A DNA stretch of 36,502 nucleotides from a bacterium (GTDB taxonomy: Bacteria; Armatimonadota; Zipacnadia; Zipacnadales; UBA11051): the NCBI GenBank assembly GCA_021372615.1, contig JAJFUB010000076.1, positions 1 through 36,502 of the forward strand. Reading direction: 5' to 3'. The translations under genes and the position numbers were made by a program. The notes beneath the pieces were generated by a model. The model was not told the origin of the DNA and made no database searches. It worked only from the letters and a program-made list of their open reading frames with translations. Positions 1-36,502 of this stretch are shown in pieces (the stretch's first letter is position 1; every line of letters begins with the position of its first letter).

Positions 1-79
1 CAGATCGGCAGTTGCGCAACGACAGGCGGGGTACGAGCCCCCGCCCTACAATGGCCGCCGCCACAATACAGGAGACACC

Positions 80-1051
80 ATGAACCTGCTCTATCTCAGT
101 CGTGCCGATGTCGAGAGCCTCAACATCGGTCTGCCCGCCATCATCGAGGTTGTCGAGGAGGGGTTCCGGCTCAAGGGCCTGGGCCAGACCGAGATGCCGC
201 CCAAGACCTCACTGCACCCGCATGACCCGACGACCTTCCTGAACGCCATGCCCGCGTACATTGGCGGGGACGTGAAGGCCGCGGCGATGAAGTGGGTCGG
301 CGGGGCCGATGACAACTACAAGCAGGGCCTGCCCACCATCACCGGCCTGCTCATCTTCAACGATCCGATCACAATGGTGCCCCTGGCGGTCATGGACTGC
401 GCGTGGCTGACGATGATGCGCACCGCCGCCGCGAACGCCGTGGCGATGAAGTACCTGGCGCCCCGGCACGTCGGAGTCGTGTCGGTCATCGGCTGCGGCG
501 TCCAGGGGCGGGCGAACCTGCGCGTCATGGCGCTGCAGTACCCGTCCATCCGTGAGGCTCGCGTCTACGACATCAACCCCGACGTCCTGGCCCGCTGTGT
601 GGCTGAGGCGCCAGTCGAGACCGGCCTGAACATCGTCCCGGTCGCCAGCGCCGAAGCCGCCGTGCGCGACGCCGACATCGTCGTCACCGCCGGCTACATG
701 CCGCCCAACCCCACGCCGTACATCGAGAACGAGTGGCTCAAGCCGGGTGCCATGGCCGCTCCGGTGGACTACAACGTGGCCTTCCAGAGCGAGCTGTGCC
801 AGCGCGTGGACAAGCTCGTCACCGATGACATCGGCCAGATGAACTACTACCGCACTAAGGGCTACTTCGAGGGCGTGCCTCAGGCGTGGGACCTGGGCGA
901 TGTCGTCGCCGGCACGAAGCCCGGCCGGCAGACCGATGGGGAACGCACGATGTCCATGTGCATGGGCATCGGCATTGATGACGCCGTGACCGCCAAGCTG
1001 ATCTACGAGACGGCCCGGGCCCGAGGGGTCGGGACGCAGCTACCGCTCTAG
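80..1051 (+). CDS. Ornithine cyclodeaminase / mu-crystallin family protein
   Basis: The 323-residue product fits the ornithine cyclodeaminase/mu-crystallin family, which comprises NAD(P)-dependent cyclodeaminases, amino-acid dehydrogenases and ketimine reductases. Visible marks are the substrate-side MKWVGG block near residues 70-75, the RTAAANAVA segment near 114-122, and a Rossmann dinucleotide loop VIGCGVQGRANL around 136-147. The length matches the family norm of about 310-350. The start is supported by an AGGAG-type site a few bases before the ATG at 80. Substrate cannot be read from sequence; true ornithine cyclodeaminase, alanine dehydrogenase-like and imine-reductase activities are all possible. 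A C45-type hydrolase follows about 100 bases downstream on the same strand, separated by a structured repeat. Confidence 0.85.
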   Translation: MNLLYLSRADVESLNIGLPAIIEVVEEGFRLKGLGQTEMPPKTSLHPHDPTTFLNAMPAYIGGDVKAAAMKWVGGADDNYKQGLPTITGLLIFNDPITMVPLAVMDCAWLTMMRTAAANAVAMKYLAPRHVGVVSVIGCGVQGRANLRVMALQYPSIREARVYDINPDVLARCVAEAPVETGLNIVPVASAEAAVRDADIVVTAGYMPPNPTPYIENEWLKPGAMAAPVDYNVAFQSELCQRVDKLVTDDIGQMNYYRTKGYFEGVPQAWDLGDVVAGTKPGRQTDGERTMSMCMGIGIDDAVTAKLIYETARARGVGTQLPL

Positions 1052-1058
1052 ACCGGGA

Positions 1059-1132
1059 GTCGCGTGGGGCCGCGTGTCCTCACGCGGCCAGTCGGACGGA
1101 TGCGCGCGTGAGGACACGCGCGCCCACGCGAC
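1059..1132. repeat. Three-way-junction palindromic repeat, copy 1
   Basis: Three exact 9-bp stems can be drawn. The outer stem pairs 1059-1067 with 1124-1132. Hairpin 1 spans 1068-1089 with loop TCCT, and hairpin 2 spans 1102-1123 with loop AGGA. The two loops are complementary to each other. Copies 2 and 3 lie at 18374-18447 and 23137-23221. This copy ends 20 bases before the C45 gene start. Confidence 0.9.
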
Positions 1133-1152
1133 ACTCAGGAGGGGACAGCATC

Positions 1153-2220
1153 ATGCCACTTCGCACCGTTGAGTTAGCCGGAACGCCCCTCGCCATGGGG
1201 CGGCAGTACGGGGAGGAGCTGCGTGAGGAAGCGCGCGCGATGGTCGGGACGCGGCTGGAGTTGGCGGCCCAGACCGCCGCGGAACTGCAGCCGGCGCGCG
1301 ATCTGCAGTGGTGCCTGGATGTAGCCGCTGACGCCGTGCCGGCGCTGGAGGCGTACTCGCCGCCGGTGTACCAGGAGCTGCAGGGCATCGCGGAGGCGAC
1401 CGGCCTGTCGCTGCCCGAGTTGGTGATCGGCAACGGCTGGACGGACTTCCGCGATCTCCTGAAGGCCCGGGGGGCCAGCCACAACTGCACCTCGATCGCG
1501 GCGGGCGCACCCCTGACCGCCGATGGGCACACGCTGGTGGCACAGACGTGGGACATGAACCATTCGGCTGCGCCCTACCTCGTGGTCGTGCGACGCCGGC
1601 CGGACGACGGGCCGCGGACGCTGTCACTGACGACCGCGGGCTGCCTGTCGCTCATCGGCATGAATGAGGACGGCCTCGCCATCGGCAACACGAACCTCAC
1701 GCCGACTGACGCTAGGCCGGGCGTGTTCTACCTGGCGCTAATCCACGAAGCCCTGCGCCAGCGGACCCTCGACCGCGCTGCGGCGGCCATCACCGACGCT
1801 TGCCGCATGTCGGGGCATTACTACTACCTCGCCGACGCCGCAGATCGGTTTGTGGGGCTGGAGACGATGGCCACGCGCCATGCGGTCATGTCGCTGACCG
1901 ACGGGCGCATCTGCCACACGAACCACTACCTCGACCAAGCGCAAGCCACCAGCGGCATGGCGACCACTCCAGGGGCGAGCAGTCTGTCACGCCAGGAGCG
2001 CGGCTCGGAACTGATGGCGGGGCTGCGATGGGATGTCACGAACACATCTTTGTCACAAGTTCTGTCCGACCATCGTGGGGAGAACTGCATCTGCCGCCAC
2101 GTCCAGGAAGACACGCCCTGGGCCAGCCTGGCGGCCGTGGTCATGGAGCCGGCGACACGTCAAGTGTGGGTCTGGGCCGGTCCGCCGTGTGAAGGAGACG
2201 TACAGTGCCTTGAGCCTTAG
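1153..2220 (+). CDS. C45-type N-terminal-nucleophile acyltransferase/hydrolase
   Basis: The 355-residue product resembles the C45 family (acyl-CoA:6-aminopenicillanate acyltransferase-like autoproteolytic hydrolases). In this family a precursor is cleaved before a cysteine that becomes the N-terminal nucleophile. The expected site is the HNCTSIAA segment with Cys112, followed by a G-x-T-L-V-A-Q-T-W-D-M stretch typical of these enzymes. The region before Cys112 would be the removable or small-subunit part. I chose the ATG at 1153, preceded by AGGAGGGGACAG, over an upstream in-frame GTG at 1108 that lies inside a palindromic repeat. No signal peptide is evident, so it is probably cytoplasmic. 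The natural amide substrate is unknown. Confidence 0.8.
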   Translation: MPLRTVELAGTPLAMGRQYGEELREEARAMVGTRLELAAQTAAELQPARDLQWCLDVAADAVPALEAYSPPVYQELQGIAEATGLSLPELVIGNGWTDFRDLLKARGASHNCTSIAAGAPLTADGHTLVAQTWDMNHSAAPYLVVVRRRPDDGPRTLSLTTAGCLSLIGMNEDGLAIGNTNLTPTDARPGVFYLALIHEALRQRTLDRAAAAITDACRMSGHYYYLADAADRFVGLETMATRHAVMSLTDGRICHTNHYLDQAQATSGMATTPGASSLSRQERGSELMAGLRWDVTNTSLSQVLSDHRGENCICRHVQEDTPWASLAAVVMEPATRQVWVWAGPPCEGDVQCLEP

Positions 2221-2261
2221 CAGAGCCCGACGGTGCGGGGATTCCCTGTACTAAGGCCGCC

Positions 2262-2333
2262 CAATATGTTATTGAGTTATCATATTCCACGTGCTGGGGC
2301 CTGTTTCCACAGGGTTATCCACAGCTCTCCACA
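2262..2333. other. AT-rich patch followed by DnaA-box-like cluster
   Basis: Bases 2262-2290 are strikingly AT-rich for this window. They are followed by three NNNTCCACA motifs at 2303-2311, 2315-2323 and 2325-2333, spaced about 10-12 bases apart. The middle one, TTATCCACA, is an exact match to the DnaA-box consensus; the flanking ones differ at two positions or so. The layout recalls an unwinding element next to DnaA boxes, but no dnaA, dnaN or other origin-linked gene is present and neighbouring genes converge on it. The rest of 2221-2481 holds nothing else I can support. Confidence 0.4.
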
Positions 2334-2481
2334 GCCGCACGTGAATCAGGGCTGAGCCCGCGCCGGCGACACCTGGCCCGGCCTTGACACGGTGCCGAGG
2401 CTCTTTCTGCACTCCGATAGGATGCTCTGCGTACCCGACCCGGACGTCTCTCATCACACCCCCACATGACCGCGGCCTCAC

Positions 2482-3603
2482 TCACTCCCGGATGCCGTTC
2501 ACAATTGCGTCACATATTTCGCCGGATGGCGGCGGACACCCCAGAATCGCCCTCTTCCCCGCCTCGCCGCGGCACGCACAGCGCCCGATGAGCAGGTCCG
2601 CCTCGGAGGCCGGGCCGGCCCCGATCAGCACTGTCAGCGCCTTCCCCTCGCACCACTGCTCCTTCGCGCTCTGCAGGCCCTGGAAGAGACTCTCCATGCA
2701 GACGCTGCAGGCTTTCTCGCTGAGGATGCGCAGACCCGGGAAGGCTCGCGCCAGCGCCTCATGCGGACGCACGAAGCGTCGGCGATAGGCCTCGGGGCTC
2801 TCTCCCAGCAGCTCGATGGCGGCTTCATCGGCCACGCCGACGCCCAGGCGGGCACTCTCGCGGACGACCCGGACTTGCACGGGGTCAATCCCCATCAGCC
2901 GGCAGGCCGTGGCGTCCAACGCGACCGGGTCGGTCGAGGCCGCCAGCAGGCCCCACGGGAACGGATCGGCGTTGCCCGGTCCCATGCCCTCGTAGCCGAT
3001 CGTCCCGTCCAGCACGTTGACGGTCACCAGGGGCGCGATCACGGTGTTCATCGCCGCGAGGGCGGCGTGCAGGTCCATCTCGTGGAACCGTTTCTTGTCC
3101 ACCGGACGCAGGCAACCCTTGAGATTCTTCAGGGTGATGGTGATAAGGGCATTGAAGTGTGTCTTGGGGATCGGAACGTTGATGACGGCGTCGGCCTCGT
3201 AGAGGTGCTCGGACACGCCGATGGTCTCGGGCAGGGCGTCGTGGTGCGGCTGGAGCAGGCGGTACGGCCCGGAGTGGAAGAACACGAGGCGGGCCCCGGT
3301 ACGGCGCGCCACGTCGGCCATGCCCGTCTGCTCGAAGTACTCCGTGCCGTCGGTCATGCCCCAGTAGGCGCCATCGCCGATGGTGACCTGCGCGGCGCCC
3401 TGATCCAGGGACCAGCGGCACAGGGCCTCGATCGTGCGGGCCGAGGTGTAGCCCTGCCCGCCGTGGAGGTTGGGCTTGAGCAGCACGCGGTCGCCGGTGC
3501 GCACGCAGTGGTCCTGGCCGATCAGGGCCAGGGCGCGGTCCACGGCGGCAACGAGGGCGTCAAGGGGCTCTGAGGGGGCGGTGACGAGGCTGACCTGGGA
3601 CAT
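2482..3603 (-). CDS. DUF362 domain protein with C-terminal cysteine cluster
   Basis: The 373-residue product matches the DUF362 family, whose members are of uncertain role and often carry iron-sulfur ligands. Typical features seen are the LLKPNLHGGQGYTSA segment near 47-61, the VPIPKTHFNALITITLKNLKG core around 143-163, and a DPVALDATACRLMGID block near 230-245. The C-terminal part has Cys299-x2-Cys302, Cys318, Cys342-x-Cys344, Cys356 followed by prolines, and Cys364. This could bind an Fe-S cluster, though it is not a standard two-cluster ferredoxin domain. The start is the ATG at 3603. The gene stands alone on the minus strand and diverges from the ATPase gene at 3780. Function is unknown. 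Confidence 0.8.
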   Translation of the reverse strand: MSQVSLVTAPSEPLDALVAAVDRALALIGQDHCVRTGDRVLLKPNLHGGQGYTSARTIEALCRWSLDQGAAQVTIGDGAYWGMTDGTEYFEQTGMADVARRTGARLVFFHSGPYRLLQPHHDALPETIGVSEHLYEADAVINVPIPKTHFNALITITLKNLKGCLRPVDKKRFHEMDLHAALAAMNTVIAPLVTVNVLDGTIGYEGMGPGNADPFPWGLLAASTDPVALDATACRLMGIDPVQVRVVRESARLGVGVADEAAIELLGESPEAYRRRFVRPHEALARAFPGLRILSEKACSVCMESLFQGLQSAKEQWCEGKALTVLIGAGPASEADLLIGRCACRGEAGKRAILGCPPPSGEICDAIVNGIRE

Positions 3604-3688
3604 CGCGTGCCAATCCGCGGGCGTGGGGGTGCCATACCGAATGAGAGAGCCACTTCGCCGTTGGGCCTGCGCCTCCTGCGTTCCTGCA

Positions 3689-3718
3689 TTGATTTTCCGC
3701 CGCAGGCTGTGCTAACTT
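3689..3718 (+). promoter_or_regulatory. Candidate sigma-70 promoter for the ATPase/kinase/exonuclease set
   Basis: TTGATT at 3689-3694 and TAACTT at 3713-3718 are separated by 18 bases in the divergent gap after the DUF362 gene. Transcription would begin near 3725, downstream of the possible GTG at 3720, which supports translation starting at 3780. Weak consensus match, by eye only. Confidence 0.35.
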
Positions 3719-3779
3719 AGTGTCTGGTCAGGCCGCCTCGGAGGAGCGGGGCGACCTGCAGGACGCGAGGACAGGAAGT

Positions 3780-4652
3780 GTGACGAAGTTGCCTGAACCG
3801 TATTCGACCGGAGTATCGTTTCTTGATGAGCTGCTCGGCGGGGGCTTGCAGCCGGGCACGTTGACGGTAGTGCGCGGCGCTACCGGGGTCGGCAAGACGC
3901 AACTGGGCCTGAGCTTCTGCCAGGCCGGACTGGCCCAGGAGGGCCAACGGGGCTTCATTCTCGACATGGGTTCCCGAGGGGACACACAGCAGCACGCGGA
4001 GTATGCCCGCCGCCTGTTCGGGTGGGAGCTGCGCCAGGGCCGGGTGGACCTGAGCCACCTGTGGAACGGCTTTCAGCCGGTGGACTACCTGAACCCGTTT
4101 GGCTACGTCGGCAAGCGGGTGCTGCGCGATGAGATGAATGACGAGCAGTGGCGGGCCTGGAAGCTGACGGTCAACGAGAGCCTGCGCCAGGTGCTGGCCC
4201 ACTGCTACTACCACTTCGTGCATGGCGTACGGCGGCAGCTCGTGGATGGCATCGAGCCCTTTGACAGGGCCCGGGAGTCGGCGCAGGTTGACCTGTTCGA
4301 GTACATCCTGCACCAGATCGTCCGCAAGCCCCACGACTGGGTGGCCCGCGACCTGTTCCAGGGGCGATGGCAGGCAGTCCGGGATCAGGTGATGGCTCAC
4401 CCGTACAACGCTTCCGAGATCGCCACGGTGTTCCTGCAGACGACCCCGGAGACCGAGCTGCACCAACTGATTGCCGCCCAGACGATGGAGGACGACCTGA
4501 CGACCAATGCCACGACGATCATCCTGATGGGCCGCCTGCCGTCGGCTGAGCGCGTCGAGCGTGGCGTCTTCGTGCTCAAGCATCGCGGCTCGTGGTGCAG
4601 CGATGAGATCGTGAAGTTCCGCCTCACGGCGCATGGGCTGGAGGCGGTCTGA
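3780..4652 (+). CDS. KaiC/RAD55-type RecA-superfamily ATPase
   Basis: The product (290 residues from this start) has the layout of a single-domain KaiC/RAD55-like ATPase. It has a STGVSFLDELLGGGLQPG lead-in, a Walker A loop GATGVGKT at about residues 33-40, and a hydrophobic strand FILDMG that fits the expected second strand. The C-terminal part ends with FVLKHRGSWCSDEIVKFRLT, resembling the closing strands of KaiC-type domains. A long helical segment in the middle (about 90-210) is unusual and unrecognised. I chose the GTG at 3780, which has an AGGA site 8 bases upstream; a GTG at 3720 would add 20 residues but lacks such a site. Next downstream are a polynucleotide-kinase-like gene and a YhaM-like nuclease, so a role in nucleic-acid handling is plausible but not shown. 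Confidence 0.75.
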   Translation: MTKLPEPYSTGVSFLDELLGGGLQPGTLTVVRGATGVGKTQLGLSFCQAGLAQEGQRGFILDMGSRGDTQQHAEYARRLFGWELRQGRVDLSHLWNGFQPVDYLNPFGYVGKRVLRDEMNDEQWRAWKLTVNESLRQVLAHCYYHFVHGVRRQLVDGIEPFDRARESAQVDLFEYILHQIVRKPHDWVARDLFQGRWQAVRDQVMAHPYNASEIATVFLQTTPETELHQLIAAQTMEDDLTTNATTIILMGRLPSAERVERGVFVLKHRGSWCSDEIVKFRLTAHGLEAV

Positions 4653-4714
4653 GCCCCCTCCCGTTGCGGAGGGGGGGGACGGCGACGGCGACCTACCCCC
4701 GGCCCTACGGGCCG

Positions 4715-4736
4715 ACCCCTCCCTGGAGGGAGGGGT
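4715..4736. repeat. Perfect 10-bp inverted repeat before kinase gene
   Basis: ACCCCTCCCT at 4715-4724 pairs exactly with AGGGAGGGGT at 4727-4736, with a 2-base centre. It lies 13 bases before the ATG at 4750. The surrounding 4653-4714 sequence resembles the ends of the larger CTCACCCCT-type repeats at 17085 and 32570. Confidence 0.7.
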
Positions 4737-4749
4737 GAGGAAAGGGACC

Positions 4750-5640
4750 ATGACTACCGCCCGCGAACAGATCCATGTCTCACGCGAATGGCTCGACCTG
4801 GCAAAGCGGCTGCCGGCGAGGGGGCGCGTGCTGGTGGTCGGGGCTTCGGACTCGGGCAAGACGACCCTGTGCCGGTGGCTCATGTCCAAGCTGCCGATGG
4901 AGGCGCGGCCGGCTTTGGCCGATGCCGACACCGGGCAGTCGCAGGTCGGCCCTCCCGGCTGCGTCGGCTGGCGCTTCGCGGGCACCCATGACTTCGGGTT
5001 CTTCTTCGCGGGCGACACCACGGCCGCCACCTGCCCGGTGGCGACGCTCGCGGCCACGTTCCGGGCCGTCACCGCCGCCGAAGCCGCCGGGGCCACGGTC
5101 GTGCTCGTGGACACCAGCGGCTACATCGGGGGACGGGGCGGGTTCGACTACAAGTGTGCCAAGGTCGAGGTGCTGGCTCCCGCCCATGTCATCGTCCTGG
5201 GCGATAGCCCCGAGATCAAGCGCCTTCTGGCGGCCTGGCACAATGACGATCGCGTCACCATCCACCGCCTCTCCCAGTCCGAGCGCCTGCAGCAGAAGAC
5301 CCGCGAGCAGCGCACCGCGTGGCGCACGGAGAAGTGGGCCGAGCAGTTCGCCGGCGCGGATCTGCGCCGCATCAGCCTGCAGGGCAAGGCGATCAGCGGC
5401 CTGCCGACGGCGGCCGAGCTACGGGCGCGGAGTCTGAGTTTCTCAGACCTGCAGGGGCTCCTGGTAGGCTTCCATGACCGGCAGCGGCGGGGGGTGTGCC
5501 TGGGCCTGCTGCACTCCCTGGACCTGCGCGGGCAGGAACTGCTCGTTCGCGCGCCGGCGCAGGCCGAGGAGGCGGCGGGCCTCGCCTTCGGCCTGCTACG
5601 GGTGGCGGCAGACGGGCAGGAACTGGGCCGCATCGTCTAG
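4750..5640 (+). CDS. Clp1/Grc3-like polynucleotide 5'-kinase P-loop protein
   Basis: The 296-residue product fits the Clp1/Grc3 P-loop family, which phosphorylates 5'-hydroxyl ends of RNA or DNA in the characterised members. The Walker A loop GASDSGKT is at residues 31-38, and DADTGQSQVGPPG at about 58-70 is the family-typical D-x-D-x-G-Q motif followed by PPG. A later LVDTSGYIGGRGG segment near 120-132 matches the family's lid-side block. I chose the ATG at 4750 with a GGAAAGGGA site; the in-frame upstream extension runs through repeat sequence. The C-terminal 100 residues are divergent. It sits between a KaiC-like ATPase and a YhaM-like exonuclease, which fits RNA-end processing. Kinase activity is inferred from family, not proven. 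Confidence 0.75.
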   Translation: MTTAREQIHVSREWLDLAKRLPARGRVLVVGASDSGKTTLCRWLMSKLPMEARPALADADTGQSQVGPPGCVGWRFAGTHDFGFFFAGDTTAATCPVATLAATFRAVTAAEAAGATVVLVDTSGYIGGRGGFDYKCAKVEVLAPAHVIVLGDSPEIKRLLAAWHNDDRVTIHRLSQSERLQQKTREQRTAWRTEKWAEQFAGADLRRISLQGKAISGLPTAAELRARSLSFSDLQGLLVGFHDRQRRGVCLGLLHSLDLRGQELLVRAPAQAEEAAGLAFGLLRVAADGQELGRIV

Positions 5641-5703
5641 CCTGTGTCGTACGCACGATCCCTGCTGTGCAGGATGCAAACGTCCCCCTGAGGTCTCCCC
5701 ACC

Positions 5704-6696
5704 ATGTCCAAGCAGATGGTCGCCGACCTGCAGCCCAACCAGACCGTGTCCAGCTTCTTCGCGGTCAGCCAGCGCAGCTTGATCCCCTTCAAGAACAAGA
5801 GCGGTAGTTACCTCGACCTGTTGCTGAGCGACCGGTCGGGCAGTGTCATCGGCCGGGTGTGGGATGGGGCCGAGCAGATCGCGGAGGTCTGCCAGCCGGG
5901 CTCAGTGGTCAAGGTCGAGGGGCGGGTGGACGAGTACCGGGGCAAGCTCCAGATCATCGTCGAGGACGTGGCGCCCGCCGAGCCGGGCGAGTACGACCGG
6001 GCCGACATGCTCGAAGCCGCTGCCCGCGACACCGGCGAACTGCTGTCGGAGGTCTTCGAGTTCCTCGGCCAGGTCAGCAACCCGTACCTGCGACAACTGC
6101 TGGAGAGCTTCTTCGGGGATGACGCCTTCGTCCAGGCCTTCGCCGAGGCGCCCGGGGCCAAGCGCCAGCATCATGCGCACCTGGGCGGCCTGCTGGAGCA
6201 CACCGTCAGCGTGGTCAAGCTGCTGAGCACCGTGTGCGAGCTGCACCCGCAACTCGACCGCGACCTGCTCATCGCCGGGGGGCTGCTGCACGACATCGGC
6301 AAGCTTGCCGAATTCGACACCGGGGTGACGATCGAGTACACGGACATCGGGCGGCTGGTCGGCCACATCGTCATCACCGACCGCTGGGTACGCGAGCGGA
6401 TCGCGCAGATCCCCGACTTCCCACCCGAACTGGACAACCGGCTCAACCACGTGCTGCTCAGCCACCACGGGCAGAAGGAGTACGGGGCGCCGATCGTGCC
6501 GATGACCGCCGAGGCCTGCGCCCTGCACTACGCGGACAACCTCGATGCGCACGTGCAGTACTTCGTCCACGAGATCAGCAAGGGCGGGGCTTCGGGGAAC
6601 AGTTGGACGGAGTACCAGAAGCTCTTCGACCGGTACCTGTATATCGGGTCGCCCGAGGCGCCGCGTCCGGACCCGAACGAGCCCGGGCAGCCGTAG
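5704..6696 (+). CDS. YhaM-type 3'-5' exoribonuclease (OB fold plus HD domain)
   Basis: The 330-residue product has the two-part layout of YhaM/CBF1 nucleases. An N-terminal OB-fold nucleic-acid-binding region covers about residues 10-92, including FKNKSGSYLDLLLSDRSG. A metal-binding HD domain follows at about 155-300, with His157 and His166 in HHAHLGGLLEHT and His196-Asp197 in GGLLHDIGKLAEF. Later SHHG near residue 258 and LHYADNLDAHV near 276-286 complete the usual HD pattern. Length is close to B. subtilis YhaM (about 314). Start is the ATG at 5704. The role expected from the family is Mn-dependent 3'-5' trimming of RNA, perhaps DNA. It is the last gene of the co-directional set beginning at 3780. 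Confidence 0.88.
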   Translation: MSKQMVADLQPNQTVSSFFAVSQRSLIPFKNKSGSYLDLLLSDRSGSVIGRVWDGAEQIAEVCQPGSVVKVEGRVDEYRGKLQIIVEDVAPAEPGEYDRADMLEAAARDTGELLSEVFEFLGQVSNPYLRQLLESFFGDDAFVQAFAEAPGAKRQHHAHLGGLLEHTVSVVKLLSTVCELHPQLDRDLLIAGGLLHDIGKLAEFDTGVTIEYTDIGRLVGHIVITDRWVRERIAQIPDFPPELDNRLNHVLLSHHGQKEYGAPIVPMTAEACALHYADNLDAHVQYFVHEISKGGASGNSWTEYQKLFDRYLYIGSPEAPRPDPNEPGQP

Positions 6697-6709
6697 GCGC
6701 GGCGCCTAC
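6693..6709. repeat. 17-base palindrome spanning two convergent gene ends
   Basis: GTAGGCGC and GCGCCTAC flank one central base. The palindrome covers the stop codons of both the exonuclease gene (plus strand) and the pectate-lyase-like gene (minus strand), which are only 9 bases apart. It could help end transcription both ways, but there is no T-tract. Confidence 0.6.
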
Positions 6710-8880
6710 AGCGTCAGGTCGAGTTCCCCCAGCCGTCGCAGATCGTCCAGCACCGAGGCCAGCGCCTGCAGGGCCTCCGGTGTTACCCCGCTGTCGGGCA
6801 CCTCACGGTTGCCCACCATCGTCAGCGCCACCTGCGGCCCCAACTCCCACTTCGGCTGCGTGTTGTACCAGAAGTTCCCGGCGATGAGGAGCTGCACGGG
6901 GCGCGTGCCCGTGGCCACGAAGCGTGGCTGCTTGGGCTCGATGTAGAACTGGTTCTGGCCGAAGTACACGCGCCCGGCGTAGTCGCGGATGTCCATGGCG
7001 GGCTCCTGCGTCAGCGTGTGCATCTTGGGGCCCTGCAGCGTCACAGTCCCAGCCGGCTGCCCCTCGGCGCCCTCGAGCAACACGTGCGTGTCGCTCTGCT
7101 CGTTGTAGAAGTCGCTCATCACGATGCTGTGGTTGTCGCGGAGGTGCAGCGTGGGGCGGGTGATGGTCGCCAGCCGCGTCTGGAAGCCGAGGAAGCCATC
7201 GCGCGGCTCGCTTGTTCCCTCGACTGTGATCGTGCCTTCATACGAAGTGCGGAAAAGAACCGTCGCCCGCGCGGAGTTCGTGAAGCGCAGATTGCCCTGC
7301 ACGTGCTCTCCCTCGATCACGCTCCCGGCCGGGAGGTTCTCGAAGCGCAGCCCGTGCACGTCCGGCTGCTTCTGGTACATGCCGTAGCCGAAGAACTCAT
7401 CCAGCACCAGGCGGCAGGGCGCGTTGGGCGGCGACGTGACCAACACGTCCGCCCCGTGCTGCGAGGGGCCGTTGTCGTGGTGGCCCAGCGACAACCGGGA
7501 GAGCGTGACATCGCGCACGCCGTCCACAGTCATCATCGGCTCGCCTGGCGCACCCCGCCACAGCAGCGTACACCGAAAGCCCGCCCCGCCGACAGCATAG
7601 TCCCGTCCCGTCACGCGCAGCGTCTTCGTGATGACGTACGACCCGAGCGGCAGATACGCCAGCGCCCCCTGCCCCGCGGTCCGCGCGGCGTCAATGGTCG
7701 CCTGCAGGGCCGCAGTGTCGTCCGTCTTGCCGTCGCCCTTGGCGCCGAAGTCCTGCTTCGCGTCGAGCAGGCGGCCAGGGGTGGCGGCCTGATCGGTGAG
7801 GAAGGACTGTGTGGCGGACCTGATCTGTCCCTGGCGCTGGCCGGGCGGGATGACGTACACAGTGGCCGAGGCCGGGGCCGTCACGAGGCGGCTCTGCTCG
7901 GACGGGGCGTTGTCGGCGATGAAGAGCTTTTGGCCGCCGCCGATGGACACCGGGGGCGTGGTCATGTCCGCCCGGGAGAAGGCGCAGTCGAACAGCAGCA
8001 CGGGGCTGCCCCCGAGCACGACCGCCGGGCCGGGCTCGGTCCAGTCCTGCACCTGACAGTCCTGAATGGTCAGGGGAGCGATGCTGAAGGGGACCTCGAT
8101 GAAGCGGCGCGAGCCCACCGACGTGCAGCGACGGACGGAGCTGCCGTGCTCGCTGCCGATGATGATGTCACAGGTGCTGCTGCGCTCGAAGTGGCAGTTG
8201 CGGGCGTAGAAGTTCGCCTTGTTGTCCCTGATGCCGACCCCGCAGCGGCGAAACTCGCAGCGGTCCACCGTGTTGTCGTAGTCGTTGAAGGTCAGGAAGC
8301 CCAGGGCGGTGCCGCAGTCCTCGAAGAGACAGTTGCGGTACAGGATCTCCGCCGAGGCCAGCTTCTGCTGGTTACCCACGCGCAAGCCGAAGCCCCGGAA
8401 GCGCCGGAAGGCCTCGTGCTCGTGGCGGATCTCCGTCTCGAAGCGGCAGTCGGAGGCGTGGTCGAAGCCCACCGACGCCTTCCCCGCCCCGTCCCAACTG
8501 AGGCCTTCATAGCGGCTGTAGGCGATGCCGTTGCTGCGGAACATGATCCCGCCCTCGGCGCCGTCCCACACGAGCCGTGTGTCGCGGCCATGGCCCACGA
8601 TCAGATTGCCGATCGAGGGCCCTTTGAAGACGAGGGTCTGGGTGAGGCGGTACGTGCCGGGTGGCAGGTAGACGCTCTTGGGGTTGGCGGGGCTGTCCAG
8701 CGCCGCCTGCAGGGCAGCGGTGTCATCGGCCGCGCCGTCGCCGACCGCGCGCGGCGTGACGTCTGTCTTCACGTTGATCCAGTCCGACCGCTCCTGCCAG
8801 TTGAGGCTGGGGATGTCCGTGGCGGCCTGGAGGACAGCGGCACAGGTCAGCAGCAGCGACAGCGGGATCAGGGCGCGCAT
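6706..8880 (-). CDS. Secreted pectate-lyase-like beta-helix protein (two repeats)
   Basis: The 724-residue product begins with a signal peptide, MRALIPLSLLLTCAAVLQA, so it is likely exported. Two copies of the pectate-lyase-3/GH28-like opening are visible. One is VGDGAADDTAALQAALDSP near residues 46-64, followed by VYLPPGTYRLTQTL; the other is GAKGDGKTDDTAALQATIDAAR further in, followed by AYLPLGSYVITKTL. Each would start a right-handed parallel beta-helix. Such proteins include lyases, hydrolases and epimerases acting on pectin or related polymers. Catalytic residues cannot be assigned by eye. It lies 36 bases after the glycyl radical enzyme on the same strand and may share its transcript. 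Confidence 0.8.
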   Translation of the reverse strand: MRALIPLSLLLTCAAVLQAATDIPSLNWQERSDWINVKTDVTPRAVGDGAADDTAALQAALDSPANPKSVYLPPGTYRLTQTLVFKGPSIGNLIVGHGRDTRLVWDGAEGGIMFRSNGIAYSRYEGLSWDGAGKASVGFDHASDCRFETEIRHEHEAFRRFRGFGLRVGNQQKLASAEILYRNCLFEDCGTALGFLTFNDYDNTVDRCEFRRCGVGIRDNKANFYARNCHFERSSTCDIIIGSEHGSSVRRCTSVGSRRFIEVPFSIAPLTIQDCQVQDWTEPGPAVVLGGSPVLLFDCAFSRADMTTPPVSIGGGQKLFIADNAPSEQSRLVTAPASATVYVIPPGQRQGQIRSATQSFLTDQAATPGRLLDAKQDFGAKGDGKTDDTAALQATIDAARTAGQGALAYLPLGSYVITKTLRVTGRDYAVGGAGFRCTLLWRGAPGEPMMTVDGVRDVTLSRLSLGHHDNGPSQHGADVLVTSPPNAPCRLVLDEFFGYGMYQKQPDVHGLRFENLPAGSVIEGEHVQGNLRFTNSARATVLFRTSYEGTITVEGTSEPRDGFLGFQTRLATITRPTLHLRDNHSIVMSDFYNEQSDTHVLLEGAEGQPAGTVTLQGPKMHTLTQEPAMDIRDYAGRVYFGQNQFYIEPKQPRFVATGTRPVQLLIAGNFWYNTQPKWELGPQVALTMVGNREVPDSGVTPEALQALASVLDDLRRLGELDLTL

Positions 8881-8916
8881 GGCAAGACCTCCGGCGCGGT
8901 GGGATCGTCCGCGGGC

Positions 8917-11034
8917 CTAGACGTGACTGTTCCGCCTCACTATCTCGTCCTGTAGCTCCGCCGACAGGGCGGTGAAGAAGTCGCTGAAGCCGCCGATGCG
9001 CACCACCAGGTCACGGTGGGCGCGGGGGTTCCGGCGTGCGTCCAGCAGCGTCTCGGTGGACACGCAGTTGACCTGAAGCTGCAGCCCCCCGCGGTCCATG
9101 ACCGTCTTGATGATCGCCCTCAGACTATCGCGGGTAGCGGTCCCCAGCGGCTGGAGCATGAGGTTGATGGCGACCCCGCCCATGAAGGGCACTTGGTCCC
9201 AGCAGGTGGCGGAGAGCATGGCCGCGGTCGGGCCGTGGATTTCACACCCCTGCACGGGCGACGACGCCGCGGCCAGAGCGGTATGGGCCCGGCGCCCGTC
9301 GGGCGTCGCCGGGGTCTCCTGACCCTTGCGCACGTGCTCCAGGTACGAGTACGCGCCGGGGATGGCCCTCCCGCCGAGCAAGGTGACGATCCCTTCGCAC
9401 GAGGCACGCGCCAGTTCCGTGACCTGCCGCATGAGCCCGTCCGTTACCGGCTCATTGTTGCCGAAGTGCGGGAAGCGGTTGAGGATTCTCTCGCGCAGAA
9501 CCCCATGGCCCGCGAAGTCGTCCATGACGATCTGGTGGAACCCAGCCATGGTCAGTGCGTTCTCGTCGAAGACGAGAGTCCCGATGGCCGCCAGGGAGTC
9601 CACGACATTGGCCAGACCCAGGAAAGTCGGCATGATGAAGTTGTAGGTCGCCCCGCCCTCGTCTACGCCTTTGCCGGCCTGGAGGCAGTCGCTTACCAGA
9701 CAGGAGGAGAGCAGGTTGTCGGTACCGTTACGGGAGCGCTCCAACTGCCAGAGCATCTGGGTGCGCATGTCCTCCAGCACCCGGGCCCGCAGGGTCTGCC
9801 CGAAGGCCGCCATCAGTTCCGTCAGGTCGGCGCACGCCTGGTTGTCCCGCATGACTTCCAGCAGCACGGCGGGCGTGTTGATGACCGGGCTGAAGACCCA
9901 CGAGCCAGACTGCCCACACGCGGTGATCTCCACGCACGAGCTATGTACATAGTTGCGGGCATGGGCCTCCGGCATCCCTACAGCCATCAGCCCGCACGTG
10001 ATGGCGGTGTCGTTGAAGAGCGCGGGATGGGAGTAGCCCCGGATCAGGAACTCCACGGCCAGGTCGAGCAGTTCGTCGGGGGTCTCGTCGTGAACGCACA
10101 GCCCGATGCTCGGGTAGGCCATGCGGGTGTGCGCGATGCTCTGCAGGAACAGGGCGGTCAACTCGTTGTGGACCGCCCTGCCCTCTGCGTCGCGCCCGCC
10201 GACCATGAAGCCGACCGCGGAGCCCTTCGGGTGGCAGACGGAGTAGAGCAGGCAGAAGCAGTCTATCAGCTCGAGCGCGCTCTCGGGGGTCAGCCGCCCC
10301 GCTGCGACATCGGCGCGATACAGGTCGAGGAGAAACTGGTCCGGACGCCCCAACTGGTAGTCGCCCCAGAGCATGAAGGTGTAGAAGTGGATGCTCTGCA
10401 GGGCTTCGCGGAAGGTCTCGGCCGGCCGCGCCGGGACCTTCTCCAGGATGTCGGCGATCTCCCGCAGTTCAGCGGCGCGCTCGGGCGGCGCCGTTTCCGC
10501 CAGGGCGCGGGCGTGCTCGACGTACCGCCCGGCCATCCGCAGCAGGGCCTGCAGCTCGATCAGACAGCCGCAGTAGAACTCGTCCTTGGCGGTGCTGTCA
10601 GGCCGCTGGGGGTCAAGGTCCTCGCGGCGCTGCTCGATCTCGGCGATCAGCCCCTCGACACCCACCCTGATGAGCTTGCCGTAGTCCATGGCCATGTGGT
10701 CGTAGATGCCGCGGACCGGGGGGATGCAGCCGGCCATCTCCCCCATCTTCGCCATCCGGGCCTGCTCGCTCTCGGTCAGCGCGGAGTTGTCGGGGGCGCC
10801 GACGATCAGTTCGAGGTCGTTGATGACGACCGCATTGTGGTCCATGCGGTAGGCGCGGCTGGCGCAGCGGCGCAGCCGCGTGGTCGGCTGACCCGCCGAG
10901 GCCGCCCACCCCTCCCACAGTAGCAGCTCCCGGCGCGGGCCCCAGGTGTTCTGCGGCAGCTCCGCCATCATCGGGCTCGCGAGGGTCTGCTCGCGGAGCG
11001 CGGCTATGCGGCTGGTGGGCTCCATGATCTGCAT
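8917..11034 (-). CDS. Glycyl radical enzyme, PFL-like, substrate unknown
   Basis: The 705-residue product has both hallmarks of the glycyl radical superfamily. The thiyl site is Cys367 in HSSCVEITACG, with Glu369 in the C-x-E spacing used by eliminases and dehydratases. The C-terminal radical loop is RIGGFSDFF with Gly682. The family form of the first motif is usually G-C-V-E, so Ser before Cys is unusual. A Cys-x-Glu site argues against true pyruvate formate-lyase, which has adjacent cysteines. Such enzymes need a radical-SAM activase and anoxic conditions; no activase gene is in the window. Start ATG at 11034 has a GGGAG site. An HD-domain gene lies 41 bases upstream and a pectate-lyase-like gene 36 bases downstream, all minus strand. 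Confidence 0.88.
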   Translation of the reverse strand: MQIMEPTSRIAALREQTLASPMMAELPQNTWGPRRELLLWEGWAASAGQPTTRLRRCASRAYRMDHNAVVINDLELIVGAPDNSALTESEQARMAKMGEMAGCIPPVRGIYDHMAMDYGKLIRVGVEGLIAEIEQRREDLDPQRPDSTAKDEFYCGCLIELQALLRMAGRYVEHARALAETAPPERAAELREIADILEKVPARPAETFREALQSIHFYTFMLWGDYQLGRPDQFLLDLYRADVAAGRLTPESALELIDCFCLLYSVCHPKGSAVGFMVGGRDAEGRAVHNELTALFLQSIAHTRMAYPSIGLCVHDETPDELLDLAVEFLIRGYSHPALFNDTAITCGLMAVGMPEAHARNYVHSSCVEITACGQSGSWVFSPVINTPAVLLEVMRDNQACADLTELMAAFGQTLRARVLEDMRTQMLWQLERSRNGTDNLLSSCLVSDCLQAGKGVDEGGATYNFIMPTFLGLANVVDSLAAIGTLVFDENALTMAGFHQIVMDDFAGHGVLRERILNRFPHFGNNEPVTDGLMRQVTELARASCEGIVTLLGGRAIPGAYSYLEHVRKGQETPATPDGRRAHTALAAASSPVQGCEIHGPTAAMLSATCWDQVPFMGGVAINLMLQPLGTATRDSLRAIIKTVMDRGGLQLQVNCVSTETLLDARRNPRAHRDLVVRIGGFSDFFTALSAELQDEIVRRNSHV

Positions 11035-11075
11035 CGTCAGCTCCCGAGTGTGCGAGGCAGGCGCGGCGCCACGGG

Positions 11076-11870
11076 CTAGCGGCGTCCGGCGACTTCGTCA
11101 TCGAGCCGGTCACAGGCGCCCTGCGCGAGGGCATCGTCTCCCGCCAACTGCCGCAGGGCCGGCAGTTGGGTCGTGAGGCTGGCGCGGGCGCAGTCGGCGG
11201 CGATGTGCTCGACCATCTCACGCAGCGCAAGGCTCTGCAGAGCCGCGCCACCCGACTGGCCGTCGAAGGCCGCGGCAATGTCGTCACAGAAGGCGTGCAT
11301 GGCCCGCGAGCGCTCGGCGGCACAGGCCCGGCCGGCGTCGGTCAGCAGCAGCGCCTGCAGCTCGTCCTTCTTCGGCAGCCACTCGACCATGCCGCTGATC
11401 GTCTCGGCGAACGGCATCTCGCGGCCCGCACGGATCGTGATGAAGCGCCACGTAGCGACGTAGCCGAAGTTGGCGTCAATCAGGTCGGCATCGCCCAGGA
11501 CACGGTTCTCGATGGGGTGATCCGGGGTGTTGTCGCCCGAGTGCAGCGCGATGGCTGCCACGATGGGCGCGCGCAGGCCGTCGTGCACCCCCAGCTCGTG
11601 CAGGATCCCGTCACTCTCCTCGGCGCCGAGGCGCGCGTGCTCTCGCCCCTCGGCCTTGCAGATGTCGTGCAGCAGGGCCGCCGGCTCGACGATGGCCGGG
11701 TCGGCGCCCTCTCGCTCCCCTAGCGCCAGCGCCAGACTGCGCACGCGGTAGGTGTGTTCGTGGGTGTAGCCGGGCCAGTGGAAGCCCTCCCATTGCGGGG
11801 GCCAGTTGGCCAGGCGGTCGGCGATGATGGTCTCAATGCGGTCCAGAGCGATGCGGGGAAGACAGTCCAC
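11076..11870 (-). CDS. HD-domain phosphohydrolase-like protein
   Basis: The 264-residue product carries an HD metal site: His in YTHEHTYRVRSLALAL near residues 35-50, the paired LLHDICKAEGREH near 67-79, and an IALHSGDN segment near 106-113. An ENRVLGDADLIDANFG stretch near 121-136 gives the closing Asp. HD proteins hydrolyse phosphomonoesters or nucleotides; the substrate here is unknown. The ORF begins with a GTG at 11870 and I see no strong ribosome site, so the start is uncertain. It is the first gene of a probable minus-strand operon with the glycyl radical enzyme, so it might serve that pathway. Confidence 0.8.
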   Translation of the reverse strand: MDCLPRIALDRIETIIADRLANWPPQWEGFHWPGYTHEHTYRVRSLALALGEREGADPAIVEPAALLHDICKAEGREHARLGAEESDGILHELGVHDGLRAPIVAAIALHSGDNTPDHPIENRVLGDADLIDANFGYVATWRFITIRAGREMPFAETISGMVEWLPKKDELQALLLTDAGRACAAERSRAMHAFCDDIAAAFDGQSGGAALQSLALREMVEHIAADCARASLTTQLPALRQLAGDDALAQGACDRLDDEVAGRR

Positions 11871-11978
11871 GAGTCAGTGTCACCACGTTTCGTCAGAGTT
11901 GAGTCGGCCTCAGGTGGGGCCTGGGGGCAAGGCATGTGCGAAGGGAGGAGCGCACCTGCCGCCAACCTCAGCCGGGCT

Positions 11979-12045
11979 GTAGTGCGGGCTTCCAGCCCGC
12001 CCGAGGTAGAGCCGGGCCTCGGGGCGGGCTGGAAGCCCGCACTAC
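11979..12045. repeat. GTAGTGCGGGCTTCCAGCCCGC-type inverted pair
   Basis: Two 22-base arms, at 11979-12000 and 12024-12045, are exact inverted copies around a short centre. Each arm is itself a small hairpin. Single arms recur at 15722-15743 and 15931-15952, and the core recurs inside the GH31 gene at 19451-19467. The gap 11871-12176 contains this element and no gene I can support. Confidence 0.85.
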
Positions 12046-12176
12046 CACCGAGGGGGACACGTGCCCGCCTCACCGTTCCCGTCTCACTGTTCCCGCCGTT
12101 GCCGTCCTTGCCCTGCCCAGCCTCCAAGGGCTATAAGAATAGCATCTTTGGGGCGGAATGCGTAGGAGATGATGGG

Positions 12177-12725
12177 ATGAAAGTGACGGTTGGCTTCGCG
12201 GCGCTTGTGGTCCTGTTCGGGGTGCTGGGCGGGCTGATGTCGAGTCTGCTCGGCATCGGCAGTGGCATCATCATGGTGCCAATCCTCAGCGCCCTGTGGG
12301 AGAAGACGGTCCCCGAGGCCCAGAAGGTCGCCCAGGGCACCGCGCTGGCCATGATGGTGCCGATGACCATCGCCGGCGCGCTCAGCTACCACTTCGGCGG
12401 CCAGCAGACCGACCTGCGGTTCGGGCTCCCGATGGTCATCTGGTGCCTGGTACTCGCCTTCATCGCGCTGGCGGTACCCCTACGGGTGTTCCCGTTGATG
12501 GGCATGGAGCAGGCGCTGGGCTATGTGAACTGGAAGTATGTTGCCATTCTGTCAGTCGGGGCTGTGATCGGCAGCACGTGGATGGGCGCGCCGTTGGCGC
12601 TGGTGCTGAAGGTAGACGTCCTCAAGAAGCTGTTCGGCCTCTTCATCATCATCGTCGGCCTGCGGATGATCGGCGGGTTCGGGCTGATCGGTGGGCTGAT
12701 CGCGCGGATGTTCGCCAAGGCGTAG
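12177..12725 (+). CDS. Short TauE/SafE (TSUP) family membrane protein
   Basis: The 182-residue product is strongly hydrophobic, with about five or six membrane segments. It carries the TSUP signature LLGIGSGIIMVPIL near residues 24-37, and near the end KLFGLFIIIVGLRMI, typical of the close of a TSUP repeat. The family exports sulfite, sulfoacetate and related anions, or takes up organosulfur acids. Full-length members are usually 240-270 residues, so this one is short, yet it holds an N-type and a C-type end. I chose the ATG at 12177, preceded by AGGAG; the upstream open frame runs through repeats. The gene precedes a PL26-like lyase by 59 bases. The cargo is unknown. Confidence 0.75.
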   Translation: MKVTVGFAALVVLFGVLGGLMSSLLGIGSGIIMVPILSALWEKTVPEAQKVAQGTALAMMVPMTIAGALSYHFGGQQTDLRFGLPMVIWCLVLAFIALAVPLRVFPLMGMEQALGYVNWKYVAILSVGAVIGSTWMGAPLALVLKVDVLKKLFGLFIIIVGLRMIGGFGLIGGLIARMFAKA

Positions 12726-12784
12726 GGCGGGCTATGAGCTGCCCGAGGCCGCAGATGATCCATGGGCTCTGCAGGAGGCGAGTC

Positions 12785-15643
12785 ATGCGGAACTTCATCG
12801 CTGTTCTGCCCGTGTTGCTGCTGTGTCTGCCGGCGTTAGCCCGCGAAGTCACGCTGACGGTGCGCAACCATACGGGAGTCGCGCTGACCGGACAGCCCGT
12901 GCGCGGCGGCGTGCCCTTTGCCCTAGGGGAGCTGAAGGAGCCCCAGGCGCGGCTGCTCGATGCGCAGGGAAAGCCCCTCCCCTGCTCGGCGCGGCCCCTC
13001 GCGCGGTGGTATGACGGCAGCATCAAGTGGCTGTTGGTGGACACGCAGGTGAGTCTGGGGGCGGGTGAGGAGAGGAAGCTGAGGCTTCGCGTGGGCGCGG
13101 ACGTCCCGGACGCGCCAGCGGCCGGTCCTGGAAGTCCCGGCCCACGCGACACGACCGGCCCGCGCGGCGTGAAGCTCGAGGAGCGGCCCGACCAGGTCGT
13201 CGTGGACACCGGCCCGGCCCGGTTCGTCTTCTCCCGCAAGGCCTTCGGCTGCCCCTCGGCCGTCTGGCTCGACCGCAACGGGGACGGCAAGGCTGAGAAG
13301 CAGGCCACCGGCGGCCCGGCGCAGTTCGTGTGCGAGGTCGAGCACACGCCCCCGGGGCCGCCCAATGAAGAGAACTGGCTGCGCGACGCCGCCAGCGGCG
13401 CGCGTGAGGCCTTCACCGCCCGGGCGGACGCGGACTACCAGGTGGCCGTCGAGAATGCCAATCCCCTCCGCGCCGTCGTCAAGATCAGCGGCTGGCTCAC
13501 CAACGACGGCGGCCGCAAGCTCATCCAGTACGTCATCCGCGCCCATGCCTGCGCCGGGAAAGCCGAGCTGACCCTCTGCCCCACCTTCATCTACGCCGGC
13601 AAGCCCAAGGAGGACTTCATCCGCGCGCTGTGGCTGCGCTTCCCACGCGCGGCCGACGGCGGCGCGACATGGGCGCTCGGCGGCCAGACGCGCCATGAGG
13701 GGGCGCTGCCGGATAAGAGCGCCGTGAGCCTCACGACCATCGGCCCCGAGAAGATCTACCACATGGCGCCGTACGACCAGGACAAGACCGTGACGTACAC
13801 GGTCACGCAAGACGGCAAGCAACTCGCCGAGGGGAAGGAAGCGGCTGGCTGGGCGCGGCTGGCCGACAAGGCAGGGAGCCTCGAGTTGGCCGTGCGCAAC
13901 TTCTGGCAGATGCACCCCAAGCAGCTCAAGCTGGAGCGCGGCGGGGCCGGCGTCTACCTGTGGCCGGACCAGGGCGGCAAGGTGCTCGACTTCCGCCGCC
14001 GCTATGACGAGGTCGAGAACACGTACCACTACGATCTGAGCCTATGGGAGTTCGGCGGCGAGGGGGTGGGCGTCACCCATGAGATCGCGCTCCGGTTCGG
14101 CGGCCCCGCGGACGACACCGCCGCCGCGCTGGGGGCGTCCCTTGACAACCCGCTGCTCCTGCAGTGTGACCCGCAGTACCTCGCGGACACCCGGGCCTTC
14201 GGCAACTTCGCGCCCGCCGATCACCAGCGCTTCCCGCACCTGGAAGCCGTGCAGGATGTCGGCGTGGCGTGGCTCCAGCGTAACCAGCGGCAGTTCCACT
14301 GGGACGGGATGATTGACTACGGTGACACGCTCTTCCACGGCTACAACACCCCCAGCCATTACGGCTACATCCAGCCGAAGGGCTGGTGCAGCCGGGGCTA
14401 CGTGGGCTGGCTGAATGACGACGGGGGCCTCACCAACGGGCTGTTCGTGCAGGCTCTGCGCACCGGGGACTACGACACCTTCCGCACCGCCGCCAACATG
14501 GCCCGGCACTCGATGGATGTGGATACCTGCCACTACTGCGCGGAGGAACCGCGTTACGTCGGCGGCGGCCACCGCCATGACCAGCAGCACTGGGGCAACG
14601 GCTGCCGGGGCTACGGCACCGCCACCCACGGGATCATTGACTACTACCTGCTGACCGGCAACGAGCGGGCGCTCGATGTCGCCCGCGAGACCGCGCAGTA
14701 CCATGACACGGGCTACCAGACCGAGGACGAGGACACCTTCGGAGGCATGATTCGGTTCTGGGAGATCAGCGGCGAGGAGCACTGGAAGCAGCGCGCCGAC
14801 GAGTTGCTCGCCCAGGAACTCGCCCACCCGGCCTCGCCCAAGTGGGCCTTCGCCACCACCGGGCACTTCCGCATGGTCCTGAACACCAGCGCCGGGCTCA
14901 TGTACTACCTGAGCGCCGTCCCGCCGGCCGATGCGGCGAACCTGCGCGAAGCGATCCTCAACACCCTCACGGCCAACCGCGACGCCTACATGAGCTCGTG
15001 GGAGGATGCGGGCAGCTACCTGCCGCTGCTGCTGGTCGCGCTGGCCTGCGACATCAGTGGCGACCCCAAGGACACGGAAGTGTTGGCGGCGCTGCTGCAG
15101 CGGCTGCGCCTGCCGCTGAAGGAGGAAGTGCCGCCGGACTTCCTGACCACGCTGCGGACGATGCCCTTCGAGCAGTTGCCCGACCTGGCCATCGGCAAGT
15201 GGGGCGTGAACAACATCTACGGCCTGGAGCTAAGCGGCTTCAACGCCTATCCGTACGTCGCGCAGGTGCTCGCGAAGGCGAGCATGGACGAGACGGTCGT
15301 GACGAAGGTGGCGCGCGTCAATACGCCGGCGCCGCCGTTCGAGGAGATCTTCGACCCCAAGAAGATCGGTGGGCCCTCGAAGTGGAAGGGCAAGGACAGC
15401 TTCATGTACACATACACGCTCGAGCACGGAGCGCCGGACGATCGGGTGGGCCGCTCGAAGCTGATCCTGTACGAAGACGGCAAGGAGCTGGGCCCGGCGC
15501 ACAACGGGCACATCAACACGATGGAGAACGGGCTGGGACGCTGGAGCCACTGGGGCTCACGCGCGATCCAGTTCTCGACGTCCGACAACACCGACCCGCG
15601 GACGAACGGCCGGCAGTACAAGATCGTGAACCCGGCTCCGTGA
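12785..15643 (+). CDS. Secreted PL26-like exo-rhamnogalacturonan lyase family protein
   Basis: The 952-residue product starts with a signal peptide, MRNFIAVLPVLLLCLPALA. The N-terminal part, VTLTVRNHTGVALTGQPVRGGVPF followed by RWYDGSIKWLLVD, resembles the RIFT-barrel opening domain of the PcRGLX/YetA group (PL26). The central part from about residue 480 holds a long, Trp/Tyr/His-rich alpha-toroid-like region, including HWDGMIDYGDTLFHGYN and HRHDQQHWGNG. Members cleave rhamnogalacturonan from the end. The ATG at 12785 has a GGAGG site 6-7 bases upstream; an open frame extending to 12296 is a shadow over the transporter gene. Family assignment is from pattern memory; the exact catalytic residues were not identified. 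Confidence 0.75.
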   Translation: MRNFIAVLPVLLLCLPALAREVTLTVRNHTGVALTGQPVRGGVPFALGELKEPQARLLDAQGKPLPCSARPLARWYDGSIKWLLVDTQVSLGAGEERKLRLRVGADVPDAPAAGPGSPGPRDTTGPRGVKLEERPDQVVVDTGPARFVFSRKAFGCPSAVWLDRNGDGKAEKQATGGPAQFVCEVEHTPPGPPNEENWLRDAASGAREAFTARADADYQVAVENANPLRAVVKISGWLTNDGGRKLIQYVIRAHACAGKAELTLCPTFIYAGKPKEDFIRALWLRFPRAADGGATWALGGQTRHEGALPDKSAVSLTTIGPEKIYHMAPYDQDKTVTYTVTQDGKQLAEGKEAAGWARLADKAGSLELAVRNFWQMHPKQLKLERGGAGVYLWPDQGGKVLDFRRRYDEVENTYHYDLSLWEFGGEGVGVTHEIALRFGGPADDTAAALGASLDNPLLLQCDPQYLADTRAFGNFAPADHQRFPHLEAVQDVGVAWLQRNQRQFHWDGMIDYGDTLFHGYNTPSHYGYIQPKGWCSRGYVGWLNDDGGLTNGLFVQALRTGDYDTFRTAANMARHSMDVDTCHYCAEEPRYVGGGHRHDQQHWGNGCRGYGTATHGIIDYYLLTGNERALDVARETAQYHDTGYQTEDEDTFGGMIRFWEISGEEHWKQRADELLAQELAHPASPKWAFATTGHFRMVLNTSAGLMYYLSAVPPADAANLREAILNTLTANRDAYMSSWEDAGSYLPLLLVALACDISGDPKDTEVLAALLQRLRLPLKEEVPPDFLTTLRTMPFEQLPDLAIGKWGVNNIYGLELSGFNAYPYVAQVLAKASMDETVVTKVARVNTPAPPFEEIFDPKKIGGPSKWKGKDSFMYTYTLEHGAPDDRVGRSKLILYEDGKELGPAHNGHINTMENGLGRWSHWGSRAIQFSTSDNTDPRTNGRQYKIVNPAP

Positions 15644-15664
15644 GGGGACGGCGTGACAGCAGGA

Positions 15665-15711
15665 TGGCGGGGATGAGGGGATGAGGGGATGAGGGGATGA
15701 GGGGATGAGGA
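15665..15711. repeat. 8-bp minisatellite (GATGAGGG units)
   Basis: About five tandem GATGAGGG units follow the lyase gene. A reverse-oriented, more degenerate array occurs at 27456-27545. The gap 15644-15999 holds this array plus palindromic elements and no supported gene. Confidence 0.85.
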
Positions 15712-15721
15712 CCTCGGGGGG

Positions 15722-15952
15722 GTAGTGCGGGCTTCCAGCCCGCATGAGGGCGAGGTCGGATCAGCCTGCCCCGATGGCACATCGGCGCCCGTGCCGTCAA
15801 GCGCCGGAGGCGCGACTCAGTCTAGGCGGGGGCGGAAGCCCCCGTCCCACGGGCCCCCTCCTCCTCCCCATCACGAACCCGGGCGGGGCCCCACGACCGG
15901 ACGGCGACTCTGGACAGCCGCGGTCCACGGGCGGGCTGGAAGCCCGCACTAC
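15722..15952. repeat. Cluster of palindromic elements after lyase gene
   Basis: Arms of the GTAGTGCGGGCTT family lie at 15722-15743 and, inverted, at 15931-15952. Between them, at 15822-15849, is a copy of the CTAGGCGGGGGCGGAAGC family that also occurs at 20828-20855, 20923-20950 and 27391-27419. The gap lies between the convergent lyase and oxidoreductase genes. Confidence 0.8.
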
Positions 15953-15999
15953 GGTCTGGGACCCCGCCCTGCTGCCATGCCACAGGCCGGGATCGGCGC

Positions 16000-17049
16000 C
16001 TACCCCCGGTACGTCCCCAGCCCCAGGGCGCGCAGGTCGGCCAACTCCCGCTTCTCTTCCGCTTCGTACAGCTTCCAGATGACCTGCAGGCCCTCCAGCG
16101 AGCTGACCGCGTCCGTCAGCGGCTTTTGGCCGGTGCGGATGCACTCGATGAAGTGGGCCATCTCGATCTCGGTGGACTTGGCGGCCGGGGCCTCCAGGAG
16201 GATCTCCTCGCCTGACCGTTCGGGCTCACCTGGCACGTGCGGCCGCATCTCCGAGTGCAGGATCAACTGGCCCTGCGTGAAGGCGGCCTCGATCATGCCA
16301 TCGGAGCAGTGGGCGTGGAAGGAGTAGCGCAGGCGGCTGCCGCGCGCGCCCCAGGTGCCCTGGTGGTAGCCCAGCGCGCCGTTGTCGAACTCGATGGTGA
16401 CGTGGCTGGTGCCCTCGCGCTCCATCCACGGCGTGCAGAAGTTCGTCCCGAAGTGTGTGCCCCACACCGGCTTACCCATCATCCACAGCATCAGGTCAAT
16501 GTAGTGGCACCCGTGGCTGAAGAGCTGCCCGCCGCCGAGGGTCTTGGCGCTGCTGGCCCAGTGGTCCTCCGGGTACTTGGTGAGCTGCTCGGTCCACAGC
16601 GAGAGCTGGAAGCACTCGCCGTAGGTCTTGTTGGCGATCAGTTCCTTGAGCTTGACCACGAGCGGGTGGAAGCGCATGCAGTAGGCGACCATCAGCACGC
16701 GGTCGGCCTCCCGCGCGGCGTTGATCATCTCGATGCACTCCTGCTCGCTGTTGGCCATCGGCTTTTCGACGAGCACGTGCTTGCCGTGGGCCAGACAGTC
16801 CATCGTCACCGGATGGTGCAGATGATGCGGGAGCACCAGCAGCAGGGCGTCCACGTCATCGAGGACCTCGCGGTAGTCCTCGGCGACCTTCGTGCCGGCC
16901 GGGAGCAGGTCGGCCACGGCCTGCGCTTTCTCCCGGACGACATCCACGGCAGCGACGACCTCCACCTGGTCGAGGATCATCTCGAACCGACTGGCATGGC
17001 CTCGCGCCATACCACCACAGCCGACAATTGCGATCTTGGTCTTCTCCAT
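16000..17049 (-). CDS. Gfo/Idh/MocA family oxidoreductase
   Basis: The 349-residue product has the N-terminal nucleotide-binding loop IAIVGCGGMARGHA (6-19) and the family EKP motif at residues 95-97 in HVLVEKPMAN. A later GGGQLFSHGCHYIDLMLWMMG block, near 172-192, is the substrate-side motif. These enzymes oxidise, reduce or rearrange sugars, inositols or sugar derivatives with NAD(P). Length is standard. The ATG at 17049 has an AGGA site. Nearby polysaccharide enzymes suggest a sugar or uronate substrate, but this is inference. A MITE-like repeat lies about 36 bases upstream of its start. Confidence 0.88.
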   Translation of the reverse strand: MEKTKIAIVGCGGMARGHASRFEMILDQVEVVAAVDVVREKAQAVADLLPAGTKVAEDYREVLDDVDALLLVLPHHLHHPVTMDCLAHGKHVLVEKPMANSEQECIEMINAAREADRVLMVAYCMRFHPLVVKLKELIANKTYGECFQLSLWTEQLTKYPEDHWASSAKTLGGGQLFSHGCHYIDLMLWMMGKPVWGTHFGTNFCTPWMEREGTSHVTIEFDNGALGYHQGTWGARGSRLRYSFHAHCSDGMIEAAFTQGQLILHSEMRPHVPGEPERSGEEILLEAPAAKSTEIEMAHFIECIRTGQKPLTDAVSSLEGLQVIWKLYEAEEKRELADLRALGLGTYRG

Positions 17050-17084
17050 GGTGCTGTTCCTATCTGTATGATGTGGTACGGATG

Positions 17085-17247
17085 AACGGCGTCCTCACCC
17101 CTACCCCTCTCCCTCGCTGCGCTCCGGAGAGGGGAACCTGGTGCGACCACTTTGTGCCTGCGGAGCCACAGAGCGACCTCCGCCTCCCCCCTCTCCGGCG
17201 CGCAGCCGTATCGCGCGCGGGAGAGGGGCCGGGGGTGAGGCAGCCGT
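17085..17247. repeat. MITE-like 160-bp element with terminal inverted repeats, copy A
   Basis: The left end (AACGGCGTCCTCACCCCTAC) and right end form long imperfect inverted repeats rich in CCCCTCTCC/GGAGAGGGG. An internal core around 17138-17177, containing GCGACCACTTTGTG, is shared with copy B at 32570-32729. No open frame of note. Confidence 0.75.
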
Positions 17248-17254
17248 CAAGTCG

Positions 17255-18313
17255 TCACTTCCGCCACTGCCCCAGGCTCTCCCCAAACGGCGCCCGGGCG
17301 ACGCCCTTCTCCGTGATGATGGCTGTCACCAGCTCCGCCGGTGTGACATCGAAGGCCGGGTTGTAGATGCTCGCCTCGGCCGGGACGACCGGGCAGCGCG
17401 CGAAATGCCCCAGCTCGGCCACTTCGGTCGGGTCGCGCTGCTCGATGGGAATGCCGGCGCCCGAGGCGAGCGCGTAGTCCACCGTCGAGATCGGCGCCGC
17501 GACATAGAACGGGATGCCGTGGTGCCTCGCGAGCACCGCCACGCCGTACGTGCCAATCTTGTTGGCGAAGTCGCCGTTGGCGGCGATGCGGTCGGCCCCC
17601 AGCACGACGCAGTCAATCTCGCCGCGCGCCATGAGGCTGCCGGACATGTTGTCGCAGATGACCGTGCAGGGGATGCCCGCGCGGCACAGCTCCCAGGCCG
17701 TCAGCCGCGCGCCCTGCAGCAGCGGTCGCGTCTCGTCGGCGTAGACCCGCACGACTTTGCCCTGCTCGGCGGCGGCGCGGATGACGCCCAGCGCCGTGCC
17801 GTAGCCCGCCGTGGCCAGCGCCCCGGCGTTGCAGTGGGTCAGGATGCGCGCCCCGGCCGGGATCAGCTCCGCCCCGTGGCGCCCCATGCGGTGGCAGCGG
17901 TCCAGATCGTCGCTGACGATGGCGCGGGCCTCGGCTTCGAGGTCCGCCCGGAGCGCCGCGGCGTCACCGCCCGTCTCGACGATGCCCCGCATCCGCTCCA
18001 GCGCCCAGAAGAGATTGACGGCGGTGGGCCGCGTCGCCGCCAGGTCGGCGATGACCTGCCGCAGCTCCGCCTGCAGGGCCGCCAGATCGCCCGCCGTGCT
18101 GCGCCCGGCCGCCATCGCCACCCCGCACGCCGCCGCGCAGCCGATGGCCGGCGCCCCGCGCACCCGCAACATGCGGATGGCCTCACACAGATCGGGGATC
18201 GTGGTCACGTCAATGATCTGCTCGCACGTGGGCAGCAGCGTCTGGTCAATCATGCGCACGGCCAGGCCGTCGGGGGCGCGCTCGAGAGTGACGGTGTCGG
18301 GAATGGGTTGCAT
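17255..18313 (-). CDS. mtnA: S-methyl-5-thioribose-1-phosphate isomerase
   Basis: MtnA converts methylthioribose-1-phosphate to methylthioribulose-1-phosphate in the methionine salvage pathway, in the cytoplasm. The 352-residue protein shows VRGAPAIGCAAACGVA near 51-66, the catalytic cysteine in ILTHCNAGALATAGYGTALG (Cys161), DETRPLLQGARLTAWEL near 193-209, and the catalytic aspartate in VVLGADRIAANGD (Asp241). These match the Cys160/Asp240 pair known in the B. subtilis enzyme. Length is normal. Other salvage genes are absent from the window. The homologous eIF2B-alpha-like ribose-1,5-bisphosphate isomerase is less likely given the full MtnA motif set. Confidence 0.95.
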   Translation of the reverse strand: MQPIPDTVTLERAPDGLAVRMIDQTLLPTCEQIIDVTTIPDLCEAIRMLRVRGAPAIGCAAACGVAMAAGRSTAGDLAALQAELRQVIADLAATRPTAVNLFWALERMRGIVETGGDAAALRADLEAEARAIVSDDLDRCHRMGRHGAELIPAGARILTHCNAGALATAGYGTALGVIRAAAEQGKVVRVYADETRPLLQGARLTAWELCRAGIPCTVICDNMSGSLMARGEIDCVVLGADRIAANGDFANKIGTYGVAVLARHHGIPFYVAAPISTVDYALASGAGIPIEQRDPTEVAELGHFARCPVVPAEASIYNPAFDVTPAELVTAIITEKGVARAPFGESLGQWRK

Positions 18314-18373
18314 GGCGGGTGGTTCGTCGTGGGAGGGTGGGAGGCCTTCATCATGGCGAGAGCGAACAGGGAG

Positions 18374-18447
18374 CGCGTGGGGCCGCGTGTCCTCACGCGG
18401 CCGATGTGCGCGAAGGCTGCGCGCGTGGGGACACGCGCGCCCACGCG
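18374..18447. repeat. Three-way-junction palindromic repeat, copy 2
   Basis: The outer stem is 18374-18380 with 18441-18447. Hairpin 1 is 18381-18402 with loop TCCT, and hairpin 2 is 18419-18440 with loop GGGA. It ends 45 bases before the GH31 start codon. Confidence 0.9.
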
Positions 18448-18492
18448 GTCACCCGCCCACGCGATACACAGCGATACACACAGGAGTGCATC

Positions 18493-20769
18493 ATGGACCT
18501 GACGCTCGACAATGGCCTCACCCTTCGCGTTCAGCCCCTCACACCGAACGCCTTCCGCATTCGCTTGAGCCGCGATGGCGGCTTCCCCGAGCCGGGCCTG
18601 GTACGCTATGGCATCGTGCAGGGCGAGGGGGACGTGGCCCACGAGATCGCCGAGGACGGTGGCGCAGTGAGCGTGGCGACCGACGAGGCCTCCCTCCTCG
18701 TCAGCCGCCGCGACGGCGCCGTCTCCCTGCTTGACGCGCAGGGCAACCTCCTCGTGCGGCAGTCCCCCTCCCCCGAGGTCGGTGACAGCGGCTTCGACCT
18801 GCGCCTGGCGCTCGGCCCTGACGAGCAGCTCTACGGTCACGGCGACGAGACGCGCGACCGACTCAACAAGCGCGGCCACAAAGGCCTGATGATGGTCCGC
18901 AATGTCACGAGCTACACGCCCATCCCGTTTCTGATGAGCACCGGCGGCTGGGCCGTCTTCGTCAACAGCACGTGGTTCCACCAGTTCGATGCCGGGGCGA
19001 CGGACCTGGCGGAACTGCGCATCTGGGCCGACGAGGGTGAGCTGGACTTCGTCCTCATCGCCGGCGAGAACCTGCCCGCGCTGCTGGACCGCTACACGGA
19101 GATCGCCGGCCGGCCCCACCTGCTGCCCCTGTTCGGCTACGGCCTGACGTTCGTGTGCGATGAGCGCGAGGTCCGGGCGCGTGACGTGCTCTACGAAGGC
19201 CACGCCTTCCGCCGCGAGGAGATGCCGTGCGATGTGCTGGGCCTGGAGCCCGGATGGATGGAGACGCGCTATGACTTCTCGCTGGACAAGAAGTGGAGCG
19301 AGGAGCGGTTCCACTTCCCCTTCTGGCTGCCGGGCATGAGGGCCGGGGGCTTCCCGGCGGCGCTCACGAACATGGGCTTCAAGCTCAGCCTGTGGCTATG
19401 CTGTGACTATGACCTGAGCGAGTATGAGGAGAGCCTGTTGGGAACGGCGTGCGGGCTGGAAGCCCGCGGTCCCAGTAACGGCGACGGCGGCCAGCAGGAT
19501 GCTGGCGCTCCTACGGAAGACGACCTGTTCCAGGACCCGCACTTCCAGAAAGACCGGCGCTTCTTCGACACGCAGCACCGCGCGGGTGAGGGGTGGTTCG
19601 AGCACCTCAAGAAGTTCGTGGATGATGGCGCCCAGTGCTTCAAGATGGATGGCGCCAACCAGGTGCTGTTCCACCCGGACCGCCAGTGGCGCAACGGCAT
19701 GACCGATGCCGAGATGCACAACCTGTACCCGGTGCTGCTGGCCAAGCAGATGAGCCGCGGCTATGGGGAGTACACGGGCAAGCGGGCAATGATCTACACG
19801 GCCTGTGGGTACGCTGGGACGCAGCAGTACGCGGCCACGTGGGCCGGTGACACGGGCGGCGGCGAGAAGCCGCTGGTGTCGCTGCTGAACCATGGGCTGT
19901 CGGGGCACTCCAACACCAGTTGCGACATGCAGGTGTGGAACCGCCACGGGGTCCACTTCGGCTTCCTGCAGCCCTGGTGCCAGATCCTGTCCTGGCACAT
20001 GTACAACCAGCCGTTCTTCCTGGGCCGGGACATGGAGCCGGTCTTCCGCTTCTACGTCAACTGGCGGTATCGGCACCTGCCGTACTTCTACTCCGCGGCC
20101 CACCAGGCGGCGCGGACGGGGCTGCCGATCATGCGCGCCATGCCGCTGGTCGCTCCCGACGACCCCGCCTCGCCCGACCTCATCCACCAGTACATGGTCG
20201 GCGAGTGGTTCCTGACATGCGCCTTCACGGACACGATCCATCTGCCCGCCGGACGCTGGGTGGACGTCTGGACCGGCAAGACGCACGTGGGCCCCACGGA
20301 CCTGCCGTGCGAGTGCCCGCCCGACCGCGGCGGCCCGCTCTTCGTCAAAGAGGGCGCGATCATCCCGCAGTACCCCGCGATGCAGTACGTGGGCGAGGTG
20401 CCGCTGGACCCGGTGACGGTGGAGGTGTTCCCGGGCAAGGCGTCGAGCTTCACGATGACCGAGGATGACGGGATCAGCTACGCCTATCTCGACGGTGCCG
20501 TGGCGACGACGGAGATGTCGTGCGTGACGAAGGGCAAGCAGATCGTCGTGACCATCGGTCCGCGCCACGGCACATATGAGGGGATGCCCGGGGAGCGGCA
20601 CTATGAGGTGCTCGTGCACATCCCGCACAAGCCGACCTCAGTGGCCGTCAACGCAAAGGCTGCCGCGAAGGGAACATGGGACTACGACGCGGCGGCGAAG
20701 GCCGTGCGCGTGCGAGCGGCGGAGGACAAGCGGCGGAAGAAGGCCGTGGTGGTGACGATCGAGGGGTAG
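18493..20769 (+). CDS. GH31 family glycosidase with in-frame repeat insert
   Basis: The 758-residue product matches GH31 (alpha-glucosidase, alpha-xylosidase and relatives). The predicted nucleophile is Asp386 in CFKMDGANQ, and the acid/base is Asp453 in TWAGDTGGG. Upstream, the LPLFGYGLTFVCDE and LGLEPGWMETRYDFSLD segments fit the barrel start. The ATG at 18493 follows a CAGGAG site. No signal peptide is seen, so it is probably cytoplasmic. Residues about 317-344 are encoded by palindromic intergenic-type repeat sequence that reads through in frame, in a variable segment before the nucleophile. Specificity (glucoside, xyloside or other) is not clear. Confidence 0.88.
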   Translation: MDLTLDNGLTLRVQPLTPNAFRIRLSRDGGFPEPGLVRYGIVQGEGDVAHEIAEDGGAVSVATDEASLLVSRRDGAVSLLDAQGNLLVRQSPSPEVGDSGFDLRLALGPDEQLYGHGDETRDRLNKRGHKGLMMVRNVTSYTPIPFLMSTGGWAVFVNSTWFHQFDAGATDLAELRIWADEGELDFVLIAGENLPALLDRYTEIAGRPHLLPLFGYGLTFVCDEREVRARDVLYEGHAFRREEMPCDVLGLEPGWMETRYDFSLDKKWSEERFHFPFWLPGMRAGGFPAALTNMGFKLSLWLCCDYDLSEYEESLLGTACGLEARGPSNGDGGQQDAGAPTEDDLFQDPHFQKDRRFFDTQHRAGEGWFEHLKKFVDDGAQCFKMDGANQVLFHPDRQWRNGMTDAEMHNLYPVLLAKQMSRGYGEYTGKRAMIYTACGYAGTQQYAATWAGDTGGGEKPLVSLLNHGLSGHSNTSCDMQVWNRHGVHFGFLQPWCQILSWHMYNQPFFLGRDMEPVFRFYVNWRYRHLPYFYSAAHQAARTGLPIMRAMPLVAPDDPASPDLIHQYMVGEWFLTCAFTDTIHLPAGRWVDVWTGKTHVGPTDLPCECPPDRGGPLFVKEGAIIPQYPAMQYVGEVPLDPVTVEVFPGKASSFTMTEDDGISYAYLDGAVATTEMSCVTKGKQIVVTIGPRHGTYEGMPGERHYEVLVHIPHKPTSVAVNAKAAAKGTWDYDAAAKAVRVRAAEDKRRKKAVVVTIEG
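19441..19523. repeat. Palindromic repeat insert inside GH31 gene
   Basis: GCGGGCT at 19451-19457 pairs with AGCCCGC at 19461-19467; this core matches the intergenic family at 11979 and 15722. A second hairpin follows, GCCAGCA at 19490-19496 with TGCTGGC at 19500-19506. The frame stays open through both. Confidence 0.8.
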
Positions 20770-20827
20770 CAGGGGCCGTCGAGTCGCCCCTCCGGGGCTC
20801 ACACCGGAGGGGCTGAGGGGGGCGTCC

Positions 20828-20950
20828 GGTGACGGGGGCTTCCGCCCCCGCCTAGGCTGAGTCGGCCCTCCGGGCCTCAACTGCGGCGACAAGCACCGTC
20901 AGCGCCGGAGGCGCGGCTCAATCTAGGCGGGGGCGGAAGCCCCCGTCACC
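20828..20950. repeat. Perfect 28-bp inverted repeat between convergent genes
   Basis: The arm at 20828-20855 is the exact reverse complement of 20923-20950. Each arm is itself a hairpin (GGGGGCTTCCGCCCCC). Single arms are also at 15822-15849 and 27391-27419. It fills most of the gap between the GH31 gene and the M55 peptidase gene. Confidence 0.9.
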
Positions 20951-20982
20951 GAACGCCCTCTCCCCCGCTCCCGCCGCGCCAG

Positions 20983-21756
20983 CTATATGTTCAGCTCACA
21001 GATGTCGTCCCGCGTCTTCTTGACCGTCCTCCGGTCCACGAACTCCCACCCGCCGTCGAGGTACCCCTGGATGCTGACCCCCTCAAGCACCTGGATCTCC
21101 TGGGTATACGGGCCGGGGAAGTAGCACGGCGGGATGTCCTTGCACTTGGCGCAGGCCGCGGCGGCCTGCTGGCGAATCAGGGCGCACGACGCCTCGTGCG
21201 ACAGGTGGATCGCCAGCTCCCGCGACAGGGCCTGCTTGACCGCGGCGCCGACGATCTCGGGCACGAGGGCCTCGGCCTCCTCGACGGCCGCGTCGTCGCC
21301 AGCCACGAAGATCGTGGGGACGCCCATCGTCCCGGCCATCAGCGCCCGGCAACCGAACTCGCCCATCTCGATGCCGTTGATCTTGTAGTACTGGATGGAC
21401 TTGGAGGAGTACGTGTGGCAGAGCACGCCCCGCTCCCCCATCATCGCGTGCTGGCCCACGAACATGAGGCCGTCGAAGGTCTCGTCGAGGTAGTACGGCG
21501 CCCGGATCGGCCCGCGCGCGATGAGCTTGGCATCGCGGTGGAAGCGCGTCCGGTCAATGCCCCCACCACCGTGACCGTCCCAGACGATCACCTCGGCCTG
21601 CGGGTCGAAGTCCAGGATGCCATCCACGCACGCATTCACTTCGCCGGTCAGGAACCAGTCGGAGCGCGCCTTCTCCTCGGGCGTGACATCTCGCGTCTGG
21701 GTGAACTGGTTGATCATGGCCGGACCCTCGAGGTCCGTGATGATGTGGATCTTCAT
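20983..21756 (-). CDS. M55 family D-aminopeptidase (DppA-like)
   Basis: M55 peptidases are zinc-dependent enzymes that remove N-terminal D-amino acids from short peptides. The 257-residue product aligns by eye with B. subtilis DppA: Asp8 and Glu10 in TDLEGPAM, Asp60 and His62 in VWDGHGGGG, His103 in FVGQHAMMG, His114 in VLCHTYS and Glu133 in EMGEFG. All metal and active-site positions expected for the family seem present. Length is near the family norm. It follows a secreted TIM-barrel gene by 17 bases on the same strand and may share a transcript. A role in cell-wall or peptide recycling is plausible. Confidence 0.88.
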   Translation of the reverse strand: MKIHIITDLEGPAMINQFTQTRDVTPEEKARSDWFLTGEVNACVDGILDFDPQAEVIVWDGHGGGGIDRTRFHRDAKLIARGPIRAPYYLDETFDGLMFVGQHAMMGERGVLCHTYSSKSIQYYKINGIEMGEFGCRALMAGTMGVPTIFVAGDDAAVEEAEALVPEIVGAAVKQALSRELAIHLSHEASCALIRQQAAAACAKCKDIPPCYFPGPYTQEIQVLEGVSIQGYLDGGWEFVDRRTVKKTRDDICELNI

Positions 21757-21773
21757 GTGTGCCTCCGGTGTAG

Positions 21774-23093
21774 TTACGGCTTGCGGAACTCGTCAAAGAG
21801 CTTGCGGACGGCGGGCAGGTCCGGGCTGGCCTTGGTCTTGTCCAGGCAGTAGATGACTGCCCCGATGACGCGGCCGTCGCCGACCATCTCCAGGGCCTGC
21901 CGGGTGCGCGCCGTAATGTTCTCGGGCGTGGCGTCCTCGTTGTAGCGGTGCTTGTACTCGCCCCGACTCCCCGCGGGCATGACGATCAGCGGCAGCTTGT
22001 AGCGGTTCTGGCCGAGTTGCTTGGGGCCGTGGTGGACGGCGAACTTGCCCGCGGTGCGTGTCTGCCAACTGCGCTCGCGGCCTAGATCGGCGTTCATCTG
22101 CAGGCCCTCGACCTGCAGATCGCTCAACTCGACCGTCACGGCGTACTCGGTCACCCCCTTCGCTTCGTAGACGCCGAGCGCCAGGACGACGTGCGCGTTG
22201 CCCTGTGTGAAGGGGCTGAGGTCCACCTCGGCCTGTCCGTTGTCGGTCCCGGCGACGTCCTCGCTCCACGCCACCTTGCCATCCACCCGCAACTGCATCA
22301 CGTGGTAGCCCGCCGTCGGCCCGTCACAGCTGTCCTTGTAGTGGAAGCGCACCACGGGCTTCTTGTCGCCCAGCACGCCGGCGGTCTGCGTGACCATGCC
22401 CAGGTCGCCCGGTGACGAGGGCGTAGTCGGCGGGTAGATGACGCTCAGGCCGGGCGGGACGGTGTAGGTGTCATCCAGGAAAGGCAGCGCCGCCTCGATC
22501 TCTTCGCGGCTCTGGTGGTAGGCGATGACGACGCCGTCCACCAGCGGCGCAAGCTTCTGCGCGAAGATCGGCCCGATCTGGCGGAAGTACAGCAGCGGGT
22601 AGAAGCGCAGCTCCGGGTTGATCGCCTTGGCGGTGCTCTGCATCTGCTTGATGATCTCGGGGGAGAACGCCTTGTCGTTGACGTTGTACCAGAAGTCGTC
22701 AATGACCCAGCCGACGAGGTTGGGGTACTTCACCGACAGCTTCGCGATCTCTTCGGCCCACTTCATGAAGTCCAGCCGGTAGGGCTCCGACCACAGCCCC
22801 CCAAAGCCCTGCTCGGTGTGCGGACACAGGTAGGCCCAGACCTGGATGTTGGCCTTCTGCGCCTCGGGCAGGAAGGCCTGGAGATCCTCCCAGTCCGTCG
22901 GCTTGTGCCAGATCAGCCACATGTACGTGTTGGCGCCCATGTCCTGCAAGCGCTGGATCATGAGCGGGATGTCCACGCGGCCGTCCGCCCCGCGCAGCTC
23001 CGCGTCGTAGTCGCCCAGAACCATCTTGGGCAGTTCGGTGGCATAGGCGTTGAGAGAAACAAGTACTGCCACGGCAACGATGACTCTGCGCAC
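21774..23093 (-). CDS. Secreted TIM-barrel protein of unknown function
   Basis: From a GTG at 23093 the product is 439 residues and begins with a signal peptide, MRRVIVAVAVLVSLNAYA. The body has alternating strands and helices, with ANTYMWLIWHKPTDWEDL, IQVWAYLCPHTEQGFGGLW and LVGWVIDDFWYNV, suggesting a glycoside-hydrolase-like barrel. The Asp-Asp pair in VIDDFWYN could be catalytic. A beta-rich region follows from about residue 230. I do not recognise a named family. The longer open frame upstream of 23093 is encoded by a palindromic repeat and is not believed. It is followed by the M55 gene after 17 bases. Confidence 0.7.
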   Translation of the reverse strand: MRRVIVAVAVLVSLNAYATELPKMVLGDYDAELRGADGRVDIPLMIQRLQDMGANTYMWLIWHKPTDWEDLQAFLPEAQKANIQVWAYLCPHTEQGFGGLWSEPYRLDFMKWAEEIAKLSVKYPNLVGWVIDDFWYNVNDKAFSPEIIKQMQSTAKAINPELRFYPLLYFRQIGPIFAQKLAPLVDGVVIAYHQSREEIEAALPFLDDTYTVPPGLSVIYPPTTPSSPGDLGMVTQTAGVLGDKKPVVRFHYKDSCDGPTAGYHVMQLRVDGKVAWSEDVAGTDNGQAEVDLSPFTQGNAHVVLALGVYEAKGVTEYAVTVELSDLQVEGLQMNADLGRERSWQTRTAGKFAVHHGPKQLGQNRYKLPLIVMPAGSRGEYKHRYNEDATPENITARTRQALEMVGDGRVIGAVIYCLDKTKASPDLPAVRKLFDEFRKP

Positions 23094-23136
23094 GACTGGT
23101 TCACCCCTGTCTCTTCTGCGTCGCGGTCTTTTCTGC

Positions 23137-23221
23137 GTCGCGTGGGCGCGCGTGTCCTCACGCGCGCACGGCTGCGCATCCCGAACGGCTGCGCGCGTGG
23201 GGACACGCGCGCCTACGCGAC
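23137..23221. repeat. Three-way-junction palindromic repeat, copy 3
   Basis: The outer stem is 23137-23145 with 23213-23221 (one G-T pair). Hairpin 1 is 23146-23167 with loop TCCT, and hairpin 2 is 23191-23212 with loop GGGA. Hairpin 1 has the swapped pairs GCGCGCGTG/CACGCGCGC where copies 1 and 2 have GGCCGCGTG/CACGCGGCC, so both sides changed together. It lies 43 bases upstream of the minus-strand start at 23093. Confidence 0.9.
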
Positions 23222-23236
23222 ACGCCATACGTTCCG

Positions 23237-26125
23237 CTACTTCAGCGCCACCAGCGCCTTGAGCACCTCGATGCGTACCTGGTCGGGAACGGTGCGGTCC
23301 TTGGGGACATCCCAGCGGTAGTTGCTGCCGTTCTCACCGGCCAGGACCCGCTGCGGGCCGTCCACCAGCAGCTTCCTGGCGGCCTCGAGCTGTGCGCTCT
23401 TCACGCCCTTCTTCTCCAGCTCCGCCACACGCTGCTGCAGCATCGTCAGCGTCTCGAAGTCCTCGGCGCTCTCGCGCACCGCCTCCATGTACTTGGAGGT
23501 GGTGACACTCGTCTCGTCTATGTACGAGGGGCAGTACGGACCGGGCCCCTCAGCCGGATACTCGTTCCAGCACGAGACGCGGCTGCTGTCCCCGAAGGCC
23601 CAGAAGTGCGAGCCCTTGCCGCCGATGGCGAAGGCATGCCAGGCCTGGACCAGGTAGTACGAGTACGGATCGAACGTCCTTGCCGGACCGGAGGCGTTGT
23701 AGAACCAGATCTCCTTGCCCTGGCGCTGGGCCTCCAGGAACATGTCGCGGTACTTCTGCTCCCGGTCCAGGAAGGGCGCGCGGTAGGGGCACAGGATGTC
23801 CACCGACTGGAACATGACCGGGGCGTCCACATACTCGGTGGGCTGCGGATCCTCGAAGGTCACGAGTTCCGGGGCGGCGGCCTCGATGGCCTGCGCCCAG
23901 GCCACGATGAGGTCATACTGCGTCTTGTTGTTCGGCTCGTCGTAGATGAGCACGCCCAGTTGGCTCGGGTCCTTGCCCAGCTCGCGCATGTGCTGGGCCC
24001 AGAACCGCGCCCAGGCCCCGACCTTCAGCCCGAAGGCCTGGTCGCCGATCTTGGAGCCGCTGAAACTGTCGCCACAGGCCAGGTACACCATGTACATCCG
24101 CGCGTCGGGCCACAGCTTCACCCAGTTGTCAAAGCGGGTCGTGTCGGCAGGCAGCTTGATCTGGCCGTTGTCGTCCACCTGGACCGAGAACATCACACTG
24201 CTGGTGGCCCACGGCGTGTTCACGAAGTGCTCCTGCAGGTGCTCGACGACCGCGGCCTTGTTCTGGGGCGTGATGCCGTACATCGCGTCGGCGTCGGTGT
24301 AGTCCCACCCGCCGACGCACAGGGTCGTCTTGTCCGGGAAGCGCAGCGGGTAGACGATGAGCTTGAGCGGCACGATCTGCTTGTTGCCGGTGGCCGGAGT
24401 GATCTCGATCTGCCCGGCATACGTCTTCGCGGGCAGGTCCTCGGGCTTGAAGCTCAGCCACACCTGGCGGGTCATGCCGCACGGCACGGTGATGATGAAG
24501 TCTCTGCCCTCGCGCCTGGCCTCGGGCAGGGCCGAGGACACGGGCACGAACCGCCGGGTGCCGACCGTCAGGACCTCATGGGCCTGCAGGTAGGGCGGGT
24601 TGTCCCCGCCGGGTAGCCCCGTCACCCTCAGCCGCACGCGCAGGTCGGCGTCGCCGGCGTTGGTGAGGTTCAGGACCCCGGCCCGCCACTCGTGGTTCAT
24701 GGTGTGGACTTCCACGGGCTTCGCCGGGCCTGCGGTGGCGGGCTCGGAGAACGAATCCAGCGGCTCCCAGCGGTTGATGTTCCAGACGCGCAGCGTCGGC
24801 TTGCCGCCGGCGCGCCACACGAGGGCCTGCAGCCTGAAGACGTCGGCTTCAAGCGGGTCCACCGGCAGCACGGCGCGGAGGGTCGTCAGGTCGGGCGCCC
24901 CGTATTCGTCAATGCGCCCGGCCAGCGAGTCCGCCAGCGCGGTGAGCTTCCCCTGGGCGTTCCTGGGCAGGGCGGCGATGTCGTCCCGCACAGCGTCGAG
25001 GCCGCGGCGGAACTGCGCGCGCAGCAGATCGTCGGCCACCGACCGCCGCATGCGCTCCTTCGGGCTGTCGAAGGCCTGGCCGGTGTACGCGAGCTGCAGG
25101 AAGTCCGCCGGGCCACCGAAGACCTCGATCTCGTCCACGAAGGTGTAGCCGCCGAAGTCGGCCTCCACGCACAGGCACACGTAGCGCCCGTGCGTCTTGA
25201 GCTGGTCGGTCCATATCCGCCGGATGGCGTACTGGCCGTACTCGGGCAGGTTGTTGTGGGCGGCGTTGAGCGTCAGCAGGTTCCCGGCGTCATACCACTG
25301 CTTGTTGTCGGGGCTGACGAAGACCAGGATGCGCGCCGGCCAGTGCACCTGCGCCACGCCTGCGGCGGTGTTGAACGAGAGGCCTTTGATCGGCTGGTCC
25401 TGACCCAGGTCAATGGTGATGAAGGCCATCTGGCTGCCCCAGCCGACGGTAGTCATGCGCGTCCAGAAGTGGCCCTGGGTGTACACGCCGTCCGTGAGCT
25501 GTGTCGCGTCGCCGGGGTCCTTGCACAGGCCGTAGCTCGGCGCCGGAACCATCGTGTAGGGCTTGCCCAGCGCCAGGTTGGGGCCGATGTCGGGCAGCTT
25601 CTCAGCCGGCTCGGCACCGGTGGCGAAGACCGCCACCTGCGTGACCCGCAGCGTGCCGGCCGGGCCGGGCTTGCCCTCCGCCTGCGCGGCGTCGGCGTAG
25701 ATCTCGATGCCCACGTCGGCGCTGACCGTGCCGAAGCTGAGCCCCATCTTCTGCGCCCCGGCCTTGTGGCTCCCGGTCGCCTGGCCCAGCGGCTTGCTGT
25801 CGGGCAGATCCATCACCCGCACGAGCGGCGTGAGGATGCCGTCACCCTCGTAGCTGACCGCGATCGTGAAGCCGGACTTGGGGGTGACAAAGTCGCACTT
25901 GCCCCGAGCGGGGTCGTGCAACCCCGCGGTGGCCTTGTACTGCAGGACGGCCTTGCCCTCGGGCCCCACGATGCGCTGCCAGGAGCCGTCGGCGGGGAGC
26001 GTCCACTCCGCCGGCACCCCTGGCTGCCCCGGCGTCTCCTTGGCGAAGTCCCCGTTCTTGACGAGATCGGCGCTCCAGACGCCACTGCAGAGCACGACCG
26101 GTACGAGCCAACGCCACGCGCGCAT
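23237..26125 (-). CDS. Secreted discoidin-like plus DUF4091/GH123-like protein
   Basis: The 962-residue product starts with a signal peptide (MRAWRWLVPVVLCSGVWS) at the ATG at 26125, which follows a GGTGATC-type ribosome site. After an N-terminal beta-domain (about 20-170), a discoidin/F5-8C-like module spans roughly 185-350, with NLALGKPY, ITIDLGQDQPIKGL and FVDEIEVFGG. The C-terminal half resembles DUF4091 as found next to GH123-type barrels: KLIVYPLRFPDKTTL, then LGVLIYDEPNNKTQYD and later EIWFYNASGP. Asp-Glu in the YDEPN segment is a candidate catalytic pair. It probably binds and acts on a polysaccharide outside the cell. Substrate is not known. Confidence 0.72.
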   Translation of the reverse strand: MRAWRWLVPVVLCSGVWSADLVKNGDFAKETPGQPGVPAEWTLPADGSWQRIVGPEGKAVLQYKATAGLHDPARGKCDFVTPKSGFTIAVSYEGDGILTPLVRVMDLPDSKPLGQATGSHKAGAQKMGLSFGTVSADVGIEIYADAAQAEGKPGPAGTLRVTQVAVFATGAEPAEKLPDIGPNLALGKPYTMVPAPSYGLCKDPGDATQLTDGVYTQGHFWTRMTTVGWGSQMAFITIDLGQDQPIKGLSFNTAAGVAQVHWPARILVFVSPDNKQWYDAGNLLTLNAAHNNLPEYGQYAIRRIWTDQLKTHGRYVCLCVEADFGGYTFVDEIEVFGGPADFLQLAYTGQAFDSPKERMRRSVADDLLRAQFRRGLDAVRDDIAALPRNAQGKLTALADSLAGRIDEYGAPDLTTLRAVLPVDPLEADVFRLQALVWRAGGKPTLRVWNINRWEPLDSFSEPATAGPAKPVEVHTMNHEWRAGVLNLTNAGDADLRVRLRVTGLPGGDNPPYLQAHEVLTVGTRRFVPVSSALPEARREGRDFIITVPCGMTRQVWLSFKPEDLPAKTYAGQIEITPATGNKQIVPLKLIVYPLRFPDKTTLCVGGWDYTDADAMYGITPQNKAAVVEHLQEHFVNTPWATSSVMFSVQVDDNGQIKLPADTTRFDNWVKLWPDARMYMVYLACGDSFSGSKIGDQAFGLKVGAWARFWAQHMRELGKDPSQLGVLIYDEPNNKTQYDLIVAWAQAIEAAAPELVTFEDPQPTEYVDAPVMFQSVDILCPYRAPFLDREQKYRDMFLEAQRQGKEIWFYNASGPARTFDPYSYYLVQAWHAFAIGGKGSHFWAFGDSSRVSCWNEYPAEGPGPYCPSYIDETSVTTSKYMEAVRESAEDFETLTMLQQRVAELEKKGVKSAQLEAARKLLVDGPQRVLAGENGSNYRWDVPKDRTVPDQVRIEVLKALVALK

Positions 26126-26232
26126 GTGGATCACCTGCCCTGTGAGTTGTGCGCTACTTCGCTGGCACGGCGGGGAAACCTCTTCGCGCGAGGGCATGGC
26201 GCGGCCTTCGGCTTCCCCTGCGCCCGCCGACG

Positions 26233-26241
26233 TGCTATCAT
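26233..26241 (+). promoter_or_regulatory. Extended -10 element, possible leaderless start
   Basis: TGC-TATCAT at 26233-26241 looks like an extended -10 box. The start of transcription, about 7 bases on, would coincide with the ATG at 26248, which has no ribosome-binding site before it. The -35 match is poor. Confidence 0.35.
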
Positions 26242-26247
26242 GGCCAC

Positions 26248-26682
26248 ATGTCTGCCTGGAGGCTCGGGGGCAGCCGTCATGACGCGTCGGCTGCCCTGAT
26301 TGTGTGTGGGAGTGTCATCGTGCTCTCGGCCCTGCTCCCGCCGAGCCCCAGCGGCTTCGGGACCCACCGCCGTCTCGTGCCCGTGCCGTGTGGCTTCCGG
26401 GCGCTCACGCGTGTGCCCTGTCCGTTCTGCGGCATGACCACCGGCTTCGCCTGGATGGCTCGCGGCCGCATACGCGAGGCTGCCAACGCCAACCTCATGG
26501 CCCCCATCGCCTTCATGGCCACGTGTCTGCTGGCCCTGCTGGGGCTGTACGGGGCTGTGACGAGGCGCGGCTGGCTGCCGGCAGCCCTGGCGCATCCGGC
26601 CTTCCCCCGGTGGCTCCTGGGCGTGATTCTGGTCTTCTGGCTCATCAACCTGACCCTGCATTTCGGGGGCTGGCATGTCTAG
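26248..26682 (+). CDS. DUF2752 family small membrane protein
   Basis: The 144-residue product has the DUF2752 signature VPCPFCGMTTGFAWMARG near residues 55-72, plus three likely membrane helices at about 14-29, 85-106 and 128-142. The paired cysteines of CPFCG could bind metal or be redox-active. The family has no firm function. The ATG at 26248 lacks a clear ribosome site and may be the first base of the transcript. Its 3' end overlaps the next gene by 8 bases, so the two are probably translationally coupled. Confidence 0.8.
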   Translation: MSAWRLGGSRHDASAALIVCGSVIVLSALLPPSPSGFGTHRRLVPVPCGFRALTRVPCPFCGMTTGFAWMARGRIREAANANLMAPIAFMATCLLALLGLYGAVTRRGWLPAALAHPAFPRWLLGVILVFWLINLTLHFGGWHV

Positions 26683-27331
26683 TCTGATCCACAACCTGAG
26701 GGCGGCGGCCAGTCGTCTCCCGACCCGGAAGCTGCCGCTCCTGGCCGGTCTGGCGGCCTTCGCGGTGGTTACGCTCGTGCTGATCCGCCTCGTGCCCGGC
26801 CCCGCGCCGCAGGCGCAAGCTCAGGTGTCCGCGGTGGAAGCGCCGGTCGCTGTGGCGGAAGCTCCTGTGGCCCTCCCTGCCACGCCGGCGGAGCAACCGG
26901 CCCTCACCGGCCAACTCACGCTCACCGACTTCCGCATCGTCGTGCCCCCCGGCTGGGAGCGCCGCCCGGACCTCGAGGAGCAGGGCCCCGGCACCAAGCT
27001 CTTCCTCGCCGGCCCCACGGTGGGCGACGGTCAGCTCTATCTCGGCATTGACGTCTACACCCTTCCCCATGGCATGAAGCTGGCGGACTTCATCAAGCGC
27101 TACAGCTCGCAGTGGGCGGGTACGGCAGGCCTGAGCGACAAGCCGGCCGCGCTGTGCGGCAAGCCCGCCCGGATGTTGGCCATGAGCGATGGGCGCGTGG
27201 ACAAGCTCTTCCTGGTGGCGGTCTATGGCGACCGGGGCTATGTGATCGGCATGTTCGGCCCGACCGGCCAGGGCACGGCCAGCGTCAAGGCGTTCCAGGC
27301 CGTGGTGAACAGCTTCCAGTTCTACGGCTAG
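26675..27331 (+). CDS. Membrane-anchored PsbP/DUF1795-like protein, unknown function
   Basis: The 218-residue product has one membrane anchor near residues 21-41 (LPLLAGLAAFAVVTLVLIRL), then an Ala/Pro/Val-rich linker to about 80. A globular domain follows with DFRIVVPPGWERRPD and a closing VKAFQAVVNSFQFYG. That pattern recalls PsbP/DUF1795-type domains, in which a P-P-G-W strand starts the fold and a residue near the end reads N-S-F. The domain likely faces the outside of the cytoplasmic membrane. It overlaps the DUF2752 gene by 8 bases. I do not know its function. Confidence 0.65.
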   Translation: MSSLIHNLRAAASRLPTRKLPLLAGLAAFAVVTLVLIRLVPGPAPQAQAQVSAVEAPVAVAEAPVALPATPAEQPALTGQLTLTDFRIVVPPGWERRPDLEEQGPGTKLFLAGPTVGDGQLYLGIDVYTLPHGMKLADFIKRYSSQWAGTAGLSDKPAALCGKPARMLAMSDGRVDKLFLVAVYGDRGYVIGMFGPTGQGTASVKAFQAVVNSFQFYG

Positions 27332-27390
27332 CCTGTAGTTCGGGCGTCCAGCCCGCCCCGCGTCCCGAGGATGAGAAGAGGAGGGCGCCC

Positions 27391-27545
27391 GTGGGACGGG
27401 GGCTTCCGCCCCCGCCTAGTGTGAGCCGCGCCTCCGGCGCTGGGCAGCGCCGTCCCCTCATCCCCTCATCCCCTCATCGCCTCATCGCCTCATCGCCTCA
27501 TCCTCTCATCCTCTCATCCTCTCGTCCTCTCATCCGTCTCCCCAT
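27391..27545. repeat. Palindromic element plus 8-bp minisatellite
   Basis: 27391-27419 is a copy of the GGGGGCTTCCGCCCCC family. From about 27456 to 27545 there are roughly ten TCATCnCC-type units with an 8-base period, the reverse strand of the array at 15665. The gap 27332-27623 holds these and no supported gene. Confidence 0.8.
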
Positions 27546-27623
27546 CCAGCCGTCTCAGAGGTCCACCTCCCCCCGACGGCGAACTTCCCCGCAGCCGTTC
27601 ACCTCTCACGCCAGGGATGCCAC

Positions 27624-30404
27624 ATGGACACTGAGCGCCTCGCCGAGCTGTTTGCCGATCCGCCTGCCGCCTACCGCCCGATGATCTTCTGGGGCTGGAA
27701 TGGCGACATCACGCCGGCAGGAATCGAGGAGCAGGTCGCCGACTTCGCCGCCAAGGGCTGCGGCGGGTTCTTCATCCACTCCATGGGGGAGAACTTCCGG
27801 CTCTGTGACTTCGTGCGCGGCATGACGCCACCGTACCTGTCGGATGAGTATTTCGGGCTCATTCGCCACGCCGTCGAGACTGCGCAGCGGCACGACCTGT
27901 ACGCCTGGCTGTACGATGAGGGCGGATGGCCCAGCGGCACCGCGCAGGGGCATGTCGTGGAAGGCCATCCGGAGCTGAAGGGCAAGCGCCTCCACGCCCG
28001 GCGCGTGCGTACGCTGGACCTGCCCGCTCTCCCCGAGAACACGGTCGCTGCCCTCGGCCTCCCGGACATCGGTGTGCCCGAGCCCGTGGACCTGCGCGAG
28101 CTGTCTGAGGGCCTGTGGCCCTATGAGAACCTGATCCTGTTCACCGTCGCACCGGACGGCTACCCAGTGGACGTGCTCAACCCCGAGGCCGTGCGCCGCT
28201 TCATCACGGTGACCCACGAGCGCTACGCCGAGTGCGTGGGTGAGTTCTTCGGCAACACCATCCCCGGCATCTTCACCGACGAGACGAGCCTGGGCGGGCG
28301 ACTGGGCGCTTCCGCTGCCCCGTGGTTCGGTGGGATACTGGAGATCTTGGCCGACCAGACCGGCCGCGACTTCCGCACCTACCTGCCCCTGCTCTTCTCC
28401 CGCGACTGTGTCGGCAGGGACGTGTTCGGCCGCTATTCGGACCACGAAATCGTCGCCGCCCGCTGCGAGTACTATGACCTGCTCACGCGCCGGTTTGGCG
28501 AGAGCTACTGGCAGCAGATCACCGACTGGTGCACCGCTCACGGCCTGATCCACACCGGGCACGTCGGCGGCGAGGACAACCTGCCTGACAACCTGTCCTT
28601 CGGCCACTTCTTCCGCACCGCCGGCGTGCTGCCCATACCGGGGGTGGACGTGATCTGGCGGCAGCTCTTCCCCGGTCAGAGGGTCTTCCCGTTCCCCCGC
28701 CTGGCCTCGTCGGCGATGAAGCAGGCCAGCGCGCGCGAGGGCTGCTCCGGACCAGAGGATAGCGCGGGCGAGGCCGCCCGCGCTACTGACTTTCCTGATC
28801 CCTGGGCCGGGTCGGTGCTGACCGAGAGCAACGCTGTCTACGGCTTCGGGCTGCACTACGGGCAGATGCGGTGGCTGCTGGACGTGCAGGCCCACTGCGG
28901 GGTGAACTTCTACGCGCCGATGGCCGTACAGTACACGACGAGTGACGGGCGGCTCTTCGGGACCATGAGCCATAGCGGCCACGGGAACCCGCTGTGGCCC
29001 ACCTACCGGGTCTTCGCCGAGTATGTGGGGCGCCTGTGCATGCTCACCCGCCATGGCCGGGAGCAGGCGCACGTGGCCGTGTACTACCCGATCGAGGCCC
29101 TCTGGACGATCGACGGGACGGATGAGGCGTGGGCGAGCCTGCAGCACATCTGCGCCGTGCTGTCCGCGCACCATGTACCCTTTGACTTCATTGATGCTGA
29201 CCTGCTGACCAGCCTGACCACCGACGTCGGCTGCGGGTGTGCCGGTGAGGTCAGGTATGAGACCTTCATCGTCCCCTCGGTCGTGGCCCTGCCGGCCGCA
29301 GTGCTGGGCAAGTTGGCGGAGCTGCGCGAGGCAGCCGCCACGGTGCTGGTGCTCGACCACTGGCCGTTGCAGCCCTCCGAGATGAGCGGCCTGACGGCCC
29401 ACGATGGCGCGGTCCAGCGCCTGCAGCAGGCCGGCGTGAAGCCCACGCCGGCCGACAAGCTCGCCCACGCCCTGCCGGCCGCGCCGCCGGCAGACTTCGA
29501 GGTGCTCCAGCCCCATCCCGAGCTGATGGTGTCCTCGCGCACGATTGGTGCTGACCATGTCTACCTGCTGACCAATAACAGCCCGCGCACGATCGAGCCG
29601 CTGCTGGCGCTGGACCTGGCCGGCCCCGGGTCGCTCGAAGCCTGGGACTTGCGCGACGGCGAGATCATCCCCCTGCCCTGGAAGGTGGACCTCCACGGCC
29701 AGGCGGTCCAGCCGGTGCTCCCACCGTGGGCTACGGTGATGCTGGTGCTGCACCCGCTGCCCGACGACGCCACAGTGGAGGAGGCAGAATGGTCCGAGGA
29801 CGCGCTGGCGCTCGAACGCTGGCTGAGCGACCCCTCCCACCGCCCCCACGCCCTGCCCCCGGCGGATGTGGTCGCGGAGTTCGAGGCCGCCGACCGGGCC
29901 GAGGTGGTGCGGCAATACCTCATCGAGGACGGCGACGTGCGTCTGGCGGAGCCGGACGAGTTCCCGACGGTCTATGAGGGGGAGCCGGCGCCGCTGTGGG
30001 ACTGGGCCGACTGGCCGATGCCAGACTTCGCGGGCGAGGTGCGCTACGAGTTTGAGCTGGTGGTGGCCGACGAGCTGACCTACCGGCCCCTCCTGCTGGA
30101 TCTGGGCCAGGTCTTTTGGACCGCGCGCGTGGAACTCAATGGCCAGGACCTCGGCGACCTGCTGTGGGCGCCGTACGTGCTGGACGTCTCCGGCCTCGTC
30201 AAGCCCGGGGGCAACCGCCTGGCGATCACCGTAGCCAACACCCTCGCCAACCAGGCCTGCCGTCCGGAGGTGGAGGCCGAGGCCCGCGGGCGGGGCTGGT
30301 GCAACGCCTACGTGGAGCGGACGCTGCCGATGATGCGCGAGGACTTGCGGTCGGGGCTGGTTGGGCCAGTCCGACTGCTGGTGGCCGTGCCACGGGTCGG
30401 GTAG
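27624..30404 (+). CDS. GH106-like alpha-L-rhamnosidase family protein
   Basis: The 926-residue product opens with YRPMIFWGWNGDITPAGIEE and GGFFIHSMGE, the start of a GH106-type barrel. It ends with a sugar-binding-like beta-sandwich (LDLGQVFWTARVELNGQDLG then WAPYVLDVSGLVKPGGN near residues 825-865), as in these rhamnosidases. No signal peptide is seen, so it may act inside the cell. The ATG at 27624 has an AGGGA site. A short segment around residues 370-395 (SAREGCSGPEDSAGEAARAT) is encoded by a palindrome and looks inserted. Rhamnosidase fits the PL26-like lyase nearby, because both act on rhamnogalacturonan. Specificity is inferred from family. Confidence 0.72.
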   Translation: MDTERLAELFADPPAAYRPMIFWGWNGDITPAGIEEQVADFAAKGCGGFFIHSMGENFRLCDFVRGMTPPYLSDEYFGLIRHAVETAQRHDLYAWLYDEGGWPSGTAQGHVVEGHPELKGKRLHARRVRTLDLPALPENTVAALGLPDIGVPEPVDLRELSEGLWPYENLILFTVAPDGYPVDVLNPEAVRRFITVTHERYAECVGEFFGNTIPGIFTDETSLGGRLGASAAPWFGGILEILADQTGRDFRTYLPLLFSRDCVGRDVFGRYSDHEIVAARCEYYDLLTRRFGESYWQQITDWCTAHGLIHTGHVGGEDNLPDNLSFGHFFRTAGVLPIPGVDVIWRQLFPGQRVFPFPRLASSAMKQASAREGCSGPEDSAGEAARATDFPDPWAGSVLTESNAVYGFGLHYGQMRWLLDVQAHCGVNFYAPMAVQYTTSDGRLFGTMSHSGHGNPLWPTYRVFAEYVGRLCMLTRHGREQAHVAVYYPIEALWTIDGTDEAWASLQHICAVLSAHHVPFDFIDADLLTSLTTDVGCGCAGEVRYETFIVPSVVALPAAVLGKLAELREAAATVLVLDHWPLQPSEMSGLTAHDGAVQRLQQAGVKPTPADKLAHALPAAPPADFEVLQPHPELMVSSRTIGADHVYLLTNNSPRTIEPLLALDLAGPGSLEAWDLRDGEIIPLPWKVDLHGQAVQPVLPPWATVMLVLHPLPDDATVEEAEWSEDALALERWLSDPSHRPHALPPADVVAEFEAADRAEVVRQYLIEDGDVRLAEPDEFPTVYEGEPAPLWDWADWPMPDFAGEVRYEFELVVADELTYRPLLLDLGQVFWTARVELNGQDLGDLLWAPYVLDVSGLVKPGGNRLAITVANTLANQACRPEVEAEARGRGWCNAYVERTLPMMREDLRSGLVGPVRLLVAVPRVG
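28761..28784. repeat. Palindrome inside GH106-like gene
   Basis: AGCGCGGGCG at 28761-28770 and CGCCCGCGCT at 28775-28784 form a perfect 10-bp stem around a 4-base loop. The frame stays open and encodes an Ala/Gly/Glu-rich stretch unlike its flanks. Confidence 0.8.
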
Positions 30405-30413
30405 GCGCTCCGG

Positions 30414-30430
30414 GCCCGATTTCGGGCTTT
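30414..30430 (+). terminator. Weak hairpin after GH106-like gene
   Basis: GCCCG at 30414-30418 pairs with CGGGC at 30423-30427, followed by only three T. It would be a weak terminator and overlaps the next promoter's -35 box. Confidence 0.3.
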
Positions 30431-30456
30431 ACTTGGCCGTACTGACGAGGTACAAT
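30428..30456 (+). promoter_or_regulatory. Sigma-70-type promoter for aspartokinase gene
   Basis: TTTACT at 30428-30433 and TACAAT at 30451-30456 are separated by 17 bases, a good spacing and a near-consensus -10. This gives a leader of about 80 bases before the ATG at 30542, with a GC-rich hairpin in the leader. Confidence 0.55.
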
Positions 30457-30541
30457 TCGCCCCTTCGAGGAATCCCCCGGAGAGCACAGGGCGGCGCGAC
30501 GGTCCGGCGCCGTCTGTTGTCCCAACCCAGGAGGTCGTCGC

Positions 30542-31408
30542 ATGGCAACAATCATTCCCGTCATGAAATTCGGCGGGGTGACGCTGCAAGGCATCAATCG
30601 CTTCGGTCCGGACGAGGGCCGTCTCCTTGACGAGGTCTTGCGCCAGGAGAACCTCAACGACATGTACCGCCTGCTGGCGCAGCGCCGCAACCTCGCCAGG
30701 GTCCAGCGCCTCAGGGAGGTCGCCGAGGAATTCGTCCTCCCCTGGTGCGCCAACGGCACCACCCCCGTCGTCGTCGTCTCCGCGTTTGACTGGGCCACCG
30801 ACAAGCTCGAGCAACTCGCCGCCGCCCTCGCCGCTGATCCCGACCCCCGCGAATATGCCCGCCTGCTGATGTCCGGCGAACTGCGCGCCAACGCCGCGCT
30901 GGCTATCGCGCTGGTCGCCGAGGGCCATGCTGCCCGCTCGCTGACGGGCCGCGAAGCGGGCATTGTCACCGACAAGCGCCATGTCGGCGCCCTGGTCGAG
31001 CGCGTTGAGATCGGCCATGTCAACAGCCTGCTGGAGCGCGAGATCATCCCCGTCGTGGCCGGCTTCCAGGGCTACTACTGGGACGAGCGCGAGCAGCGGG
31101 ACGAGGTCTCGATCCTGGGCCGCGGCGGCTCCAACCTCACTGCCGTCGCCCTCGCCGACGCGCTCGAGCAGACCGAGTGCACGATGTTCTCCAATGTGGA
31201 CGGAATCTACACCAAGGACCCCAGCACTTACGACGATGCCGAGAAGCTGTCGGAGATTGCGGCCGACGAGTTGCTGTCCTGGAGCCCGTTCCCGCAAGTC
31301 ATCCAGAAGGAAGCCGTCCTGTACGCCTGCGAGCGCGGCGTGGACATCTGGATCCGCGACGGCTTCGATGTGAACAAGCCCGGCACGCTGATCCACTGCC
31401 GCCAGTAG
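30542..31408 (+). CDS. Aspartokinase-like amino-acid kinase lacking ACT domains
   Basis: The 288-residue product is an amino-acid kinase domain close to aspartate kinase. The lysine site is VMKFGGVTL (KFGG-T normally), and further blocks are VVVVSAFDWATDKL, ILGRGGSNLTAVALADAL and CTMFSNVDGIYTKDPST. The C-terminal GTLI ends the kinase domain. Ordinary aspartokinases have about 400-450 residues with ACT regulatory domains; these are absent. An extra segment of about 35 residues sits between KFGG and RVQRLREVAEEF. So feedback control by lysine or threonine would not be expected. The ATG has an AGGAGG site 7 bases upstream. Aspartate as substrate is likely but not certain. Confidence 0.82.
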   Translation: MATIIPVMKFGGVTLQGINRFGPDEGRLLDEVLRQENLNDMYRLLAQRRNLARVQRLREVAEEFVLPWCANGTTPVVVVSAFDWATDKLEQLAAALAADPDPREYARLLMSGELRANAALAIALVAEGHAARSLTGREAGIVTDKRHVGALVERVEIGHVNSLLEREIIPVVAGFQGYYWDEREQRDEVSILGRGGSNLTAVALADALEQTECTMFSNVDGIYTKDPSTYDDAEKLSEIAADELLSWSPFPQVIQKEAVLYACERGVDIWIRDGFDVNKPGTLIHCRQ

Positions 31409-31469
31409 CGGCGCGATTCATCGCGCCCGCACCCTATCGCGCCCACGGCGCCATGAATGGCGCCACTAC
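31404..31469. repeat. Double-hairpin repeat at kinase gene end
   Basis: Two hairpins, 31410-31427 (GGCGCGA/TCGCGCC) and 31447-31464 (GGCGCCAT/ATGGCGCC), are flanked by AGTAG and ACTAC ends. The element covers the stop codon of the aspartokinase-like gene. Confidence 0.75.
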
Positions 31470-31489
31470 AGCCGTCCTGGAGTCTGTCC

Positions 31490-32554
31490 ATGCGTAGCGA
31501 GTCATTCGAGTTCCTCCGTCAGCTCATCCTGACCCCGTCCCCGTCCGGCTTTGAGCAGCCCGTGCAGCGCCTCGTGCGCAAGTACGTGGCCCCCTTCGCC
31601 GACGAGGTCCGCACCGACGTACACGGCAACGTCATCGCCGTGAAGAACCCGGAGGGCTATCCCCGGGTGATGCTGGCCGGCCACTGCGACCAGATCGGCA
31701 TGATGATCCAGCACATCTCCGACGACGGCGTGCTGTACTTCGCCTCCGTCGGCGGCATTGACGCGGCGGTCATGCCCGGCCTGAACGTCACCGTTCACAA
31801 CGAGCGCGGGCCCGTCACCGGTGTCATCGGCCGCAAGCCCATCCACCTGCTCAAGGCCGAGGAGCGCGACAAGCCCAAGCTCGATCTGTCGGACATGTTC
31901 ATTGACATCGGCGCCAAGGACAAGGAGGACGCCCAGGGCAAGGTCGAGATCGGCGACTGTGCCACCTTCGACCTGCGCATGGACGTCCTCATGAACGATC
32001 TGGTCGTCGGTCCTGGCTTTGACGACAAGGTCGGCTCCTTCGTCGCCTGCGAGGCCCTGCGGCTCATCGGCGACAAGAAGCTGAGCTGCGCGGTGTACGC
32101 CGTCTCGACGGTCCAGGAGGAGTTGGGCCTGCGCGGCGCCCGCACCAGTGCGTTCGGCATTGACCCGCAGGTGGGCATCGCGGTGGACGTCACCCACGCA
32201 ACGGACTACCCCGGCTGCGACGCCAAGAAGACCGGCGAGTGCAAGCTGGGTTCGGGCCCGACCATTGCCCGCGGCCCGAACATCAACCCGGTCCTGCGCA
32301 AGCTCCTGCAGGAGACCGCGACCAAGAAGAAGATCCCGTGGCAGCCCGAGCCCGAGCCCCGCGCCACTGGCACGGACGCCAACGCGATTCAGATCAGCGG
32401 GGCAGGCGTCGCCGCCGGCCTCGTCTCGATCCCCAACCGCTACATGCACACGCCGGTGGAGGTCGTCCACCTGTCGGACCTGGAGAACGCCGCGAAGCTG
32501 TTGGCCGAGGCCTGCCTGCGGATCAAGGGGGACGCGGACTTTACGCCGCTGTAG
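31490..32554 (+). CDS. M42 family metallo-aminopeptidase
   Basis: M42 peptidases are dodecameric, dinuclear-metal aminopeptidases that trim short peptides in the cytoplasm. The 354-residue product shows MLAGHCDQIGMMI (His65, Asp67), then VGPGFDDKVGSFVACEAL with the bridging Asp, VQEELGLRGARTSAFGI with the catalytic Glu pair, and IAVDVTHATDYPG with a metal Asp. All family metal ligands seem present. Length is normal. The ATG at 31490 follows a TGGAGT site. It lies 81 bases after the aspartokinase-like gene, with a repeat between. Endoglucanase labels seen for this family are historical and less likely. Confidence 0.92.
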   Translation: MRSESFEFLRQLILTPSPSGFEQPVQRLVRKYVAPFADEVRTDVHGNVIAVKNPEGYPRVMLAGHCDQIGMMIQHISDDGVLYFASVGGIDAAVMPGLNVTVHNERGPVTGVIGRKPIHLLKAEERDKPKLDLSDMFIDIGAKDKEDAQGKVEIGDCATFDLRMDVLMNDLVVGPGFDDKVGSFVACEALRLIGDKKLSCAVYAVSTVQEELGLRGARTSAFGIDPQVGIAVDVTHATDYPGCDAKKTGECKLGSGPTIARGPNINPVLRKLLQETATKKKIPWQPEPEPRATGTDANAIQISGAGVAAGLVSIPNRYMHTPVEVVHLSDLENAAKLLAEACLRIKGDADFTPL

Positions 32555-32569
32555 CGAGGCGAAGTCAGG

Positions 32570-32729
32570 AACGGCGTCCTCACCCCTACCCCTCTCCCGC
32601 GCGCGACACGACCGCGCGCCGGAGAGGGGAACCGTGCGACCACTTTGTGTCTGCGTAGCCACATAGCGCCATCCGACTTCCCCTCTCCGGAGCGAAGCGA
32701 GGGAGAGGGGCAGGGGTGAGGACGCCGTT
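32570..32729. repeat. MITE-like 160-bp element, copy B
   Basis: The ends, starting AACGGCGTCCTCACCCCTAC at 32570, are inverted copies of each other over about 28 bases. The core with GCGACCACTTTGTG matches copy A at 17085-17247. It lies just before the DNA glycosylase gene, which has no visible ribosome site. Confidence 0.8.
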
Positions 32730-32761
32730 GCCGTTTCCGTTGCCGTTCCCGCAAGCCCATC

Positions 32762-33409
32762 ATGCCCAACCTCTCCCCCCTTCCCCGGGACTTCTACCTC
32801 CAGCCCACGCCCCGCGTCGCGCGGGGGCTGTTGGGCTGTCTGCTGGTCCACGACACCCCCGACGGCCCGACCGGTGGCCTCATCGTCGAGACCGAGGCCT
32901 ATCTGGCCCAGGACGATCCGGGCTGCCACGCCGCCATCGGGCGGACGCGGCGCAATGAGGTGATGTTCGGCCCGCCCGGCCATGCCTATGTCTACCGCAT
33001 CCACCAGGTGGTCTGCCTCAACGTCGTGACGGCGCCTGAGGGGGTGCCTGAGGCGGTGCTCATCCGCGCGCTGGAGCCGACCGTGGGGGCGGACCTCATG
33101 CGCCGCCGCCGCGGACTGGAGCGTTTGGAGGACTTGTGCTCGGGGCCGGGGAAGCTATGCCAGGCCCTCGGGATCACGATGGTGCACAATGGACTCGCCG
33201 TGACGCGGCCGCCGCTGTGCGTAACCAGGGAGCCTGTGGGAGCGGTCACCGACCGCGACCGGTCGCGGTCGGTGACCGCTCCCACAGTGACCGCTCCCCC
33301 AGGCCTGGACATCGTCCAGACCACTCGCATTGGCCTGCGCCCCGAGCGCGGGGCCGATCTGCCACTGCGGTTCTACCTGACCGACAACCCGTTCATCTCA
33401 CGCCGCTAA
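32762..33409 (+). CDS. DNA-3-methyladenine glycosylase (AAG/MPG family) with in-frame palindrome
   Basis: This base-excision repair enzyme removes alkylated purines from DNA. The 215-residue product has LLGCLLVHD, the catalytic VETEAY motif (Glu43/Glu45), CHAAIGRTRRNEVMFGPPGHAYVY, VVTAPEGVPEAVLIRALEP and SGPGKLCQALGI, all standard for the family. Residues about 158-180 are encoded by a perfect 54-bp palindrome and its flank, and look inserted between VTRPPL and the closing LRFYLTDNPFISR. Without it, length would be about 192, the family norm. The insert is near the C-terminal part, away from the catalytic motif, so function may be kept. No ribosome site is clear. Confidence 0.9.
   Translation: MPNLSPLPRDFYLQPTPRVARGLLGCLLVHDTPDGPTGGLIVETEAYLAQDDPGCHAAIGRTRRNEVMFGPPGHAYVYRIHQVVCLNVVTAPEGVPEAVLIRALEPTVGADLMRRRRGLERLEDLCSGPGKLCQALGITMVHNGLAVTRPPLCVTREPVGAVTDRDRSRSVTAPTVTAPPGLDIVQTTRIGLRPERGADLPLRFYLTDNPFISRR
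33234..33287. repeat. Perfect 54-bp palindrome inside glycosylase gene
   Basis: Bases 33234-33260 are the exact reverse complement of 33261-33287, with no spacer. The core GGTCGCGGTCGGTGACCGCT recurs at 36395 and 36458. Confidence 0.95.
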
Positions 33410-33424
33410 CCGGAGGACTGTCGC

Positions 33425-34243
33425 ATGATGAAGATCGCTTTCATGACGTTCGCCACCCCGGAACTCGACCTGACGCAGGTGCTCACCGCCGCGATCCGCT
33501 ACGGCTACGATGCCGTGGAGCCGCGAGCCGAGGCCGGGCACAAGCACGGCGTTGAGCTGGAGACCACCAAGAAGCAGCGCAAGGAGATCAAGGCGGCCTT
33601 CGCCGACACGGGCGTGGACCTGTGCTGCATCGCTACCTCGCGCAACTACTCCACGGATGAGGCCGACAAGCGCGCCGAGAGCGTCGAGCTGACCAAGCGC
33701 TACATTGACCTGGCGGCCGACTGCGGGGCCCCGTGCATTCGCGTCTTCGGCGGCGGCACGCCTGCCGGCGCCGACTACGCCGAGGTGAAGAAGTATGTCG
33801 CCCAGGCGCTGCACGAGTGCGCCGAGCACGCCAAGGGCAGCGGCGTGTGGGTCTGTATCGAGACCCACGACTCGTACTGCAATGCCCGCGACCTGGCGGA
33901 TGTGGTGAAGTGGGCCGACAGCCCCCAGGCGGCCATCAACTGGGACATCATGCACCCCTGCACCGCCGGCCTCACCATCGCCGAGGCCTTCGAGGCCGTC
34001 AAGCCCTACGTGAAGCACTGCCACGCGCATGACGGCACGCGGCCGGATCCCACGAAGGGCTGGACGCTGGCGCCGATGGGCACCGGGCAGATTGACCACG
34101 CCGAGGCGATGCGGCTGCTCGCGACGATCAACTACGAGGGCGCGATCTCCGGGGAATGGATCAACTGGCAGCCCTACGCGGAGATGCTCCCCCGCGAAGC
34201 GGCAGTGCTGCGCGACTATCGCACGAAGGCGGTCGGAGGGTAG
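33425..34243 (+). CDS. Sugar phosphate isomerase/epimerase family TIM-barrel protein
   Basis: The 272-residue product matches the xylose-isomerase-like/AP-endonuclease-2 barrel family, which isomerises or epimerises sugars and inositol derivatives using a divalent metal. Visible marks are the N-terminal strand KIAFMTFATPELDL, RYGYDAVEPRAEAG near 21-34, CIRVFGGGTPAG, VWVCIETHDSYC with the metal Glu, and NWDIMHPCTAG with a metal Asp, then CHAHDG. The start has a GGAGG site 8 bases upstream; ATG at 33425 or 33428 are both possible. It follows the glycosylase gene by 15 bases. Substrate is unknown. Confidence 0.85.
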   Translation: MMKIAFMTFATPELDLTQVLTAAIRYGYDAVEPRAEAGHKHGVELETTKKQRKEIKAAFADTGVDLCCIATSRNYSTDEADKRAESVELTKRYIDLAADCGAPCIRVFGGGTPAGADYAEVKKYVAQALHECAEHAKGSGVWVCIETHDSYCNARDLADVVKWADSPQAAINWDIMHPCTAGLTIAEAFEAVKPYVKHCHAHDGTRPDPTKGWTLAPMGTGQIDHAEAMRLLATINYEGAISGEWINWQPYAEMLPREAAVLRDYRTKAVGG

Positions 34244-34367
34244 AGGGTAGAGGGTCGAGGGTCAAGGGTAAAGGCAACGGCGCCTCCCGCAACCGTGTGG
34301 GAGGCGCCGCTTCGTTGGCCGTTGTCGTTACCCTTGACCCTTCACCCTCGACCCTTGACCCTCTACC
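34239..34367. repeat. Long inverted repeat with terminator-like core at convergent gene ends
   Basis: GGGTAGAGGG-type arms at the left (about 34239-34280) mirror the right arm (about 34320-34367). Inside, GGCGCCTCCC at 34279-34288 pairs with GGGAGGCGCC at 34299-34308. Both stop codons, of the isomerase gene and the zinc-ribbon gene, lie in the arms. A two-way terminator is plausible. Confidence 0.65.
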
Positions 34368-35076
34368 ACGCGTCGGAGGGGTATAGCATCCGCCGGCAGT
34401 TCTGGCACTTCACGATGACCTTGCCCAGCTTCACGGTCGAGATGGCCGACTGGGGCAGGACATTGCGGCACGCCATGCACATGTTCCCCTCGATGCCCGC
34501 CACGGCCACGCCCTCGAGCTTGCTGCGCATGCTCTCGTACTCCTGGAGCATGGGCGGGGTGATCTGCGGGGTCAGCTCCGCCCGCTTGGCGGTCAGGGCC
34601 TTGATCTCACCCTCCAGCTTCCCGCGCGCCTCCTGGTAGTCGCCCACGATCTTGTCGTGCACGGCTTGCCCCTGGGCGACGACCTTCTCCTGCTTGGCGA
34701 CTTGGGCACGGGTCGTCTCGATCTCGTCCATGAGGCCCAGGATGTCGGTCTCCAGGCGGTCCCGACGGCGGTTCAACTCCTCGATCTTGCGCTCCAGCGC
34801 GCCCAGCTCCTTGGCGTCCGCGACTGTGCCCCCATACGCCTTGCCCATCTTGTCCTTGCGCTCTTGCTCGGCGCTCTTGAGTTCCAGCTCCTTCTTGCGG
34901 TTCTCGGCTTCGAGGGCGTTCAGGCGCTGCTGGAGCTTCTCCAACTCCTGCTGTGCGGCCGCCAGGTTGCGGCCGGACTTGCCGCCGTCGTCCAGGCCCG
35001 CGATCCAGGTGCGATGCTGGGCGATGGCGCTGTCCACCTGCTGCAGCTCATAGAGCTGAGTCATCTGCTCCTGCAT
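34363..35076 (-). CDS. Coiled-coil C4-type zinc-ribbon protein
   Basis: The 237-residue product has a long heptad-rich coiled coil (about residues 5-185) and a C-terminal zinc ribbon, CMACRNVLP then CQNCRRMLY. This is the layout of the DUF164/zf-RING_7 family of bacterial proteins. Roles proposed for the family include nucleic-acid or protein binding but are not settled. The ATG at 35076 is 3 bases after the stop of the Nif3-like gene, so the two form an operon; that pairing is common in bacteria. It shares any control acting on the nif3-like gene. Confidence 0.88.
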   Translation of the reverse strand: MQEQMTQLYELQQVDSAIAQHRTWIAGLDDGGKSGRNLAAAQQELEKLQQRLNALEAENRKKELELKSAEQERKDKMGKAYGGTVADAKELGALERKIEELNRRRDRLETDILGLMDEIETTRAQVAKQEKVVAQGQAVHDKIVGDYQEARGKLEGEIKALTAKRAELTPQITPPMLQEYESMRSKLEGVAVAGIEGNMCMACRNVLPQSAISTVKLGKVIVKCQNCRRMLYPSDAW

Positions 35077-35079
35077 GAA

Positions 35080-35919
35080 TCAACCTCCGCAATCCTCTGT
35101 GTGAACGCTCCAGACGGGCGATGACTCGTCCGCGATGCGGATGTCCAGCCCCGGCAGGCGCTCCTGGAGGGCCCGCCGCAACAGCCCCAGCACCGGCCGC
35201 TCTGTCTCGAAGTGCCCCGCCGTGATGACCGCCGGCCCGAGAACCTCCGCCTCCAGGGCCTGGTGGTGCTTCAACTCGCCTGTGACCATCACGTCCGCTC
35301 GGGCTGCGCGCGCCAGGCCGAGCATGTCGCCCCCGGCGCCCGGCACCAACGCCACGCGCCTGGCTGGCGTCCTGTCGCAACCCGTGAGTTGCGTAGTGCG
35401 CGCCCCCAGCTTCCGGGCCACCAGCGCCGCCAGTTCGCCGCGGGTCGTCTCTCCGGGCAGTTCGACTAGGCAGCCAAACCCGAAGTCGGCACCTTCGCCG
35501 GAGAGGGCCGGCTTCCCTTCCCCGGGTCGCCAGGGCGCAAGCGGCCTCGGCCGGGGGAAGCCCAATGCCTCCGCCAGTGCCAACGCGGTGCCGCAGGTGG
35601 GCGACTTGTCCAGGTTGGTATGCGCCGCGTAGAGCGCCATGTTGGCCTGCGCCAGCTCCGAAACCACGGCGTACGCCAGATCGTCGTCGACCAGGGCCCG
35701 GATCGGCTCGAAGAAGAGCGGGTGGTGGGTGATGACGAGCACATCGCGGAGCCCTTCGCCCTGCGCGATGACCGCCGGCATGGGGTCCAGGGCTAGCAAG
35801 ACGTGCTCCACGGGCCAGCTTCGCCCGCCGAACATCAGGCCGACGTTGTCCCAGGGCTCGGCGAGGCTGGGCGGGGCGACCGCCTCCATGGCGGCGATGA
35901 CATCTGCGACCTGCAGCAT
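35080..35919 (-). CDS. Nif3-like dinuclear metal-centre protein
   Basis: The Nif3/YqfO/YbgI family forms hexameric rings with a two-metal site; its reaction is not established, despite the old label GTP cyclohydrolase I type 2. The 279-residue product has EPWDNVGLMFGG near 20-31, ITHHPLFF with the His-His ligands near 63-70, AAHTNLDKS with Asp near 97-105, and a C-terminal AGHFETER with His and Glu ligands. Length is at the short-form norm. The ATG at 35919 is preceded by GGAGA and, 12 bases away, a perfect CIRCE operator. It is followed directly by the zinc-ribbon gene. Confidence 0.9.
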   Translation of the reverse strand: MLQVADVIAAMEAVAPPSLAEPWDNVGLMFGGRSWPVEHVLLALDPMPAVIAQGEGLRDVLVITHHPLFFEPIRALVDDDLAYAVVSELAQANMALYAAHTNLDKSPTCGTALALAEALGFPRPRPLAPWRPGEGKPALSGEGADFGFGCLVELPGETTRGELAALVARKLGARTTQLTGCDRTPARRVALVPGAGGDMLGLARAARADVMVTGELKHHQALEAEVLGPAVITAGHFETERPVLGLLRRALQERLPGLDIRIADESSPVWSVHTEDCGG

Positions 35920-35931
35920 GGCGTCTCCATT

Positions 35932-35958
35932 TTAGCACTCGCACTATGTGAGTGCTAA
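35932..35958. promoter_or_regulatory. Perfect CIRCE operator (HrcA binding site)
   Basis: TTAGCACTC at 35932-35940, nine bases, then GAGTGCTAA at 35950-35958 is an exact match to the CIRCE consensus bound by the heat-shock repressor HrcA. It lies 12 bases before the nif3-like start on the minus strand, and 17 bases upstream of the -35 box of the fmdB-like promoter. No groES, groEL, dnaK or hrcA is in the window. Confidence 0.95.
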
Positions 35959-35975
35959 TTGTTGGCTCCGTCCTA

Positions 35976-36003
35976 TTGACTCAGATTCCCGATCCGCTAT
36001 AAT
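35976..36003 (+). promoter_or_regulatory. Strong sigma-70 promoter for fmdB-like gene
   Basis: TTGACT at 35976-35981 and TATAAT at 35998-36003 are separated by 16 bases. The -10 is a perfect consensus, striking in this GC-rich DNA. The start of transcription would be near 36010, leaving a leader of about 24 bases with AGGAGG. Confidence 0.8.
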
Positions 36004-36033
36004 GTCCGCAGAGGTTACAGGAGGCGGTTTCTC

Positions 36034-36321
36034 GTGCCGACCTATGAATACGAATGTCTGAAGTGCGGACACACGTTTGAGGTCATGCAGTCCTTCTCCG
36101 ACGCGCCGGTGACCAAGTGCACCGAGTGCCGCGGGAAGGTCAAGAAGCTCTTCTCTCCCCCGGCGATCATCTTCAAGGGGAAGGGCTTCCACTGCACCGA
36201 CTACAAGAGCAGTGGCCACGGCCGGCCGTCCTGCCCCAAGGAGGCTGCCGAGACGAAGTCGGACACCAAGTGCGACAGCGCCTCGGACGACTGCAAGGGC
36301 AAGTGCGCCGCGGCGAGCTAA
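36034..36321 (+). CDS. FmdB-family zinc-ribbon protein with Cys-rich tail
   Basis: The 95-residue product starts with the FmdB/CxxC_CxxC_SSSS ribbon: PTYEYECLKCGHTFE (Cys8, Cys11) and VTKCTECRGKVKKL (Cys29, Cys32). The family's roles are poorly known. It starts with GTG at 36034, with AGGAGG 9 bases upstream; proteins of this family usually begin MPTYEY, which supports the choice. A tail from about residue 58 has five more Cys (HCTDYKS, SCPKEA, KCDSA, DCKGKC), more than the usual Ser/Gly-rich tail. It has a strong promoter and a terminator of its own, and shares the divergent CIRCE region with nif3-like. Confidence 0.88.
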   Translation: MPTYEYECLKCGHTFEVMQSFSDAPVTKCTECRGKVKKLFSPPAIIFKGKGFHCTDYKSSGHGRPSCPKEAAETKSDTKCDSASDDCKGKCAAAS

Positions 36322-36346
36322 GCCTGATCTGAATCGTGTGCCCAAG

Positions 36347-36369
36347 CGCCTCCCCTGCGGGAGGCGTTT
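36347..36369 (+). terminator. Intrinsic terminator after fmdB-like gene
   Basis: CGCCTCCC at 36347-36354 pairs with GGGAGGCG at 36359-36366 around CTGC, followed by TTTGCATTT. It is 25 bases after the stop codon. The same stem sequence is used in the hairpin at 34279-34308. Confidence 0.75.
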
Positions 36370-36393
36370 GCATTTGGGGGGGACCTGGACGGA

Positions 36394-36502
36394 CGGTCGC
36401 GGTCGGTGACCGCTCCCACGTCCGGCAGCCACACAGGGCAGTTGCGGGAGCGATCACGGTCGCGGTCGGTGACCGCTCCCACGTCCGGCAGCGCAACAGG
36501 GG
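36394..36502. repeat. 63-bp tandem repeat of palindrome family
   Basis: The block starting CGGTCGCGGTCGGTGACC recurs at 36394 and 36457, 63 bases apart, each followed by CCCACGTCCGGCAG. The second copy is cut by the window edge. The core is shared with the palindrome inside the glycosylase gene at 33234-33287. Confidence 0.85.

Follow-up and report, generated by a model that had tools for sequence, protein, structure and literature searches.

A perfect palindrome within a methylpurine-DNA glycosylase gene of an Armatimonadota bacterium is an inverted doublet of a REP-like hairpin repeat

Di Nocera et al. (PMC3733652) describe REPs of the GTAG-1/2 kind as carrying a tag, GW extra bases, a short stem and a 3-nt tail. 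Variants with the tag GTGG are included, among them GTAG-20 of Opitutus terrae. In-frame REP dimers within coding DNA, DNA repair genes included, were described there in 2013, so the kind of element analysed here is already known. REPINs (Bertels and Rainey 2011, PMC3116915) are likewise pairs of inverted REPs able to form a single hairpin. They are almost wholly extragenic: in Pseudomonas fluorescens SBW25, 14 of 1,067 16-mers (~1%) overlap genes (PMC3116915).

The window is the whole stretch of DNA that was analysed, 36,502 nt of a draft Armatimonadota genome (contig C76, which ends at 36502). An open reading frame of 215 amino acids at 32762–33409 on the plus strand matches Pur_DNA_glyco (PF02245) along its entire length (E 1.2e-59, residues 10–210) and shares 51–68% identity with homologs within the order, identifying it as a methylpurine-DNA glycosylase gene of the MPG/AAG family (mpg). 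Residues E45, Y47, H56 and R102 are invariant in an alignment with 12 homologs, and we take them to correspond to the catalytic-site residues E125, Y127, H136 and R182 of human AAG. An inverted-repeat search places a perfect, unstranded 54-bp palindrome at 33234–33287. Its two 27-nt arms (33234–33260 and 33261–33287) are 100% complementary, with a spacer of 0 nt. The sequence-only reading had reported an exact palindrome of this kind, lying in frame in a DNA repair glycosylase gene and adding about 22 residues; the exact arms, the intact reading frame with its Pfam match, and the 22-codon insert delimited below bear this out.

The repeated unit is half of the palindrome, a hairpin repeat of 24–26 nt (YGTGGGAGCGGTCACCGACCGCGACC), and the palindrome is two inverted copies of it. 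Unit 1 (GTGGGAGCGGTCACCGACCGCGAC; 33236–33259, plus strand) comprises the tag GTGG, an unpaired GA, the stem GCGGTC/GACCGC with the loop ACC, and the tail GAC. Unit 2 (33262–33285, minus strand) is inverted relative to unit 1, with a spacer of 2 nt between them. Across 295 copies from 134 regions (1.39 Mb, mostly surrounding repeat copies), the consensus of this mpg-type repeat is Y-GTGG-GA-GCGGTC-ACC-GACCGC-GAC-C. The tag occupies the 5' end in more than 90% of units and is combined with a 6-bp stem and a 3-nt loop; the unpaired GA is present in 98–99% of units and the tail GAC in at least 85%. The borders of the unit are sharp: the base preceding GTGG is C or T in every isolated unit, and the CC past CGA is found in 90% and 79% of isolated units. 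At one stem position, 245 units have a C-G pair and 40 the compensating G-C pair; 10 carry other combinations, four of which are wobble pairs. This covariation indicates that it is the structure of the hairpin that is conserved.

The insert in mpg extends beyond the doublet. Sequence inspection reveals a 15-nt tandem duplication at the doublet end (33272–33301, plus strand), with GTGACCGCTCCCACA at 33272–33286 followed by GTGACCGCTCCCCCA at 33287–33301, together encoding VTAPT-VTAPP. Because of this duplication, the insert is best read as 66 nt, or 22 codons (VGAVTDRDRSRSVTAPTVTAPP; 33236–33301, plus strand), corresponding to residues 159–180; the homolog gap and the AlphaFold model were used to infer this extent. 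A matching piece of the REP also trails a doublet in a sulfatase gene (C92:133252). Comparison with close homologs, a check that the sequence-only reading had proposed, supports the insertion: 16–21 residues are missing at this point from ~40 readable MPG homologs, of which 27 belong to genomes in the same order. In the AlphaFold model, built with 12 homologs, residues 159–175 have a pLDDT below 50 and lie between strands 152–155 and 184–187, while the mean pLDDT is 88. The fold is thus intact, and the insert probably forms a disordered and presumably neutral loop on it.

By anatomy, the closest relatives of the repeat are the GTAG-type REPs. It shares with GTAG-1/2 REPs, including those of Pseudomonas, a tag beside a short stem-loop, an unpaired GA of the GW type, a 3-nt loop and a 3-nt tail. 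Both also run to hundreds of copies, form inverted dimers whose tags face outward, show compensating stem variants and have some copies within genes, repair genes among them. It differs in having GTGG rather than GTAG as its tag, a different stem and loop, an in-gene share of 37%, an Armatimonadota host and no transposase gene of its own found in the assembly. Its head, GTGGGAG, also starts the GI REP of SBW25 (GTGGGAGGGGGCTTGC; PMC3116915). As in REPINs, inverted doublets that can fold into one hairpin are frequent; unlike in REPINs, the spacers vary in length and sequence, and 44 of 120 classifiable sites lie in frame in genes. The intragenic REPs of Opitutus terrae, as described in PMC3733652, are similar in their GTGG tags, dimer spacers of 1–2 nt in some families, double uvrA inserts and inserts in other repair genes, although their host belongs to Verrucomicrobia and ours to Armatimonadota. 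The parallel with Rickettsia palindromic elements drawn by the sequence-only reading is fair at the functional level, since both are, by description, in-frame palindromic inserts that add a protein segment to many unrelated genes. It does not extend to closest kinship, given the GTAG-type anatomy; the host phylum also differs, and most mpg-type copies lie outside genes.

At up to 3 mismatches, 306 copies of the unit are present in the 6.41-Mb genome, against 0 for a reversed control pattern, a number that chance could not produce by a wide margin. No copy at 1 mismatch was found in any of 290 other genomes of the phylum, none of which is from the same genus, and a single 2-mismatch match occurs in one genome of the order. 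The copies group into 160 sites, 40 of which are too near a sequence end to be judged. Among the 295 units are 61 inverted doublets with the tag outside. Their spacers measure 0–33 nt and vary in sequence, and since they differ between doublets, it is not evident that a doublet moves as one. The recurrence of the palindrome core at the window end, also noted earlier, holds in part: two single units (36396–36419 and, 63 nt further in the same orientation, 36459–36482, both on the minus strand and non-coding) lie near the contig end, and these are half-palindromes, not whole copies. The accompanying argument that so large a palindrome should be unstable was overstated, because 54 bp is a modest length and the genome contains more than 50 inverted doublets of the unit; nothing was found that points to active upkeep, and the suggested recent arrival is likewise unsupported, as the genomes compared include none of the same genus. 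Many of the 171 contigs of this draft assembly start or stop in the repeat. One of them, contig C73, begins with six units in a tandem array with a period of 27 nt (L139).

Counting the copies that lie in frame within genes, as had also been suggested, gave 44 of the 120 classifiable sites (37%) at which an ORF runs uninterrupted across the element and both flanks show coding signal, against 76 where this is not so; gene calls came from a codon model trained on the fetched regions, and Pfam confirms ~5/6 of the host ORFs, with ~1/6 unmatched. In a control, the same test scored 69% of random positions as intragenic, so genes are avoided about twofold by REP sites, a far weaker avoidance than in SBW25. 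A rough estimate in which 1/3 of insertions keep the frame, 2/3 of those are open and the remainder are purged predicts ~33% in genes; the observed share is 37%. No gene broken by a REP was found. Sites with coding flanks in differing frames were considered as possible gene breaks, and this was rejected for the inspected sites, all of which are boundaries between adjacent genes.

Host genes were identified by Pfam. Among them are MPG, MutS (two sites), a second protein with MutS domain V and UvrA (two sites, five units). The others include a primase-like CHC2/AAA protein, TrpE, an RluD-like pseudouridine synthase, valyl-tRNA synthetase, a NuoF-like protein, a pyruvate formate lyase-like protein, glycogen debranching enzyme, an ECF-type ABC transporter, sulfatases and glycosidases. 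Where the position is visible, the inserts sit in linkers or loops: between the two domains of TrpE, in the RluD-like protein between its S4 and catalytic domains (a 13-residue gap relative to a solved RluD homolog), between the anticodon and C-terminal domains of valyl-tRNA synthetase, and in MutS at a 21-residue gap relative to a solved homolog. In the glycogen debranching enzyme (L192, C169:19257-19417), a 69-nt tandem array of three units lies in frame in the linker joining the N and C domains, with 23 residues per repeat. The UvrA-like ORF L123:2198-7858 on contig C47 is of double length (1887 aa). It has two UvrA interaction domains, and its two REP sites together hold five units.

We consider it highly probable that the mpg palindrome represents two inverted units of a species-specific GTAG-1/2 REP that spreads in the manner of RAYT-associated repeats, with in-frame copies tolerated and frame-breaking ones purged. 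The agent of spread would most likely be a Y1 (HUH) transposase of the RAYT/TnpA-REP type acting on single-stranded REP units, and insertions would reach genes as well as intergenic DNA, after which selection would purge copies that break the frame. A compact doublet measures ~51 nt (17 codons) and is stop-free in two of three frames; because of these properties, and because it often falls in a loop or linker, a host protein could tolerate it. In mpg, the doublet and the 15-nt tandem duplication would have added 22 residues to a variable loop, leaving the catalytic residues untouched.

The genome holds seven Y1 transposase (Y1_Tnp) genes, none of which is flanked by the mpg-type repeat within 1.5 kb. 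Two of the Y1 proteins resemble the NCBIfam REP-associated tyrosine transposase, one of them above the curated cut-off. Mobilisation of the repeat by a RAYT therefore remains our inference. Since the repeat interrupts many contigs, the assembly could lack a flanked RAYT. Alternatively, the repeat may be served in trans by a related RAYT, for instance the one on contig C34, which has a repeat beginning GTAGGAGC. In Marinomonas REPs, a GTGG tag redirects cleavage to CC (PMC8266576); the combination of GTGG with a conserved CC in the mpg-type repeat would fit this guide rule, an analogy that is suggestive only. Six of the seven Y1 genes (L081-L084, L086, L087) each lie amid another palindromic repeat family of their own, and the genome thus hosts many REP-transposase pairs at once.

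The doublets take two structural forms that differ by location: mostly compact with unequal arms in genes, and mostly equal-armed with longer spacers elsewhere. Unequal arms, that is, one C-type and one G-type unit, occur in 17 of 23 in-gene doublets versus 3 of 28 outside (p 6.5e-6), with identical arms in 25 of the 28 outside genes. Similarly, a spacer of at most 3 nt is found in 19 of 27 in-gene inverted doublets versus 7 of 30 outside (p 5e-4). In compact doublets the arms are nearly invariant, while the central 4 nt vary. Moreover, all 12 isolated 50-nt in-gene doublets are read in a single frame, despite a second one being open (p ~5e-4), encoding VG(A/G)V... peptides that end in (S/T)VT(A/P)PT. 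Two readings fit: genes may be purged of perfect hairpins, or the unequal-arm doublet may be a separate element that travels in this form. We tentatively entertain the possibility that one REP family has split in two, with an equal-arm, long-spacer doublet between genes and a compact, unequal-arm 50-nt doublet within genes and in one frame. If this were true, the in-gene doublet would effectively be a mobile element that is translated, in a bacterium distant from Rickettsia.

A rival reading, in which the compact unequal-arm doublet is a selfish coding element akin to those of Rickettsia, specialised for genes and distinct from the intergenic equal-arm form, draws on the same skew in arms and spacers and on the near-invariant arms around a variable centre. 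We regard it as rather unlikely, as survival bias gives the same pattern when long perfect hairpins are purged and in-frame lengths persist. The mpg copy also counts against it: its arms are identical, which makes it an exception among in-gene doublets. RNA folding gives the mpg copy −52 kcal/mol compared with about −43 for unequal-arm forms.

Instead of being transposed as such, a doublet might have arisen on the spot: a lone unit would have inserted first and then been duplicated, in tandem or by fold-back, as the DNA replicated. The 15-nt duplication adjoining the mpg doublet and the 27-nt and 69-nt tandem arrays of the unit elsewhere in the genome speak for this. It could explain local growth only, however: some 160 dispersed sites need movement between loci, and fold-back of one unit cannot yield unequal-arm doublets. 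As an account of the doublets it seems improbable to us, and spread of the unit as a mobile REP remains the preferred reading.

It appears less probable still that the inserts are functional, with REP-coded loops altering repair enzymes such as MPG, MutS and UvrA, for example towards a mutator or regulated state, and being kept by selection. Four DNA repair genes are struck, with two sites each in MutS and UvrA; there is a bias in reading frame; and Di Nocera et al. saw a similar leaning in other phyla and proposed a function (PMC3733652). Repair genes nevertheless account for only 4 of ~42 host ORFs, most of which are unrelated (sulfatases, glycosidases, transporters), and the MPG loop is variable and predicted to be disordered. 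uvrA and mutS are also easy targets, being long and well annotated, and the leaning to repair genes, confounded by gene length and ease of annotation, is suggestive.

That the inverted half arose from mis-assembly of single repeats is scarcely credible, even in a draft of 171 contigs that often start or stop in the repeat, as the mpg frame is exactly kept on both sides, other compact doublets recur in frame in many genes, and many doublets have unequal arms, which a fold-back error would not make.

What is new here is the phylum, the in-gene share (37% versus ~1% in SBW25) and the partition into two forms; our literature search found no paper on REP elements in Armatimonadetes. In-gene REPs have so far been treated as rare oddities. 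The ~44 in-frame cases in this genome allow one to ask by which route they enter, which frames and protein loops tolerate them, and why unequal arms prevail in genes, and they supply naturally occurring peptide insertions in MutS, UvrA, MPG and other enzymes. They also constitute an independent case, from another phylum, of the reported leaning to DNA repair genes.

Other palindromic repeats were observed in the window. One is a second REP family, tagged GTAG (GTAGTGCGGGCTTCCAGCCCGC) and present partly as inverted doublets, at 11979–12000, 12024–12045, 15722–15743 and 15931–15952. Copies of a third family (CTAGGCGGGGGCGGAAGCCCCCGTC) lie at 15822–15846, 20831–20855, 20923–20947 and 27395–27419; this family is also found in region L032, and several copies of it lie to either side of a Y1 transposase gene on contig C40. 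The fourth, a GC-rich palindromic family (CGCGCGTGGGGACACGCGCG), is located at 1061–1134, 18374–18451 and 23137–23223.
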